Origin: Nitrosospira sp. Nsp11
Lineage (GTDB): Bacteria > Pseudomonadota > Gammaproteobacteria > Burkholderiales > Nitrosomonadaceae
Reading direction: 5' to 3'
NCBI RefSeq assembly: GCF_900142705.1
Contig: NZ_FRBV01000009.1
Coordinates: 1 to 64,000 of the forward strand
Length of the DNA: 64,000 bases
The notes beneath the pieces were generated by a model that did no database searches, had not been told where the DNA came from, and worked only from the letters and a program-made list of their open reading frames with translations. Position numbers and translations under genes: made by a program. Shown one piece after another: positions 1-64,000 of the stretch (positions within the stretch are counted from its first letter, which is position 1; each line of letters opens with the position of its first letter).

Positions 1-38
1 GCGAGCGTGACCAGCTTCAGCCAAGGTTTGACAACCAT
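1..38 (-). CDS. N-terminus of an unidentified protein (cut by window edge)
   Basis: Only the first 12 codons are inside the window, reading MVVKPWLKLVTL and then leaving at base 1. The ATG at 36-38 is preceded by a strong purine-rich Shine-Dalgarno (AAGGAGAG on the minus strand, about 8 bases upstream), which is why I accept it as a gene start. A lysine followed by a hydrophobic stretch would suit a signal peptide or membrane anchor, but the fragment is too short to assign to a family. Confidence 0.55.
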   Translation of the reverse strand, partial: MVVKPWLKLVTL

Positions 39-533
39 TTGTTCTCTCCTTTACTCCGTGTTGATTTGTTGTGTTCAATATCCAGACTTGAAACCTCGAT
101 CGCCAAGCAATCAGGGCCTCTCCCTAGTCCGATATCTGTCTTTTCTGTAAAACCCCCAGGACTATCCCCAAGGCCTCCCTAAAACACCGCGTAGCCTAAA
201 CGTACAACTACTTCGTGTCAAGAAAATTGAGCTGTGCAGTAAAAATTGGAACGGGTCTATCCGGCAGGGGTGGCGCCATATCAGGGGAACTGCCGGGCAG
301 GTGTGGCGGCTCAATTGCCTCTATCGGACCAAGCGATGCAAAACCCGAATTGATGAGCGTGACGGGTAAACCGGGCGGGAAGGTGGAGGCATTAATACTG
401 AGCAAGCGGGTATATGGTGATCCCCGCCTGCTCAGATATTGCTATGTCGCAAAGCCGCAGGTTTTATCCGCAGCTAAACGTTTGACCACAACCATTGAAT
501 GACCGCATCGGCTTGAATCGTATTTCGGTTTTT
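39..533. other. Intergenic region, no supported gene
   Basis: About 495 bases between the left-edge gene and the end of the formate/nitrite channel gene. Open frames exist on both strands (208-405 minus, 215-502 plus) but they begin at weak or rare start codons, have no ribosome binding site, and their translations resemble no family I know. The part nearest base 39 must carry the promoter of the left-edge gene. I see no clear terminator or repeat. Confidence 0.5.
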
Positions 534-1379
534 TTACGGTGCAGTCCGGGTTACATTATGTACGGGCTTCTCCTCCGTAACCGGAGGAGACGGCTTGTAG
601 CAATAATGCAGCAACAAGCCCGTAAAAACGGCGCCTCCGACAATGTTACCCAACGTGACGGGGATCTGGTTCCAGAACAGCCACTGCCCGACGGTAATGT
701 CAGCGCCAAGAAGCATGGCTGTCGGCATAACGAACATGTTTACTATCGAGTGTTCAAACGCCAGGGCGAAAAATGTGGATACCGGCAACCAGATGGAAGC
801 TATTTTGCCGAATGCCGATGTTGAAACCATACCTAGAATGGTTCCAAGCGCGACCATCCAATTGCAAAGTATGCCTTTGGTAAATGCGGTCAACCAGCCA
901 TTCGCCCCCGCATGTTCATAGACGAGCGTTTTGGAGATCGCCACCGCGATGATTTTATCGCCCAGCGCCCCGTGAGGTTCGATGAAAGCCTCGGTCAGGG
1001 CAATTGCAATCAAAAAACCGACAAACACGCAGCCGAAAAAATTCCCCAGATATACCCAGCCCCAATTGCGAAACATCTGGTTGACCGTTACTTTGCCGCG
1101 TACGACGCCAACCGGCAGCACGGCGAAGTTGCCGGTTGCAAGTTCCATACCGAGCAATATGATCATCGCGAAGCCTACCGGAAAAACGGCTCCAGAGACG
1201 AGGGCAGCGGCGCCTTCGGAAAAGCCGACAGAACACTTGAAAGCAAGCGCGGTTCCATACGCGAGAAGCGCGCCAGACAGGAAACCTTTAACCAGCATTC
1301 CGCCAGCAGGCAGACCCGCTTTCTTTTTGCTGGCAGCTTCAACCTCTTCCATGAGTTTATACGGTGGATGATAGTCCAT
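534..1379 (-). CDS. Formate/nitrite transporter (FNT) family channel
   Basis: A 281-residue member of the FocA/NirC (FNT) family, a pentameric inner-membrane channel that passes small monovalent anions such as nitrite or formate. The translation has six hydrophobic segments with the glycine-rich helix packing of the family. The central FNT histidine occurs in FEHSIVNMF. I chose the ATG at 1379 (MDYHPPYKLM) rather than an upstream frame extension because FNT proteins start like this and a GAGGAA sequence lies upstream. It sits 37 bases downstream of the sNOR operon on the same strand and may be cotranscribed with it. In an ammonia oxidiser nitrite export or import is the likely role, but the sequence alone does not separate nitrite from formate. 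Confidence 0.88.
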   Translation of the reverse strand: MDYHPPYKLMEEVEAASKKKAGLPAGGMLVKGFLSGALLAYGTALAFKCSVGFSEGAAALVSGAVFPVGFAMIILLGMELATGNFAVLPVGVVRGKVTVNQMFRNWGWVYLGNFFGCVFVGFLIAIALTEAFIEPHGALGDKIIAVAISKTLVYEHAGANGWLTAFTKGILCNWMVALGTILGMVSTSAFGKIASIWLPVSTFFALAFEHSIVNMFVMPTAMLLGADITVGQWLFWNQIPVTLGNIVGGAVFTGLLLHYCYKPSPPVTEEKPVHNVTRTAP

Positions 1380-1416
1380 GCTTTTTTCTATTCCTCTAAC
1401 TCTGTATCTCTCAATC

Positions 1417-2040
1417 TTACGCGAGCGTCGTACCCGAACCGTTACCACCCGGCTTATTCGGGCCAACCCCGCTACCAATAAATAAAGTGGCGAGCCACCA
1501 TACAAAAAGCAGAATCGAACCTATGACCATATACCAGCCGGCATGCTCCTGGTCATTCACCAGGTAGCTGTTGCAAACACGAACGGGCGCAACGATATAT
1601 AACCAGCCAAGAACTGCCAGCATACTAATAAAATTTGTCCAGACAAAGCCCCGGCCAATCAGGGTCAGACGCCTCCAGGCGAGGACTAGAGGAAATCCGA
1701 CGAGCAGCGGCAGGCTGAGAAATTTTCCAACCTCGGCCAGAGGTTCCGTCAGCGCCGCATCGAGTGCCCGAGGCAGCATCCAGTAGCTTGAGGCAAATAA
1801 CGCAACCATTACGCAGGGTACCGAACCGCCTACTCGCGCCAGAACATCGTTCTGCCAGCGCACAGGCAGCAGTCGGCAGCCGATAATTCCCAATATCACA
1901 AGTAACGGCATTTGCACCAGCATGTGACGGCTCATGGTTGCTTCCAGCCAGTCGCGGGCCATCGGTGTTCCGAGGAGTAAATACAATATCCCCAGGCCAA
2001 TACCGTATTTGACATCACGAGGTAAAGTGGGACTGCTCAT
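1417..2040 (-). CDS. sNOR cluster membrane protein (orf1)
   Basis: A 207-residue protein with about five hydrophobic segments. It matches in position and type the unnamed fourth gene of the norS-norY-senC-orf1 clusters of ammonia oxidisers. The segment TMSRHMLVQMPLLVILG, with a histidine-methionine pair at the start of a helix, is reminiscent of CtaG-type (caa3 assembly) membrane proteins, suggesting a part in copper delivery or assembly of the oxidase-like complex; that is inference. Its ATG overlaps the senC stop codon in an ATGA arrangement, so translation is probably coupled. The C-terminal tail is rich in glycine and polar residues. Confidence 0.7.
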   Translation of the reverse strand: MSSPTLPRDVKYGIGLGILYLLLGTPMARDWLEATMSRHMLVQMPLLVILGIIGCRLLPVRWQNDVLARVGGSVPCVMVALFASSYWMLPRALDAALTEPLAEVGKFLSLPLLVGFPLVLAWRRLTLIGRGFVWTNFISMLAVLGWLYIVAPVRVCNSYLVNDQEHAGWYMVIGSILLFVWWLATLFIGSGVGPNKPGGNGSGTTLA

Positions 2041-2651
2041 AGCAACGCCACCACTTGTTCAGCAAACGGTGCTGCTTTATCAATATCGGTAATCAGCCTC
2101 AAGCGTCCGTCGCGGCCGACGAGATGAAGGGCGGTGTTATGCTCATATCCCCCGAATTCATCAGGAATCACAACGATGCCGAACGCGTCGAGCAGGGATT
2201 TGAGCTCCGCCTTGTCAGGTACTCTCGCAACGCGCCAGATTTTCCCGTCAGCGCCGTAGGCCTGGCCGTATTTCTTCAAGCTGGCCGTATCATCATGATC
2301 CGGGTCGAAACTGATACTGATAAGCGCAAAATCGCGCCCCAGGGATTCCCTTGGTATGAGATCGCGGATCTGCTTGAAGATCATGCCCATGCTTTGGCAC
2401 AGCGTGGTGCAACTTGTGTAGATGAAGTCTACTGCAAGTAGTCGCCCTTCATAATCCTGCAGGCTGATTTTGTTCCCATCCTGGTCCTCAAGCGTAACCA
2501 TCGGCAGCGGACGGGGGGAGCGCAGAATTTCCACTCTCCGCGCCGTTTCAGCGGTGAACGCAGTAAATCCATCCGTAGCCCACCAAAAAAACCATGAACC
2601 CAGTGAAATCACCAGCGTTGTTGTCACTACGCTGCGTTTCACCGGGTTCAT
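2037..2651 (-). CDS. senC: SCO1/SenC family copper chaperone
   Basis: A 204-residue SCO/SenC protein with one N-terminal membrane anchor (about residues 8-25) and a thioredoxin-like periplasmic domain. The copper ligands are visible: C81 and C85 in the CTTLC motif and a histidine near residue 171 (YEHN). SCO proteins insert or reduce copper at the CuA centre of oxidase subunit II; the adjacent NorS carries a full CuA motif, so it is the obvious client. It follows norY after 18 bases and overlaps orf1 by four, consistent with one operon. Confidence 0.9.
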   Translation of the reverse strand: MNPVKRSVVTTTLVISLGSWFFWWATDGFTAFTAETARRVEILRSPRPLPMVTLEDQDGNKISLQDYEGRLLAVDFIYTSCTTLCQSMGMIFKQIRDLIPRESLGRDFALISISFDPDHDDTASLKKYGQAYGADGKIWRVARVPDKAELKSLLDAFGIVVIPDEFGGYEHNTALHLVGRDGRLRLITDIDKAAPFAEQVVALL

Positions 2652-2669
2652 GGGGTTATACGGCCTGCA

Positions 2670-4160
2670 TCATGTAGTAGCGAGACTTCGCGCCAGAGAT
2701 GCGCGCTGGTAATCGCGGCTGGCGAAACCGAGCCTTGAGAGGAAACGGAATATGAACACCAGCACGGCAGCAAGTATCAACACGATGAAATACGAAGCAA
2801 GGCGATCGTAGGGCACCCATTCCGGGAGATGCTCGGCATACCGACGCGGTACACTTATTTTTCCCGAGTAGAGAAACGACATCGTAAAACCCAGAGTGCC
2901 GATAACGAATGCCCAGAAGGCCGCGACATCGATAGGGCTGTCTTTGGCATTTTCATTCGGCTTGCCAAGATAGTACATGAACCCGAATACCATTGCGACC
3001 ATGCCAAGCAGCAGATAGGTATGAAAATGCCCTGGTACCCATAGCGTGTTATGCATTACATAATTGACGGTGATTGTGCCATCGATAAATGCCGGCATGG
3101 CACCCACCGCCCAACCAAACAATGATACAAACAGCAGTCGTGAACACATGTCCCAACGAATGCCCGAACGGTACACGATCATCATGGCACCGTAGCCGGT
3201 CACTATTAAAATGGGAAAGGTGTTGAGATAGCCAATTATATGGCCAACGATCAGAAACCACTTTGGATAGGCATAGTCCATCAGCAAATGATGCGGAAAG
3301 ATGAACATGACCATGATGGTGGAAGCTGTCCAGGAAGCAAGAAACACCTTGTTCGATTTCCAGGGACGCTGCGTGTATCGCGGCAGAATTTCATAGACGG
3401 CAATCACTGCCATGTAGATAACCGCGTTGATGAACACATGGCCAAAGAAATAGATCATACCCTTGGCAAGCAGCGGATCAATTTCAAAACTTGGCACATA
3501 GAGATTCACCAGCATCATCACCAGGATACTGGCGCCGACAACCAAACCGATAAGGTTAACGATCGTCACCATTGTGCTGGCGACCACGGTCGGTGGCGGG
3601 GCGTTACCATCATCATGACCAAAAAGTTGCGGCCAGCCAAGCCCACGGCCGAGGCCGCCGTAACGGGTGATGATCGCGCGCGCGATATCCAGATGCAGCA
3701 GCACGAAACCCACGCCGATTATCAGCAGACCACCCATGAACAGGGCAGCGGCACCAGTGCTCCACAAGCCCATCGAGGTACCGGGCAAGGGAAACAGAAA
3801 AGTCCAGCCAGCATGGAAATCACCCAGCAGGACACTGGCCAGGATCATCACCACGCCGATCAGGAATAGCGCCAGATTAGCCATGAATATGCCGTTGGAG
3901 AGGTCCACGTACAGCCGCAGGAAATGCCACATGACAGCTGCGCCAGCCAGCGCAACGATACCTACCATACCGGCGCCATGCAACGTCATGATCTTATAAA
4001 ACCAGAGTCCCCCGATGGAGGTGAATTGCGATTGCTCCAGCCTCATGAGCAGACCAAAAACCATCATCAGCAGCAATACAACAGCTGAGACGACTAAATA
4101 GGCCAGTACGCCGGCCTTTGCCCCTGTATCAGGAACTGGGGTATAGGTATAGCTTGCCAT
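2670..4160 (-). CDS. norY: sNOR-type NO reductase catalytic subunit (heme-copper oxidase subunit I family)
   Basis: A 496-residue polytopic subunit of the heme-copper oxidase superfamily with about twelve membrane helices. The metal ligands expected in subunit I are present: H61 (low-spin haem), H241, H290 and H291 (CuB-type site), H378 and H380 in GHFH (high-spin and low-spin haems). Where canonical A-type oxidases have HPEVY, this protein has H241 followed by VFIN, so the usual glutamate and the cross-linked tyrosine are absent. This divergence and the gene order norS-norY-senC-orf1 identify the sNOR group described in ammonia oxidisers, thought to reduce NO to N2O. It lies 12 bases after norS. 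An ordinary oxygen-reducing oxidase is the alternative, but no subunit III or haem O/A genes accompany it. Confidence 0.87.
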   Translation of the reverse strand: MASYTYTPVPDTGAKAGVLAYLVVSAVVLLLMMVFGLLMRLEQSQFTSIGGLWFYKIMTLHGAGMVGIVALAGAAVMWHFLRLYVDLSNGIFMANLALFLIGVVMILASVLLGDFHAGWTFLFPLPGTSMGLWSTGAAALFMGGLLIIGVGFVLLHLDIARAIITRYGGLGRGLGWPQLFGHDDGNAPPPTVVASTMVTIVNLIGLVVGASILVMMLVNLYVPSFEIDPLLAKGMIYFFGHVFINAVIYMAVIAVYEILPRYTQRPWKSNKVFLASWTASTIMVMFIFPHHLLMDYAYPKWFLIVGHIIGYLNTFPILIVTGYGAMMIVYRSGIRWDMCSRLLFVSLFGWAVGAMPAFIDGTITVNYVMHNTLWVPGHFHTYLLLGMVAMVFGFMYYLGKPNENAKDSPIDVAAFWAFVIGTLGFTMSFLYSGKISVPRRYAEHLPEWVPYDRLASYFIVLILAAVLVFIFRFLSRLGFASRDYQRASLARSLATT

Positions 4161-4172
4161 GCTTATTCCTCT

Positions 4173-4709
4173 CTAAGATTTGCCAACTTTGATTTCAGTC
4201 ATCATATTGTGATGTGCAACACCGCAATATTCCATGCACAGCACTCTGTATGTGCCTTCCTTTTTGAAGGTGTGATAGATTACATTGGTGTAGTGGGGCA
4301 TGGCCTGTGCCTGCGCCACCAGATGTAAATCAGTGTCATAGATGCCAAAGCCATGATTAACATCCGCGCTGGTAATACGGATTTCGACGGGTTGCCCCAC
4401 CTCGACCTGGTCGCGATCCATTTCCCAGTACCACATATGCCCGATTACATTGATGACCTGCGCCGGACCAATTTTGGAATCGGCGCGACTTTCGCCATAT
4501 GGCAAAGGCAGACCAACCAGGTTATAAATCATTGCCGGGAAAAATATTAATGCCACCGTCCAGAATAACTTCGTGCGAAAACCATATGCACTCTTTACCA
4601 ACGGCCCGTAGTCTTCTTCCCGTTTGCCGGAATTGATGGCAACGTAAATAACTCCGAATGTAATCAGCGACATCAATACAAGGGAAACCTGCCACGCGGT
4701 TTCTTGCAT
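4173..4709 (-). CDS. norS: sNOR subunit II with CuA site
   Basis: A 178-residue subunit II-like protein with two N-terminal hydrophobic segments and a cupredoxin domain. All CuA ligands can be read: H119, C158, C162, H166 and M169 in CMEYCGVAHHNM. This is the electron entry subunit that would accept electrons from a periplasmic cytochrome c and pass them to NorY. It is first in its operon, with a strong ribosome site (AAGGAGAG, 4715-4722) before the ATG and a 444-base untranslated region upstream that must hold the promoter. Confidence 0.88.
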   Translation of the reverse strand: MQETAWQVSLVLMSLITFGVIYVAINSGKREEDYGPLVKSAYGFRTKLFWTVALIFFPAMIYNLVGLPLPYGESRADSKIGPAQVINVIGHMWYWEMDRDQVEVGQPVEIRITSADVNHGFGIYDTDLHLVAQAQAMPHYTNVIYHTFKKEGTYRVLCMEYCGVAHHNMMTEIKVGKS

Positions 4710-5153
4710 TTATACTCTCCTTCTTTCTATGTATTTCATCGGTAATGCCCGGTTAAATTACAGCGGTGCCGGGCGATAACTCTAGCGGGGTTTGAAAAGT
4801 TTTAAATGCCGATTTGAAATGGTTGCTTATATTCCGGTGAATTTTCCAGATCTGCGAGACTGGAAATCTACCAGAAATGCGGACAACCGGGAGAAAATAT
4901 TGTTCATGGAGGATCACAGCGCATCCGAGAACTGCTTATATTCAACGGTCATTTTGAGCGGTTATTTCGAACCGCTTTTTATCCATCATGCCGGAAACAA
5001 TCTTTTTCAATCCCACTAGTAATACCCACACTTTCCACGCTGGTATGCATTTTGATTACTGCGTGAGGGCTGGATTATGCTTTATGAGGAACTTGGTGTC
5101 AAGCGCCGACTGTGCGGATTTAACACGAAAATCGCCTTGTCAATACCGGCCTG
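4710..5153. promoter_or_regulatory. Upstream region of the sNOR operon with an inverted repeat
   Basis: This 444-base gene-free region separates the end of pstB from norS and must hold the norS promoter. It contains a 7-bp perfect inverted repeat, TTTCCAG at 4843-4849 and CTGGAAA at 4860-4866, with a 10-base spacer, about 135 bases upstream of the norS start. The geometry is that of an operator for a dimeric regulator, but the sequence is not a match I can assign to FNR/NnrR or NsrR. No convincing terminator for pstB was seen. Confidence 0.35.
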
Positions 5154-6041
5154 TTATCCTCTCGCGCCATTCACGTAAGCGGCGGTTAGCTCGTGTGCGG
5201 GAGATTCGAAAATCTGCCGGCAATGGCCAAATTCAACCAGGCTTCCGGCATGGCCTCTTACCCAAAAAAACGCCGCGTAGTTCGCGATCCGTCGCGCCTG
5301 CGCCAGATTGTGGGTAACGATGACAATCGTGTAGCGGCCTCGCAAGCGGCTGATCAGGTCTTCGACTATACCCGAGGCAATTGGATCAAGCGCGCTGCAG
5401 GGTTCATCCATCAGCAGTATCCGTGGATTCAGGGCCAGCGCGCGGGCAATGCAAAGACGTTGCTGCTGCCCGCCTGAAAGACTGAGCGCAGACGAATGCA
5501 GCCGGTCATGCACCTCCTCCCACAGCCCGACATCCCGCAATACCTGTTCGATAATGGCTACCGTGTCTGCACGCCGCTTAACACCATGCTCGTGCAGAGG
5601 CAGTTCGATATTACGGTAGATCGAGAGCGGAAATGGCGTCGGCTTCTGGAATACCATGCCTATCTGCCGCCGTAATGCCTGTACGTCGCGGGCGGGGTCA
5701 TGGATGTCACCACCATCGATGCAAATGCGGCCGGTAATTCCACAGCCGGGAATCAGGTCGGTAAGCCGATTGATGGAGGATAGAAAACTTGTTTTTCCGC
5801 ATCCCGAAGGCCCGATCAGTGCAGTAATACAGCCGCGGTAAATATCCAGTGTAACGTTGGCCAAGGCGGTCTTGAGGCCGTAACGAAGGGAAAAATTTTC
5901 GACCTGGATCAAGGGCTGAGGGTCGCAACACGCTGGGCCCGCCTGTACCGGCCCCAGCGTATAGCCATTGTCGGCCTTGAGCGGGGGGTCATCAGCGGCT
6001 TTGGCGGGTTCTGTGGGTGTGGGTTCAGGCTCGCGGTGCAT
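5154..6041 (-). CDS. pstB: Phosphate ABC importer ATPase
   Basis: A 295-residue ABC ATPase with Walker A at residues 77-85 (GPSGCGKTS), the signature LSGGQ at 188-192 and Walker B ILLMDEP at 208-214. The family assignment to PstB rests on overall sequence and on its place behind pstS, pstC and pstA. It carries an unusual proline-rich N-terminal extension of about 40 residues before the ABC domain, compared with roughly 255-260 residues for typical PstB. Its ATG overlaps the pstA stop by 17 bases. No phoU follows. Confidence 0.92.
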   Translation of the reverse strand: MHREPEPTPTEPAKAADDPPLKADNGYTLGPVQAGPACCDPQPLIQVENFSLRYGLKTALANVTLDIYRGCITALIGPSGCGKTSFLSSINRLTDLIPGCGITGRICIDGGDIHDPARDVQALRRQIGMVFQKPTPFPLSIYRNIELPLHEHGVKRRADTVAIIEQVLRDVGLWEEVHDRLHSSALSLSGGQQQRLCIARALALNPRILLMDEPCSALDPIASGIVEDLISRLRGRYTIVIVTHNLAQARRIANYAAFFWVRGHAGSLVEFGHCRQIFESPAHELTAAYVNGARG

Positions 6042-6933
6042 CGATATTTGAGTATCCGTTTGAGTTCTCTGCCATTATCTTCCGACGCTGCCAGTCAGTA
6101 GCCAGGCGCATGGCCACCATATTGATGAGTAGTAGCGCTGCTATCAGCACCAGCGCGGACGCATAAGCTGCGGCATCGCCGCCGGGGACATTCATGGATA
6201 GATCGAAAATATGTACTGCCAGAGTCCGTCCTGAATCGAGCAGCGAACCCGGCGTGCGATCGACATAGCCGCTGGTAAACAATAGCGCCGCGGTTTCGGC
6301 AATGGCGCGGCCGATCCCCAGCAGCAGTCCCGCAGCCAGTGATGGCGCGGCGATTGGCAATAACAAACGAAACAACGTCGAAGTGCGCGACATGCCCAAG
6401 GCAGCGGCAGACAGGCGATGTGCATCAGGTATTGCGCGTAAGCCCGACTCGGCGGTACTGACGAGAATGGGCAACAGCATGCAAGCCAGGGTCAGGCCAC
6501 CCGAAAGGATGGAAAATCCCAAGCCCAGATAAATGCTGAAAAAGGCATTGCCGAACAGGCCGAAAACGATAGAGGGAACTGCGGCGAGCACCTGCAGGCT
6601 ATAGCGTACCGCACCGCCAAAGCGACTGCCGGCAGAAACGTATTCGGCAAGTAACGCAGCAGTTGTCCATCCCAGCGGCAGGGCTGCCATCAGAGCAATC
6701 GCAAGCACAAGCGCAGTGGAAACGAGGATAGAACCGATGCCCCCGGCACGGCCAGCGTCCCGCGGCGAACCTATGACAAAATCCAGGGAAAGATGCGCCA
6801 TGCCACCGCGCGCAATATCGCTCAGTATCCACGCAAACGCCGCACAGACCAGTAACGCGGCGCAGTAGATTGCTAATTTTGCGAAGCAATCGCGAGGAGT
6901 ACGCATTGATTTCATCGAAACCATTTCAGCCAT
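6025..6933 (-). CDS. pstA: Phosphate ABC importer permease PstA
   Basis: An inner-membrane permease of about 302 residues with six predicted helices. The cytoplasmic EAA-type loop is seen around AALGMSRTSTLFRLLLPIAAPS, with GIGRAIAETA following, as is typical of PstA. I place the start at the ATG 6931-6933, inside the end of pstC, giving an 8-base overlap; ATGs at 6939 and 6924 are alternatives. It pairs with PstC to form the channel for phosphate and is coupled to PstB. Confidence 0.9.
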   Translation of the reverse strand: MAEMVSMKSMRTPRDCFAKLAIYCAALLVCAAFAWILSDIARGGMAHLSLDFVIGSPRDAGRAGGIGSILVSTALVLAIALMAALPLGWTTAALLAEYVSAGSRFGGAVRYSLQVLAAVPSIVFGLFGNAFFSIYLGLGFSILSGGLTLACMLLPILVSTAESGLRAIPDAHRLSAAALGMSRTSTLFRLLLPIAAPSLAAGLLLGIGRAIAETAALLFTSGYVDRTPGSLLDSGRTLAVHIFDLSMNVPGGDAAAYASALVLIAALLLINMVAMRLATDWQRRKIMAENSNGYSNIDAPRA

Positions 6934-7804
6934 TGCCATTTCTCGCCAGCCGGGCTGCAATGCTCCAGAGCAACATTACGAGGAGCATGAGTGCCAGGCC
7001 CGATACGAACAGTGCAGCCCGATGGTCGTTCATGGCATAGGGCATCTCCAGCGCGATATTGGCAGCCAGAGTACGTATCGGCTCGAACAGGCTGGAGGCG
7101 TTTTGCACGACGTTGCCCGTGACCATCAATAAGGCCATGGTTTCGCCGATAGCGCGGCCAGCTGCGAGAATGACGCCTGCGGCGATACCCGTTTTTGCTG
7201 CCGGTAGTGCAACACCCCGGATCGTCCCCCAGCGGGAAAGGCCCAGTGCTGTTGCGCCCAGCATATATTCGCCAGGCACGGCCAATAGCGCGGCGTACGC
7301 AGTGAGCGCGATCGTAGGCAGAATCATCAGCGTCAGCACCAGAATCCCGGCCAGCAGGCTGGCGCCGGGTGGATGCAACTGGTTGATCAGCGGCACCAGG
7401 GTAGTCAGCCCCCAGAAACCGTAGACCACGGAAGGAATACCCGCCAGCAACTCAACCAGGCGCCGGTAGATGCTTGCCGCATGCGGCGATGCGTAATAGG
7501 CGATAAACAGCGCCGAGGCGATGCCCAGCGGGGTTGCCAGTAATAGTGCACCGGCTGCGGCGTAAAGGGTACCGGACAGCATGGGCGCCAGGTTGTACAA
7601 GTTTTCTCCTGGATTCCAGGAAGGATCGGTGAGAAAACGCTCGATCGATATATGCCGCAGCGCCGGCCAGGACTCAATCGCGAGGAATAAAAGGATCAGC
7701 AGCACCACGCCCATCGCGGCGCCTGCTGCGCCGCGCAGCAGCCAGAGCGTCAGCGTATCAACGGAAACCGACGGGGACAAAATATTGTGCCTCGACCAGA
7801 TCAT
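6926..7804 (-). CDS. pstC: Phosphate ABC importer permease PstC
   Basis: About 292 residues with six predicted helices and the permease loop around ALGLSRWGTIRGVALPAAKTGI followed by AAGRAIGETMALLMVTGN, characteristic of PstC. The gene overlaps the end of pstS. The ATG at 7804 (MIWSRHN) gives a 47-base overlap; a TTG at 7825 or a TTG further downstream are possible, and no strong ribosome site decides between them, so the N-terminus is uncertain. With PstA it forms the inner-membrane phosphate channel. Confidence 0.9.
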   Translation of the reverse strand: MIWSRHNILSPSVSVDTLTLWLLRGAAGAAMGVVLLILLFLAIESWPALRHISIERFLTDPSWNPGENLYNLAPMLSGTLYAAAGALLLATPLGIASALFIAYYASPHAASIYRRLVELLAGIPSVVYGFWGLTTLVPLINQLHPPGASLLAGILVLTLMILPTIALTAYAALLAVPGEYMLGATALGLSRWGTIRGVALPAAKTGIAAGVILAAGRAIGETMALLMVTGNVVQNASSLFEPIRTLAANIALEMPYAMNDHRAALFVSGLALMLLVMLLWSIAARLARNGNG

Positions 7805-8591
7805 GTACCTGTTCCGAACGGGCAAACGCTATGAAATCCCGCGCCAGCCCTTGCGGTGCAGCCCGCGTTACGAGGTTAAGCGGCCGCGATAGAGGAAAAG
7901 TACCGTTACGTACATTCACTACGGTAGCCGCGACGCCATCGAGGGGCAGTAATTTAATCGGGGTGCCATGCCGTGCTTCGTATTCTGCCGCACCGATCGA
8001 TACATAACCGATGGCGTTCGGGTTGCCGGCTACCGTCTTGATTCCCTGCGCGTTGTCGCCGATGATCACGTGTGGCCTGATATCGCTGTTCTTCAGCTTT
8101 AAATAGCCCAGAAACAGCTCAAGTGTGGATCGGCCTTCGGCCTTGTTAATGGCGGTTATGGGTGCATCTCGCCCGCCTAGCGTCTTCCAGTTGATGATTT
8201 TGCCGGTATAGATATCGATAACCTGCTGTCGGCTTAGCCCGGAGATCGGGTTGCTCGCATTCAGAATAAGCCCAACACCATCCAGGGCAATGGTATGTGC
8301 TTGTAAATCCTGCTCGGCCGGTTTCAAGGCGCGGGATACCATGCCGATCCCTGCAGTTCCGTTGCGCGTGTCGTTAATACCGCGGGAAGAACCGCCGGTC
8401 TGCACGTCTATCCGCGTACCGGGATGTTGCGCCTCGAAGCGCCGGGCGATTTCCGCTGCCAGCGGGGCGATGGTGCTGGCGCCGGTTAAAACCAGTTTCT
8501 CCGGAGCAGCGTTGCCAGGTTGAGCCCAGCCATTTACCAGCAATAGTGCCGCAATAAATAAGGCATATTTCTTTGTCGAAAATATCCTCAT
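7758..8591 (-). CDS. pstS: Phosphate-binding periplasmic protein
   Basis: A 277-residue substrate-binding protein with an N-terminal signal peptide (hydrophobic to about residue 28, cleavage near GNAAP). The phosphate-binding loops are visible as TGASTIAPLA near the mature N-terminus and GGSSRGINDTRNGTAGIGMVSR. It belongs to the shorter PstS-like group. The start codon lies only seven bases from the boundary of an inverted-repeat element (8599-8761), so the native promoter has either been displaced or is now supplied by or read through that element. I found no Pho box directly upstream. Confidence 0.88.
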   Translation of the reverse strand: MRIFSTKKYALFIAALLLVNGWAQPGNAAPEKLVLTGASTIAPLAAEIARRFEAQHPGTRIDVQTGGSSRGINDTRNGTAGIGMVSRALKPAEQDLQAHTIALDGVGLILNASNPISGLSRQQVIDIYTGKIINWKTLGGRDAPITAINKAEGRSTLELFLGYLKLKNSDIRPHVIIGDNAQGIKTVAGNPNAIGYVSIGAAEYEARHGTPIKLLPLDGVAATVVNVRNGTFPLSRPLNLVTRAAPQGLARDFIAFARSEQVHDLVEAQYFVPVGFR

Positions 8592-8598
8592 TCTCTTA

Positions 8599-8761
8599 GC
8601 CCGGATGTTTCATAAATTCGCGTGATGATTGCGCAGAATTTTGTTTTGTAGGGAGATTTTGTGAAAGAGTGGCGTAGTTATTCATACGCCCGACTGAACG
8701 AAATTTTCATACGAAACAAAAGACCAGCAAGGGCGCGCGTCAATTTATGAAACATCCGGGT
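8599..8761. repeat. MITE-like element, family A (19-bp terminal inverted repeats)
   Basis: A 163-bp element bounded by perfect 19-bp inverted repeats CCCGGATGTTTCATAAATT (8600-8618 and, as reverse complement, 8742-8760). Both ends are flanked by TA (8597-8598 and 8762-8763), as expected for a TA target duplication. It has no coding capacity. The centre holds a 6-bp hairpin, GGCGTA/TACGCC at 8671-8676 and 8685-8690. It fills the whole space between pstS and the TVP38-oxidoreductase gene, and its last base forms part of the TAA stop codon of the latter. Confidence 0.8.
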
Positions 8762-10896
8762 TAGCCTCGCCGCCATGCATGGTACTTTTCCACCCAGTCC
8801 AGAAGGCGGTACGGTATGTGTGCACGCCTCCACTCGCCTGCCGCATATTTGTTGGCCTCCGACCAGGTCGGATAAGTGTGAATGGTACCAAGTATCTTTT
8901 TGAGGCCGAGGTTGTGTTTCATCGCCAGCACAAATTCCGCCAGCAGGTCGCTGGCATGGTCACTCACAATAGTCGCACCCAAGATACGATCGCTGTCCGG
9001 TGGACTGAGCACCTTGATAAACCCATGTGCTGCTTCATCCGTAATAGCGCGATCCAGGCCTTCCAGGTAATAGCGGGTCACCTCGAATTTAATGCCGCGC
9101 CTGTTTGCTTCCGCCTCCGATAAGCCGACGCGGGCAACCTCTGGATGGGTGAACGTAGCCCATGGAATCACCGAGTAATCCACTTTGAAACGTTTGAGGC
9201 CGCCAAACAATGAATTGACCGACGCATACCACGCCTGGTGGGCGGCGACGTGCGTAAACTGATATGGCCCGGCCACATCTCCGCACGCATAGATGTTGGG
9301 ATAGAGCGTCTGCAACCACGCATCCGTTTCAATCGTCCCCTTTGGCGAATTCGAAATTCCGAGTTCCTCGAGACCGAATCCTTCGGTATTAGCCGTTCTT
9401 CCCACCGCGCACAGCATCGCGTCAAATGGAATGGCTTCCTCCTTTTCGTCATGGCGCACAACCAGCCGCTGTTCACCGGCTCCGCTTTCGCAACGAATAG
9501 CATCGGTTTGGGTTAGGAGACGCACTCCATCGGCGCGAAGCGCAGACTCGATTAGTGCAACGGCGTCCGTATCCTCCCTTTCCAGCAGCCCTGATCTCGC
9601 CACTTGCGTGACTTGACAATCCAGACGCGCAAATGCTTGCGCCAACTCGCAGCCGACAGGCCCGCCGCCTAGAACGACGAGCCGGCCGGGTCGCTCGGTA
9701 AGCGACCAGATGGTGTCGGAGGTGTAGTAGCGCACCTGCTCCAGCCCCGGGATCGGCGGAATAGCGGGGCGCGAACCTGTAGCGATGACAATCGCGCGCG
9801 TACTTATGATTTGCCCGTTGACCTCCACCGTCCAAGGCGAGGTGATGCGCGCTTTGCCATGGATTACCTCCACCCCCAGCTTTGTATAGCGTTCTACCGA
9901 ATCATGCGGCTCGATCGTTTTTATGATGCGATGTACACGCGCCATTACCTCGCCAAAACTGTATTCGACGGTTGCGCCACTGAAACCCAGGTCTTTTGCA
10001 TGTCGCGCCTCCCTCAGGAAAGTAGCCGAACGGATCAGCGTCTTGGAGGGCACGCAGCCAAAATTAAGGCAATCCCCCCCCATCTTGTTCGTTTCAATCA
10101 GCGTAACCCTGGCGCGGGTGGCCGCTGCAAGGTAGGACGTCACCAAGCCCGCCGAGCCTGCGCCGATGACCACCAGATTACGATCGAACCGGATTGGTTT
10201 AGTCCAACGCGCGTGTATATTTCCAGCCCCTCTCATCCTCACACGCTCCACTGCCCACCGTGCCAACCAAGGGAATATGGCGAGCAACGCGAAAGACGCT
10301 ATCAGCGCCGGCGAGAAAATATCGGAAAGGCTGGTAATCGAAGCTAACTGCGTGCCGGCGTTAACATAAATTGCCGTCCCGGGCAGCATGCCCAACAGGC
10401 TGATCCAGAAGAAGGTACCGGCTGGTATTGCCGTCAGCCCCATCAGCAAATTGATTATGAAAAAAGGAAATACCGGTACCAGGCGCAAAGTGAAAAGATA
10501 AAATGCACCGTCGCGCTTGATGCCAGCGTCGATTGCCGTCATGCGATCGCTGAAACGTTGCTGCACGAACTCCCGAAAGACGTAGCGCGCCATCCATAAT
10601 GCGACCGTAGCACCAATACTGGCGGAAATGACAGCCAGCGGAATGCCGACCCAGACACCAAAAATGGCGCCGCCCGCCAACGTCATCACACCGGCACCGG
10701 GGAGGGAGAGTGCAGCTATGACAATATAAATGCCGGCATACAGACCCATCATTTGCAGTGGCCGTGCATGATAAGCCTGTTGCAGCTCATCACGCCCGCT
10801 CTTGAGCGTTTCCAGGCTGAAGAAGCGCCCGAGATCAAACGCCAGGAACAAAATAATCAACAATACCAGCAACACGAGCAGCCACCAATGTTTCAT
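8761..10896 (-). CDS. TVP38/TMEM64 membrane domain fused to a FAD/NAD(P) disulphide oxidoreductase
   Basis: A 711-residue fusion. Residues 1 to about 225 form a TVP38/TMEM64 (SNARE-associated, DedA-like) membrane domain with the family's GxxF/RLxPxFPFFxxNLxxG segment around residues 136-153. Residues 240-711 are a group I pyridine nucleotide-disulphide oxidoreductase: FAD-binding GAGSAG at 245-250, redox pair C276/C281 in GGDCLNFGCVPSK, an NAD(P)-binding GGGPVG segment, a CGDV motif and the C-terminal HTYPTWSEA histidine. It resembles mercuric reductase but has neither the N-terminal metal-binding domain nor the C-terminal cysteine pair needed for mercury transfer, so MerA is unlikely. Such fusions are known in bacteria; the substrate is not. 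Its stop codon abuts a MITE-like element. Confidence 0.85.
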   Translation of the reverse strand: MKHWWLLVLLVLLIILFLAFDLGRFFSLETLKSGRDELQQAYHARPLQMMGLYAGIYIVIAALSLPGAGVMTLAGGAIFGVWVGIPLAVISASIGATVALWMARYVFREFVQQRFSDRMTAIDAGIKRDGAFYLFTLRLVPVFPFFIINLLMGLTAIPAGTFFWISLLGMLPGTAIYVNAGTQLASITSLSDIFSPALIASFALLAIFPWLARWAVERVRMRGAGNIHARWTKPIRFDRNLVVIGAGSAGLVTSYLAAATRARVTLIETNKMGGDCLNFGCVPSKTLIRSATFLREARHAKDLGFSGATVEYSFGEVMARVHRIIKTIEPHDSVERYTKLGVEVIHGKARITSPWTVEVNGQIISTRAIVIATGSRPAIPPIPGLEQVRYYTSDTIWSLTERPGRLVVLGGGPVGCELAQAFARLDCQVTQVARSGLLEREDTDAVALIESALRADGVRLLTQTDAIRCESGAGEQRLVVRHDEKEEAIPFDAMLCAVGRTANTEGFGLEELGISNSPKGTIETDAWLQTLYPNIYACGDVAGPYQFTHVAAHQAWYASVNSLFGGLKRFKVDYSVIPWATFTHPEVARVGLSEAEANRRGIKFEVTRYYLEGLDRAITDEAAHGFIKVLSPPDSDRILGATIVSDHASDLLAEFVLAMKHNLGLKKILGTIHTYPTWSEANKYAAGEWRRAHIPYRLLDWVEKYHAWRRG

Positions 10897-11114
10897 CCTG
10901 GGCGCCTCTAAATCTGATTTGCAAGTACTGTCAGGGGAGTTATCTGCGCGCGTGCGTCTCGCACCGTCAATAAAACCTGTTTATAAACTATCGTCAGACT
11001 GCCACTACCTTGATAAGCAGACTAACTGACAGGTTGAGCTTGGTACAAAAGCCATTTCATTTCTCGCCTCTTCATTGGCTTCCTGAATCGCGAAGATTAT
11101 TCCTGAAAACGATT

Positions 11115-11237
11115 ATCCTAAATCCGGTAGTTGACTGCTCATTTAGTAGATCAGCATTATGATTAATAACAATATTTCATATTTATGACGCTCACCTTGT
11201 GGGTGAGGCCGCTACGTCCAACTACCGGATTTAGGAT
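11115..11237. repeat. MITE-like element, family C, copy 1
   Basis: A 123-bp element with perfect 19-bp terminal inverted repeats ATCCTAAATCCGGTAGTTG (11115-11133 and reverse complement at 11219-11237). Inside it is a hairpin CTCACC/GGGTGAG near 11190-11207. It ends three bases before the stop codon of the radical SAM gene. A degenerate second copy lies at 47992-48107. The sequence between 10897 and 11114, upstream of the oxidoreductase gene, holds no gene. Confidence 0.8.
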
Positions 11238-11240
11238 TAT

Positions 11241-12203
11241 TCAATTACCTCGTTTCATTTCGCTGCATGAAGCACCATGTCTGAAGCAACTGTAACAGCG
11301 GTGATGCTTCATGCTCACGGCCATTTGCATGGCTTCCGTCAGTGTTTCCCCCAGAATATAGTCCGGATCATCATCCACGAGAGTGCAGGCATAAACCCGT
11401 AACCGCCCGTCGCTTTTCGCGATCATCTTGCTGAACGCACACATGAATGAGCGGCGAGCCTCTTCGGTATGAAAGTCTGTCATGCAGTGTTCGGTGATAT
11501 GCGGCGATTTCACCTGTGCACCCGGCGAGTGAAATTCGGGAAATTCGATACGCAGCAGATCCTCAGGTAAGCCCGCAGTGCGAAAAACTTCTCTGAAGCG
11601 TGCCGAAACAGTTTCCGGGGTGAGGTCAGGCAAAAGCTGATTCGCCACCGAAATATTGAATCCCAGTTCATGGAGTGCTCGCAATCCTTCCAGCGCACGG
11701 GCGAACATGCCTTCACCACGCCCGGCATCATGCCGGACGGCGTCGGGATAATCCAGGCTCACGCGAAAACTGAGCGAGGACGGCCGGTCGCGCAGCGGTT
11801 CGAGTTGCTTCAGGCGCTTGATCAACGGTTCGGTTGCGTTGGTCAGCACCAGGCACGGTTTGTACTGCAACGCGTAATCGAGAATACGAAAGATATCCTT
11901 ATTGATTAATGGTTCGCCCCCGGTGAAGGAAAACTGTTTGACGCCGAGATCGAGCGCCTCATCCACAAACGGAACAACTTCTTCAAAGCGCAACAGCTGT
12001 AAGCGGTCGTCTCCCGGTTTCGAGCCCTCGAGGCAAAAGGGACAGGCAAGGTTACACGCAGTGCCGGTATGGAACCACAATTCATCCAGCGCATGCGGCC
12101 GAATAAAGCCGCGTGGCTGATCGTCAGGCGTGCGCCGCCAGTTTTCGGAACGGCTGGATCCCTCGCTACTGATGGGGATGATCTCCTCGTACCCGATGCC
12201 CAT
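11241..12203 (-). CDS. Radical SAM protein with SPASM-like cysteine-rich C-terminus, in an arsenic-type operon
   Basis: A 320-residue radical SAM enzyme. C50, C54 and C57 (CNLACPFC) bind the catalytic 4Fe-4S cluster and the SAM-contacting TGGEP is at 94-98. The C-terminal part has six more cysteines (C240, C255, C273, C303, C306, C313), the kind of set that holds auxiliary clusters in SPASM or twitch domains. It lies three bases after the ArsM-like gene, last in a four-gene operon. The arsenosugar enzyme ArsS is also a radical SAM protein, but this one lacks the ArsS C-terminal domain I would expect, so I do not name it ArsS. It may do the equivalent 5'-deoxyadenosyl transfer to dimethylarsenite or a different step. 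Function is inference from context. Confidence 0.72.
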   Translation of the reverse strand: MGIGYEEIIPISSEGSSRSENWRRTPDDQPRGFIRPHALDELWFHTGTACNLACPFCLEGSKPGDDRLQLLRFEEVVPFVDEALDLGVKQFSFTGGEPLINKDIFRILDYALQYKPCLVLTNATEPLIKRLKQLEPLRDRPSSLSFRVSLDYPDAVRHDAGRGEGMFARALEGLRALHELGFNISVANQLLPDLTPETVSARFREVFRTAGLPEDLLRIEFPEFHSPGAQVKSPHITEHCMTDFHTEEARRSFMCAFSKMIAKSDGRLRVYACTLVDDDPDYILGETLTEAMQMAVSMKHHRCYSCFRHGASCSEMKRGN

Positions 12204-12206
12204 GGA

Positions 12207-13262
12207 CTAGCAACATCCGCCCGATTGATTGCCTGCGGCGTCGCGAATTGTATCGTCGAAAGGTAGTCCTGTGCCGCAACCGGGGAAAATACCGTAGTGC
12301 CGATCAAAGTTACCGTAGAAGTCAAAATGCGTGGCCAACCGGGTATCATGCAGCATGCGCCAAGAGTTGCCGCAGATAAGGAAGAACTTGCCGGTCTCGA
12401 TGCGGTGGTGCTTGTCGAGCTCAAACACATGAGGATGATGCGGTATCGTGCCGCGATAAACCACGGCCTGACCATAGTCCTCGCAGGCGGATTCCAGGTT
12501 GTCCAACTTGAATAATCGATAAGTAGCAGAGTAAAAGCGGATGTTTCCGGTTCGCGCAGCCAGCTCCGCGTTTCCAATAGTAATTCCGTGATCGTCAACC
12601 AACCGCGGATCGGTAAAGCCATGTGCGCGGGCCAGGCCGAGAAAATCGTTCCAGTACAGCGCTCCGCTCAGGCATTCACCATATAACACCGGGTCGGCGG
12701 TAAGTTCCGGGGGCACTCTCCGATCAGCATACACATCTGAAAAATATAGCTCCCCTCCGGGCTTGAGTACCCGCCACGCTTCGCTCAATACCGCCGCCTT
12801 GTCGGGGGCAAGATTGAGCACGCAGTTGGATACGATGACATCCACGCTGGCATCTGCCAGTTGGAGTTCGGATAAGCGCTCGATATAGCCATGCAGAAAA
12901 CGCACGTTGCTCTCTGCATGCCCAAATGCCTTACGGTGATATTCCTCATGCCGGGACGCAACCGCAAGTTGCTCTTCCGTCATATCCACCCCAATTACCC
13001 GGCCATGCTCTCCCACGAGCTTCGATAGTACGTAAACGTCGCGTCCGGCGCCGCACCCAAGATCGAGTACGGTCAAGCCATCGAGCGATTCTGGCAGCAC
13101 CAGGCCACAGCCGTAGTAACGAGCCAGCACCTCATCATGTACCTGCGCCAATATGGGCTTCACATATTCGGGCAAGCCTGCATCCGTCCGGCACGCGTTG
13201 GTCTGAAGATCGAGCGAAGAGCTCAGAATTTGTCCATAGTATTGCTGAATAGTGTCATGCAT
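12207..13262 (-). CDS. arsM: ArsM-like SAM-dependent arsenite methyltransferase
   Basis: A 351-residue class I methyltransferase with the SAM-binding motif DLGCGAGRD at 67-75 and VIGVDMTEEQL after it, typical of As(III) S-adenosylmethionine methyltransferases. The cysteines used by ArsM to hold trivalent arsenic have counterparts: C24 in LQTNAC, C147 in SNCVLNLAPDK and C197 in GECLSGAL. The C-terminal region of about 120 residues extends beyond the catalytic fold and ends in GGCC, an extra thiol pair (C350, C351). The start at 13262 is fixed by a GAGGTGA ribosome site; an upstream frame extension is not needed. Expected product: mono- and dimethylated arsenic that could feed the neighbouring radical SAM enzyme. 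Confidence 0.8.
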   Translation of the reverse strand: MHDTIQQYYGQILSSSLDLQTNACRTDAGLPEYVKPILAQVHDEVLARYYGCGLVLPESLDGLTVLDLGCGAGRDVYVLSKLVGEHGRVIGVDMTEEQLAVASRHEEYHRKAFGHAESNVRFLHGYIERLSELQLADASVDVIVSNCVLNLAPDKAAVLSEAWRVLKPGGELYFSDVYADRRVPPELTADPVLYGECLSGALYWNDFLGLARAHGFTDPRLVDDHGITIGNAELAARTGNIRFYSATYRLFKLDNLESACEDYGQAVVYRGTIPHHPHVFELDKHHRIETGKFFLICGNSWRMLHDTRLATHFDFYGNFDRHYGIFPGCGTGLPFDDTIRDAAGNQSGGCC

Positions 13263-13284
13263 GGCATTCACCTCATGATCGGAA

Positions 13285-13983
13285 TTAAACCGTTTTGGAA
13301 CGATAGCGCGCCGCCAGCCTTTCGGGCGCGACGCCACGCGCGAAAGCGAACGCCAGATTGCGATTTGCCCAGGTACGCCGCCACCACCCGTCGCGATGCC
13401 AGCGGCGCGGATCGATAAAAACCGATTCGCGTAAAGGTAGAAATCGTCCTATCCGGCGTAACCCTCGAACCAGAGATACTTCCTCGAACAGGGGCCAAGG
13501 GGAGTGGCCGCCCACCTCCGCATAGGCCTGCCGGGTCATGAAAAGACCCTGGTCACCATATGGAATGCCGAAACGGCAACGAAAGGCGATAGCCGGCTCC
13601 AGCAGTAGTGCTGGCCAGGCACGCGGCTCATCGAAACGAAAGCGAAAATAGCCTCCTACCGCACCTTGCGCTAATGCGCGGCCCATCGCCTTCAACGGAT
13701 CGTGCGGCAAACGGATGTCGGCATGCAGAAACCATAAGGTGTCACCTTGCGCCAGCGCAGCACCCGACAGTAATTGCCCTCCCCTGCAGGGTTCGCCGGC
13801 TATCCAGCGTGCGTCGTATTGATGGCAGATGTTGCGGCATGACGGGCTGTCGGCCCCATCTGCCACGATGACCTCCAGCGCCCCTTGAAATGAGTTATCC
13901 GGCAAATTTCGCAACTGGCGGAGCAGATCGACCAGCTTGCTCTCGTCATGATAGCAGGGAATAATCGCACTAAAACTGGACAT
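13285..13983 (-). CDS. Family 2 glycosyltransferase of the arsenosugar-associated TIGR04283 type
   Basis: A GT2-like protein of about 232 residues. It begins SFSAIIPCYHDE, continues with EVIVADGADSPSC (nucleotide-sugar site), FLHADIRLP (acidic metal-binding motif) and GIPYGDQGLFM. This is the pattern of the short transferases that NCBI annotates as arsenosugar biosynthesis glycosyltransferases (TIGR04283), which habitually sit next to a TIGR04282 protein, as here. The ATG at 13983 overlaps the preceding gene by 14 bases and a purine-rich GGGAGCGG is upstream. It would add a sugar, or remodel one, on the arsenic-containing nucleoside-derived product; the activity is not proven for the family as far as I know. 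Confidence 0.78.
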   Translation of the reverse strand: MSSFSAIIPCYHDESKLVDLLRQLRNLPDNSFQGALEVIVADGADSPSCRNICHQYDARWIAGEPCRGGQLLSGAALAQGDTLWFLHADIRLPHDPLKAMGRALAQGAVGGYFRFRFDEPRAWPALLLEPAIAFRCRFGIPYGDQGLFMTRQAYAEVGGHSPWPLFEEVSLVRGLRRIGRFLPLRESVFIDPRRWHRDGWWRRTWANRNLAFAFARGVAPERLAARYRSKTV

Positions 13984-14671
13984 GACTCCGCTCCCTCCAG
14001 TGGGCCAGATCGCAAGCCAGCCCATGCAGCGCTCGCCGTGCCGGCCGCTGATCCGTATTCAACGCTTCGATCAGACGAATGACATCGTCTTCTTCATCCA
14101 CATCGAAACTTTGTGCCAAGTTAACGACCGATTGTCTCGCAGATCGGCAACAATTGGCCAGCGCAGCACCAAGGCGCGCTGTGCTCCACGGCAAGCTGCT
14201 CAACGCCGGCCATCGCTTCCGGCTCGCCATCAGTACCACACCGCCATCCGCTGCCGGCTTCAACACGGTATCATGACTCATCAAAGCCTCGTAAACCGCC
14301 GCATAATCGGGCGGCGCAAGCAGGGGCGCATCACTGCCGATATACACCAACTGTTCCAGCCCATAGCCGCGCAGCTTATGATCCAGTGCATTAAGCCTTT
14401 GTCCGAGATTGCCCTTTTTTTGCGGCTCTATACGTGTTTTTAGTCGTACCCGCGCCTGCGGCAATAGTGCGGATGCCCAAGCATGATCCACCGGATCCGC
14501 AGGAGCGATTACCACCGGACCGGGCCAAGCACGCGCGTCTTCCAGCGCGCAGGCGAGCAACGCCTCGGCGATGCGATTTGCTGCCTCTCCACCTACGCTT
14601 GCAGCCAACCGTTGCTTGCCGACTCCCGATGCCGGGCGCTTGCACACCAGCACCAGCGCGGCTTCTGTCAT
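13970..14671 (-). CDS. CofC/DUF2064-like nucleotidyl or glycosyl transferase of the TIGR04282 type
   Basis: A protein of about 233 residues starting TEAALVLVCKRPASGVGKQRL, the CofC/MobA-like nucleotidyltransferase opening, and containing YIGSDAPLL and a PAADGGVVLMA segment. These mark the DUF2064/TIGR04282 group, annotated as arsenosugar biosynthesis glycosyltransferase-like. It is the first gene of the four-gene operon. I use the ATG at 14671; a TTG at 14737 would add 22 residues not seen in the family. No strong ribosome site precedes it. Confidence 0.75.
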   Translation of the reverse strand: MTEAALVLVCKRPASGVGKQRLAASVGGEAANRIAEALLACALEDARAWPGPVVIAPADPVDHAWASALLPQARVRLKTRIEPQKKGNLGQRLNALDHKLRGYGLEQLVYIGSDAPLLAPPDYAAVYEALMSHDTVLKPAADGGVVLMASRKRWPALSSLPWSTARLGAALANCCRSARQSVVNLAQSFDVDEEDDVIRLIEALNTDQRPARRALHGLACDLAHWRERSHVQF

Positions 14672-15050
14672 GGTCGGCGGCTTGCCGGGGAAACTAATAC
14701 AAATTGCATGATCGGTATCAGCATGAGTTGCTCGCAAGCTTCTTTTATCGACACCTCGATGATGCAGCGGGCTCTATGCACAGCCTCACTCATGTGCGGC
14801 TAACTGATCTATCTGCTTGAAGGCCGGGTTTGTTACATCATAGCCAGCATTCAATGATGAAGCATGAAATTTTTATAAAATCGTGCGACTTTGATTTTAT
14901 GATGTCAATATGTTTCGCTGAAATATGTCTACGTTGAGTTGTCCGCCGATACAAAGGCGTCAGCTCCGTTGGCTTCCCGTAATCGAGCGGCACGTTCAAC
15001 AAGAAACCCGCTTTACCTGCGGTATATGCTAAAGATATTGCGTCTGCACC
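14672..15050. promoter_or_regulatory. Upstream region of the arsenic-type operon
   Basis: About 380 bases between the amidotransferase-like gene and the operon start, with no convincing gene. It must carry the operon promoter. An 8-bp perfect inverted repeat ATAAAATC (14875-14882) and GATTTTAT (14893-14900), with a 10-base spacer, lies about 200 bases upstream of the first start codon. It could be an operator or part of a hairpin; I cannot match it to an ArsR site. A 41-codon frame (14668-14793) that overlaps the operon's first ATG lacks a ribosome site and is left out as a gene. Confidence 0.3.
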
Positions 15051-16889
15051 TTACCGCTGCCTGTACCATTGCTCGAGCATCATCAGTACCCAAACCATGG
15101 TGCCATGATATCCCGCATGCTCATTCAGATGCTGCCCTAGCAGCTTATCGATAAAATCGGGGCGAACGATGCGCCGGGACTTGAGATCGCTCAGACTATC
15201 CGAAGCCAGAGCCTGCAGTGGCTTGTGCTGCTGGAGCCACACACCGAAAGGTAAACCGAACCCGTGTTTTTGCTTGGTGATGATATCGTCAGGCAAGAAA
15301 CCGCGTAGTGCTTCCTTGAAGAAATATCGTAATTTTGTACCCTTGAGCTTCAGATGGGGCTCGAGTTGCAAGGAGAAAGCCACAATTTCATCGCTGATCA
15401 GGGGAAACGCAACTTCCATTCCGGCTAATTCGCAAGCCATGGCGACTTTGGGCAGGTCGTTATCGGCAAGCGTGAACTTTCGATCGAAAGCCAGCATACG
15501 ATTTATCAGACTCGCGGCGTTGTTCTCATGATAGATTTCATCGAGAAGGTTAGCTGGGTTACCAGGATTAACCGTGCTTAGAAATTCCGCCGTAAAAACT
15601 TCCCTGGAGCCGTAGCGTTCTAGCAGGTTGTAAGTCTCTGTGCGGGCGGGCATCGGAATCGAGGCCTGTTCGATATAGCTGCGCGCCTTCTTTATCAGCG
15701 GCAACACCGCTCCGCCGGGAATGCCAAAAACCAGCGGCTCGATAATTCCTTTGCGCACCACGGAGGGCGTTTGCCCATAGAGGGAAAAGAGATGTTGCTT
15801 GGCATAGCGAACGTTGCCGCCGAAGAGTTCGTCCCCTCCGTCTCCTCCCAATATCCTGCTGAGGCCGTCAGCTTTCGCCATGCGCGCGCAATAGTAGGCA
15901 GGGATGGCAGACGCGTTGCCAAAAGGCTGATCGAAAATCGCCGCGACTAGGGGAATGGCGCTTACTATGTCATCCGGAGTGACATAGTACTCATGATGCT
16001 GCGTGGAAAAATGTTTCGCGGCGATGCGCGCATATTCCATTTCATCATATCCGGAGGCATCGAAGCCAATGGAATAGGTGTGTGCCGGTTGGCCCGAAAC
16101 CTCACCTAATAATCCCGCGATGGTCGAACTGTCGGTTCCTCCGCTCAGGAACGCGCCGACCTGCTGATCCCCGACCGCTTCGCGGACGCTTGATCGCAGT
16201 ACATGCATGAAATCCTGCTTGAGCTCCTGGAACGGGCGTTTCTCGTTCTCCTGAAATCGCATTTCCCAATACTTGCGTGTCTCAACGTTTCCCTTTCGAT
16301 AAATCAGGTATTCGCCGGGCAGAAGACGTTTTTGCCCCTGATAAATCGTATCCGGGCCGGGTACCATATGGAAATAGAGATAGTTATACAGGCCTTGTGG
16401 AGCGATATCCGGTGTAGCCGCTGAGTGCAGGTTTACGGCGTCTGCCGATGAACCAAAAACCAGCCGTCCTCGATCGTTGCAGTAGACGAGCGGACATATG
16501 CCCATACGATCGATTGCCAAAATCGCGTCGTTGGTATTTTCATCAAGGATGCAAAGAGAAAATGCGCCCGTCAAATTTTTGAGTGCCTTTTCTCCTCTTT
16601 CCCGCCAATCCTCCGCCAGCGTTTTTGCCACGCCTTCGGTTCGCGCAAGCTGGATTAGGCGCGGTTCAAGAAAATTGGCCCGCCCCCATAATGCCAGGAA
16701 AAGCCCATTCTTTTGGTAAATGTGCTTGTTATCACTGCTTGCAGCAATGGCAAGACCGCTGTTTCGTCCAGCAACTGCCTCAACAACACTGCCATCGAAA
16801 CGGGCAAGAGGTCCAGCCATTCGCCTGGCAAGCTGGAGATTCTCGGTAACGGATCCGTCCTGGCCTGTCCAGCCGCACAACCCGCTCAT
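15051..16889 (-). CDS. Asparagine synthase-like amidotransferase of the XrtA exopolysaccharide cluster
   Basis: A 612-residue protein of the class II amidotransferase/asparagine synthase family. The C-terminal synthetase domain has an intact ATP pyrophosphatase loop (SGGTDS, 249-254) and GGDGGDELFGG. The N-terminal glutaminase domain is degenerate: instead of Met-Cys the protein begins MSGLCGW, so no cysteine can become the N-terminal nucleophile after removal of methionine, and the usual RGPD segment is not evident. It may therefore use free ammonia or act as an acyl-amide ligase. It is the third gene after an acyl-CoA ligase and a PLP decarboxylase, a trio known from exosortase A-associated clusters. 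Its substrate there is unknown. Confidence 0.8.
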   Translation of the reverse strand: MSGLCGWTGQDGSVTENLQLARRMAGPLARFDGSVVEAVAGRNSGLAIAASSDNKHIYQKNGLFLALWGRANFLEPRLIQLARTEGVAKTLAEDWRERGEKALKNLTGAFSLCILDENTNDAILAIDRMGICPLVYCNDRGRLVFGSSADAVNLHSAATPDIAPQGLYNYLYFHMVPGPDTIYQGQKRLLPGEYLIYRKGNVETRKYWEMRFQENEKRPFQELKQDFMHVLRSSVREAVGDQQVGAFLSGGTDSSTIAGLLGEVSGQPAHTYSIGFDASGYDEMEYARIAAKHFSTQHHEYYVTPDDIVSAIPLVAAIFDQPFGNASAIPAYYCARMAKADGLSRILGGDGGDELFGGNVRYAKQHLFSLYGQTPSVVRKGIIEPLVFGIPGGAVLPLIKKARSYIEQASIPMPARTETYNLLERYGSREVFTAEFLSTVNPGNPANLLDEIYHENNAASLINRMLAFDRKFTLADNDLPKVAMACELAGMEVAFPLISDEIVAFSLQLEPHLKLKGTKLRYFFKEALRGFLPDDIITKQKHGFGLPFGVWLQQHKPLQALASDSLSDLKSRRIVRPDFIDKLLGQHLNEHAGYHGTMVWVLMMLEQWYRQR

Positions 16890-17020
16890 GATAGATCTCC
16901 GGTTTTCTTGTACATCATCTTTCCATCGTTTCGTTAATTTTCGTTAATGATTGCTTGCTGGCGAATTTGCGGACGATCAAGCGACTCATCTCAAATAAAA
17001 CATCGATGCTACGTTGGTTT

Positions 17021-18256
17021 TTAAACCAGCACTTCGGCGGGTGGCGGATGGCCGAGAAATGCCGTCGGGCTTGCGGTCAAGCCGTAAGCACCCGATTGCA
17101 AAATGACAATTAAATCCCCGGCTTCCGCTTTGCTCATTTCCATGCGATCCGCGAGCAGATCCAGTGGCGTACAGAGCGGTCCCACCACCGAGACAATTTC
17201 CCTTTCGGCACTATTTACCTTGTTGCCGACGATTACGGGATAATTCTTGCGGATGACTTGGCCAAAATTTCCGGAAGCTGCGAGATGGTGATGCAATCCA
17301 CCATCAGTTACCAGGAATATTTGCCCTCTTGATTCTTTTCGCTCCAGTACACGGCATACATAAATGCCTGCCTCCGCTATCAGATAACGCCCAAGTTCGA
17401 TCACCACTTGCGCATCGGGAAGTTGCCGTCTCGCCTCAGGCATCAGGTGTCGTAAATTTTCACCGACCTCTGCTACATTCAATGGCTCGTCTCCAGGAAA
17501 ATAAGGCACCCCGAAGCCGCCGCCTATATTCAGCAAACGAACCGGACCGGGTGCGTGCCTGGCAAGGGAGATTCCCAGTTGCAAGGTCTTTTCGTGGGAT
17601 TCCTGGATAGCCGCCACTTTCAGATTTTGCGAGCCGCTAAAAATATGGAACCCTTCGAAATCGAGTTCAAGCTTAGCCATTCGGGCCAGCATTGCTGGAA
17701 CTCGTTCTGCATCGACGCCAAACGGCTTCGCTCCTCCGCCCATTTTCATGCTGGAGGATTTGAGTTCAAAATCCGGGTTGACACGGACCGCTACTTTCGG
17801 ACGAATACCAAGGTGATTGCCCAGATTGGCGATACGCTCCATTTCCTGCTCGGATTCCATATTAACGATAATGCCTGCAGCGATCGCGCAGGAAAGTTCC
17901 TGGTCGGCCTTCCCTGGCCCGGCAAAACTGACCTGACATGAAGGCATGGGTGTATCCAGAGCGATTTTCATTTCGCCGGCAGATGCCACGTCCAACCCAT
18001 CCACCAGACCAGCCATATGCTGCACAACCGCAGGCATGGGGTTAGCCTTCATTGCGTAGTGGAGGTGAACCTCGGCAGGAAGATGTTGACGCAGAAGGGC
18101 AATCCTATCCGTAATGCGCTGCCGGTCATAAGCATAGAATGGGGTTCTGCCTACCCGCTGCACCAACCGCTTGAGGGACATGCCTCCAATCTGAAGGCAG
18201 TCGTCGCGGCTCGAGAATTGAACCATTGAGGCATGTTTTGGCCGGACATTATTCAC
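17021..18256 (-). CDS. PLP-dependent decarboxylase, exosortase A system-associated (TIGR03099 type)
   Basis: A 411-residue fold type III decarboxylase related to diaminopimelate/ornithine decarboxylase (LysA). The PLP lysine is in HYAMKANP and the phosphate-binding glycine-rich loop in LLNIGGGFGVPY. The CGPLCTP-like segment of this family appears as VVGPLCTPLD. The start is a GTG overlapping the ligase stop as GTGA, so the two genes are translationally coupled. It presumably makes an amine that is joined to an acyl group by the flanking ligase and amidotransferase-like protein; this is inferred from conservation of the trio next to XrtA genes. Confidence 0.86.
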   Translation of the reverse strand: MNNVRPKHASMVQFSSRDDCLQIGGMSLKRLVQRVGRTPFYAYDRQRITDRIALLRQHLPAEVHLHYAMKANPMPAVVQHMAGLVDGLDVASAGEMKIALDTPMPSCQVSFAGPGKADQELSCAIAAGIIVNMESEQEMERIANLGNHLGIRPKVAVRVNPDFELKSSSMKMGGGAKPFGVDAERVPAMLARMAKLELDFEGFHIFSGSQNLKVAAIQESHEKTLQLGISLARHAPGPVRLLNIGGGFGVPYFPGDEPLNVAEVGENLRHLMPEARRQLPDAQVVIELGRYLIAEAGIYVCRVLERKESRGQIFLVTDGGLHHHLAASGNFGQVIRKNYPVIVGNKVNSAEREIVSVVGPLCTPLDLLADRMEMSKAEAGDLIVILQSGAYGLTASPTAFLGHPPPAEVLV

Positions 18257-19839
18257 GCGCCGGTCTCCATGAAAGTATTCTGCAATTCCTGGGCAAGGAA
18301 TTTCCGGTCAATTTTCCCGTTGGGGTTCCGCGGTAAATTGCCTTCCTTGCACTCGATCGAGCTCGGCAGCATGAAAGCGGGAAGATGAAGCTTACACGCC
18401 GCAAGCAACGCGTCCTGGTCAATTCTCGAGCCTGCTCGCGGCGTAACGATCAGAATAATGGCCTGCCCCAATACGGGGTGAGGAGCGCCAACGGCAGCGG
18501 CCTCTCCCACAAGCTCCGTCCCATAGATCACCTCTTCGATCTCGGTGGGGCTGACGCGATAGCCGGACGTCTTGATCATTTCATCGCGGCGGCCAATGAA
18601 ATACAGAAAACCTTCCTCATCCATGCGCACGGTATCACCCGACCACACCGCCAATTCCGGAATAGTCAACCCCGACTGGCGAGACGGAACGGGTTTGAAC
18701 CGCTCGGCGGTTTTTTCCTGGTCGTTCCAGTATCCCATGGAAACAAGCGCGCCACGATGCACCAACTCTCCCGGCTCCCCGGCCGCACAGAGTGATCCAT
18801 CCTCCCGTACCACCAGCACTTCCGCATTCGGGATGGCTTTACCTATGGAGTCGGGGCGTGCGACCACTTCCTCGGGTGGAAGAAAGGTCGAACGGAACGC
18901 CTCGGTGAGGCCATACATGAGAAATACTTCTGTATGAGGGAGAATGTTGCGCAGCAAATCGAGCGTCGCTCGCGGCATTGCCCCCCCGGAATTGGTGATG
19001 TAACGCAATGAATTATCCGCTGGCCAGTTCAATTGGGCCAGTTGAATCCACAACGGAGGCACTGCGGCAAGACCTGTGATTTTTTCGTCCTCAACCGTGT
19101 GGATGATATCCCGCGGCAGCAAATAATTCATCAGGACAGCGGTAGCTCCGACCTGAAATGCCGTGGTAAGCTGGTTGAGCCCATAATCGAAACTCAACGG
19201 CAGCACCGACAGAATTCGATCATCCGGCGTATTCTTGAGGTACTGAACTACGCTCGTTGCTCCCGCCACCAGGTTTCGGTGGGAAAGGACTACGCCTTTT
19301 GGCTTGCCGGTGCTTCCGGAAGTGTAGAGAATCGCAGCCATATCGCCATCAATACTATGATGCGCTTTAGCATGGCCCCGTGCCGTCAACGCGTCGCTCC
19401 ATGAGATGACACTAATGCCGGAAACGACGGGCGCAAGCTCGGCCGAACCCACTAGCATGATGGCATGCAGATCATGGCATTGCGGCAAAACGGTGGCAAG
19501 CAGCTTCAACCGGTCGGCTGAGGTGACGAGGACCCTGACATTGCAGTCGCGAAGAATGTAAGCCACCTGCTCCGGCTTCAGGAGCGGATTGACGGGTACG
19601 AATACGCCGCCCGCGGCTGCGGCACCATACAATGCGATAACAGTTTCCAGGCGTTTTTCGAGATAAATAGCGACGCGTTCGCCTCGCCCAAGCCCTAAAG
19701 CGAGCATGGCTGCGCCAGCTGAGCCAATATCCTCGGCCAATGCGCCATAGCTTGTTCGATTTCTCTGATGCACGAGCGCTTCTTTATCGGAAGCATGATC
19801 AGCAGACTTGAAGATGAGTTCGTGGAGGAGATCTGCCAT
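18253..19839 (-). CDS. Acyl-CoA ligase (AMP-forming), exosortase A system-associated (TIGR03098 type)
   Basis: A 528-residue adenylate-forming enzyme. The P-loop-like core motif YTSGSTGKPKGV, a YGLTEAFRST motif and WSGDTVRMDEEGFLYFIGRRDEMIK define the ANL superfamily; the C-terminal lysine is in NPNGKIDRKFL. It activates a carboxylic acid as acyl-AMP. First of the three-gene unit with decarboxylase and amidotransferase-like gene. A ribosome site GGAGGAG-like sequence is not near the ATG, which is preceded by AGGTATTTTCG. The acid is unknown. Confidence 0.86.
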   Translation of the reverse strand: MADLLHELIFKSADHASDKEALVHQRNRTSYGALAEDIGSAGAAMLALGLGRGERVAIYLEKRLETVIALYGAAAAGGVFVPVNPLLKPEQVAYILRDCNVRVLVTSADRLKLLATVLPQCHDLHAIMLVGSAELAPVVSGISVISWSDALTARGHAKAHHSIDGDMAAILYTSGSTGKPKGVVLSHRNLVAGATSVVQYLKNTPDDRILSVLPLSFDYGLNQLTTAFQVGATAVLMNYLLPRDIIHTVEDEKITGLAAVPPLWIQLAQLNWPADNSLRYITNSGGAMPRATLDLLRNILPHTEVFLMYGLTEAFRSTFLPPEEVVARPDSIGKAIPNAEVLVVREDGSLCAAGEPGELVHRGALVSMGYWNDQEKTAERFKPVPSRQSGLTIPELAVWSGDTVRMDEEGFLYFIGRRDEMIKTSGYRVSPTEIEEVIYGTELVGEAAAVGAPHPVLGQAIILIVTPRAGSRIDQDALLAACKLHLPAFMLPSSIECKEGNLPRNPNGKIDRKFLAQELQNTFMETGA

Positions 19840-19891
19840 CGAAAATACCTGTACGTAAAAAGGAAGGGGCGACGAATGTTATAAGGCGTGG

Positions 19892-21244
19892 CTATTTTAG
19901 CCGGTGGCGGTTCATTAAATCATAAATGGTGGGACGGCTGACGCCCAGTAGTTCCGCCGCCTTGACAACGTTCCCATCCACTCTTGCCAGTGCTTTCATC
20001 AAGGCATCGCGCTCCGCCCTGTCACGCACGTGGCGAAGGTTGATCGGTTCCGCCAAGCTGGTTGAAACCTGCAGCCCGAGATCGTCAACGCTGATTATGG
20101 GGCCGTCGGCCATGATGACAACGCGTTTAATACAGTTCTCCATTTCTCGTACGTTGCCAGGCCAAGGGTAGTTTTCGATCGCAGCGAGCGCCTCCTGGCT
20201 GAAATTCAGCGAAAGTCGCTTCTCCTGTGCACAGAACTTATTCTTGAAGTGATGCGCAAGCAATGCCGGATCCCCCATCCGATTTCGCAGCGGAGGAATT
20301 GTGATAACAATCTCGCTCAAGCGATAATATAAGTCTTCCCGGAAACGGCCTTCCTCGATCAGCTTCTTTAAATTCTGATGCGTCGCGCATACAACACGAA
20401 CGTCGACCGGGATCTCTTTACGTCCTCCAACTCTTTCGATCACTCTTTCCTGCAAGAAACGGAGAAGTTTTGCCTGTAACGGCATGGGCAAATCACCGAC
20501 CTCATCAAGAAAAAAAGTACCTTCATTAGCCAGCTCGATTTTTCCGGGCGTCTGCTTGACCGCTCCAGTATATGCGCCTTTTTCGTAGCCAAATAATTCG
20601 CTTTCCAGAAGCGTTTCCGGAATCGCGGCGCAATTGATTGCCATGAACCGTTTTTCTCTTCTGGCGCTTGCCTGATGCAGCGCTCTTGCCAGAATTTCCT
20701 TACCTGTACCGCTATCACCCAGCAGTATAACCGTGGCATCGGACGGGGCCACTTTCTCCACATTACGGCATACCTTGATCAGCGCGGGATCGCGGGTAAT
20801 AATTCCCGCTATGATGGGAGACGCCTGAGATTGCGATAACCTGCGGTTCTCCTGCTGCAACGCATGCAGGTAGTATGCTCTTTCTACCACCAACCCCAGC
20901 ATCTCTGGATCAAAAGGCTTTTGATGAAAATCGTAAGCCCCAGCCGCGATAGCCTTTAGTGCATTCCCATGATCCTGGTTACCGGTCAGAACGATCACCT
21001 TGATGTCCGGCGCAAGTTCAAGTATCTGTGCTAGCGTGGCGAGCCCTTCCGAGGCGCCATCCGGATCGGGCGGAAGTCCCAGATCCATAGTAACGACAGC
21101 AGGCTCATGCCGTCGGACCAAGGCAAGCGCGCTTTCGCGATCACCCGCCACGAATACTTCATAAGCGTCGAAACTCCAGCGCAATTGCTTCTGCAGGCCT
21201 GGATCATCCTCGATTACCAATAAACTCTTTTTATCCTGACTCAC
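19892..21244 (-). CDS. prsR: PEP-CTERM-box response regulator, sigma-54 activator
   Basis: A 450-residue NtrC-class regulator. A receiver domain with phospho-acceptor D54 (VTMDLGLPPD) is followed by an AAA+ domain with Walker A GDSGTGKE (176-183), the sigma-54 loop GAYTGA (223-228, phenylalanine replaced by tyrosine) and Walker B FFLDEVGDLP, and a C-terminal Fis-type helix-turn-helix (AAELLGVSRPTIYDLMNR). The acidic pocket with a PPDPDG insertion is typical of PrsR (TIGR02915). It would activate sigma-54 promoters of PEP-CTERM or exopolysaccharide genes, paired with PrsK immediately upstream. Start is GTG with AGAGGG before it. I did not find a clear -24/-12 promoter in the window. Confidence 0.9.
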   Translation of the reverse strand: MSQDKKSLLVIEDDPGLQKQLRWSFDAYEVFVAGDRESALALVRRHEPAVVTMDLGLPPDPDGASEGLATLAQILELAPDIKVIVLTGNQDHGNALKAIAAGAYDFHQKPFDPEMLGLVVERAYYLHALQQENRRLSQSQASPIIAGIITRDPALIKVCRNVEKVAPSDATVILLGDSGTGKEILARALHQASARREKRFMAINCAAIPETLLESELFGYEKGAYTGAVKQTPGKIELANEGTFFLDEVGDLPMPLQAKLLRFLQERVIERVGGRKEIPVDVRVVCATHQNLKKLIEEGRFREDLYYRLSEIVITIPPLRNRMGDPALLAHHFKNKFCAQEKRLSLNFSQEALAAIENYPWPGNVREMENCIKRVVIMADGPIISVDDLGLQVSTSLAEPINLRHVRDRAERDALMKALARVDGNVVKAAELLGVSRPTIYDLMNRHRLK

Positions 21245-21464
21245 CTGATGCCCTCTTACCTAAGCTTGAATTGAATCAACCTGACTTTGTACCGCTACTT
21301 CTAGTGGAACGTTTACGAAACATTTTTCATTTATGCGATGTATCGGTCTTTCTAACCTGGCGAGCGTATATCCATTGAAGCTTTCGACCGTTTGCTTGTC
21401 TTGGTACTGCAAGGGAAAGCTGCATTTTCGATCGCCTACTGCATCTCCAAAAACGAATCCCACA

Positions 21465-23546
21465 CTATCTAGCCACTACTTTAACGATGGAAGCACTTTG
21501 ATGAAGAGGCAGGATGATGCGGAAAACCGTGCCATTCGATTCACTGCTGGTAACCTCCAATTCCCCACCTAGTTCAGACACGTATTCCTTGCTTTCAAAC
21601 ACGCCGATGCCCATACCCGCGGATTTGGTGGATTCGAAAGGTTTAAAAAGTTTTTCGCGAATGAATTCTTCGCTCATACCATGGCCGGTATCCTTTATTT
21701 CAACTATCGCGCAATTCTGCTCTCTTCTCAGCCGAACCCGAACCTGCCCGTTCTTTGAGGTCGCCTCGATCGCGTTCTGGATGAGATGTCCCATGACTCT
21801 CTCAAGACGGGACGAGTTTGCGCACACTGCAAGGCTCGTATCCTGTATTTCAAGAATCGGCGCAGGTTCGGCAACGGATTTACTTTTTACCGCTTCTTGT
21901 AACAACGGCGCGATAAAAAGAGGAACCGAATTCTCGGGCGAATCGACACTGCTTAGTTTTTCCAGTAGCCGCTTCATTTTTTGAACGGAGAGATATACCG
22001 TTTCGATCATGTCTACTTGGAATTGCGGGTTATTTTTATGCTTCTCAGCATTGGAAAGCAAAAGCGATAACTGTGAAACGAGATTTTTCAAGTCGTGCAC
22101 TACGAACGTCGACATACGATTAAAGGATTCAAACTGACGCGCCACCATAAGCGCATTGGCCGCCTCTTGCTGCGCCAGGTAACTTGCAGCTTGATTGCCC
22201 GCAACCTTGAGCAGATCACTCACCTCCCAGTTCAGATTGACCCTACTTCTTGGCTGCGCCAGCACTACAAAACCAAATAGTTTCCGATGTTGAATCAGCG
22301 GCACCACGAGCCATGCCCTGCCTATGGTTTGCAACCATTGAGGCAGAGCAACTGCTGAATATTTTTCAGGATTTATGGCGTATTCCTGTAAATCGACCAC
22401 CCACTCTTTGTTTCCCAGAAATTGACAGAAAGGGCTGGTCAGAGGCTCAAGCCCGCCAGTCGCCGGCATATTCCAATGCGTTACAGGCTCGCAATTACCG
22501 GATTCCCTGCAGATCCACAGGCTCCCGGCAGGGCTTTCAACCAATTGCGCCAATGCCTGGATCACGCGCTCACCCAGTACGTGCCCACCGTCCGAGAGCG
22601 TGCGCGTAAAACGCAGCCATTCTTCCCGGTAGTCGTAGTTGTAGCTGAAAAAGTGCTTGCTGATGAAGACCCTGAGCCAGGAACGCAAAGTACCCGAAAA
22701 CAATACGGCCAATAGCAGAACCACAGCGCCAAATAAAAAACTCACCTGCATGACGATGCCCCAGCTTCCCCCAAAAAAACGGAGGTAGTAGCCGGCGGCA
22801 GCCATTGCCAGTAGATAGGCTGCGGTGCCGAACAATGCTGCTGAATAAAAAAGAATATGACGAGATACCGCGATGCCGACTGACCATTGGGGATTTCGCG
22901 CAGCCGAAACGGCGACGAGCGGAACAACCAGCGCATTAACTATCCCGCGTGCCGCCCATATTTCAGGATTCACGTGCCTAAGCAGCAGCGCATCGCTGTA
23001 TAAGTAAAAATCATAGGCAAAGATGCCCCCGATGCCGAGGCATGCGAATTTTATTCCCCAACGCTGCTTGACCGGCGTATTTCTGTAAAGCTGCTCTACC
23101 AGAATCATGCCGAGTATTGCCATTGCCAGGCTTCCAGCGATATTATCGATGAAGTCAATCGTTTTATGCGATGAAAAGTCAAAGTCAGCCTGAGAGTAGA
23201 GCGCAACGATGAAGCACCCGATATACATCATCATTATTGCAACCAGGGCCGGACTGATCTTCACGATGGATGAGTCATCTTTCCGATACAGCCCCAGCGA
23301 CATAATGAGAAAGACAGTCCAGCCCCCATTTCTGGCAATTTCGAGTGTATCTGTCAGGAGCGAGAGGGGGAGATTCTGGTTAGCTTGATAAGCGAGCAAT
23401 GACGCCCAGAATGCAGAAAGGAGGCAGGCTATCGGTAACACGATCCCGTGCAGACGACCTCGCCAGCTTGTTACCAAAAGTAAAGCCAGGAAAAAATGCG
23501 CGACTGCCGCTAGCGTGTAGCTGGCCGTCGCTATATTCATCAACAT
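21465..23546 (-). CDS. prsK: XrtA/PEP-CTERM system histidine kinase PrsK
   Basis: A 693-residue membrane histidine kinase. About eight N-terminal hydrophobic helices (residues 5-300) are followed by a GAF-like region, then a HisKA-type segment FVVHDLKNLVSQL with the phospho-accepting histidine, and an ATPase domain (GTGHGMSEEFI, KSAGMGIGVF). This is the architecture of PrsK (TIGR02916), partner of PrsR, from which it is separated by 220 gene-free bases. In most XrtA loci the sugar transferase gene directly precedes prsK; here 442 bases of non-coding DNA intervene. Confidence 0.88.
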   Translation of the reverse strand: MLMNIATASYTLAAVAHFFLALLLVTSWRGRLHGIVLPIACLLSAFWASLLAYQANQNLPLSLLTDTLEIARNGGWTVFLIMSLGLYRKDDSSIVKISPALVAIMMMYIGCFIVALYSQADFDFSSHKTIDFIDNIAGSLAMAILGMILVEQLYRNTPVKQRWGIKFACLGIGGIFAYDFYLYSDALLLRHVNPEIWAARGIVNALVVPLVAVSAARNPQWSVGIAVSRHILFYSAALFGTAAYLLAMAAAGYYLRFFGGSWGIVMQVSFLFGAVVLLLAVLFSGTLRSWLRVFISKHFFSYNYDYREEWLRFTRTLSDGGHVLGERVIQALAQLVESPAGSLWICRESGNCEPVTHWNMPATGGLEPLTSPFCQFLGNKEWVVDLQEYAINPEKYSAVALPQWLQTIGRAWLVVPLIQHRKLFGFVVLAQPRSRVNLNWEVSDLLKVAGNQAASYLAQQEAANALMVARQFESFNRMSTFVVHDLKNLVSQLSLLLSNAEKHKNNPQFQVDMIETVYLSVQKMKRLLEKLSSVDSPENSVPLFIAPLLQEAVKSKSVAEPAPILEIQDTSLAVCANSSRLERVMGHLIQNAIEATSKNGQVRVRLRREQNCAIVEIKDTGHGMSEEFIREKLFKPFESTKSAGMGIGVFESKEYVSELGGELEVTSSESNGTVFRIILPLHQSASIVKVVAR

Positions 23547-23988
23547 GTTATATCGCTGCGCTTAAGGGAGCCTTCAAGCAGGTCGCCCGTGGAGCGTGTT
23601 GCAAAAATCGGGGTGATCACAAGATGGGCGGAGAAGGTCTTGGTTTGCCCCACATGCCAAGACGGGCAACGACATGAATGCCCGATTTTGCCGCTCATGT
23701 GCCAGTGGAGCGAAGGGATGGCGGCTTTGAGAGCCACCCGCTTTGTCGATCTCGCGGCGAAAGGGAGGCGCCCTAAAGTGTTGTGCGAGGGATAGCGCGG
23801 AGCGGCGATCCGGCAGTGCCGGGAATATCGCGGTCGCGCTTCTGGCGCCAATATCCCGCTCTGGCGTCGCGCCTTCCTCGGGAAGGTGCCGTCCCGCCCT
23901 GAGCGGTCGCACCATTCGCGTCGCCGCCTTTCGCGCATTCCATTCCGCAATGCCGCCACGCCCGCGCAGGACTTGAAGGCGTCCCACA
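23547..23988. other. GC-rich non-coding segment inside the XrtA locus
   Basis: A 442-base stretch between the sugar transferase and PrsK genes. It is visibly richer in G and C than its surroundings, and long frames are open on both strands, as expected of GC-rich non-coding DNA, but their translations are arginine-rich and match no family I know. A short hairpin CCGGCAGTGCCGG is present near 23811. It may be an inserted repeat or decayed gene. No terminal inverted repeats were found. Confidence 0.4.
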
Positions 23989-25389
23989 TCATCTTCCACC
24001 CTTCCCCAGCACGACAACTTCAACGGTATCTATCAGGATAATTACATCAAGAAACAGGCTGTGGTTCTTCACATAATAAAGATCGTACTGAAGCTTTTCG
24101 ATGGCGTCCTCTACCGACGCGCCATACCGGTAGCGCACTTGGGCCCATCCGGTTATGCCCGGCTTGATGCTGTGCCTAACATTGTAATAGGGAACTTTCA
24201 TGCAAAGCTGGTCTACAAAATAAGGCCTTTCCGGACGGGGACCGACAAAACTCATGTCACCATTCAAGACATTCAATATCTGGGGAAGCTCATCGATTCT
24301 CAGTTTACGAATAATTCTACCCACTCGTGTTATCCGGGGATCATCCGTTGTCGCCCATTGCGGCGTTCCTCCTTTCTCCGCATCAGCCCGCATGCTGCGG
24401 AATTTCAGAACCATAAATATTTTCCCGCCCTTTCCAACCCTTTCCTGCCGGTAAAAAATGGGGGTACCGTCCTCTAACAGAATACAAAGAGCGGCAATCA
24501 ACATTACAGGTAGCGTAACAGCCAGAAGGACGCCGCTCGCGGCCAAGTCGAAAACGCGTTTAATACCGGATCTAAGCAGGCTTTGGTCGAACCCGCCGCC
24601 AAAAACCAGCCAGCTCGGGTAGAGGGTATTTACTCGAATTTGCCCCCGTTCACGCTCAAAAAAAGCGGCTGAGTCAGTCACCTTTATCCCGTTCAGCTTG
24701 CATTCCAGCAGGTCCTGAATAGGAAAACATCCGCCGCGACGTTCCTGAATTGCGATAATGATCTCCCCTGCCCCATGGCGATTAGCGAGAGATATCAAGG
24801 AATCCACATTCGGCAGAACGGCAGAGGCTGGCACATGAAGTTCTTCATCCGGCAACGGGACAAAACCAATGATCTTGAATCCCCTGTGTCCTGACTCGCT
24901 TTTTTTAGTTTGTTCGACGAACTCCTTAGCTTTGCCACCTATGCCCAACACGATGGCCCGTGACTCCAGGATGCCCAGGCTGGACCATTTAAGAAAAGCC
25001 GCTCGTGTCAGGAGAATCCCGGACAGAGCAAAAAGCATTACCAGCCCCAATATGCCACGGCCAAGATAGAGGTCAGGCAGCAAATAAAAAACCAGCGTCG
25101 TTATTCCGAATCCGAGCATCATGGAAGGCATGAGGCGGAATAAAGTGTCCTTGATATCCAGGCGGGAATCCAATTGATATAACCCCATGGCGGACATGCA
25201 GAGGATCATGACAAAGGTGAAAGTCCCCGCCTCGGGAAGCAAGGACGAGAAAGAGAAGGGAAAGGGGTCAGCTTGATCAAAAAAACGAATAGTTACCCCG
25301 AGATATACCATGAACATCAGCACGAGAATTTCAGCACTGATAAGCAGGATCACGGTTCTGGAAATGAAGTGATTATAAATCCGAAACAA
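23989..25389 (-). CDS. Undecaprenyl-phosphate sugar transferase, XrtA/PEP-CTERM system (TIGR03013 type)
   Basis: A 466-residue polyprenyl glycosylphosphotransferase. Several N-terminal helices (residues 10-130), a nucleotide-binding-like middle domain ([13 protein letters not shown]) and a C-terminal bacterial sugar transferase domain with [43 protein letters not shown] and [13 protein letters not shown]. It would load the first sugar phosphate on undecaprenyl phosphate for exopolysaccharide synthesis. The start is TTG at 25389, accepted because GAGGAA lies 6-7 bases upstream and no ATG fits the family's N-terminus. Confidence 0.9.
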
Positions 25390-26037
25390 TTTCGTTCCTC
25401 ATCAGTATCTTATGAGCTCCCAGGCACTTCTCGCTCAGCCCAAGGTCAGCGCAAACCGCCTCAAGCGACACCGGTTAAAGTTTACTTCTAGTTAATGTTT
25501 GCACGCCTCCGATCGAAACGTCCGCGCCGTTGCCCTTGATATTATTGAGCGTGCATCGTAAATGTTGAAAAGATTATTAATGGACGTCTGGTTCACCAAT
25601 CACCTGAGCAGTTTCTTGTCTCCGCGGGATAAGCCTTTAATTTACGAAAGTATTATATAGTCAGCTAACGTCAAGTCCTATATGCATCATATCAACTTCA
25701 CCGGCAAGAACAATTGGACTTTGGTACGCTAACGAGCAAATTGGAGTTCTTTGCGGTTTTAAAACAGATTAATGCTCCTCCACAACTGGAGAGGCTTGGG
25801 CACGATATGGATGTGTGCGAGCTAGACGCAATTCACCTCGTCAATTACGCATTTGCGTAAGCGAAAAGTGAATCGGGAAGTATAAAAAGGAACAGTGCTT
25901 TGAACCAAGGCTTGGCGGTGCAAGTACAAGCGTAAAACGCTTATTATTTATGGAATGCCCGGTGAATTTGCTGCACTGGCGCAGCGAGCCTGATCAGGAT
26001 GAAATAAGCAAATGCGAGAGCGTAAATATCTAGCAAC
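25390..26037. promoter_or_regulatory. Long upstream region of the exopolysaccharide gene, with a palindrome
   Basis: About 650 gene-free, AT-rich bases upstream of the sugar transferase. A perfect palindrome TTACGCA-TT-TGCGTAA lies at 25845-25860, which may be a regulator site. To its right, on the plus strand, TATAAA at 25881-25886 and a small hairpin followed by ATTATTTAT (about 25928-25950) could bound a short transcript, but the evidence is thin. No protein gene is supported. Confidence 0.3.
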
Positions 26038-26189
26038 CTGTCGGACTTAAAGGAAATCGATTGCAAGAATGTCTGGTCAGCTCATATTTCCGCGCTTTTT
26101 CGGTCAATAGAATAACTATTGACCTTCAAAATCCTCAAAATTTTTTCTCACCCAGTCACTTTTTCGCTGCGACTCTTCAAGTCCGACAG
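26038..26189 (-). repeat. MITE-like element, family B, copy 1
   Basis: A 152-bp element with ends CTGTCGGACTT and AAGTCCGACAG. Its central hairpin GGTCAATAG/CTATTGACC (26102-26110 and 26116-26124, loop AATAA) is a perfect 9-bp stem. Read on the minus strand it aligns along its length with the element at 35602-35745. It begins four bases after the TAG stop of the response regulator gene at 26194. Confidence 0.82.
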
Positions 26190-26193
26190 AATG

Positions 26194-26859
26194 CTAGTGG
26201 TCGATTCGTGTCGAGTCATGTGACGACATGGAGCCCTTCACAATCAGCGCCAGCTTGAGTCGATCGGCAATGTCCAGCTTGCGAAAGACCTCGGTCAAAT
26301 GAGCCTTCACTGTACGCTCCGTGATAGCCAGCCGCCGCGCGATTTGTTTATTGGTTTCACCATTTCCGACAAGCGTAGCAATTTCATATTCGCGCCGCGT
26401 TAAATTCGCGAGTAATTCCCCAACGGCCTCTTTAATTTTATTCTTTTCCCGCGTGATCGTGACAAGTTCATTCAGCAGATGCCAGCTATGCGATCTCCGA
26501 ATCCACAACTCGCCTTGCTGAACAGCCACAACGGCATTTTTAAGCTGCTCAGGTTTTACGTCGCGCTGGCAACATCCCCTTACTCCCGTTCTGAATAATG
26601 CCCACTCGATCTCGTCGGCGATCGGATAGCTCAAAATAATGACTTTAGTCTCCGGATTCAATTTCATGAGCGCCGCGATTCCGTTTAGCCCATCCAGTTT
26701 TGGCAAATCATGATCGAGCAGGAGGATCTGTGGTTTTAGACGTACCAATTCGTCCCTGAGCGAGTCCAAATTAGTTGAACAGAATACGGGGGCAACGCCG
26801 CGCACCCCCTGTTCCCATCGATACAGGTCGTCTTGAAACTGACTAGCAAGCAAAATCAA
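26194..26859 (-). CDS. NarL/LuxR-type response regulator
   Basis: A 221-residue two-domain regulator. A receiver-like domain (residues 1-120) has the aspartate region LLLDHDLPKLDG (D49/D51) but lacks a clear N-terminal acidic pair, since it begins MILLASQFQDD. A LuxR-type helix-turn-helix follows at about 149-205 (LTRREYEIATLVGNGETNKQIARRLAITERTVKAHL). The start is TTG with GGGAG upstream; an ATG is not available at the right place. It lies 24 bases after another receiver-only gene on the same strand. No histidine kinase is adjacent. Target genes are unknown. Confidence 0.8.
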   Translation of the reverse strand: MILLASQFQDDLYRWEQGVRGVAPVFCSTNLDSLRDELVRLKPQILLLDHDLPKLDGLNGIAALMKLNPETKVIILSYPIADEIEWALFRTGVRGCCQRDVKPEQLKNAVVAVQQGELWIRRSHSWHLLNELVTITREKNKIKEAVGELLANLTRREYEIATLVGNGETNKQIARRLAITERTVKAHLTEVFRKLDIADRLKLALIVKGSMSSHDSTRIDH

Positions 26860-26883
26860 GAATGTCTCCCATCAAAATCCGGA

Positions 26884-27363
26884 TTAGTGCAATACCTTAT
26901 CCATAATTTTACCGAGCATTTTACGTGTTACCCAGATCTCACCACGGTCAACGACATGCACAGCCTTCAAAAAATAAAGCGGGTCTGCTTCATGGCTCAA
27001 ACACCCGCGCGCACCGCTCGCCAAGGCTTGTATTATCTGCTCCTCCTGGACCGATTTATCGGTTAACAACAATACGAGCGTCTCGGGGCATTCGCGATGC
27101 AAAGCCTCCAGCAAAGCAAAATCTCCACCGATAGACTGATCCAGACTGACAAAAACAATGCGAGGCTTCAGTTTGTCGATCCTGGCAACTACCTCGTCAA
27201 CAGGTATAACGGCAGTATCGGGCTCGAGCTGATGCTTTATCTCATTTTTAGATGGCATGATGTTTGTAAGCACCTTAATGCCCGGCCCGTCTTGCAAGTA
27301 CTGTTCTAATTTTATGCGCCGCCCGGGATCCGTATCGGCTATTGCCACAGTGACCATTTGCAT
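26884..27363 (-). CDS. Receiver-domain protein lacking an output domain
   Basis: A 159-residue protein that looks like the receiver half of a NarL-type regulator: IADTDPGRR acidic pocket (D10, D12), D75 in FVSLDQS, a threonine in LLLTDK, lysine-like region replaced by LSHEADP, then the linker GEIWVTRKMLGKIMDKVLH. It stops exactly where the helix-turn-helix would begin. An AAGGAGG ribosome site precedes the ATG. The next gene has the same layout with its helix-turn-helix, so the pair could act together or the first may be a truncated paralogue. Confidence 0.72.
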   Translation of the reverse strand: MQMVTVAIADTDPGRRIKLEQYLQDGPGIKVLTNIMPSKNEIKHQLEPDTAVIPVDEVVARIDKLKPRIVFVSLDQSIGGDFALLEALHRECPETLVLLLTDKSVQEEQIIQALASGARGCLSHEADPLYFLKAVHVVDRGEIWVTRKMLGKIMDKVLH

Positions 27364-27601
27364 CGTTCCTCCTTACAGCTCACTCATCGGGTATTAAAGG
27401 TAATGTAGCCCAGCTTCATTTGCGGTTAACTTCCAGCGATATTGCATTTATTGCATTTATGCTTCGAACTCTAAAGCTTTTCTCAACGTCTCGGAATGAT
27501 ATCCAGCTTATGCTCTGGCTCTTGTGTGTTGGTGACAAGCGAACCGCGCCGTACCAAGGAACAGATCCAAACGTGTTTTAACGGCAACGTACTTATCTTT
27601 G

Positions 27602-28393
27602 TTATTTGCGCTGCAGCAGCAACTCGCGAATATAATTGCCGGGGATCGCATACGTAATGCCGCTCGGATTGCTGAGCGCGGCCTCCTTTTTACCCTTTAC
27701 AAATACCATATTGATCACGCCATATACCAGTCCGGTTTCGGGATCGTAGAGAGGGCTTCCGCTGCTACCGGGATAGGCGGTGCCGTCAAGCTGAAATACC
27801 GCATAGGCAGACTTCTGCAACTGGCCGATCATCTTCGCATTGAGCTGCCTCGAATTGTGAGCGGGCAAAATAATGGGCGTTATTGAAGAAACCATGGCAC
27901 GATGAGTAACCGGGTAAAATCCCAGGACCATACCGATCGGGAAACCCGTAAAAATCAGATCTTGCCCTTCCCGAACTTTTTCTGCGTCTCCAAGCTTCAT
28001 TGTGGGTAAAGCGACGCCGCTGATTTTCAGCAGCGCCAGATCATGATCTTTGTCGAGAGCAACGATGGTGGCAACTCTGAGTTCCGGTTGCTTGCCCTTG
28101 CCTGTAATCACGACGTAGGACTCCTTGTTCGCAATGTCCAGGACCTCCGGAACAACATGAGCATTGGTAACCACGTGAAGGCCATCGTCCAGCGCAAAGC
28201 CGGTCCCCAAAAAATTGACGGGCGGGGACCGGGTTATCTGAACAGTTCCGATTCCAACTATCGAGGGCTTGACCTGTTCGATAGTTTTGGCCAGCTCGCT
28301 ACCCCAAAGCGGGGAACCAAACATAAGCCCGAAAATGCCCAGGCTCTTCATAGAGCCGGTGATGAAGACCAGCAAAGCGTGCCGCGTATTCAT
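27602..28393 (-). CDS. Trypsin-like serine protease (DegP/HtrA-type, no PDZ)
   Basis: A 263-residue secreted or membrane-anchored protease with an N-terminal hydrophobic segment (about residues 7-30). The catalytic triad can be read: H79 in TNAHVV, D118 in KDHDLALLK and S211 in PGSSGSP. There is no PDZ domain, and the protein ends shortly after the catalytic core with a conserved-looking GITYAIPGNYIRELL. It is likely a periplasmic protease or protein quality-control factor. It stands alone, 48 bases downstream of a DUF2024 gene on the same strand. Confidence 0.83.
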   Translation of the reverse strand: MNTRHALLVFITGSMKSLGIFGLMFGSPLWGSELAKTIEQVKPSIVGIGTVQITRSPPVNFLGTGFALDDGLHVVTNAHVVPEVLDIANKESYVVITGKGKQPELRVATIVALDKDHDLALLKISGVALPTMKLGDAEKVREGQDLIFTGFPIGMVLGFYPVTHRAMVSSITPIILPAHNSRQLNAKMIGQLQKSAYAVFQLDGTAYPGSSGSPLYDPETGLVYGVINMVFVKGKKEAALSNPSGITYAIPGNYIRELLLQRK

Positions 28394-28441
28394 CGTCTTT
28401 GAAATGTACCGACAGCTTTCACCGGCATGCTTCCTTAATGC

Positions 28442-28699
28442 TCATCCGCACCCTTCCATCTTGTAAATGAAATACCCATCCTTGTTGATCGCGTCAGTGA
28501 CATTAGGCGGAGCACTTTGGCTGTGGCAAAAATTACACTCTTTACTGGTGACTGTCGCGTCGCCTTCACCAATCGAGGTGAGCCACTGTTTCGCATACTC
28601 GATCGCTTTCTTGTCGTCTTTTACACCTGTAAATACGTCAAAGTGCATTGTGTGGCCATCTTTCGCCTTGACATAAGTGTCATACACATGAATTTCCAT
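28442..28699 (-). CDS. DUF2024 family protein
   Basis: An 85-residue soluble protein recognised by its start MEIHVYDTYVKAKDGHTMHFDV and the CNFCHSQ motif, both typical of DUF2024. Function is unknown for the family. AGAGGAATCA upstream of the ATG provides a ribosome site. The CxxC pair (ECNFCHSQ) could bind a metal, which is speculation. Confidence 0.82.
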   Translation of the reverse strand: MEIHVYDTYVKAKDGHTMHFDVFTGVKDDKKAIEYAKQWLTSIGEGDATVTSKECNFCHSQSAPPNVTDAINKDGYFIYKMEGCG

Positions 28700-28742
28700 T
28701 GATTCCTCTCTAATGTTTAACGGATCTTAAGGGAAGTTTGAG

Positions 28743-28853
28743 CTAAAAACGGTTTACCTGATAGTTCAAATAACTCAGCACATAGACTATCACGGCAACA
28801 AGAAAAGTGGAACGCAGGATGGCCTGTCGGAATAGGGCATTGCGATACTCCAT
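28743..28853 (-). CDS. Possible 36-residue membrane peptide
   Basis: A short frame from ATG at 28853 to TAG at 28743. The peptide begins MEYRNALFRQ, followed by a hydrophobic core FLVAVIVYVLSYL, and ends NYQVNRF, which is the layout of a small single-span membrane protein. It lies 43 bases beyond the DUF2024 start on the same strand. There is no clear Shine-Dalgarno before the ATG; an in-frame TTG 15 bases upstream is an alternative. Could be chance. Confidence 0.3.
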   Translation of the reverse strand: MEYRNALFRQAILRSTFLVAVIVYVLSYLNYQVNRF

Positions 28854-28945
28854 TCGTTTAATAGACAAGCCACGGACTCGCTTGCCTCAAGTTATTCCCC
28901 CTTGACTATTTCCCCATCTGGCCGCCTCACTCGCCAAGCGCATCA

Positions 28946-29001
28946 TTGTCATGAAACTGTTACAAAACTGCAATTAAACGGACATTTCCCTGCAGTATTC
29001 T
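28946..29001 (+). promoter_or_regulatory. Tandem Pho boxes and -10 of the porin promoter
   Basis: Four consecutive 11-base units start at 28946, 28957, 28968 and 28979. The first two, TTGTCATGAAA and CTGTTACAAAA, closely match the PhoB half-site pattern CTGTCAT plus a 4-base AT-rich spacer; the next two, CTGCAATTAAA and CGGACATTTCC, are weaker. A -10-like TATTCT (28996-29001) follows the last CGGACAT by 10 bases, the spacing seen at PhoB-activated promoters where the Pho box replaces the -35. The porin ATG is 41 bases downstream. Confidence 0.75.
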
Positions 29002-29042
29002 CGCAACCGGCCTAGATAAACAACCGGGAAGAGAAAAACTAT

Positions 29043-30743
29043 ATGAAATTATCCAGACTGTCGTTGGCAATCACAGCCATTTTAGGCTCAAGCCTATCAA
29101 CCGCGGCTCTCGCCATTGACCTTTATGTCGATACCTACACCGAACAGCTTTACGCAAAGCCTGGACCCGGCCGCGTCCATATAGGTTCTTTCGTAAGAGA
29201 GGACAAGCCTAAAACAGCAGACAAAACCGCGGATAACACGACCGACAAGACGGAGACAGCAGATAATACCGGCCCCATAGCAGCAGAAAAAAAGGAAACA
29301 GCGGATTTATCCGCTGTCCGCAGAGATATAGAATTGAAATCAAAGATGATGGGAGCGCGTCTTGCCAGCGATATCGCGTCGCTCGAAGAGCGGGTCAAGG
29401 AAACAGAAAATGTTCACGTTCAATTTACTGATAGTGCGCCGCATTTTGCAAGTAAAGACGGAAATTTTACATTTGCGATCAACGGGCGGATGCAGGTAGC
29501 TTCACAGTACAATTTCATCAACGATGTTTTGCCCGCTACCGGCACCAACCTGCCTAATGAATGGAATAGCGGCGCGACGCTTCGCCGTGCCCGCCTTGGT
29601 GCTGAAGGTACTTTTTTCAAGATCTGGGATTACAAATTCGAGTACGACTTCAGCCGAGGTAACGGTTCTGTAGCGTCGGGAATTACCGACGCTTACGCAC
29701 GGCTGAACGTGACCAAGCCTTTTTCAGTCAAGATCGGTTCATTTAAAGAACCGTTCAGTCTGGAAGAAGCAGCCAGTAACCGCTATCTCACATTCATCGA
29801 GCGTCACATGTCAGTCAATTCGTTTGTCGACAATCCCAATACCTACAAAACCGGCATTGGGGTCAATTATGCCGTGCCGCGTTTTCAGTTTGGAGTCGCT
29901 TTTCAGACCGAACCCATCGGGGCCTGGTCGGCCGCTTCCACCTCGGTTAATACCGCAGGCAACGTTAGCCGCAACAATGGTTCAGGCGATTCCGGCTGGG
30001 AAGGCATCGGCCGGATAACGGGCCGGCCCTGGATGGAAGACGAAACCAAATTCTTGCATGTGGGGATTTCGGCGGGGCACACTGCTGTAAACACCCAGTA
30101 CAACGCCGCCGGTCAAATAGCGACTACGCCATCTGCCCAGGGCGGGGGAGGTGGAGGGATGGCATTCTTTGCCTTTCCGGGAACTAACGTAGATCGCACC
30201 AACATGTTGAATACCGGCAACTTGAGCGTAGGAGACAAGGGCGCACCGGGCTCGCGCCGAATAGACAGTTACGACCGATTTGGCGCGGAGGGTTGGCTGG
30301 TCCACGGTCCATTCGCGGTTCAAGGGGAATATTTACGAACGAATATAAATGGGCTGGGTTATGACAACGAACATTTCACAGGCTACTATGGCTTTGCCAG
30401 TTACTTTTTAACCGGCGAATCCAAAGCCTACCATGTCAAAAATGGTGCAGCGAACCGAATAAAACCCAGGCAGAATTTTCAATGGAACGGTTCAGGCTGG
30501 GGAGCTTGGGAGGTGGCCGCCGGTTATGATTATATCAACTTGAACAGCGGAGTAATCAGAGGAGGCCAAGCGGATATGGTCAGGTTTGCGCTGAACTGGT
30601 ACCCTCACCCCAATATCAAAATACAGAACAACATTGTTCACATTCTAAATGTGAACACGGAAGGATCCACCATTTCTCGCACCGCCGGTTTTAATAAGGC
30701 TGACTTGAGTTCTTTCCTGACGCAAGTTCAAGTCGAGTTTTAA
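29043..30743 (+). CDS. Phosphate-selective porin OprP/OprO-like (Porin_O_P)
   Basis: A 566-residue outer-membrane protein with a signal peptide (about residues 1-24, AALA). Residues 50-90 are a low-complexity Thr/Asp/Lys region with ADKTADNT-like repeats, followed by a short coiled-coil-like segment (LASDIASLEERVKETEN), as in trimeric porins with a periplasmic neck. The barrel starts around FTFAINGRMQVASQYNF, with TLRRARLGAEGTFFKIWDYKFEYDFS and KIGSFKEPFSLEEAASNRYLTFIER, which are Porin_O_P hallmarks. It ends in phenylalanine (VQVEF), the usual barrel-assembly signal. Tandem Pho boxes upstream point to induction by phosphate starvation. A strong terminator follows. Confidence 0.88.
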   Translation: MKLSRLSLAITAILGSSLSTAALAIDLYVDTYTEQLYAKPGPGRVHIGSFVREDKPKTADKTADNTTDKTETADNTGPIAAEKKETADLSAVRRDIELKSKMMGARLASDIASLEERVKETENVHVQFTDSAPHFASKDGNFTFAINGRMQVASQYNFINDVLPATGTNLPNEWNSGATLRRARLGAEGTFFKIWDYKFEYDFSRGNGSVASGITDAYARLNVTKPFSVKIGSFKEPFSLEEAASNRYLTFIERHMSVNSFVDNPNTYKTGIGVNYAVPRFQFGVAFQTEPIGAWSAASTSVNTAGNVSRNNGSGDSGWEGIGRITGRPWMEDETKFLHVGISAGHTAVNTQYNAAGQIATTPSAQGGGGGGMAFFAFPGTNVDRTNMLNTGNLSVGDKGAPGSRRIDSYDRFGAEGWLVHGPFAVQGEYLRTNINGLGYDNEHFTGYYGFASYFLTGESKAYHVKNGAANRIKPRQNFQWNGSGWGAWEVAAGYDYINLNSGVIRGGQADMVRFALNWYPHPNIKIQNNIVHILNVNTEGSTISRTAGFNKADLSSFLTQVQVEF

Positions 30744-30769
30744 AACAGCGGGTATAGGTCGATGGAAAC

Positions 30770-30816
30770 ATGGCCGCGAAGATTTCCGCATAATTTACGG
30801 AAATCTTCGCGGCCAT
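30770..30816. terminator. Bidirectional terminator hairpin
   Basis: A perfect 19-bp inverted repeat, 30770-30788 and 30798-30816, with a 9-base loop (CATAATTTA). It lies between the convergent porin and DUF748 genes, 27 bases beyond the porin stop and 15 before the end of the other. No long T-run follows on either side, so termination may depend on the stem alone. Confidence 0.75.
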
Positions 30817-30830
30817 TGGCTGGGCAGCAT

Positions 30831-33800
30831 TTACCTAAGGGAGAATTCTGCCCGGCTTCCCGATTTCTGGCTATTGGCTTCCGGCTCGACTTTCGGCGCG
30901 AGCACAAATACTCGCTCGCTTGGAACACCACCTTGCTCAATTAGCCAATCGCGCGCGACTTCGGCCCGAAGCTCGCCAAGTTCACGCATTTCACTATCCG
31001 CAGCGTCGATATTTGCCAGCAGCAACTGTTCCATTTCCGGTACTGGCAGGCTTTTCGAAAGACCAATCATATTTTTCGGCTTCGAGAATTTTGAATCCTT
31101 ATAGACCCGCGTCAGGTATTTTTCATACTCCTCGGGCTTGAGCTCAACGTCATCAAGCGATGCGACCGTTTCTCCTTTTTTAACGCTTTCCGATAGCTTC
31201 TGCGCTTTTACGGTACGTTCAAGTATCATGTGTTTCAAAGCCTCCGGATCATGCGCTGGATCGGCTCGCCCTGTAATCTCGAGTTTGAGTGCGGGTCGAT
31301 CTATCAATGCCTTGGCTAATGCTTCAAGGCGTTTTTCGGCTTCAGGCGTAATTTGCGCATAACCCGGCGAAAAATCTATCTCCGATAACTCTTCACCACC
31401 GAAGAGCGAGCCCAGCAAGGCGAAAGGCGCAGTCGCGGCTTTTGTAATCAAATTAATGAAGACCTTGACAATCACCCCGCCTATGCTGAATTCCGGATCA
31501 TTGATGGAGCCGCTTATCGGCAGGTGAACATCGATTTCTCCTCGCTGGTTTTTCAATAGCGCCAGCGCCAGACTCACCGGGATTGACAGCGCATCCGGGC
31601 TTTCAACTTTTTCGCCAAGAGTTAATTGATCGAGGAAAACGTTGTTTTCCGCTGTCAGCTCCCCTTTTTCAACGTGATAATGTATATCAACCGAAAGCTT
31701 GCCTTTTTCGATTGCATAACCGATGTACTTACCGGAATAGGGACTGAAAGTCGGCATATCGATCCCCTTCGCGGTCGCCGTGATATCGAGGAAAAGTTCG
31801 CTGCCAAGGGTATTGACCTTGCCCACGATTTTTAGCGGTGCGGTTTTGTCCACCGCTCCGCGGATATCGATTTCACCGGGCTTTCGTGGATCAAGGGGAC
31901 CAACGCGGCCGGCAAGTCCCGTCAACTTGGCGCGGTAGTTGGGCTTGATGAACTGGTCATGGAAATTAACGTTGCCTCCGGTCATCACGATACGACCAAC
32001 ACGAACAGGCAGGGGCTTCTTGGTCGATGGTTTCGAAGAATTCTCAGCAACGGTTTTTGTGGCGACATCGGAAGTTGCTTGCTGTTGCGCTACAGGCTGC
32101 GCGGCCGGAGTTGTTTGCCCGGACGGTTCCCTACTATCATTTTGAGCGGCAATATGCTTGAAATTGAGTTCTCCTTTCGGAGTAAGCAACACGTGAGCAA
32201 GGAAGTCGGCAATCGCAATCGACTTGATATCGACGCGAAGCGGATCACTGGCAAACTGGATGCCGCCCACATCAAGGCTTCGCCATCGCATGAGGTCCAC
32301 CATGTTTGTCTTTTGAAGGACGTTAAAATTGGTGAAACGGCTTTCACCGTTCAGTGCCACTTTCAGCGGTGACCCATCGGCCTTGACGTTGCCATCGAAG
32401 GATATCGAACCACTCGTCAGCAAGGCATCCAACTGGTTACCAGCCCAACCTTGCAGCGCGACAAGATCAATATTCTTGGCGTTTATAGCAAGATCAGCCA
32501 TCAACGGCGCCCATGCCAGGGACCCATTTGTCTCGAGGCTCCCGGTTTTATTTACCTCGGCCTTCAATGCCAGCTTCAGCGGCGTTGTACCGCTGAAGTC
32601 GATATTGGATAAGGTTAAATCCAGCGGATTGACGACCATCGGTACCACATTTGGCAGCGTGCGGTCCTCGAAGCGCAGTGCCGCGGCTATCAATTGCAAG
32701 CTGCCAAGCCGAGTTGTCCATGGCTTATTTTTCTTTGTAGCGGCAGGGGTCGCTTCCGGTTCCAGCTCAGCCTTGCCCGGCAGCGCGGAAAAAAACTTGA
32801 CGAGGTCGAGCCGGCCATCCGCTTCTCGGCGCACGGAACCCTTGAAGTGATCCAGCGTCAACGAACCAAGCGCCACACTTTGGCGCCCGATATCGATCGT
32901 GACCTTATCCAGGCTTACCTTAGGCAGGCTCAGTACCGGTTCCGGTTCTCCGTTGCGAATTAAGGCAACTTCAGCCAAGGCCAGTTCAATAAGCGAGGGC
33001 TTAGGGCCGTTCAGATGGACTTCGGTCAATTTAAGATCGAGCTGGTCAAGTTTCGCCGTATAGGGCACTTCCACAGCTCGGTTCTCTATCTCCAACTTCC
33101 GTAGCGCGGCGCGGCCCGTCAACACCATATTTGGCGCCTGCCCCTCGATCTGGGTAAACGTCAGTAATAAGTCGCTATCAAAGTAGCCGGACACGAGGCT
33201 GATGCCGAGCGGGACGGGCGAGTATTCGTCTATTCGCATCAAATCGACGTCTTTCAGTTTGAGTTCAAGCGTCGCTTCGCGATTTTGCGTGAAGGGGCGC
33301 AACTTCCCTTCCAGAGTGAGCGGAGCGCCATTGATCCTGGCGCTGAAGCGCGGCTCTACCCAGCTTTTCTCGTCATTTTCGAAGTTCGCAATGAAGGGTA
33401 TTCCAACTGTGATTTCGGATATATCCTGATGACTTTTCTTGAGCCGATCGACAAATTCGAAGCGACCGCCGTCTATCACGATATTACTCACCGAAAACAT
33501 GGTCTCGCCGCCCTCCTTCGGCTTATTCATGAGGTCTTCTATCAGGTCGGTGATATTGAAGCGGTTTTCGCCTTCGCGAACCAGTCGTAGCACGGGTGCT
33601 TTTATTGATAAGGAACTGATTACCGGTGCGCGCCGCGCGATCGAAGCAATGCTAAGGTTGGTGTACAGTTCATCAACGGAAAAAAGCGCCTTTCCCGCAT
33701 CGATGTCCGTCTCCTTTTCACCCACACGAAAACCACGAACGGTCAATTCCAGGGTATAGGGTTGAATATCGATCGATTGAACTGTCACCGGGCGATGCAG

Positions 33801-33959
33801 GGCTTCTGACAGCAACGTTTCAAGCTTGGCCTTGGCATACCCCGGCAGCCAGAAATAACCGAGCAGTCCGAATAATAGAATGATGGCAGCTAAGGTGCCC
33901 AGCCCGATAACCAGGCGTCTGTGGCTTTTAAAACGGTGCAGCAGCGTTATCGGGGGCAT
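30831..33959 (-). CDS. DUF748 (AsmA-like) envelope protein
   Basis: A protein of about 1042 residues with one N-terminal membrane helix (LVIGLGTLAAIILLFGLLGYFWLPG) followed by a long beta-rich region, typical of the DUF748 branch of the AsmA-like proteins, which are thought to bridge the envelope and move lipids. A Pro/Ala/Thr-rich linker lies near residue 625. The last 160 residues (IDFSPGYAQITPEAEKRLEALAKAL, ITGRADPAHD) resemble an OmpA-like peptidoglycan-binding fold. I use ATG 33959 (MPPITLLHRF) with AGGAAA upstream rather than an in-frame start 75 bases earlier. Stands alone. Confidence 0.83.
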   Translation of the reverse strand: MPPITLLHRFKSHRRLVIGLGTLAAIILLFGLLGYFWLPGYAKAKLETLLSEALHRPVTVQSIDIQPYTLELTVRGFRVGEKETDIDAGKALFSVDELYTNLSIASIARRAPVISSLSIKAPVLRLVREGENRFNITDLIEDLMNKPKEGGETMFSVSNIVIDGGRFEFVDRLKKSHQDISEITVGIPFIANFENDEKSWVEPRFSARINGAPLTLEGKLRPFTQNREATLELKLKDVDLMRIDEYSPVPLGISLVSGYFDSDLLLTFTQIEGQAPNMVLTGRAALRKLEIENRAVEVPYTAKLDQLDLKLTEVHLNGPKPSLIELALAEVALIRNGEPEPVLSLPKVSLDKVTIDIGRQSVALGSLTLDHFKGSVRREADGRLDLVKFFSALPGKAELEPEATPAATKKNKPWTTRLGSLQLIAAALRFEDRTLPNVVPMVVNPLDLTLSNIDFSGTTPLKLALKAEVNKTGSLETNGSLAWAPLMADLAINAKNIDLVALQGWAGNQLDALLTSGSISFDGNVKADGSPLKVALNGESRFTNFNVLQKTNMVDLMRWRSLDVGGIQFASDPLRVDIKSIAIADFLAHVLLTPKGELNFKHIAAQNDSREPSGQTTPAAQPVAQQQATSDVATKTVAENSSKPSTKKPLPVRVGRIVMTGGNVNFHDQFIKPNYRAKLTGLAGRVGPLDPRKPGEIDIRGAVDKTAPLKIVGKVNTLGSELFLDITATAKGIDMPTFSPYSGKYIGYAIEKGKLSVDIHYHVEKGELTAENNVFLDQLTLGEKVESPDALSIPVSLALALLKNQRGEIDVHLPISGSINDPEFSIGGVIVKVFINLITKAATAPFALLGSLFGGEELSEIDFSPGYAQITPEAEKRLEALAKALIDRPALKLEITGRADPAHDPEALKHMILERTVKAQKLSESVKKGETVASLDDVELKPEEYEKYLTRVYKDSKFSKPKNMIGLSKSLPVPEMEQLLLANIDAADSEMRELGELRAEVARDWLIEQGGVPSERVFVLAPKVEPEANSQKSGSRAEFSLR

Positions 33960-34086
33960 AGTTGCACGTTTCCTGAAAGGCAATTGGGCAGCGATTGTGC
34001 GGATTTTAAGAGCAAAATCAATCTTCCACGTCAACTTTACCCTGCACGTTACGCCGGGTCAATTATCGCAGTCAACCTGGACCATG

Positions 34087-34461
34087 CTATGGCTGACGTT
34101 TGCGAGGTCGCGGCGGAAGCAGCCTGAAAGTAATGATGACGAGAACCGCAAAAAGTACATAGATTGTTGTTAATATCCACTCCGGCACATCATAGAAAAG
34201 TATGCGGTGCAGCCAGCGCTGGATGAAATTACCACCGCTTTCCCCGCCACGCAGCCTATCTTCCAATAACGTAAGCGGACATATCATGCCGACGAAAGAC
34301 TCGACAACCACGAACAGGATGGCGGCAATATGCGCAAGCCGAAACCGAAGATTTCGTACAAAATCCAATCTCATCCATCCGCCTATCCATATCAATGGCA
34401 GGCTGACGACAACGAACAACACGAACAGGAAATGAATGATAAGAACGATATCCGCTAACAC
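34087..34461 (-). CDS. DUF2784 membrane protein
   Basis: A 124-residue protein with three or four hydrophobic segments. The opening LADIVLIIHFLFVLFVV and the motif GMICPLTLLEDRLR are hallmarks of DUF2784. Function is unknown. The start codon is GTG. It is upstream of the DUF748 gene on the same strand, and divergent from the TauE/SafE gene. Confidence 0.8.
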   Translation of the reverse strand: MLADIVLIIHFLFVLFVVVSLPLIWIGGWMRLDFVRNLRFRLAHIAAILFVVVESFVGMICPLTLLEDRLRGGESGGNFIQRWLHRILFYDVPEWILTTIYVLFAVLVIITFRLLPPRPRKRQP

Positions 34462-34623
34462 GCACTATTCCATGTATTGATGGGCCGGTATTTTCAAGGC
34501 TCAGTGCTTATTCGCCGCAACATGCACAAAAGCAAAAGCATAACCATATTCTATTAGGTTATTTCTGCATATTTGCTCATATCGGTATAGTGCGCAAATT
34601 GAAGAGGCAGAGGCACGGGACTT

Positions 34624-35598
34624 ATGAAGATTCGCAATCTGGATCTGACGCGAAATCCAATAAACGTCGAACACCAGCAATTTGGGCTTCCTCCCGTCGA
34701 GGAGCCTGTCTCTCATCCTGGCGCCCATCCTCTCCTGAAGGCCAGCGTATGGTTTATTATTGCGGTGTTGATTGCGCTGGTCCTGTTTTTGACGAGTCGC
34801 TTTTTTATTTCCAATCACTGGTTTGGCGGTTGGAAAATTATTGGCGAGACAGTCAGCGGCAGACTTTTCTGGACCGCGGTAATGGTCGGGTTTCTCGCGC
34901 AGGTGGTGGATGGTGCCTTGGGCATGGCTTACGGCGTTACCGCCACCACATTCCTGTTGGCAACAGGCGCGACGCCAGGAGCGGCCAGTGCCAGCGTTCA
35001 TATCGCGGAGATTTTCACCACCGGAGTTTCGGGTATTTCCCACGTCAAATTCGGCAATGTAAATAAAGAATTATTTATACGCTTGCTGGTGCCCGGTATT
35101 CTCGGTGGCATATTAGGCGCAGTGCTCGTTACCCAGATCGACGGCGCCGTATTCAAGCCGTATATTTCCACTTATCTGTTGCTGCTGGGGATATACATAC
35201 TCAGTAAAGCGTTTCGCCCGCTGCGTTTGCGCAAGGGCTCCCCGAGGCATGTCGGAAAATTAGCATTGTTTGGCGGATTCGTCGATGCGGCGGGTGGGGG
35301 TGGCTGGGGGCCGGTGGTCACATCCACTTTGGTGAGTTCAGGAAACGATCCCCGTACAACCATCGGCTCGGTCAATTTCGCTGAGTTCTTTCTGACGCTG
35401 GCAGGCGCCACGGTTTTTACATTGCTGATGGAAACCAATACGTGGTCCATCATAGTAGGGCTGGTATTCGGAGGCTTGTTTGCCGCCCCGTTTGCGGCGG
35501 TGTTGTGCAAAAAGCTCCATGCACGAACTTTACTGATAATGGTGGGGACGTTGATTGTCATCATGAGCTCTTACAATCTTTATCGGGCGCTCGCCTAG
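34624..35598 (+). CDS. TauE/SafE family sulfite or anion exporter
   Basis: A 324-residue permease of the TauE/SafE (TSUP) family with about eight hydrophobic segments. The family repeats appear as QVVDGALGMAYGVTATTFLLATGATPGAASASVHIAEIFTT and GGFVDAAGGGGWGPVVTSTLVSSGNDPRTTIGSVNFAEFF. Substrates in the family include sulfite and sulfonates; here the substrate is open. The N-terminal 40 residues are a soluble extension. A MITE-like element begins three bases after the stop codon. Confidence 0.85.
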   Translation: MKIRNLDLTRNPINVEHQQFGLPPVEEPVSHPGAHPLLKASVWFIIAVLIALVLFLTSRFFISNHWFGGWKIIGETVSGRLFWTAVMVGFLAQVVDGALGMAYGVTATTFLLATGATPGAASASVHIAEIFTTGVSGISHVKFGNVNKELFIRLLVPGILGGILGAVLVTQIDGAVFKPYISTYLLLLGIYILSKAFRPLRLRKGSPRHVGKLALFGGFVDAAGGGGWGPVVTSTLVSSGNDPRTTIGSVNFAEFFLTLAGATVFTLLMETNTWSIIVGLVFGGLFAAPFAAVLCKKLHARTLLIMVGTLIVIMSSYNLYRALA

Positions 35599-35601
35599 CA
35601 G

Positions 35602-35745
35602 CTGTCGGACTTTAAGAATTGCGGCGAAAAGTGACTGGGTGAGAGCATAGGATTCAAAGGCCCATAGTTATTCTATAGGCCGAAAAGGCAGCGAAATATG
35701 GACCAGCCGAACGCTTTTGCAGCCGATTTCCTTCAAGTCCGACAC
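35602..35745 (+). repeat. MITE-like element, family B, copy 2
   Basis: A 144-bp element aligned along its length with the reverse complement of 26038-26189. Shared landmarks are the end GTCGGACTT, GCGGCGAAAAGTGACTGGG, the central hairpin and the end CGATTTCCTTCAAGTCCGAC. The hairpin is GGCCCATAG/CTATAGGCC (35659-35667, 35673-35681) around TTATT. It starts three bases beyond the TauE/SafE stop. The rest of the gap to 35850 holds no gene. Confidence 0.82.
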
Positions 35746-35850
35746 GCTGCAAAGCTCGAAAATTCGCACCACTGCCTCGCTTCCGCAGCAAATAGAAATG
35801 TTATTATTTCGCTGAAACCCATAGCTTCAGGAATGGATGAGGCTGCCCCT

Positions 35851-36405
35851 CTACAGCAAGGGCTTGAACATGGATTCAAGTTTTTCCTGACTGAGACGAC
35901 CTAATTTCGTACCGATAATTTTTCCGTTACGATCGATGACGACGGTAAAAGGTAACGCTCCCTGGCGATTTCCTGCTGCCTCCGCCAGTGCCATGGCTTT
36001 CATATCTCCCACCAATACGGGATAATTAATGCCAATCTCTTTGCTGAATGCTGCCGCTCTTTCCTTCTGATCCACCGCGATGCCGATAAAAATCAGGCCC
36101 TTATCCCTGAATTTTTCCTGGAGTTCAATGAACTCGGGAATTTCATTGCGGCAAGGTTCGCACCAGCTCGCCCAGAAATTAACTACCATTACTTGGCCGC
36201 GCCATTGCGATATTGCCTGACTTTTGTCCTGCAGGTCGGGCAAACTCGCGGCAAATATCGCCTCGGCTCCTCTACTCGCCACTGCCGCATCAGTTGCCCC
36301 GGATTGAGCATCGCTGCTCATCAGTTGGCCCCGCAACAGAAATCCCGCCGCTACCGCAAGTATGGCGACACCTGTGTACAATAATACCTGCTGCAATTTG
36401 GTCAT
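35851..36405 (-). CDS. TlpA-like thioredoxin-family protein
   Basis: A 184-residue periplasmic thioredoxin-fold protein anchored by one N-terminal helix (residues 8-26). The redox motif is C82-E-P-C85 in FWASWCEPC, followed by the cis-proline region GALPFTVVID. It resembles TlpA/ResA-type reductants for cytochrome or copper-site maturation. It lies 116 bases downstream of dsbD, which could supply its electrons, and is probably in the same unit as cutA and dsbD. Confidence 0.86.
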   Translation of the reverse strand: MTKLQQVLLYTGVAILAVAAGFLLRGQLMSSDAQSGATDAAVASRGAEAIFAASLPDLQDKSQAISQWRGQVMVVNFWASWCEPCRNEIPEFIELQEKFRDKGLIFIGIAVDQKERAAAFSKEIGINYPVLVGDMKAMALAEAAGNRQGALPFTVVIDRNGKIIGTKLGRLSQEKLESMFKPLL

Positions 36406-36521
36406 TTAATGTAAATCCCACAAATGCGGTTTGCATTGAGCCGCGGCCGGCAATTGGCGAACGACCTCGCTCGAACTCAGAACGATGACATCCGGATGAA
36501 TTGAACCTTTTTCGGAAACGG

Positions 36522-38462
36522 CTAGGTCAAAACTGCATTGAGTATCTTCAGAAAGCTTTCCTTGTCCTGATAACCTATAAGCCTGATGCCGGGAATTTCA
36601 CGTCCTTCCCGGTCGAGGAACAGAATGCCGGGAGGGCCGAAAAGCTTGAAGCGTTTGAGCAACGCCATGTCATCCGGCGTCCCCTCGGTAACATCAACCT
36701 GCAACAGTACCACATCTTTCAGGCGGGACTGTACTTGCGAATCGGAAAACGTGAAGCGCTCCATTTCCTTGCAGGAAATGCACCAGTCCGCGGAAAAATC
36801 CACCATCACGTATTGGTTCCTGGACCGAAGGACATGCTGTTCAAATTCCACGACCGACTTCACTCTCTGAAAGGGCAAATGATCCGTTTGCGCGATATCC
36901 TGTTTTTTTCCGGATACATCGACCACAGCAATACCTAACTTTGAGAGGGGCTGCAAAATATCGCGACTACCTGACAAAACACCCACCAGCAAAGCAATTC
37001 CGGTCAGCAATGCAATCATCCCAACGCCCTTCAGGAGCTTCTGAAAACCCGAAGCTCCTGGACGCAATGGATCAACTGCGTGCAGATAGATGGCTGAGAT
37101 GATCAATAAGGCTGCCCACAGCAGCATATGCACAACTGCGGAAATGACCGGCGATATCAGCCATATTGCAACTCCCAGCAGCAATACGCCAAAAAATTGC
37201 TTGATGGACTCCATCCATGGTCCCGCTTTCGGCAAAATTGCCCCTGCGGAGGCGCCCAATATCAACAGTGGCACACCCATGCCCAGGGCCATGACGAACA
37301 GCGCCGATCCACCCAGCACGATGTCGCGGGTCTGGCTAATGTAAAGCAATGCCCCCGCCAGCGGAGCAGCTACACACGGGCCGACAATTAATGCCGATAA
37401 CGCCCCCATGCCAAATACGCTGGTCAGATGCCCGCCTTTTAAATGCCCCGCTTCCTCGGAAAGCTTACTCTGGAGAAAGGAGGGTAATTGCAGTTCATAG
37501 AAACCGAACATCGACAGAGCAAGCGTTATAAAGACCAGCGCGAACGTGCCCAGCACCCAGGCATTTTGTAAAGCTGCGGAGAGCATTGCACCCGAAAGCC
37601 CAGCCGCCACACCGGCGATGGCGTACGTAATCGCCATCCCCATGACATAGGCGAGCGACAGGAAAAATCCACGCGTCTTGGTGATATTTGTACCGCCTCT
37701 GGCAATGATGCCGGACAGAATCGGGAACATCGGAAATACGCAGGGAGTAAATGAGAGCAGCAGGCCGATACCAAAGAAACCGGTCAGGATCAGCCCAAAA
37801 TTACCGCTTTGGAACATGCGCTCTATTCGGTTCGATTCTGTTTCGATGGCAGGTGATCCTGCAGACGGGAACAGCTCTGCGGCCGCGTCCGGTTTTAAAG
37901 CGCCGGATGGCGCCGCCACTGCCGAGCTGCTCATGGCATCGGCCACCGCGCCGGCGGCGGCTTTTGCCATTGGCAGCGTCAGCTCGATTACCTTGTTGAT
38001 AGGCGCGTAGCACACCCCTATTGGCTCATTGCAGCCCTGGTAGGTAGCGACGAGAGTCAGTTTGTCGGATGACGATGCGTCGCGCTTCAGGAAAATCAAC
38101 GCTTCGAATGGCTGATGAAAGACTTCGACCTGGCCGAAGGTAACATCGCTTTTTATCGCTCCCTGCGGCAGTGAAATTTTCTCGATCGATGTCCCAGCAT
38201 CCTGGGGCTTGAACGCAACCTTGTCTTTATAAAGATAATAGTCTTTTGCCGGCTCAAATTGAGCCACCAGCGTATTTGCATCCCGGACCTTTACCGTCAA
38301 TTTGAAAGCCTGATCCGGAGGGAGCAATTCCTGTTCATTCTGCTCGAAACCCGAGCTAAGCTGCTGCAACCCTGAAAGAAAGCCAAAAGGCTTCCTCTCC
38401 TCTGCGAAGCTATTGATACTGCATAAACACAGCGACAACAAAAAATATTGGCTCAGGCGCAT
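36522..38462 (-). CDS. dsbD: Thiol:disulphide interchange protein DsbD
   Basis: A 646-residue transmembrane reductase with the standard three parts. The N-terminal periplasmic domain has YQGCNEPIGVCYAP with its cysteine pair; the central part has eight helices with the CVFPMFPILSG and GPCVAAPLAGALLY cysteines; the C-terminal thioredoxin domain has C561-I-S-C564 (FSADWCISC). It carries reducing power from cytoplasmic thioredoxin to periplasmic partners. A signal peptide is present. The gene follows cutA by 11 bases, the common cutA-dsbD order. Confidence 0.93.
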   Translation of the reverse strand: MRLSQYFLLSLCLCSINSFAEERKPFGFLSGLQQLSSGFEQNEQELLPPDQAFKLTVKVRDANTLVAQFEPAKDYYLYKDKVAFKPQDAGTSIEKISLPQGAIKSDVTFGQVEVFHQPFEALIFLKRDASSSDKLTLVATYQGCNEPIGVCYAPINKVIELTLPMAKAAAGAVADAMSSSAVAAPSGALKPDAAAELFPSAGSPAIETESNRIERMFQSGNFGLILTGFFGIGLLLSFTPCVFPMFPILSGIIARGGTNITKTRGFFLSLAYVMGMAITYAIAGVAAGLSGAMLSAALQNAWVLGTFALVFITLALSMFGFYELQLPSFLQSKLSEEAGHLKGGHLTSVFGMGALSALIVGPCVAAPLAGALLYISQTRDIVLGGSALFVMALGMGVPLLILGASAGAILPKAGPWMESIKQFFGVLLLGVAIWLISPVISAVVHMLLWAALLIISAIYLHAVDPLRPGASGFQKLLKGVGMIALLTGIALLVGVLSGSRDILQPLSKLGIAVVDVSGKKQDIAQTDHLPFQRVKSVVEFEQHVLRSRNQYVMVDFSADWCISCKEMERFTFSDSQVQSRLKDVVLLQVDVTEGTPDDMALLKRFKLFGPPGILFLDREGREIPGIRLIGYQDKESFLKILNAVLT

Positions 38463-38473
38463 GGCAACCGGTT

Positions 38474-38806
38474 CTAATCAATTATGTCCGGGACTAATGT
38501 TTCGTCCGCGATCCACTTTAAATAAGCAGGCAATCCGTTGCTAATTGGGACAGCAATGATTTCGGGTAGTTCGTAGGGGTGCATCGCGTTTATCAACTGC
38601 TCCAACCGTGCATAATGCTGCGCAAGGGTTTTAATAAAGATCGGCACTTCGCGGATACTTTCGTTTTTCCCCTGCCAGCGGTAGACAGAAGTGCATCCGT
38701 CAAGCACGTTAACGCAGGCCGCCAATCGTTCATCGACCAGTTTGTGAGCAAGGGCCATCGCGCTCGCTCTATCAGGCAAATTGCTAATGATGAGTATGGA
38801 TTCCAT
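38474..38806 (-). CDS. cutA: Divalent cation tolerance protein CutA
   Basis: A 110-residue CutA1 protein with the conserved LAACVNVLDGCTSVYRWQGK and HPYELPEIIAVP motifs. It forms a PII-like trimer; its precise role in copper tolerance or protein assembly is still debated. First gene of the cutA-dsbD-tlpA group. Confidence 0.93.
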   Translation of the reverse strand: MESILIISNLPDRASAMALAHKLVDERLAACVNVLDGCTSVYRWQGKNESIREVPIFIKTLAQHYARLEQLINAMHPYELPEIIAVPISNGLPAYLKWIADETLVPDIID

Positions 38807-38842
38807 TGCGATTGTGCTCCTGGCTCATCCGTAGATCGGATT

Positions 38843-39757
38843 TTACCCATTTTCCGCAGTACTTGCTGCGCTCGGCGTGAAACACTCGACCACGGTGGGA
38901 TAACGAAGGTTTACGCGCAACTCGTGCTTGATACGGATGTTTGCCAACCGCCGCGATTCCTGCATGAACGATAGCATACCTGGCGATATGAAACCTTCCG
39001 CTTCGGCCCGGGAGATACGCGGCGGCCGCGGCAGATCGAAATGGTCCGCGACGAGATCGAAGTATTCGCCCATCTTAAGCTTTGAGTCGTCACAGGCATG
39101 GTAAACCCTGCCCGGTTTTCCGTAGTGCAACGCCGCGGAGATAATGCGGGCGAGGTCGTCGGCGTGTATGTGGTTCGTATAGCTATCCTCTTCCGGCAAT
39201 AACGCTGGCGCGTGCTCACGCAACCGGGCCAGCGGCAAGCGATCGTCGGCATAAATACCCGGCACGCGAAGGATTGAAACACTCACGCCGTTGCGCAGTC
39301 CCCAATGGCGCACCTGCGCCTCCGCATCGGCACGACGCATTGCGCGCGCGGTTTGAGGATTTATCAATCGGGTTTCATCCACCAGGGCGCCGTTGCAATC
39401 ACCATACACACCGCTGGTACTGATGTAGACAAGACGTTGTGGTAACATTGCCCCCTTCATCTTTGGCCGCTTTGTCAGCGCTGCCAGGAGGTTTGCGGTG
39501 CGGGTATCGCGTTGACCACAGTTCGGTGGAGGGGCCAGGTGAACAACTGCATGAGCCATTCCCGCAAGTTTGGCAAGGCTGCCCGGTATATCGAGATTCC
39601 CGAGCACTGGCGTAATCCCATGCAAACGTAATGCGGCGCGGCTGTCGGGTCTACGATGCAAGCCCAGTAGCCGGTAGTGCGCCTGTAGCAGGGGCGCTGT
39701 GCGCAAGGCAATGTCGCCGCAACCAATAAATAAAAGCGTCCGTTTCGTCGTGTTCAT
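38843..39757 (-). CDS. Atypical NAD(P)-dependent SDR/epimerase (YeeZ-like)
   Basis: A 304-residue Rossmann protein of the extended or atypical SDR group. The nucleotide loop is a variant, LLFIGCGDIALR, and the active tyrosine is in VYISTSGVYGD. The family resembles E. coli YeeZ and betaproteobacterial relatives of unknown substrate. It is separated from cutA by 36 bases on the same strand, so it may be its operon neighbour. Confidence 0.8.
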   Translation of the reverse strand: MNTTKRTLLFIGCGDIALRTAPLLQAHYRLLGLHRRPDSRAALRLHGITPVLGNLDIPGSLAKLAGMAHAVVHLAPPPNCGQRDTRTANLLAALTKRPKMKGAMLPQRLVYISTSGVYGDCNGALVDETRLINPQTARAMRRADAEAQVRHWGLRNGVSVSILRVPGIYADDRLPLARLREHAPALLPEEDSYTNHIHADDLARIISAALHYGKPGRVYHACDDSKLKMGEYFDLVADHFDLPRPPRISRAEAEGFISPGMLSFMQESRRLANIRIKHELRVNLRYPTVVECFTPSAASTAENG

Positions 39758-39809
39758 TTTCTTCTTTGCCGTCAGTTAAATTGTCTTTATAGACTCATTT
39801 TGTAACCAG

Positions 39810-40850
39810 ATGCCGCATCAAATCACTATCAAGCCGAGCGGACACGTCTTTTTCGCTCAACCCGGTGAAACCGTGTTGCAAGCCGCGCTTCGTGAAGGTT
39901 TTCCGCTTCCTTATGGCTGCCGAAACGGCGCCTGCGGGACTTGCAAGGGCAAAATCATACAGGGAACGGTGGATTTCGGCAGTCATAACGAAGGTACGTT
40001 GACCGAAATGGAGAAACAGGCTGGAATGGCATTGTTTTGCTGTGCTGTGCCGCTATCGGAACTTACAATTGAATGTCGGGAAATTGGGGCAATAAAAGAT
40101 ATCAAAGTCAAAATACTGCCATGCCGTGTCCAACAACTGGCGCGAGTCGCACCGGACGTAATGGTTATTTCCCTAAAGCTGCCAACTAGCGAGCGGCTGC
40201 AATTTCTTGCTGGGCAATATATTGATATCCTCATGAAAGATGGCAAGCGCCGGAGTTTTTCGCTGGCGAACGCACCTCATGACGACGAACTGCTCCAGTT
40301 GCACGTGCGCAACTATCGGGGGGGTACGTTCGCCGAGCATGTGTTCACCAAGATGAAGGAAAAGGATATTTTGCGCTTTGAGGGACCGCTCGGCACATTC
40401 TTTCTACGCGAAGATTCAGATAAACCAATCATATTCGTTGCCAGCGGCACGGGTTTCGCCCCGGTTAAAAGCATACTCGAGCATATCTTCCACGTACAAT
40501 ATCTGCGGGCCAATGAACGGCAGATCGTGCTCTACTGGGGTAATCGTACGAAGGCCGATCTATATATGGCTGACATGGCAGGAAACTGGCAGCGGGAGCA
40601 TGACAACTTTACGTTTATACCGGTACTGTCTGAGGCACTGCCGGGCGACAACTGGAGCGGAAGGACCGGGTTGGTGCATCAGGCCGTGTTGCAGGATTTC
40701 GACAACCTCGCCGGGTATCAGGTATACGCTTGCGGAACACCGGCCATGGTTGAAGCCGCCCACAAGGATTTCACTACGCTGCGCAGCCTTCCGGAAGAGG
40801 AATTCTTTTCCGACGCATTCACCGTTTCGCCACGCGAACCCCGATCTTGA
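39810..40850 (+). CDS. 2Fe-2S ferredoxin and FAD/NAD(P) reductase (AscD-like)
   Basis: A 346-residue two-part electron-transfer protein. A plant-type 2Fe-2S domain has cysteines C37, C42, C45 and C77 (YGCRNGACGTC). It is followed by an FAD domain (RRSFSLANAP) and an NAD(P) domain (FVASGTGFAPVKSIL, YACGTPAMVEAA). Databases usually call the betaproteobacterial form CDP-6-deoxy-delta-3,4-glucoseen reductase; no deoxysugar genes are nearby, so the partner enzyme is unknown and a general oxygenase reductase role is equally possible. Confidence 0.86.
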   Translation: MPHQITIKPSGHVFFAQPGETVLQAALREGFPLPYGCRNGACGTCKGKIIQGTVDFGSHNEGTLTEMEKQAGMALFCCAVPLSELTIECREIGAIKDIKVKILPCRVQQLARVAPDVMVISLKLPTSERLQFLAGQYIDILMKDGKRRSFSLANAPHDDELLQLHVRNYRGGTFAEHVFTKMKEKDILRFEGPLGTFFLREDSDKPIIFVASGTGFAPVKSILEHIFHVQYLRANERQIVLYWGNRTKADLYMADMAGNWQREHDNFTFIPVLSEALPGDNWSGRTGLVHQAVLQDFDNLAGYQVYACGTPAMVEAAHKDFTTLRSLPEEEFFSDAFTVSPREPRS

Positions 40851-40988
40851 ACTTTTTACCCGTTCTCCTTTTTACCTGCTCTCATCCGGCAATCCGCTGT
40901 TGCACGGATAAGTCGACTTCTTTTGGCATACAGCGGCTGGAATGAAACCAATCGGACTGTGCCGCGGTTTGCCCGATCCATTTTCCAG

Positions 40989-42200
40989 CTACTCCTGCTC
41001 TAGCGCGTCCAGCCGCCACAATGCAAGTTCCAGCCCCTTGCTGTAGTGATCCCTTGCCAACTCGAGCCGTCCGAGTTTCTCGTTCAACTGCGCCAATGCA
41101 AGATGAGCGGGATAATCCGGGTCCACGGACAGGCTTGCCTCCAGATAGTTTTGTGCTTTGCCCCAAAGCTCGCAATTAACGCAAAGCTTGCCCAGCGCCA
41201 GCAGCAGACAGGCGTCATTAGGATGAGATTCGAGCCACGCTTCGGCGTGCTCGATCTGGCTGATGGCGTCGCTTCCCGGACATTTTGCATACAATCCTGC
41301 TAATTCGGAATCCCACTGGGCATTTAAACTTTCCTCGATAATCTGATGAGCTGCGACACAATCGCCCATCGCTGCGTAAGCCCGCGCAGCGGCAGCAGCC
41401 AGCTTGCTGTCTTTCTTGTCGGCCGAAGATATATTTTGCCAATATTCCTTCAGCGCATTCGGATTCAACATCCTGCTTTTGAGACTTTCTATACGCGCCT
41501 GGAGCCGCAGTTGCCTCATCACTGTCTTTTCGATGGCATTACGCTGGTCCAGTTGCCCGAGCAGATCCAGTACGGCGTCCCAATTTTTGGATCGCTGCTG
41601 CGCTCTCAGTTCCAGCCGCAACGCCGCGGTATGCTTCCCCGCCCCGGCATGAGGAAGAGAATGCAATATTTTTAGCGCTTCTTCGGGCCGATGTTCATCC
41701 AGCAGCAACTCGGCTTGCGTCATTAGCAGCAAGGTTATTTCTTTCGGTGCACTGGTTTTTGCCTGGGCAATAAGTTCGTCACGACGAGCATACTTTCTCA
41801 GCTCGTGCGCGGAACGGGCCGCAACCATTGCGTTAAGCGCGCTGACGGAGGGAGATTCCTTTAGTTCCAGAACGGCGACGGAAGCTTTCTCAGCTTTGGC
41901 ATAACGGCCTTCGAAGAACGCCCTTAGCCCATCCAGCATCATCATTCGTGCTTTTTCGCGACGCCGGCGGAGACGGAATCCGCTCACTTCCGCTGGCAAC
42001 CTGAAAGTAATGACAGCCAGCCTCACTATAAAATAGGCAATAAAAAACATTACCAGCAGCAACACCGCCAGTAAATTGAGCGATAGCTCGACGCGATAAG
42101 GTTGAGCCACTATCAGTACATAACCGCTGTTGTATCTGGCCGCAAGTGTTACCGCTACCGCAATCAGGAACAACGCCAGAAGCCAGAGCGCTCCCTTCAT
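40989..42200 (-). CDS. hemY: HemY-like TPR membrane protein
   Basis: A 403-residue protein with two N-terminal helices, the HemY N-terminal domain signature (MKGALWLLALFLIAVAVTLAARYNSGYVLI) and TPR-like helices after residue 90. This proteobacterial HemY is not protoporphyrinogen oxidase; its role in haem synthesis is unsettled. Its ATG overlaps the hemX stop by four bases. Confidence 0.88.
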   Translation of the reverse strand: MKGALWLLALFLIAVAVTLAARYNSGYVLIVAQPYRVELSLNLLAVLLLVMFFIAYFIVRLAVITFRLPAEVSGFRLRRRREKARMMMLDGLRAFFEGRYAKAEKASVAVLELKESPSVSALNAMVAARSAHELRKYARRDELIAQAKTSAPKEITLLLMTQAELLLDEHRPEEALKILHSLPHAGAGKHTAALRLELRAQQRSKNWDAVLDLLGQLDQRNAIEKTVMRQLRLQARIESLKSRMLNPNALKEYWQNISSADKKDSKLAAAAARAYAAMGDCVAAHQIIEESLNAQWDSELAGLYAKCPGSDAISQIEHAEAWLESHPNDACLLLALGKLCVNCELWGKAQNYLEASLSVDPDYPAHLALAQLNEKLGRLELARDHYSKGLELALWRLDALEQE

Positions 42201-43249
42201 CTATTTCCCCGATCACGGGCGAGACGATAGTTGCGCACCGCATCGAGACTCGCGGAAATACGGGGCAATTCAATGCCCACTTCACTTTCTCGCAGCTGGG
42301 TCAGGGTTTCAAGCATATTGACGACAGACTGCGAGCTGTTGTCGTAATACCGGCCTATCCAGTCCGTGGATGCATCGATATCAGCCTTGAAGCTCGTTCC
42401 ATCACGCGCCAGAAGCGCATGCCGCGCCGACAAAAGACGCAGTTTTAGATTTTCCCGCAAAAAATAGGCTTGTGATGGCGATAACAGAGCAATATCCGGC
42501 TTATCCATGTGCTGAATCCGCACCAGACGCTTTATGTCCTCCCACGCTTCATGCAGGAACTGGAGCCATATATTCCCGGTTACTGGAAACTGGGGGGACC
42601 GGGAAGCGCCGGGTTCGGGTGGACGAAGTTCCATTGCCAATGGCAACACATCGACCGAGGCGGCAAGATTGTCCAGGCGTATGCTGACGCCTACCGTATC
42701 CACATATGGCGCAGCTTTGAGCAGATCCATATCCGTTGACAGAACCTTACGCAGGGAAGATAACTGCGGACGATCAAGACGCTGCAGTCGGGCGTCGGCC
42801 TCTTGCATTGCAATCAGGGCTGCTTTTACGTTACTTGCAAGCTGAAGCTGCTGATTGGCGATGAGCAGCAGCTGTTCCACTTCTTCCAGCGTTGCTTCAT
42901 CGCGATTACGCGTAAGTTCCTGGTACAGCGCCTCCAGTGCCAACTGCTGGTTTTGCGATTCAGCGAGCCTTGATTCGAGCAAGCCGAGCTTTGTCTCTGT
43001 CCGGCGTCCTGCCTCGGCCGCTTCCACTACAATATTACGCGACTCTTTTCCAGAAGCATCGGCCTCGGCTAGCCGCTTCGCCAGCTCATGCTGCAATCCC
43101 CCGATCTGACTGCGAGTGTCGTACCACTGCAGCGCGATAATGGGAACAAGGATTATGACAAAAATGAAGAGCGGATGGATGCGCAACGCCAACCTCTTGC
43201 GCACTTCCGGAGGTTTTTCGGTCTTGCCCGACTGCTTTTCCGCGCTCAT
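42197..43249 (-). CDS. hemX: HemX membrane protein of the haem operon
   Basis: A 350-residue protein with one membrane helix (about residues 27-43) and a long coiled-coil region after it (GLQHELAKRLAEADAS to about residue 130). It belongs to the HemX family, often mislabelled uroporphyrinogen-III C-methyltransferase, but no methyltransferase domain is present. It overlaps both hemD and hemY by four bases, so the operon is tightly coupled. Confidence 0.87.
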   Translation of the reverse strand: MSAEKQSGKTEKPPEVRKRLALRIHPLFIFVIILVPIIALQWYDTRSQIGGLQHELAKRLAEADASGKESRNIVVEAAEAGRRTETKLGLLESRLAESQNQQLALEALYQELTRNRDEATLEEVEQLLLIANQQLQLASNVKAALIAMQEADARLQRLDRPQLSSLRKVLSTDMDLLKAAPYVDTVGVSIRLDNLAASVDVLPLAMELRPPEPGASRSPQFPVTGNIWLQFLHEAWEDIKRLVRIQHMDKPDIALLSPSQAYFLRENLKLRLLSARHALLARDGTSFKADIDASTDWIGRYYDNSSQSVVNMLETLTQLRESEVGIELPRISASLDAVRNYRLARDRGNR

Positions 43250-44040
43250 GGTTTTTCCAAGCCACGAATCTCTCTGGTGGATTCCGGCCGAAAGTAGTTT
43301 AGCAAACCCTCCAGCAATCCATCATCTCCAGCAGTGGTTAGAATGACATGGGCGAACCCGAGATTTCCCGCGACTTGGGCGATGCGCACATGAGAAACAA
43401 ACAATGGCGTTTTCTTAAGCCATGCTTCGCCGACCATTTCGCATAAATTGCGCAGCCCTTCGCTGCTGGTTATGGTAATTGCCTTCATCTTGTCATTCGC
43501 CCACGCGTGCAGCAACGGAGCAGTATCTGATTTCGGCATGACACGGCGGTAGCATTTCGCGTATTCGAGGACGGCGCCTCGCTTCAGCAAGCTTTCCCCA
43601 AGCAATTCACGCCCCTTGTCGCCGCGAAAAATTACGATACGCTTACCTTTCACCTGCCTCAAGAGCGGCAGATCAAGCAAAGCTTCGCTATCGAAGCGCA
43701 AAGCGGGCGCGATTACCCCGGTGACGCCAAAGTTTCCCAACTCCTTTGCGGTACCTTGGCCGACAGCGACTATTTTCAACTGGGTGGGCAGCGTCCGCTT
43801 CGCGCTTATGAGGCTCATCGCCTTAACAACGGCGTTGGGGCTGATAAAAATTGCAATGTCGAATTCATCGAGGCGCCCGATCAAGTCCAGCAACGGATGC
43901 AGATTGGGGATATCCAGGATCTCGAGTACCGGAAACAAAACAGGATTACCGCCCGCGATGCGTATCTTGTCAGCAAGTTCGCCAGCCTGATGCGCAGGAC
44001 GCGTAACCAGGATGTCGATCCCGGCCAGCGGCTTGGTCAC
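43246..44040 (-). CDS. hemD: Uroporphyrinogen-III synthase
   Basis: A 264-residue two-domain HemD. Recognisable segments are [17 protein letters not shown] at the start, [10 protein letters not shown], and [12 protein letters not shown] in the second domain. It closes hydroxymethylbilane with D-ring inversion. The start is GTG, overlapping the hemC stop as GTGA. Confidence 0.9.
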
Positions 44041-45005
44041 GGATGGCTCACGGGTTCAATCGTTTGCGATGCCAGTGCCGTCAGAATTTCCTGCGCACCG
44101 CGTGCCTTCAGATTCTGTGCCAGTTGTGCGCCCATTACCGCACCCATGCCGGGATTGCCGCTCAGCTCATCGCTTATGACGCGCGATCCATCCTGGCTTG
44201 CAACGAAACCGCGCAGCCTCAGAACACCTTCATTTATTTCTGCAAATCCACCCAGCGGAACCTCGCAGCTTCCTCCCAAAGCGCGGCTCATGGCGCGTTC
44301 CGCCTCAACGCACTGAGCGGTCGGAAGATGGTGCAGAGGTTCCATCAATTTGATCAAATCGGTTCGATCCGACCGGCATTCAATCCCCAAAGCGCCCTGT
44401 CCCACCGCCGGCAAACTCACTTCGGGACTTAGCAATGCGGTAATGCGGTCAGCCAGCCCCAGCCGTTTCAAGCCTGCAGCCGCGAGGATAATTGCCGCAA
44501 ACTGTCCCTCATCGAGCTTACGCAAGCGGGTCTGAACATTACCCCGCAGCGGCTGCACCTGCAAATGCGGAAAGCGCGCACGCAACTGGCTTTCGCGCCG
44601 CAGGCTCGAAGTCCCCACCACGCTTCCAGGCGGGAGTGCGTCGAGATCGGCGTATTGATTGGAAACAAAAGCATCGCGCGGATCTTCACGTTCGGCGATA
44701 GCCGCGAGCGCATATCCTGGCGGCATATCCATTGGGACGTCCTTCATGGAATGCACGGCGATATCCGCGCGCCGCTCCTCCAGCGCCTGTTCCAGTTCCT
44801 TGATGAATAACCCCTTGCCGCCGATCTTGGAGAGGGATATGTCAAGTATCTGGTCTCCCCTCGTGGTCATCCCCAATATTTTGGATTCCGTTTGCGGGTA
44901 TAATTTCGCCAGTTGTCCCTGAATAAAATTTGCCTGCCACAAGGCAAGGGCGCTTTCACGGGTCGCGATAATGATTTGTAAGGGTATGGATGAGGAATTA
45001 AGCAT
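44037..45005 (-). CDS. hemC: Porphobilinogen deaminase (hydroxymethylbilane synthase)
   Basis: A 322-residue HemC. It has [34 protein letters not shown] with the catalytic aspartate region around D81, GTSSLRR and the dipyrromethane-bearing C247 in LGGSCEVP. First gene of hemCDXY, divergent from ppc across 123 bases that must contain both promoters. Confidence 0.95.
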
Positions 45006-45128
45006 TATTTATTACGATGAGAAAATTAGGGAATTGCTGCCGGTGCTTATTTTAGCATGGCAAGCTCCAAGCCGGATTGAAGTGCACCTGCCATCAGCTC
45101 GTATCTGCGTTCAAGAAGAGGTAGCGTT

Positions 45129-47939
45129 ATGACATCCCTTGCTTCCCCGAGCGGAAGCCTCGAAAAAAATCACATCATTGATGACGACAGGCCCAAGGAT
45201 GATCCCCTTCGCATGGATATCCGCCTGCTCGGCCGTATGCTGGGCGATACCCTGCGTGAGCAGGAAGGCGAGCCTACTTTTGATCTTGTCGAGAATATTC
45301 GCCAGACCGCGATTCGATTCCGGCGCGAGCAGGACCTGGAGGCGCGGCACGAACTGGACGTGATGCTGAATCAGTTGAGCAACAAGGCGACGGAAGCGGT
45401 GGTTCGCGCATTTAGTCAATTCTCGCAGCTTTCGAACATTGCCGAGGATATGCATCACAATCGCCGCCGCCGCAGCTATCTTCTCGACGGATCGCCGCCG
45501 CAGGCGGGCAGCGTCGCCCTCGCGCTGAAGAGGATCATCTCCAGCGGAACGAATGGCGCCGCTCTGGCCCGATTTTTCGATAAGGCGCTGATTTCGCCGG
45601 TTTTGACTGCACACCCGACTGAAGTGCAACGCAGAAGCATACTGGACTGCCACCTGGCCATTGCGCATCTTTTAAACGAGCGCGATCGCATGCAACTTAC
45701 GCCGGATGAACTACGCAACAACGAAGAGGAGTTGCGTAGTGCCATCCAGATATTATGGCAGACCCGTATCCTGCGTTCGGCGCGCCTCTCGGTTTATGAC
45801 GAAATCAATAACGGTCTCGCCTATTATCACTATACTTTTCTCACTGAGGTACCGCGCCTGTATGCGGAGATGGAGGATTTGCTGGAAAGTGGAATGGGCG
45901 CGGATGCGCCCCATATTCCCCCGTTTCTTCGCATCGGTAGCTGGATAGGCGGCGATCGCGACGGCAATCCTTTCGTCACCCATGAAGTCATGCTCCATGC
46001 GGCTGAGAGACAGTCGGCGCTGGCGTTGGATTTTTATATGGGTGAAGTACATCGGATAGGCCGCAGGTTAAGCCTGACCGAGCGCTTGGTGGATGTGGAT
46101 GATGCCTTGGCGGCGTTGGCCGAGGCGTCGCCCGATCGCGCTCCCAGCCGTGCGGATGAGCCTTACCGCCGCGCATTAATCGGTGTTTATGCACGGCTCG
46201 CTGCCACCAGCCAGGGCCTCGGTCACGTAATCAGGCAGCGTCGACCGGTTGGACCCGCTGCACCTTACGGGAAAAGCACGGAATTCATCAAGGACCTTGA
46301 TATCGTCATTCAGTCGCTCAAGCAGCACAAATCCGAATTATTGGCGCGCGGTGATCTGCGTCACCTGCGGCGGGCGGCGGAGGTGTTTGGCTTCCATCTC
46401 GCGTCGCTGGACATGCGCCAGCATAGTAATATACATGAGCAGGTCGTTGCGGAATTGCTCGGGCATTGTGCAAGGGACCGGAATTATTCCCAATTGAGCG
46501 AGACGGAACGGGTACAGTGGCTGCTGACCGAAATCAGCAGTCCTCGTCTCCTGCGCTCACCTTATCTGGAATACTCCGAACTTGCTCAGAGCGAACTGAG
46601 CATGGCACAAACGGCAACGGAAATTCATCGGCGCTTCGGTCGTGCCGCGTTGCCAAATTACATTATTTCCAAGACCGACGGCGTTTCCGACATACTGGAG
46701 GTCGCGCTGTTACTCAAGGAAGCAGGTCTTTTGCAACCCGGCGAAAAGCCGCACCTGCATCTCAATATCGTTCCGTTGTTCGAGACAATCGCGGACTTGC
46801 GCGGCTGTGGCGCCGTCATGGACGAATTATTTTCACTGCCATATTACCGCAAGCTCCTGGATTCGCGCGGCAATGTGCAAGAGGTGATGCTGGGTTATTC
46901 CGACAGCAACAAGGATGGCGGTTTTCTTGCAGCCAACTGGGAGCTCTACAAAGCCGAAACCGAATTGACGAAAATTTTTGCCAGGCACAAAGTTGAGCTG
47001 CGCCTTTTTCATGGACGTGGAGGCACGGTTGGACGTGGCGGCGGCCCCAGCTATCAAGCAATACTGGCCCAGCCACCAGCAAGCGTGAATGGTCAGATCC
47101 GCATTACCGAGCAAGGCGAAGTCATCGGCAGCAAATATGCCGACCCGGAAATCGGACGACGAAACCTTGAAACGTTGGTCGCTGCGACGCTTGAGGCTAC
47201 GCTGCTGAGCCGCGATCCCCTTGGTAAACGCGCCACCGAGTATCACAATACTATGGAAGTACTCGCGCGCGATGCGCTCACCGCTTATCGCAACCTTGTA
47301 TACGAAACCCCGGAGTTCAAGCGTTATTTTCAGGAATCGACCCCGATCAGGGAAATTGCTGGACTTAATATCGGCAGCCGCCCGCCATCACGCACTCAAT
47401 CCGATCGGATAGAAGATTTGCGCGCCATACCCTGGACGTTCAGTTGGGGTGTCAATCGCGCCATGATTACGGGCTGGTACGGCTTTGGCACGGCCGTGGA
47501 AATGTTTGTCCAGCGCCAGGGCCGAGGCAAAAAAGGGCTGGGCTTCCTGCAGGAAATGCATAGTACCTGGCCATTTCTGCAAACCATGTTATCCAATATG
47601 GATATGGTGCTCGCCAAGACCGATATGGGCATTGCATCGCGTTATGCGGAGCTGGTTACCGATATCAACTTGCGCGAGGAAGTTTTTGGCCGCATACAGA
47701 AAGAATGGGATCTTAGCGTGAAGTGGCTTTTCGCAGTCACTGGCCGCACCGAGTTGCTGCAGGATAACCCTACACTTGCTCGCAGCATTCGTAATCGCAC
47801 GCCGTATATTGATCCGCTCAACCATCTGCAGGTAGAACTGTTGCGGCGTTATCGTTCGGGCGATGCGACCGATGCCGTGAAGCGTGCAATACAACTCACG
47901 ATCAATGGAGTGGCCGCAGGGTTGCGAAACAGCGGATAA
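45129..47939 (+). CDS. ppc: Phosphoenolpyruvate carboxylase
   Basis: A 936-residue bacterial-type PEPC. The catalytic histidines are in VLTAHPTEVQRR and LFHGRGGTVGRGGGPSY, with further conserved LDMRQHS, GYSDSNKDGG and the C-terminal glycine (RNSG). It adds bicarbonate to PEP to make oxaloacetate, which feeds the incomplete or biosynthetic TCA cycle of autotrophs. The ATG has GAAGAGGTAG upstream. Confidence 0.96.
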   Translation: MTSLASPSGSLEKNHIIDDDRPKDDPLRMDIRLLGRMLGDTLREQEGEPTFDLVENIRQTAIRFRREQDLEARHELDVMLNQLSNKATEAVVRAFSQFSQLSNIAEDMHHNRRRRSYLLDGSPPQAGSVALALKRIISSGTNGAALARFFDKALISPVLTAHPTEVQRRSILDCHLAIAHLLNERDRMQLTPDELRNNEEELRSAIQILWQTRILRSARLSVYDEINNGLAYYHYTFLTEVPRLYAEMEDLLESGMGADAPHIPPFLRIGSWIGGDRDGNPFVTHEVMLHAAERQSALALDFYMGEVHRIGRRLSLTERLVDVDDALAALAEASPDRAPSRADEPYRRALIGVYARLAATSQGLGHVIRQRRPVGPAAPYGKSTEFIKDLDIVIQSLKQHKSELLARGDLRHLRRAAEVFGFHLASLDMRQHSNIHEQVVAELLGHCARDRNYSQLSETERVQWLLTEISSPRLLRSPYLEYSELAQSELSMAQTATEIHRRFGRAALPNYIISKTDGVSDILEVALLLKEAGLLQPGEKPHLHLNIVPLFETIADLRGCGAVMDELFSLPYYRKLLDSRGNVQEVMLGYSDSNKDGGFLAANWELYKAETELTKIFARHKVELRLFHGRGGTVGRGGGPSYQAILAQPPASVNGQIRITEQGEVIGSKYADPEIGRRNLETLVAATLEATLLSRDPLGKRATEYHNTMEVLARDALTAYRNLVYETPEFKRYFQESTPIREIAGLNIGSRPPSRTQSDRIEDLRAIPWTFSWGVNRAMITGWYGFGTAVEMFVQRQGRGKKGLGFLQEMHSTWPFLQTMLSNMDMVLAKTDMGIASRYAELVTDINLREEVFGRIQKEWDLSVKWLFAVTGRTELLQDNPTLARSIRNRTPYIDPLNHLQVELLRRYRSGDATDAVKRAIQLTINGVAAGLRNSG

Positions 47940-47991
47940 GCTCATTTACGGCATTACCGGACTCCCTCTGAAAGATCATGTTCTCGCGACG

Positions 47992-48107
47992 AACCCGAAT
48001 CCGGCAGTTGACCGCTTATTTGTCAACTAAGCGCTATAACTAAACAGGATTTTTTATATCCTGTGCTTCACCTTTTTGGTGGATTCGATACGGGGCGAAT
48101 TCAGGTT
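47992..48107. repeat. MITE-like element, family C, degenerate copy 2
   Basis: About 116 bp resembling the element at 11115-11237. Its left arm AACCCGAATCCGGCAGTTG (47992-48010) matches 15 of 19 bases of the intact terminal repeat, and the next 25 bases (ACCGCTTATTTGTC..., 48011 on) align with copy 1. A weaker CTTCACC/GGTGGA hairpin and a decayed right arm (about 48095-48107) follow. It lies 53 bases beyond the ppc stop and 131 before miaB. Confidence 0.6.
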
Positions 48108-48238
48108 TGAACAATGGTTGCCGCCGTTATAAAAGCCCCAACGGCTTGACGTGCTGAAACCCGCGCATTCGTTGCGACTTCTGAACGGTGGCAGTACTGG
48201 GTAGTTCGAACAATATTTCGGTAAGGCTGGAGATAGGT

Positions 48239-49603
48239 GTGGCTAAAAAACTTTATATTAAAACGTTTGGCTGCCAAATGAACGAGTACGACTCGGACAA
48301 GATGGCGGACGTGCTGCATGACGCGCAAGGCATGGAAAAAACAAATGATCCCGCCGAGGCCGATGTGATCTTGTTCAACACCTGCTCGGTGAGGGAGAAA
48401 GCCCAGGAAAAGGTATTTCATGATCTGGGACGCGTCAGGCATCTTAAAACGGCCAACCCGAATCTTCTCATTGGCGTAGGGGGTTGCGTCGCCAGCCAGG
48501 AAGGCGCAGAAATAGTGAAGCGTGCGCCATATGTCGATTTGGTATTTGGTCCGCAAACCCTGCACCGGTTGCCCCAATTGATTTCCGCGCGTCAAGCCAC
48601 AGGCCGCCCGCAAGTGGATATCTCTTTCCCCGAGATTGAAAAATTCGATCACCTCCCGCCAGCACGTACAGAAGGTGCAACCGCTTTCGTTTCTATTATG
48701 GAAGGCTGCAGCAAATATTGCAGTTTTTGCGTGGTGCCCTATACCCGCGGCGAGGAAATCTCCCGTCCCCTGAGCAGCATACTGGCGGAAATTGCAGGGC
48801 TGGCAAGTCGAGGCGTCAAGGAAGTGACGCTGCTGGGGCAGAACGTAAATGCTTACCGGGGCATAATCGAATATGGGGAAGCCGGGGACGATCGGCAGAT
48901 GGCCGATTTCGCGCTATTGCTTGAATATATTCATGAAATTCCCGGGATCGAGCGGATCCGCTATACCACCTCTCATCCTAAAGAATTCACTGAACGATTA
49001 ATCCGGACTTACGAAACATTGCCGAAATTGGTAAATCATGTGCATCTGCCGGTTCAGTCAGGGTCAGACCGGATACTGGCGGCAATGAAGCGCGGCTATA
49101 CTACCCTGGAATACAAATCCATCGTCCGCCGCTTGCGTAATATCCGCCCCGATATTTCACTTACCTCCGACTTCATCATAGGTTTTCCCGATGAAACCGA
49201 GGCGGATTTCGAGGCGACGATGAGGTTGATAGAAGAAACGAACTTCGATGGTTCATTCAGCTTCATTTATAGCCCGCGGCCCGGCACACCCGCGGCAGCC
49301 TTGCCGGACACTACGCCTTATGAAATCAAGCTCGAGCGGTTGCAACGCTTGCAGGAAAAAGTCGAGCAACAGGCGCGGACCATCAGTCGGAGCATGGTCG
49401 GCACGACTCAACGTATTCTGGTGGAGGGGCAATCAAAAAAAGATGCCAACGAGCTTTGCGGACGCACCGATAATAACCGTATGGTAAATTTTGTCGGCAA
49501 CCCGGCAGAGACCGGGCATTTTTTAAACATCGAGATCTCTGCGGCGTTAGCGCACTCGTTGCGCGGGAAAATCGTGCAGCCCAAATTTACGGAACTTGAG
49601 TAA
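48239..49603 (+). CDS. miaB: tRNA-2-methylthio-N6-dimethylallyladenosine synthase
   Basis: A 454-residue methylthiotransferase. C12, C49 and C83 (FGCQMN, NTCSVRE, GGCVAS) hold the auxiliary cluster and C157, C161, C164 (GCSKYCSFC) the radical SAM cluster; a TRAM domain ends the protein. It adds the methylthio group to i6A37 of tRNAs. I choose the GTG at 48239 because GGAGAT lies upstream and the protein then begins [14 protein letters not shown] like its homologues. First of miaB-phoH-ybeY-corC. Confidence 0.94.
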
Positions 49604-49659
49604 GATGTCCACGTGAGGTTGATTTGTGATGCGCCGCAAGCCCTCTTCACGTTCACTCC

Positions 49660-50697
49660 TTGCAAAGTACGGCTGTCGCTGCCAGAATTAAGTCCTCGCT
49701 ATCGTGTCTTACAGCCTTTTTGAAACCCCAACCTGTCGAAATTTCTTTTTCCCCAGCTGATAACCAGCGTCTCGCCAACTTATGCGGTGCGCTGGATGAG
49801 AATCTCAGGCAGATCGAAACCCTACTCGATGTCACCATTGCGCGCCGAGGAGAACACTTCAGCCTACGGGGCAAATCCGCACAGACTTTGCTTGCCGCAG
49901 AAGCATTGCAAAATTTTTACAGCCATGCGCAACATCATTTGAGCATCGAGCAAATTCAACTGGGCCTGATCGAAGCGATGAATCCTCATCATTCGAAAAA
50001 ACTTGCGGCTGCTACTGCTACGAAAGAACCGACGGAACCCGCGCTGATTACCCGCCGTAGCGATTTACGCGGCCGGACGCCTCGCCAGGTCGAATATCTG
50101 CAGCAAATCCAGACGCATGACATCACGTTTTCGATCGGTCCTGCGGGAACGGGAAAGACCTATCTGGCCGTGGCGAGCGCGGTGGACGCGCTGGAGCGCG
50201 ATATCGTAGCGCGTATCGTACTGGTGCGGCCTGCGGTGGAAGCAGGCGAGCGCCTGGGTTTTCTGCCGGGCGACATGGCGCAGAAAGTGGACCCTTACTT
50301 ACGGCCTCTCTATGATGCACTCTATGATCTGATGGGGTTTGATAAAACCAGCAAGCAGTTCGAGCGGAGCGCAATTGAAGTTGCGCCGCTGGCTTTCATG
50401 CGCGGGCGCACGTTGAACCAATCTTTTATCATACTTGATGAAGCGCAAAACACGACACCCGAACAGATGAAGATGTTCCTGACTCGTATCGGCTTTGGCT
50501 CCAAGGCTGTGGTAACAGGCGATATCACTCAGATCGATCTTGCAAAACATCAGAAAAGTGGCCTGGTAGAGGCCCAGCAGGTCCTGAAAAAAGTGCGTGG
50601 TATCGCTTTTACGCATTTTGGGGCGGAGGATGTGGTGCGGCATCCGCTGGTGCAAAGAATTGTCAATGCCTATGAAAAATACGAAAAAGACAAGTAA
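49660..50697 (+). CDS. ybeZ: PhoH-like ATPase (YbeZ)
   Basis: A PhoH-family P-loop ATPase with Walker A GPAGTGKTY (160-168) and Walker B FIILDEAQN. The N-terminal KH-like region is less conserved. The start is uncertain: TTG at 49660 gives 345 residues, while TTG at 49720 is also possible and neither has a good ribosome site. It works with YbeY in RNA metabolism in bacteria that share this gene order. Confidence 0.9.
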   Translation: MQSTAVAARIKSSLSCLTAFLKPQPVEISFSPADNQRLANLCGALDENLRQIETLLDVTIARRGEHFSLRGKSAQTLLAAEALQNFYSHAQHHLSIEQIQLGLIEAMNPHHSKKLAAATATKEPTEPALITRRSDLRGRTPRQVEYLQQIQTHDITFSIGPAGTGKTYLAVASAVDALERDIVARIVLVRPAVEAGERLGFLPGDMAQKVDPYLRPLYDALYDLMGFDKTSKQFERSAIEVAPLAFMRGRTLNQSFIILDEAQNTTPEQMKMFLTRIGFGSKAVVTGDITQIDLAKHQKSGLVEAQQVLKKVRGIAFTHFGAEDVVRHPLVQRIVNAYEKYEKDK

Positions 50698-51202
50698 CCT
50701 TTCCCCGGCTCCTACAGAAGTCTCGCACCGCGAAGTAAAGCTGAAATTGGCGACACAATACGCTGCCCGCGCTGCGGAGGCGCCCCCTAGATCGGCGTTT
50801 CGCAAATGGATCAAAGCCGCATTGACGCACGATGCGGAGATTGGGCTGCGCGTCGTTGATGAAGCGGAGGGCCATAGCCTCAACCGGAATTTTCGAAACA
50901 GGGATTATGCGACCAATGTCCTGACTTTTATTTACGATAATGCTGGGCCAAGCGCGCAATCCCTGGCTGGAGATATTGTGCTGTGCGCGCCGGTAATCGA
51001 AAGAGAAGCGCGTGAGCAACATAAAAATTTGACAGCGCATTACGCACATCTCACCGTGCACGGCGTCTTGCATCTTCAGGGCTACGATCATGAAAACGAT
51101 GTTGAAGCAGCGGCAATGGAGCAGATGGAGGCCGAGTATCTCGAAAGACTGGGATATGAAAATCCTTACAGGGAATCTTTGGGGACCGCTGAAGAATGTT
51201 GA
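50666..51202 (+). CDS. ybeY: Endoribonuclease YbeY
   Basis: About 178 residues, with the zinc-binding motif H132-x3-H136-x5-H142 in HGVLHLQGYDH and the LNRNFRNRDYATNVLTF segment. It acts in 16S rRNA 3' processing and ribosome quality control. The ATG at 50666 lies within the last codons of ybeZ (overlap 32 bases); ATG 50672 is an alternative. Confidence 0.92.
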   Translation: MPMKNTKKTSNLSPAPTEVSHREVKLKLATQYAARAAEAPPRSAFRKWIKAALTHDAEIGLRVVDEAEGHSLNRNFRNRDYATNVLTFIYDNAGPSAQSLAGDIVLCAPVIEREAREQHKNLTAHYAHLTVHGVLHLQGYDHENDVEAAAMEQMEAEYLERLGYENPYRESLGTAEEC

Positions 51203-51279
51203 TTATGGAGAGGTCCGCATGTGCTTGTCGGCATCTTCCACAGTTTATTTATTTCTTGTAAACGAACTGGCAAACGCAT

Positions 51280-52113
51280 ATGGATGATCCCCCGAAACCA
51301 GCCTTACTCGATCGCGTCAGCGCCTGGCTTTTGCGCAAGCCAGGGGATCGCGAGCAACTGATCGCGTTATTGCATTCTGCCTTTGAACGCAATTTATTCG
51401 ATTCGGATGCCCTGAGCATGATCGAAGGGGTGATACAGGTATCCGAAATGCAGGCTCGAGATATCATGGTTCCGCGTTCACAGATGAGTGTGATCGATAT
51501 CAGCGAAACGCCGGACAAGTTTATCCCGCTGGTTATCGAGACGGCCCATTCGCGATTTCCCGTGACTGAAAACGATAAAAATAATGTCATAGGTATATTA
51601 TTGGAGAAAGATCTGTTGCGTTACTTTGCAGGAGAAGAAGAATTTGATGTACGCGATATGCTGCGGCCGGTCGTTTTTATTCCTGAATCCAAACGGCTCA
51701 ATGTGTTGCTCAAGGATTTTCGGACTAACCGCAATCATATAGCCGTCGTAGTGGATGAGTATGGCGGTGTCGCGGGGCTGGTGACTATCGAAGACGTACT
51801 GGAGCAAATCGTTGGTGACATTGAGGATGAACATGATTTCGACGAGGCCGAAGACAACATCGTGCAGGATCCGGGCGGTCATTACCGTGTCAAGGCTATT
51901 ACCGAAATCGACGATTTTAATGAAAGGCTCGGGACCGGGTTAAGTGATGTAGATTACGACACTGTGGGTGGTCTGGTACTGCATAAATTTGGCCGTTTGC
52001 CGAAACGAGGCGAATCGGTGTCTGTCGGCACTTTCAAGTTTACCGTGTTGCGCGCCGATAGCCGCAGGCTGTATACGCTACTGGTCGAAAAGGATAATGT
52101 CGAGCAGTGCTAA
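51280..52113 (+). CDS. corC: CorC/HlyC-family CBS-domain protein (YbeX)
   Basis: A 277-residue protein with two CBS domains (about residues 65-190, starting ARDIMVPRSQMSVI) and a CorC_HlyC C-terminal domain (YRVKAITEIDDFNERL, DTVGGLVLHKFGRLPKRGE). Linked to magnesium or cobalt homeostasis. The usual next gene, lnt, is missing here. Confidence 0.92.
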   Translation: MDDPPKPALLDRVSAWLLRKPGDREQLIALLHSAFERNLFDSDALSMIEGVIQVSEMQARDIMVPRSQMSVIDISETPDKFIPLVIETAHSRFPVTENDKNNVIGILLEKDLLRYFAGEEEFDVRDMLRPVVFIPESKRLNVLLKDFRTNRNHIAVVVDEYGGVAGLVTIEDVLEQIVGDIEDEHDFDEAEDNIVQDPGGHYRVKAITEIDDFNERLGTGLSDVDYDTVGGLVLHKFGRLPKRGESVSVGTFKFTVLRADSRRLYTLLVEKDNVEQC

Positions 52114-52231
52114 CGTACAAAAAAGTCGGGGGTTGGATCAAAACCGGACTTCAAGATGATGGACCAATAATGTCCATCCTGGACGGAGCAGGACCTCAAA
52201 GCGTTCTGGCGCAAATAAGTGTCTTCGAACC

Positions 52232-52750
52232 GTGAGAACTATCAGCAACGCCTATTGCGGCCTGGATACGATACATCAGGCGCTGACTGAACCGCCAGTG
52301 GTGGAAGTGGTGATTGAAGTTCCGCGGGGCAGCTTCCTTAAACGCGGATCCACCGGTAGAGTCGACTTTATCTCGCCCCTGCCATGTCCGTTCAACTACG
52401 GCTCGGTACCTGGTTACATCGGCCTCGACGGCGATCTTCTGGATGCGCTGGTACTCGGCCCGCGCCTGTCGTTGGGCGCAAGGATACGCGTCAAAGCCTG
52501 GGGAGCCGTGATTATGACTGATGGCGGCTTGATAGACGACAAGCTTGTCTGTAGCGATTACTCTCCGAATGCGGCGCAGCGCCAGGAAGTATTGAAATTC
52601 TTCTACTTCTACGCAAAATGCAAGGGGATGCTGAATATCTGGCGAGGCCGGCCGGGGCGCAATGCATGTGAAGGCTGGTGCGAAGCAGTTCAGGCGCTCG
52701 GGCGCGCTCGGCCGCGAGACAATTTATTGCTTGAGCTGCCGCTCGACTAA
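52232..52750 (+). CDS. Divergent inorganic pyrophosphatase-family protein
   Basis: A 172-residue protein of the soluble family I pyrophosphatase fold. Aligned with E. coli PPase, the metal ligands D66, D68 and D71 (LDGDLLDA; proline replaced by leucine), D97, D102 and K104 (MTDGGLIDDKL), the N-terminal VIEVPRGS and Y56 (NYG) are retained. The residue matching E. coli E31 appears changed to glycine (LKRGS for IKYEI). It is probably an active or altered pyrophosphatase. The start is GTG without an obvious ribosome site. It is transcribed with corC upstream and uup downstream. Confidence 0.75.
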   Translation: MRTISNAYCGLDTIHQALTEPPVVEVVIEVPRGSFLKRGSTGRVDFISPLPCPFNYGSVPGYIGLDGDLLDALVLGPRLSLGARIRVKAWGAVIMTDGGLIDDKLVCSDYSPNAAQRQEVLKFFYFYAKCKGMLNIWRGRPGRNACEGWCEAVQALGRARPRDNLLLELPLD

Positions 52751-52876
52751 TTGTCTGCATCGTTCTCGTGCCCGGCGAACCCGCATTGATCAGCATGGCG
52801 GATTCTTTGCCAAACTTCACCAAGCATGCCAGAATTGCGCCCCTTATCAATCAAGCTGAAGTAACTTTCCCTGCCC

Positions 52877-54808
52877 ATGCCTCTCCTCACTCTTGAAAGC
52901 GCTTGTCTTGCCTTTGGTCATCACACGCTGCTTGATCATGTAGACTTGCAGCTTGATACCGGCGAACGTATCGGGCTGATCGGCAGAAATGGCGGCGGGA
53001 AGTCGAGCTTACTGCGCATCATAGCAGGCGAAATCAAGCCGGACGATGGCAGGATCTGGCGCACGCCCGGATTAAAGCTGGCCTATGTGCCGCAGGAACC
53101 GGAGCTGGACCCCGCCCTTACGGTATTCGAGGAAGTATCCAAGGGATTGGGGAAAGTCAGCCAGGTGCTGCTTCATTATCATGAAGCGTCTCATCTCTTG
53201 AGCGACGGCACGGGAGACACCGAGGCGCTTCTTTCTCGCCTGCAGGATCTGCAAGCCGAAGTGGAAGCTCAAGATGGATGGCGCATCCAGGCCAGGGTGG
53301 AAACCGCTATCGACAAGCTTGATCTCCCCCCCGACGCTTTAGTGGGACAACTCTCCGGCGGACAAAAAAAGCGGGTGGCGCTGGCTCGCGCCCTGGTGGT
53401 ATCTCCAGACGTGCTGCTATTGGATGAGCCGACCAACCACCTGGACTTTTCCTCTATCGAGTGGCTGGAAGGACTGCTGAAGGACTTTGCCGGAAGCGTG
53501 CTGTTCGTCACGCACGACCGCCGCTTTCTAAATAATGTAGCGACGCGGATTGTCGAGCTCGACCGTGGTAAGTTGGCAAGCTTCCCCGGCGATTTTGCCG
53601 AGTACCAGCGAAAAAAATTGGAGATGCTGGAAGTTGAAGCCGTCCACAATCAAAAATTCGATAAAGTGCTGGCGCAGGAAGAGGTCTGGATACGAAAGGG
53701 GATTCAGGCACGCCGTACGCGTAACGAAGGCAGGGTAAGACGATTGGAAGCGCTGAGAATAGAGCGCGCCGACCGGCGCGAAAAGATGGGGACGGTAAAT
53801 CTCAACGTCGATGAAGGCGCCAAGTCCGGACGCATGGTGGCCGAACTGGAACACGTCAGCAAAAGATATGGCGACAAAATCATCATAGACGATTTCTCCT
53901 GCCGGATCATGCGCGGCGATCGCGTGGGATTGCTGGGACCTAATGGTGCGGGCAAGTCCACCTTGCTAAAGCTGATACTGGGCGAACTACCGCCGGATAG
54001 CGGCGATGTCCGACTGGGTACCAAGCTTGAGGTAGCCTATTTTGACCAGTTGCGCGAACAGCTGGACGAGGAGGCAACCCTGATAGACACGATTAGCCAG
54101 GGTTCGGATTTTATCGATATTGGCGAGACGCGCAAGCACGTCATCAGCTATCTGGAAGATTTCCTGTTTGCCCCACAGCGGGCGCGTTCGCCGGTAAAGT
54201 CTCTCTCGGGCGGTGAGCGCAACCGGCTATTGCTGGCGCGTTTGTTCACCCGCCCCGCTAACGTCCTGATCCTTGACGAACCAACCAACGATCTGGATAT
54301 CGAAACGCTGGAACTACTGGAGTCGCTGCTGCAAAACTATTCGGGCACGCTGTTTCTCGTCAGCCACGATCGTGAATTTCTCGACAACGTCGTAACCCAG
54401 GTTATCGCCTTCGAAGGTAATGGCATACTGCGGGAATATGTCGGCGGCTATGAAGATTGGGTACGGGCAAAGGGATATCTGAAAGCTGCGGCAAAGGAAC
54501 AGGCGGCAAAATCGCAACAGATCGCTCCGTCCAAGGCGCGCGAAGTGCGAGAACAGCCCATTCGGATTAAACTGGATTACAAGGAAATCCGCGAACTCGA
54601 TGAGCTGCCTCAAAAGATCGAGCTTCTGGAGCGGGAACAGGCCGCCATCACCTGCCAGCTGGATACTGCGGATTTTTATCTCAATCAACCGGAAAAAGCG
54701 CGGTCCTTGCATGAACGCTTTGCCGGGATTGAAGAAGAGCTTATGAATTGTCTCGCCCGATGGGAAGAGCTTGAGGCAAAACGCCGGGTAAACGGTCAGA
54801 AATCATGA
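52877..54808 (+). CDS. uup: ABC-F ATPase Uup
   Basis: A 643-residue soluble protein with two ABC ATPase domains: Walker A GRNGGGKSS (36-44), LSGGQKKR, LLLDEPTNHLDF; then GPNGAGKST, LSGGERNR, LILDEPTNDLDIE. A charged linker and a C-terminal coiled-coil (KIELLEREQAAITCQLDTADFY) are typical of Uup, which acts on ribosomes or DNA precise excision. Confidence 0.92.
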   Translation: MPLLTLESACLAFGHHTLLDHVDLQLDTGERIGLIGRNGGGKSSLLRIIAGEIKPDDGRIWRTPGLKLAYVPQEPELDPALTVFEEVSKGLGKVSQVLLHYHEASHLLSDGTGDTEALLSRLQDLQAEVEAQDGWRIQARVETAIDKLDLPPDALVGQLSGGQKKRVALARALVVSPDVLLLDEPTNHLDFSSIEWLEGLLKDFAGSVLFVTHDRRFLNNVATRIVELDRGKLASFPGDFAEYQRKKLEMLEVEAVHNQKFDKVLAQEEVWIRKGIQARRTRNEGRVRRLEALRIERADRREKMGTVNLNVDEGAKSGRMVAELEHVSKRYGDKIIIDDFSCRIMRGDRVGLLGPNGAGKSTLLKLILGELPPDSGDVRLGTKLEVAYFDQLREQLDEEATLIDTISQGSDFIDIGETRKHVISYLEDFLFAPQRARSPVKSLSGGERNRLLLARLFTRPANVLILDEPTNDLDIETLELLESLLQNYSGTLFLVSHDREFLDNVVTQVIAFEGNGILREYVGGYEDWVRAKGYLKAAAKEQAAKSQQIAPSKAREVREQPIRIKLDYKEIRELDELPQKIELLEREQAAITCQLDTADFYLNQPEKARSLHERFAGIEEELMNCLARWEELEAKRRVNGQKS

Positions 54809-54929
54809 CGATGAATTTCATTCCATATATCCCTATTCGATATATGTTATTGTTTTATAGATTTTATAGATTGACCAGGAATGGCACATCGTTTAGAGTC
54901 GCTCTTTTTGTAAAGAGGGGGCACTGATA

Positions 54930-55262
54930 ATGAAAAGACCAGCAATAATAAGTTTATTTGCGTGGGGTCTGCTTCTGGCGGTCACCGGTACGGCTCAGGC
55001 AGCAGGTGATCCAGCTGCAGGGAAGCAGAAGAATACCATGTGCATCGGTTGCCATGGCATAGAAGGATACCGGACATCTTACCCGACGGTGTATAACGTC
55101 CCGAGAATTGGCGGTCAGCATGCAGAGTACCTGGTCAAAGCACTACAGGCGTATAAAACAGATGCACGCAGCCACCCCAGCATGAAGGCTATTGCCGCCC
55201 AACTATCGGACCAGGATATGGAAGACCTGGCGGCCTATTACGCTGGTGCCAGCGGAAAATAA
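54930..55262 (+). CDS. Monohaem cytochrome c, first of a pair
   Basis: A 110-residue secreted class I cytochrome c with a signal peptide (cleavage after AQAA) and the haem site C38-I-G-C41-H42. A methionine in HPSMKAIA is the likely sixth ligand. It resembles one half of a c4-type cytochrome, and its neighbour resembles the other half. A GAGGGGG ribosome site precedes the ATG. A role as periplasmic electron carrier is likely. Confidence 0.87.
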
Positions 55263-55287
55263 TTACTCATTACGCAAGGAAAGCCTC

Positions 55288-55614
55288 ATGAAAAATTTCG
55301 TTATTGCCGCGGCGAGCGGCGCGCTGCTGCTGATTTCCAGCCAGGGAATGGCGGCCGATATTGAAGCTGGCAAGAAAAAAGCTGCAGAGGTTTGCGCTGC
55401 GTGTCACGGTCCGGACGGCAATAGTCCCGCACCCGCTTTTCCGAAGCTGAATGGGCAGCATGCAAATTATCTCGTTCACACGTTGAACGAATATAAGTCG
55501 GGCGTGCGCCAGGACCCCATCATGGCCGGCATGGCCGCCGCCTTGAGCAAGGAAGACATTGAAAATGTATCAGCTTATTTTGCAAGCCAATCCGGTCTGA
55601 AAACCAAATATTGA
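55288..55614 (+). CDS. Monohaem cytochrome c, second of a pair
   Basis: A 108-residue secreted cytochrome c with signal peptide (GMAAD) and haem site C36-A-A-C39-H40; the distal methionine is probably in DPIMAGMA. It follows the first by 25 bases with AAGGAAAG upstream of the ATG. The AYFASQ and NGQHANYL segments parallel AYYAGA and GGQHAEYL in its partner, suggesting duplication. Confidence 0.87.
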
Positions 55615-56003
55615 TTCGGGAATTTCTGAATAAGCTCTACGCGAGCATGATCATGGTCCAATGAATGTAGGGATGGGTTGAGGAAAACAAGACGGATAGT
55701 GCGCGAACGCAGCGCAGAATAATGCGCTCCCGAAGAAGGTGCGCGCCTTGGAGTGGGGGTAGGCGCCAGGCGCAGTCGTTGGATCCCGTACTGCCCGACG
55801 CTCACTTCGGGGAACCCTTTGCGCATCGCTTGAGCGCCATCCCCATCGGTTTTCAGCCCACCAGCGCAGGCCCTTCCTCGGATGACATAGGAAGCTCTCC
55901 CTACAGGGAGAGCTTGTTCAGAAGTTGCGGGCGCGCTGGAAGCTAATGGCCCGCTGCTCTGAGTCCAGATAAATCGGACTGATGGCGTCACCTCAAATAA
56001 AGA
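55615..56003. other. Intergenic region between convergent genes, with a hairpin
   Basis: About 390 bases between the cytochrome pair and the DUF1841 gene. It is GC-rich in the middle and its long open frames resemble no known protein. A perfect 11-bp hairpin AAGCTCTCCCT/AGGGAGAGCTT with a 2-base loop lies at 55892-55915. It may serve as a terminator for one or both genes, although no T-run follows. Confidence 0.45.
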
Positions 56004-56432
56004 TCAATTTTGCCCCCGGTCCAGGCATTCAAAGTATACCGAAGCATCAAACGCCGATTGGTTGCGTTGTGCCTGCCAAATCATTTCCGCAAGACATTCC
56101 ATGACTTGATGCGCGGCATCGTGTTCATTGCCGGTCAACTTCAGTAGACGTTCAAATCGCTTGCGAATACCGGCGGGCTGGTCTATTGAAAGCTGCTCCC
56201 CGATGGCAATATGCATGCCCATATGCAGAAATGGATTGGTATCGCCCGTTTCCGGCAAATAATCCTTGTCTTGGTAGCGTCCCGGATCATCAAGCATGGC
56301 GTGGTACTCCGGATGCAGCAAGATCACTTCAACTGCCATGTTTTCCATGTCGGAGAGTATCTCTCGCTGCCGATATTTGCGCCAGGTATCAAAGAAAAAC
56401 TGACGCGCCTGTTCCCGCGAAGGATTAAACAT
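56004..56432 (-). CDS. DUF1841 family protein
   Basis: A 142-residue soluble protein starting MFNPSREQARQFFFDTWRKYR and containing HPEYHAMLDD and HMGMHIAIGEQ, diagnostic of DUF1841. Function unknown. The ATG at 56432 is preferred over an upstream TTG at 56447. It is downstream of nth by 45 bases on the same strand. Confidence 0.83.
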   Translation of the reverse strand: MFNPSREQARQFFFDTWRKYRQREILSDMENMAVEVILLHPEYHAMLDDPGRYQDKDYLPETGDTNPFLHMGMHIAIGEQLSIDQPAGIRKRFERLLKLTGNEHDAAHQVMECLAEMIWQAQRNQSAFDASVYFECLDRGQN

Positions 56433-56477
56433 CCAGACTGTGACCAAGCAGTATCATCTTTCTCAAAGTTGTTTTCC

Positions 56478-57110
56478 TTAAAGAGTTTTTTCCTTGAACT
56501 CGCACAAATCGTTAATGATGCAAATGGCACATTTCGGTTTTCTTGCGATGCATACATACCGCCCATGTAAAATAAGCCAGTGATGTGCATCGTGGCTGAA
56601 CTCCTTCGGTATGTACTTCAGTAGTTTCAGCTCTACCTCCAGCACGGTTTTGCCGCGTGCAAGTCCGGTACGGTTTGCAACCCGGAAAATATGGGTATCC
56701 ACCGCCATGGTGGGTTGGCCAAATGCAGTATTCAATATCACATTGGCGGTCTTGCGCCCCACGCCCGGCAGTTTTTCCAACTCTTCCCGGGTCTGCGGCA
56801 CCTTGCTGCCGTGATGCTGGATGAGCAGGTTGCAAGTAGCGATAATATTTTTGGCCTTGGTTTTGTATAACCCGATGCTCTTGATGTAATCCCGCAGCCC
56901 GGCCTCCCCAAGGTCGAGAATTTTCTCAGGCGTATTTGCGGTGGAAAACAGTTTCCGTGTCGCCACATTCACGCCCTTGTCGGTAGCCTGGGCCGAAAGG
57001 ATCACTGCGATAAGCAATTCAAAAGTCGAGCGATACTCCAGTTCGGTGGTAGGGTTAGGATTCACCGACTTGAAACGCCTGAATATCTCGTGGCGTATGC
57101 TTGAATTCAT
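56478..57110 (-). CDS. nth: Endonuclease III
   Basis: A 210-residue DNA glycosylase/AP lyase. The helix-hairpin-helix [14 protein letters not shown] has K120 and the catalytic D138 lies in [11 protein letters not shown]. The 4Fe-4S cluster cysteines C187, C194, C197 and C203 are all present. It repairs oxidised pyrimidines. Its ATG overlaps the rnfB stop as ATGA. Confidence 0.96.
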
Positions 57111-57838
57111 GAATTAATACGGCGGGATGTTGCCGGCATATCGACAGTGCTATTTTTCTTCGAAGCCTGCGCTTGAGCGGCCATGGCACGCTCAAGCGCA
57201 GCCTGAATAGTTGCTTTCTTGAGATCGGTGGTGGATGATGAAATGCTGCTCATGGCTTTGGTTTTTTGCGTAAGCCTCTCTTCGCTCTCCTGTTTTTCAC
57301 GCTCGATCCTTTGCAACCTGAACTGATAACGTGCGCGAGCGCGGTCGGCAACTTGCTTGTCGTATTCAAGTATCAAACAGTCATCAATTTGGGCATCCTC
57401 ATTATCCGCGGAACCAGCAGCTCGTGCTTTGGATGGAATCATGCTGATACAATCCACCGGGCACGGCGCCACGCACAATTCGCAGCCGGTGCATTCGGCA
57501 GCAATGACAGTATGCGCGTGGCCAGGCGCTCCCACGATCGCATCCACCGGACAAGCCTGAATACAAAGCGTGCAGCCTATGCAGGGCTGCTCGTCAATGA
57601 GTGCCACTGTCCTGGGTTTGGGGAAACCGTGCAGGGTGTTCAGCGCCATGGGCCTTATCCCCAACAATTCTGCCAGCTTGCGAATGCCCTTGTCGCCACC
57701 CGGAGGACACTGGTTGATGCTGGCATGCCCTTCAGCAATGGCCCTGGCATAAGGTTCGCAACCGGAGAATCCGCACCGGCGGCACTGGGTTTGCGGCAGG
57801 ATCGCATCGATTTCCGCTACCAGCAAATTTTCTTTCAT
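57107..57838 (-). CDS. rnfB: RnfB-like iron-sulfur protein
   Basis: About 243 residues. An N-terminal 4Fe-4S domain (C19, C22, C27, C44) is followed by two ferredoxin clusters (C86-C96 and C116-C126) and a charged tail. The N-terminal membrane helix of typical RnfB is absent, and there are no other rnf genes here, so it is likely a stand-alone electron carrier. Its start at 57838 overlaps the pyrD stop by four bases. Confidence 0.85.
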
Positions 57839-58881
57839 CTCGAACCCGCCCGTGAAGAATGCTGCGCGTCTGAGGCGCACAATGCATGCGCAATCTCCCG
57901 TATCAGGCGAGGGCCGCGATAGATCAGGCCGCTGTATATCTGGACCAGGCTTGCGCCGGCCTCGACTTTTTCCACAGCATCCGCTGCGCATAGGATGCCG
58001 CCCACCCCAATGATGGGCAGCGCCCCTTGCAGCACGCCATGCAAGCGCCGGATGACCGCGGTGGCACGTTTTGCCAGCGGTCCACCGCTCAGTCCGCCAG
58101 ACTCGCATGCATAAGGCAGTGTTTCTATTCCAGCTCGGGAAATAGTGGTATTCGTCGCGATAACCCCGTCTATACGATGTTTCATCAAAAGTGCCGCGAT
58201 GGAGTCGATTTGCTGTGGATCGAGATCAGGAGCTATTTTTACGGCGATGGGCGTATATTTTCCGTACTCGTCGGAGAGCTTTTGCTGATTGAGCTTCAGC
58301 ATATGCAATAGATGATCCAGTTCTTCAGCGTTTTGTAGTTGACGAAGGGAAGGCGTATTAGGCGATGAAATATTGATAGCGATGTAATCGGCGTAGCGAT
58401 AGGCTTTACGCAGGCAAGTCAGGTAATCGTCGACAGCCTTTTCAATTGGCGTATCGAAATTTTTTCCGATGTTGATGCCGAGTATGCCGCGATAATTTGC
58501 ACGCCTGACATTCGCCATCAGTTTATCGATACCGTCATTGTTAAAGCCCATACGATTGACAATGGCACGTGCCTGAGGAATACGAAACAGCCGGGGTTTC
58601 GGGTTTCCTGGCTGTGCACGAGGTGTAACCGTACCGATCTCGATAAAGCCAAACCCGAGCGCTGCAAGCGCGTCTATGTGCTCCCCATTCTTGTCCAGTC
58701 CGGCAGCCATTCCAACGGGATTGGAAAAATCGAGACCCATGACGTTGCGGGACCGGCATGCTATTGCGGCACGGCGGATCAACCCGAACCGATAAGCCTT
58801 CTCGATTGCATCAAACGTAACTCGGTGAGCTGTTTCAGGTTCGAGACTGAATAATAACGGACGAAGTAAGGAATAGAACAT
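57835..58881 (-). CDS. pyrD: Dihydroorotate dehydrogenase (quinone), class 2
   Basis: A 348-residue membrane-associated enzyme. N-terminal amphipathic residues ([18 protein letters not shown]) mark class 2, and the [11 protein letters not shown] segment holds the catalytic serine. FMN-binding VGGI and SGLIYRGP are seen. It makes orotate for pyrimidine synthesis, passing electrons to ubiquinone. First gene of pyrD-rnfB-nth. Confidence 0.95.
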
Positions 58882-59224
58882 GGATTTATTTTAACACTGG
58901 GAAAGTGCCGAGTCTGTAAAGGAACTTGCAAGCGTTAATCAGCGTCATAGGGAGTCTGGTCCGGAACAGCGTTTATAATCTGACACCGCCCAAAAGGCGT
59001 GCGCGAGAATTTTTTCATGCTTGGCAAAACGTTTCCACTTCGGCTTATATTCAGCAGTTGAACGGGCGGAGCTATTAGGCCAACGGGATATGAAAGATCC
59101 TTTTTGCCATGGCATCAGTCGAGCGAGCTAAAAAAATGAGCTGCCAGCGCCGCATCCAGATTCAGAAATTCCTTCGGGATTCGACAGAAAATTGCCCATT
59201 GTTTGTTACTTCTCATAGGACTAA
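58882..59224. promoter_or_regulatory. Divergent promoter region of pyrD and the TPR gene
   Basis: A 343-base gap between divergent genes with no supported gene. A consensus -10, TATAAT, occurs on the plus strand at 58974-58979, but no good -35 lies 17 bases upstream of it. No repeats or hairpins of note were found. Confidence 0.3.
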
Positions 59225-60169
59225 ATGATTACATTCATCAAGCGGGCTTCCTATTCTCTGATCTTCGTTCTCATGGCATCTTCGGGGTTGACTCATGCCA
59301 TGACTGAATGGGATACGCTCAATCAGGAGTGGGAATTGCTTTATGAGCAGGGGGACTATAACCGTGCGACTGTAGTAGCTGCCAAGGCGCTGCAGATAGC
59401 TGAACAAACAAGGGAACCGGACCATTCCGACATTGCATCGAGTCTGAACAGCCTGGCATTTTTATATAATGCCCGGGATCAGTATAAACAGGCGGAACCT
59501 CTTCTCATACGCGCCTTGGCTATTTTTGAAAAGTCTGTCGGGGAAGGCGCCGAGGTGGCGGCGACATTGAACAATCTTGCAATGCTTTACCGGAAACAAG
59601 GGCAATACGCGCAGGCCGAACCCTTGTATAAGCGCGCATTGGCAATCGATGAGAAGGCGCTCGGCCCGGATCATCCAAATGTCGCAATGAGCCTGAACAA
59701 CCTGGCACAGCTATATCAAGCCCAGGAACAGTACGCACAGGCAGAACCTCTTCTCAAGCGCGCGCTGGAAATATTGGAGAAAACGCTTGGCGCGACCCAT
59801 GCAAACGTGGCGATGACTTTGAACAACCTTGCGCTACTGTATACAGCCGAACAACAATATGCGCAGGCTGAACCGCTTTTTAAACGCGTATTGGCAATGT
59901 CGCAAAAGGCACTGGGTCCGGATCATCCAAGCGTTGCCTTGAGCTTGAATAATTTGGCAGGCATGTATAACGAACAGGGCAAGTACCCTTATGCCGAGCC
60001 ACTGTTCAGGCGCGCATTGGCTATTTCAGAAAAAGCGCTGGGTCGAAATCATCCTAATGTAGCCACAAGCCTTGAAAACCTGGCGCAGCTCTATCGGGAA
60101 ATTGGCCACGCGGATAAGGCAAAACCGCTGGCTACACGCGCAGCCGCGATAAGAGCGGCGCAGCGATAA
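59225..60169 (+). CDS. Secreted kinesin-light-chain-type TPR protein
   Basis: A 314-residue protein with a signal peptide (residues 1-26) and six TPR units with a 42-residue period, each with the core SLNNLAxLYxxQxQYAQAEPLxKRALAIxEKALGPDHPNVA. The TPRs fill almost the whole protein, so it is probably a scaffold in the periplasm. Partner unknown. Confidence 0.82.
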   Translation: MITFIKRASYSLIFVLMASSGLTHAMTEWDTLNQEWELLYEQGDYNRATVVAAKALQIAEQTREPDHSDIASSLNSLAFLYNARDQYKQAEPLLIRALAIFEKSVGEGAEVAATLNNLAMLYRKQGQYAQAEPLYKRALAIDEKALGPDHPNVAMSLNNLAQLYQAQEQYAQAEPLLKRALEILEKTLGATHANVAMTLNNLALLYTAEQQYAQAEPLFKRVLAMSQKALGPDHPSVALSLNNLAGMYNEQGKYPYAEPLFRRALAISEKALGRNHPNVATSLENLAQLYREIGHADKAKPLATRAAAIRAAQR

Positions 60170-60222
60170 CTGCATAACGATAACTTTATAGCTTGATGTT
60201 CCAGCCGTTCCTGCGAGTGGTC

Positions 60223-60966
60223 TCAGTCTTCAGGAATCCGGGAGTTGCTCAGCGGCTCCCATTGTCCCCCGACCAAACCTTGCAGCGGCCTGAAGCCAGC
60301 CTTATATGCCATTTTCTGGCTTTCCTTTATCCAGTAACCAAGATAAAGATAGGGCAATTTCAATAGCCGGCACAGTTGCACCTGCCATAAAATATTGTAG
60401 GTACCAAAGCTGGCACCCGGCACATCGGGATCGAAGAAAGTATATACAGAGGATATACCGTCGTGCAGTTCGTCGATAATACTGATCATGCGCAGCTTGC
60501 CATTTTCATGAAACTCGACAAGGCTGGAATTGACATTGCTTGGCAGCAGGAAGTGGCGGTATTGCTCCCGGCTGTCGCGATCCATGCCGCCGCCGCTATG
60601 CCGGCGCGCCTGATAGCGCAGGTATAGCGCATAGTGATCCGGATGATAATAAAGACCGTGTTGAGTCGCGACCAGGTTCTGATGACGTTTCCAGGAACGA
60701 CGTTGGGCGCGCCTTGAAATCAATTCGTCAACCACGATCCGTACCGGCATGCAAGCACTGCAGTTGTCGCAGTACGGGCGATAGGTAAAAGCGCCACTAC
60801 GGCGAAAGCCAGCCTGTACCAATGCACCATAGACACCGGTATCGATCAGGTGGCTGGGTGTCGCCACCTGAGATCGCGCCAATTGCTCCGGCAGGTAACT
60901 GCATGGATAAGACGCGGTAGTGTAAAACTGTAGCGTTGATGACGGAAGATCATTCAAGTGACTCAT
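60223..60966 (-). CDS. bpt: Aspartate/glutamate leucyltransferase
   Basis: A 247-residue leucyl-tRNA-protein transferase of the ATE1-like Bpt type. The [37 protein letters not shown] (cysteine cluster) and [20 protein letters not shown] segments are diagnostic. It adds Leu to N-terminal Asp/Glu in the N-end rule. Its ATG overlaps aat by 17 bases. Confidence 0.93.
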
Positions 60967-61648
60967 TATCCATACACCATTTGTCGACTCGTTCGGGATA
61001 GTTTACCAATTCTTTTAATTTTAGACTAAATTCCTTGCGGGAAATTTCCCGGGCGCCGAAAGAAGCGAGATGAGCGGTTTTCATCTGGCAGTCGATCATT
61101 TTGAAGCCCCGGCGCTCCAGGTGTCGTACCAGGTGCACAAACGCAACTTTGGACGCATCGGTAGTGCGGGAAAACATGGATTCGCCAAAAAACATTTTTC
61201 CCTGCGCAACGCCGTACAATCCACCCACCAGCTCACCCTCCATCCACGTTTCGATGGAATGGGCCAAGCCCATCTCGTGCAGCGCAGTGTAAGCTGCGAT
61301 CATCTCATCGTGTATCCATGTGCCTGGCCGCTCCTTGCGGGGCTCGGCACACGCCCGCACGACCTCGTTGAAAGCACTGTCGGCCCTGATCGTATAATTG
61401 GCCTTCTTCAGCGTTTTTCTTAGTGATCGAGATATTTTAAGTTCAGGGGGGAAAAGCACCATGCGCGGGTCCGGGCTCCACCATAAAATAGGGTCGCCCT
61501 CGTTGAACCATGGAAAAATCCCGCAGCGGTAGGCCGCGATCAACCGTTGCGGCGAGAGATCGCCGCCAGCCGCAAGCAGGCCGTTAGGATGGGTGAGCGC
61601 AGTGCCTAACGGGGGAAAAGGGGTTTCGGGCGTGAGCCAGGGGATCAT
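60950..61648 (-). CDS. aat: Leucyl/phenylalanyl-tRNA-protein transferase
   Basis: A 232-residue Aat with [50 protein letters not shown] and [19 protein letters not shown]. It adds Leu or Phe to N-terminal Lys/Arg for ClpS/ClpAP degradation. Pairs with bpt to give both arms of the bacterial N-end rule. Confidence 0.96.
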
Positions 61649-61678
61649 GAAGAGAGGATGGTTGAATACGCTTTCCCG

Positions 61679-62404
61679 CTATGGAATCAAGGAATCAGGC
61701 GCAACTCCCCGTTTTGATAATGCGTTGATCACGCGTTGATAACGCGTTACATCGGCCACGCCGGCTGATTCAAACCCCGCCCGCCGTAACCGGCAGGAAT
61801 CGCACACGCCGCAGGCGCGCCCATCTTCATCCGCCTGATAACACGACACGGTCGAACTGTAATCGAGCCCCAGCAAGATCCCCTGCTGAATAATCTGCGC
61901 TTTCGACAACGCTAGCAGGGGCGCGTGAATGCTTAGCCTGGTGCCTTCAATCGCGGCTTTCGTAGCAAGGTTCGCCATCTCCTCAAACGCCTGGATGTAC
62001 TCTGGGCGGCAATCTGGATACCCCGAGTAGTCTATAACGTTGACCCCAATAAAAATATCCCGGCTCTCAAGCACTTCGGCCCAGGCGAGCGCGAGAGACA
62101 ACATGATGGTGTTACGGGCAGGCACATACGTGACCGGAATACCGGCGCTGGAGCCTTCCGTCGGTATAGGGCTCGATTTATCCGTTAGCGCCGAACCGCC
62201 GAATACGGACAGGTCGAGCTTGATTACCTTGTGCTCGCGCGCGCCGATCGAATGAGCCAGTTCTTCCGCAGCTGCAAGTTCCGATGCGTGGCGCTGCCCA
62301 TAATCCATGCTCAAGGCGTAGCATTCATACCCTCTACTATGGGCAATGGCAAGGGTGGTGGCGGAGTCGAGCCCACCCGATAAAAGAACTACAGCCTTGG
62401 CCAT
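61679..62404 (-). CDS. queC: 7-cyano-7-deazaguanine synthase
   Basis: A 241-residue PP-loop enzyme with SGGLDS near residue 9 and the C-terminal zinc cysteines in [21 protein letters not shown]. It converts 7-carboxy-7-deazaguanine to preQ0 in queuosine synthesis. It follows queE after 42 bases. Confidence 0.95.
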
Positions 62405-62446
62405 GAAGTCAAGATGGGAAATTGGAGAGGTATTTTCGCTCGTTCT

Positions 62447-63187
62447 TCACCGTCCCGCGCCTTCTCCCCACAATAATTTGTGGAGCTGGATCTGCACCCG
62501 GACCATTACGCGGTCGCGTAACACCCATGCAGCCAACATCGCGGGGTCAAGCTTGCCATAGACCGGCGAAAATAAAACAGGGCAGATGAGACTCAATTGA
62601 CGCTCATGCATTACCTCCAACGCCCATTGATAGTCGGCTTCATCGCACAACACAAACTTCACTTCATCATGGGACGTGAGATGCTGGAGGTTTGGCCAGA
62701 AATTTCTTGCCACTTCGCCCGAACCCGGCGTTTTGATATCCAGAATTTTCGAAACGCGATCATCTACTTCGGATATATCCAAGGCGCCGCTGGTTTCGAG
62801 CGATACCGAATAGCCTGCGTCACATAATAATGTAAGCAATAGCAGGCATTCTTTCTGTGCCAGGGGCTCTCCTCCGGTCACCGTCACGTAGCGGGCACCG
62901 TAGCTGGCAACTTCGGCCAGAATATCGGAGATTGACAAACGCTTTCCTCCGTAGAAAGCGTAATCGGTATCGCAATAAGCACAACGCAGCGGACAACCGG
63001 TCAGGCGTACAAAAACGGTCGGCAATCCTGAGCGGCTGGTTTCTCCCTGAAGAGAGAAAAATATCTCGCTGATACGCAAACTCTCCGCTTTGCGGGATCG
63101 CTCCGCTTCAGGGGATCGCTCCGCTTCGGGGGATCGTTTAACCTGGGATATAGGTGGAGGTGGAGGAGGAGAAAAGGTGTGAACCAT
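62447..63187 (-). CDS. queE: 7-carboxy-7-deazaguanine synthase
   Basis: A 246-residue radical SAM enzyme with C65, C69 and C72 (CPLRCAYC), EIFFSLQGE and VTVTGGEPL. Unlike typical QueE it has a 36-residue N-terminal extension with a proline run and three copies of a six-residue unit (RSPEAE twice and RSRKAE), encoded by three 18-bp DNA repeats. The ATG at 63187 has no strong ribosome site, and the true start could lie near the conserved core at about residue 37 (LRISEIFFSLQGE) if an alternative codon is used. Confidence 0.9.
   Translation of the reverse strand: MVHTFSPPPPPPISQVKRSPEAERSPEAERSRKAESLRISEIFFSLQGETSRSGLPTVFVRLTGCPLRCAYCDTDYAFYGGKRLSISDILAEVASYGARYVTVTGGEPLAQKECLLLLTLLCDAGYSVSLETSGALDISEVDDRVSKILDIKTPGSGEVARNFWPNLQHLTSHDEVKFVLCDEADYQWALEVMHERQLSLICPVLFSPVYGKLDPAMLAAWVLRDRVMVRVQIQLHKLLWGEGAGR
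63083..63136. repeat. Three tandem 18-bp repeats in the queE 5' end
   Basis: Units at 63083-63100, 63101-63118 and 63119-63136, each CTCCGCTT plus two variable bases and then GGGATCG-like sequence. The second and third differ by one base. The length is a multiple of three, so the frame is kept. Confidence 0.85.
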
Positions 63188-63226
63188 ATCGTAGATGTAC
63201 GGGACAATACTCCATGACTGGTTAAA

Positions 63227-64000
63227 TTACTTTTTAGTGATCAGCCGGCGCTTGGCCTTGTCGGCGGCCTCGCTACCCGGATACCTGGCCACCAGCGTTT
63301 CCAGGGTTTTCCTTGCAGCGGGTTTTTTATTCATTTCCTGCTGGCTGCTGGCGATGTTAAGCATTGCATCGGGCGCCTTCGCACTATCCGGGTAAGTCTT
63401 GATCAGCTTCTCCTGAGCACTGATGGCGCTCTTGAAATCACGTAGCGCATAATAAGAATTACCGATCCAGTAATGGGCGCTCGGTGCAAAGCTGGAGCCG
63501 GGATAGGTCTTGAGAAACTTGTTAAACCGGGAAATGGCGTCTTGATAACTGCCGGCCTTGAACAAGCTGTAGGCAGCCTCATAGGCATCGCTTTCGCCAT
63601 TCTTCGCCGATGCGGAGCTCATACCCTTGGCAGGTGTGCTCGCTGCGGACGAAACAACGGTGGCAGCCGTGGCTGCTGCTGGAGCCTCGGCTGCCGGTTC
63701 GGGTTCCATCCCGGGCGCGCCGTGCTCTGCGGCTGCCTCTGCAGATTCGGATGTTGCAGATCCGGATGCCTCAGGCTCGCCAGGCTGCTGCTCGATCCGC
63801 CGCAACCGGCTATCCAGATCAATATAAAAATCCCTCTGGCGCTTCTGTGAGGACTCGTTCTCGTTGACCAGTACTTCGATCTGGCCCTGCAACTTGTTCA
63901 TGTCAAGTCTCAGGGCTTCGATCTGACTATGGAGTTCGAGCAACGGTTGATTGTTAAGCAGGTCCTCAAGCTTTACGACGCGCGATTCCAGCGCCTGTCC
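63227..64000 (-). CDS. cpoB: Cell division coordinator CpoB (YbgF), N-terminus beyond window
   Basis: The visible 257 residues run to the stop at 63227; the frame is open to base 64000, so the signal peptide lies outside. Residues from the edge form a coiled-coil (ALESRVVKLEDLL to RRIEQQ), followed by a long Ala/Glu/Pro linker and three TPRs (DAYEAAYSLFKAGSYQDAI, SFAPSAHYWIGNSYYALRDFKSAI, KAPDAMLNIASSQQ). CpoB couples the Tol-Pal machine to peptidoglycan synthesis. Its position upstream of queE and queC is the usual tol-pal-cpoB-queE-queC order. Confidence 0.93.
   Translation of the reverse strand, partial: GQALESRVVKLEDLLNNQPLLELHSQIEALRLDMNKLQGQIEVLVNENESSQKRQRDFYIDLDSRLRRIEQQPGEPEASGSATSESAEAAAEHGAPGMEPEPAAEAPAAATAATVVSSAASTPAKGMSSASAKNGESDAYEAAYSLFKAGSYQDAISRFNKFLKTYPGSSFAPSAHYWIGNSYYALRDFKSAISAQEKLIKTYPDSAKAPDAMLNIASSQQEMNKKPAARKTLETLVARYPGSEAADKAKRRLITKK

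Follow-up and report, generated by a model that had tools for sequence, protein, structure and literature searches.

ArsS is the enzyme that starts arsenosugar synthesis, and it is a known marker of the bacterial arsenosugar pathway. Its enzymology is reportedly the subject of work by Cheng in 2021. In Nitrosospira sp. Nsp11, a relative of soil ammonia-oxidizing bacteria, we find a gene cluster with the same kinds of partners as ArsS, built around another radical S-adenosylmethionine (SAM) enzyme of 320 amino acids, here called RSAM. Does this enzyme take the place of ArsS, or does it lead to a different compound? We studied the locus in a stretch of 64,000 nucleotides (the window) and compared it with related loci in other genomes. 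On sequence comparisons, we consider it probable that RSAM is remotely related to ArsS and replaces it in function, transferring a 5'-deoxyadenosyl group to methylated arsenic.

Organization of the operon

Five genes follow one another on the minus strand, in the order T4282, T4283, ArsM, RSAM and an oxidoreductase fusion. T4282 (13970..14671), a CofC-like protein, and T4283 (13285..13983), a glycosyltransferase-like protein, overlap by 14 bases; a gap of 22 bases separates T4283 from ArsM (12207..13262), and a gap of 3 bases separates ArsM from RSAM (11241..12203). The last gene (8761..10896) encodes a fusion of 711 amino acids, in which a VTT/TVP38 membrane domain is joined to a pyridine nucleotide-disulfide oxidoreductase (Pfam VTT_dom, Pyr_redox_2 and Pyr_redox_dim). 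The sequence-only reading had described a four-gene operon of arsenic type at 14671-11241; all four genes are indeed present there, but it overlooked the fifth gene on the same strand, which recurs among relatives.

A MITE-like repeat (11112..11240, unstranded) lies between RSAM and the oxidoreductase gene and abuts the RSAM stop codon. Its 22-nt terminal inverted repeats (11112-11133 and 11219-11240) are 95% complementary, and another 15 matches scoring 100 bits or more lie elsewhere in the same genome. A scan for promoters and terminators gave fewer sites than shuffled sequence, and we make no use of its result.

T4283 exceeds the cut-offs of both NCBIfam TIGR04283 (189.8 versus 182 bits) and Pfam Glycos_transf_2 (42.1 versus 23.3 bits). 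T4282 exceeds the cut-off of Pfam DUF2064 (57.4 versus 25.8 bits) and falls below that of NCBIfam TIGR04282 (107.5 versus 134 bits), which is still its best family.

The assignment of ArsM, a protein of 351 amino acids, as a long-type arsenite SAM methyltransferase is convincing from its sequence. Five solved arsenic methyltransferases match it with E-values from 2e-80 to 4e-108 (for example, 5evj at 3.8e-108 and 4kw7 at 3.4e-90). Residues C24, C52, C147 and C199 align with cysteines 44, 72, 174 and 224 of the 4kw7 chain, so that the four conserved catalytic cysteines are retained; PMC8552651 states that most ArsM enzymes need four cysteines. In NCBIfam the protein matches arsenite methyltransferase models, but none of the 25 models listed is matched above its cut-off (PRK11873.1, for instance, at 172.4 bits with a cut-off of 263).

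Relation of RSAM to ArsS

RSAM contains the motif CNLACPFC, with cysteines C50, C54 and C57, as well as GGEP. The six further cysteines that had been pointed out from the sequence alone (C240, C255, C273, C303, C306 and C313) prove to be invariant in all 47 aligned relatives. Among the 25 best of 59 NCBIfam models, RSAM exceeds no cut-off. The ArsS model, TIGR04167, matches residues 35-187 only, at 42.2 bits versus a cut-off of 300; in this profile search, which had been suggested along with the operon, RSAM is thus not ArsS by the curated cut-off, and we reject that identification.

A profile-profile alignment of RSAM and ArsS nonetheless runs end to end, with five C-terminal cysteines in matching order. 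The layout is present in all 40 aligned ArsS proteins, and on the full-length profile comparison RSAM may share it. The C-terminal part of RSAM alone has no significant match to ArsS (13.3%, compared with at most 4.9% for 11 control proteins), and the tie between the two enzymes therefore rests on the full-length alignment, the genomic context and their mutual exclusion. In the barrel region, RSAM scores as high against a second radical SAM protein encoded in its own genome as against a single ArsS, and in 5 of the 11 ArsS genomes having any match to the RSAM profile, the best match is not ArsS. Beyond the barrel, the C-terminal extension is cysteine-rich and matches twitch/SPASM enzymes in structure; neither ArsS nor ArsL is named among the 50 best matches of each fold search, and the PDB may contain neither.

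Taken together, RSAM looks like a remote ArsS relative whose twitch/SPASM-like C-terminal part has a similar five-cysteine layout. The enzyme is thus less unlike ArsS than had been supposed: the statement that it has no ArsS-type C-terminal domain is correct by the curated model, but the cysteines as laid out in the profile-profile alignment do not bear it out.

Genomic neighbourhoods and distribution

We surveyed 81 RSAM loci, comprising the best 80 (mostly Beta- and Gammaproteobacterial) of at least 558 relatives, and one distant locus (L004). The survey had been set beforehand as the test that might refute the proposed association, and its outcome does not. RSAM homologues lie mostly beside the partner genes, with at least one of T4282, T4283, ArsM and the oxidoreductase within 5 kb in 73/81 loci and none of the four near in 8/81. 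The same partners recur across many bacterial families, and the same kinds are found at ArsS loci; a related oxidoreductase, for example, is near RSAM in 42/81 loci and near ArsS in 12/28.

ArsS was found in none of 51 RSAM genomes. In a sample of 274 genomes spread evenly over classes, 137 contain ArsS, 6 contain RSAM (our own genome included) and none contains both; one of five RSAM loci in this sample is without any of the four partners. The T4282 and T4283 partners of RSAM and of ArsS form nearly separate clades in trees, with two apparent partner swaps, one in each direction (at one locus, L064, the pair involved is encoded on the opposite strand, 1.9 kb off). The exclusion of ArsS, together with the apparent swaps in both directions, argues that the two enzymes perform the same or an exchangeable step.

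A gene resembling methylthioadenosine phosphorylase adjoins RSAM or ArsS in a few loci, and such an enzyme could in principle strip adenine from an adenosylated arsenical. Because of these shared neighbours, the exclusion of ArsS, the shared partners and the apparent swaps, we favour an arsenosugar over a different organoarsenical. The earlier suggestion that a different radical SAM enzyme makes an arsenosugar gains from all four observations; it loses from the separate transferase clades and from the 16/51 RSAM genomes in which no ArsM was found at E 1e-20 (one more has a weak match only). These last two results imply that the product may differ.

Alternative products and functions

One such alternative is that RSAM acts on arsenic but that the C-As bond it forms is another one. 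Its substrate might be monomethyl arsenic, for instance, or the group transferred might be 3-amino-3-carboxypropyl, as with ArsL, and the diverged T4282 and T4283 would complete a new organoarsenical. We judge this unlikely. Besides the transferase clades, it is favoured by differences between the enzymes themselves: GGEP in 47/47 RSAM versus GGAPE in 40/40 ArsS, CNLxCPFC in 46/47 versus CNxxCxHC in 40/40, and extra conserved cysteines at C117 and C240 in RSAM versus C102 and C132 in ArsS. ArsM is also of the long type in 45 of the 46 loci having ArsM near RSAM, versus 3 of 13 loci beside ArsS, and the two kinds of operon are therefore not copies of each other. The exclusion and the apparent two-way swaps, however, speak against a different bond, and the phosphorylase-type neighbours fit a 5'-substituted adenosine, though they may merely recycle 5'-deoxyadenosine. 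As for chemistry like that of ArsL, RSAM is without the long ArsL N-terminal part, and no GntP-type permease is among the window neighbours scanned. In a broader version, this large, unnamed family would be a second lineage of enzymes that form arsenic-carbon bonds, with transferases that co-evolved with it and a product other than the known oxo-arsenosugar; we put this forward tentatively and consider it unlikely as well. We found no description of the family in the titles and abstract openings searched, which covered few subscription papers.

A less probable alternative, to which we give little credence, is that T4282, T4283, RSAM and the oxidoreductase form a pathway for another compound, such as one of phosphorus, with ArsM an accessory in some lineages only. 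The genomes without ArsM are consistent with this, as are nearby oxyanion transporters: pst-like ABC genes in Nitrosospira and PHO4 at another locus (L059). In Roseomonas, a distant relative that shares 38% identity with RSAM over 87% of its length adjoins genes for TIGR04282, DUF547, a second radical SAM protein, an ABC transporter of phosphonate type and a phosphoesterase, and ArsM is absent from the stretch viewed around the locus; the wider family can thus adjoin phosphonate-type transport genes. But phosphate-type transporters can also carry arsenate. PitA, for example, is termed a phosphate/arsenate transporter in PMC8552651. Moreover, ArsM lies within 5 kb of RSAM in 46/81 loci, ArsS loci have the same partners, and in the class sample long-type ArsM occurs in 4/6 RSAM genomes versus 2/131 genomes with neither enzyme (naive p of 2e-5, or 2e-4 without our own genome).

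Finally, RSAM might be a SPASM/twitch enzyme that matures peptides (RiPPs) or makes a cofactor and lies here by chance, which is very improbable: its nearest solved folds include SkfB, SuiB, BlsE and MoaA and it weakly matches the NCBIfam StsB and MoaA models, but the recurrent partners and the exclusion with ArsS oppose this, and the genomic context gives a RiPP maturase no support.

Proposed pathway

If RSAM does replace ArsS, ArsM would first methylate arsenite, as expected from its family and catalytic cysteines. The CxxxCxxC iron-sulfur cluster of RSAM, predicted from motifs and fold, would then cleave SAM, and the 5'-deoxyadenosyl group would pass to methylated trivalent arsenic; the C-terminal cysteine layout suggests an auxiliary cluster like that of SPASM/twitch enzymes. 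Adenine would be removed by an enzyme of the methylthioadenosine-phosphorylase type, whose gene belongs to the cluster in a minority of genomes and presumably lies at another place in the rest. More speculatively, T4282 might activate the resulting arsenic-bearing ribose phosphate, T4283 might join the activated unit to an acceptor to give an oxo-arsenosugar, and the membrane-anchored disulfide oxidoreductase might keep arsenic trivalent or thiols reduced.

Were this so, ammonia oxidizers (Nitrosospira, Nitrosomonas), methylotrophs and marine Gammaproteobacteria without ArsS would be candidate arsenosugar makers, and production may extend to bacteria outside the presumed producers. RSAM would be a second enzyme for a C-As bond, open to direct test, and the natural partner swaps allow a comparison of which step each partner performs.

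Comparison with known systems

The best curated model for RSAM is that of the Rv1681 family (NF049973), which matches residues 41-212 at 104.9 bits but leaves the C-terminal third unmatched; with a cut-off of 380, we reject membership. BlsE and other twitch/SPASM enzymes are about 22% identical to RSAM; BlsE acts, by its PDB name, on cytosylglucuronate, and the others act on peptides.

ArsL, of the arsinothricin cluster arsQML, is likewise a radical SAM enzyme with a CxxxCxxC motif encoded beside arsM. According to PMC8552651, it has 428 amino acids, a motif at 194-201 and a GntP-type permease, whereas RSAM has 320, a motif at 50-57, and T4282, T4283 and the oxidoreductase as neighbours. Because the descriptions differ in length, in the position of the motif and in context, we set ArsL aside.

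ArsS itself shares with RSAM the kinds of partners, a similar size and the radical SAM barrel. RSAM differs from it in both motifs and in the extra cysteines, and also in having its own T4282 and T4283 clades and a long-type ArsM adjoining.

The operon and its genes

The sequence-only reading had placed at 11241..14671 a four-gene organoarsenic-type operon whose radical SAM enzyme is not a standard ArsS (the arsenosugar radical SAM enzyme, TIGR04167), and the four genes are indeed found there, packed on the minus strand. The first, at 14671-13970, encodes a CofC-like protein (TIGR04282/DUF2064; here T4282) and overlaps by 14 bases the second, at 13983-13285, which encodes a glycosyltransferase-like protein (TIGR04283; here T4283). 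After a 22-base gap follows a long-type arsenite methyltransferase, ArsM (13262-12207), and after a gap of 3 bases the radical SAM enzyme (12203-11241), which we call, with its family, RSAM. A fifth minus-strand gene (10896-8761) encodes a fusion of a VTT/TVP38 membrane domain with a pyridine nucleotide-disulfide oxidoreductase. The 344-base spacer that precedes it contains a MITE-like repeat (11112-11240, with 22-base inverted ends), which abuts the RSAM stop codon and has 15 other genomic matches of at least 100 bits.

Phosphate ABC transporter-like genes lie downstream on the same strand (5154-8591; 166 bits against the PstS model, cut-off 206.6); phosphate ABC-related genes are also downstream of the operon at L005-L008, L027 and L038, and one such gene at L018. 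Upstream, at 15051-19839, are exosortase-A associated genes, including a pyridoxal-dependent decarboxylase (627.7 bits, cut-off 478), an acyl-CoA ligase (813.8, cut-off 592) and an asparagine synthase-like protein below its NCBIfam cut-off.

T4283 scores above its NCBIfam cut-off (189.8 bits against 182) and T4282 below (107.5 against 134), the latter matching Pfam DUF2064. For ArsM, none of the 25 NCBIfam models listed reaches its cut-off; the protein matches five solved arsenic methyltransferases at E 2e-80 to 4e-108, and its C24, C52, C147 and C199 align with cysteines 44, 72, 174 and 224 of the chain in 4kw7, which, like 5evj, we take to be an algal enzyme. Most ArsM enzymes are described as requiring four conserved cysteines (PMC8552651). 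RSAM is above no NCBIfam cut-off among the best 25 of 59 models, scoring 104.9 bits against the Rv1681 family model (cut-off 380) and 42.2 against TIGR04167 (cut-off 300), and in Pfam Radical_SAM alone is above cut-off.

Gene neighbourhoods

We counted RSAM neighbours within 5 kb at 81 of 84 loci, namely the best 80 of at least 558 relatives together with L004, leaving aside L001-L003, short stretches of about 4 kb from the genome of the window and from two relatives. The partner test (phmmer, E 1e-4) is loose, and some T4283 or oxidoreductase matches may be general relatives, such as the distant glycosyltransferase matched in Marinobacterium and Motiliproteus; many contigs, moreover, end close to RSAM, which lowers the counts. 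At the 34 betaproteobacterial loci we find ArsM in 32, T4283 in 32, T4282 in 31 and the oxidoreductase in 24; at the remaining 47, T4283 in 29, T4282 in 25, the oxidoreductase in 18 and ArsM in 14. None of the four partners occurs within this distance at eight of the 81 loci (L004, L034, L061, L067, L075, L076, L082, L083). An even sample of the class has partners at four of five RSAM loci besides the window's, with T4282, T4283, ArsM and the oxidoreductase all present at L175, and none at the weak RSAM member in genome G817.

ArsS loci have the same kinds of partner. Within 5 kb of 28 ArsS loci of the class, which are not a random draw (eight are all the same-class or same-order rows of a phylum sample, and 20 the top of a class list), T4282 occurs in 25, T4283 in 25, ArsM in 13, the oxidoreductase in 12 and TVP38 in seven. 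Outside the class, 12 further ArsS loci (L127-L134, L143-L146) have ArsM in eight and the oxidoreductase in one, and no T4282, T4283 or TVP38. The ArsM beside RSAM is of the long type in 45 of 46 loci, and that beside ArsS in three of 13.

Two Lentisphaeria loci carry an extra gene between ArsM and RSAM (L065, 4052-4711; L074, 2785-3444). The L065 copy, when scanned, has FAD- and NAD-binding oxidoreductase domains, and the gene possibly encodes an electron donor. At L059 (1886-5488) the row continues beyond RSAM with an ECF-like sigma factor and ArsM, then one further gene and a PHO4-type phosphate transporter.

An S-methyl-5'-thioadenosine phosphorylase-like gene adjoins RSAM in six of 84 loci, at gaps of at most 227 bases, and also at L176. 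It is on the same strand at L042 and L176, where it passes the TIGR01694 cut-off, and on the other strand at L055, L060, L072, L073 and L080. Of 40 ArsS loci, two have such a gene adjoining ArsS, on the same strand at L135 and on the other at L136, and none is present among the scanned window neighbours. An enzyme of this type could strip the adenine from a deoxyadenosine substituted at the 5' position; alternatively, it could merely recycle 5'-deoxyadenosine, which many radical SAM enzymes are reported to release as a by-product (PMC8102628).

No overlap of RSAM and ArsS in the genomes searched

ArsS is above cut-off in none of the 51 RSAM genomes searched (48 from the 80 loci, plus G000, G015 and G146), a set that includes draft and metagenome assemblies; the 28 weak matches to TIGR04167 prove, when coordinates are compared by hand, to be RSAM itself. 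The even class sample of 274 genomes contains T4283 in 164, ArsS in 137 (134 above cut-off) and RSAM in six, counting the window's own genome and the weak G817, and ArsS and RSAM together in none. T4283 is present in all 137 ArsS genomes and in five of the six RSAM genomes. The naive Fisher p-value for exclusion is 0.015 over all genomes and 9e-5 among those with T4283, 0.03 and 5e-4 without the window's own genome, and 0.003 among T4283 genomes when G817 is also removed; these values overstate the exclusion, because the genomes are related. Long-type ArsM occurs in four of six RSAM genomes, 19 of 137 ArsS genomes and two of the 131 others.

The partner transferases follow the same division. 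We built quick trees of T4283 (52 rows: 29 RSAM loci, 23 ArsS loci) and T4282 (50 rows: 26 and 24), with the window and at most 28 of the 29 RSAM loci hand-picked, and both split the two contexts almost wholly: each requires three context changes, compared with about 17 in shuffles, and none of 500 shuffles falls that low. By our reading of the trees, one of these changes is the main split and the other two are exceptions, identical in both, that look like partner swaps. At L141, ArsS accompanies RSAM-type transferases on the same strand, 3.7 kb off (T4282 inside a branch of support 100, T4283 at 86-92), and RSAM is absent from that genome (best match 42.8 bits). At L064 (Halomonas), RSAM accompanies ArsS-type transferases on the opposite strand, 1.9 kb off (branch support 98 and 100), and ArsS was not found in the genome.

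Interpretation

The operon, the RSAM family with its fold class and cysteine layout, the partners in common with ArsS, the apparent swaps and the lack of overlap with ArsS among the searched genomes are observed. We infer that RSAM puts a 5'-deoxyadenosyl group on methylated arsenic, replacing ArsS; what T4282, T4283 and the oxidoreductase do in the pathway is speculative. The pathway might yield another arsenical, as the separate clades of the partner transferases, the different ArsM type at RSAM and ArsS loci and the differing extra cysteines of the two enzymes might suggest. Counting against replacement of ArsS, an ArsM match at E 1e-20 is absent from 16 of the 51 RSAM genomes and only weak in one more; a different compound made in the lineages without ArsM is another reading.

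Relatives of RSAM

No NCBIfam or Pfam model among those listed names RSAM or three scanned relatives, and no title or abstract start found in the open-licence literature describes the family. Two plasmid relatives were found: the annotation of one reads 'radical SAM protein', while no feature is listed for the other. One relative, with 38% identity over 87%, lies on a Roseomonas plasmid (L209, 2974-9934), where it is the second of two radical SAM genes and matches the ArsS model at 61 bits; the same row also holds TIGR04282, DUF547, a phosphoesterase and an ABC transporter of the phosphonate type. This phosphoesterase is similar to the product of a gene close to RSAM in Marinobacter L071 (26% identity, E 1e-8). 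The 'moaA' reported with a TIGR04282 gene on an Aromatoleum island might be an RSAM member under a different name (PMC8801600).

Comparison with ArsS

ArsS is reported to adenosylate arsenic in oxo-arsenosugar synthesis (PMC12159101) and to act together with ArsM (PMC8552651). The profiles of RSAM and ArsS align over 276 columns (98.2%, E 2.7e-14 for a single comparison), but the C-terminal part alone reaches only 13.3%, compared with at most 4.9% for 11 control proteins. An ArsS profile finds RSAM as the best of the radical SAM proteins compared in the window's genome (32.4 bits; next 15.2), and an RSAM profile finds ArsS best in the ArsS genome G020 (45.1; next 33.4); as limits on this link, among the 11 ArsS genomes that gave a match to the RSAM profile, the best one is a non-ArsS protein in five, and over the barrel a further radical SAM protein encoded in the same genome matches RSAM as strongly as a single ArsS does. 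In the full-length profile alignment, cysteines C255, C273, C303, C306 and C313 of RSAM fall at C250, C265, C303, C306 and C314 of ArsS, whereas the motif GGEP, present in all 47 RSAM sequences, is replaced by GGAPE in all 40 of ArsS.
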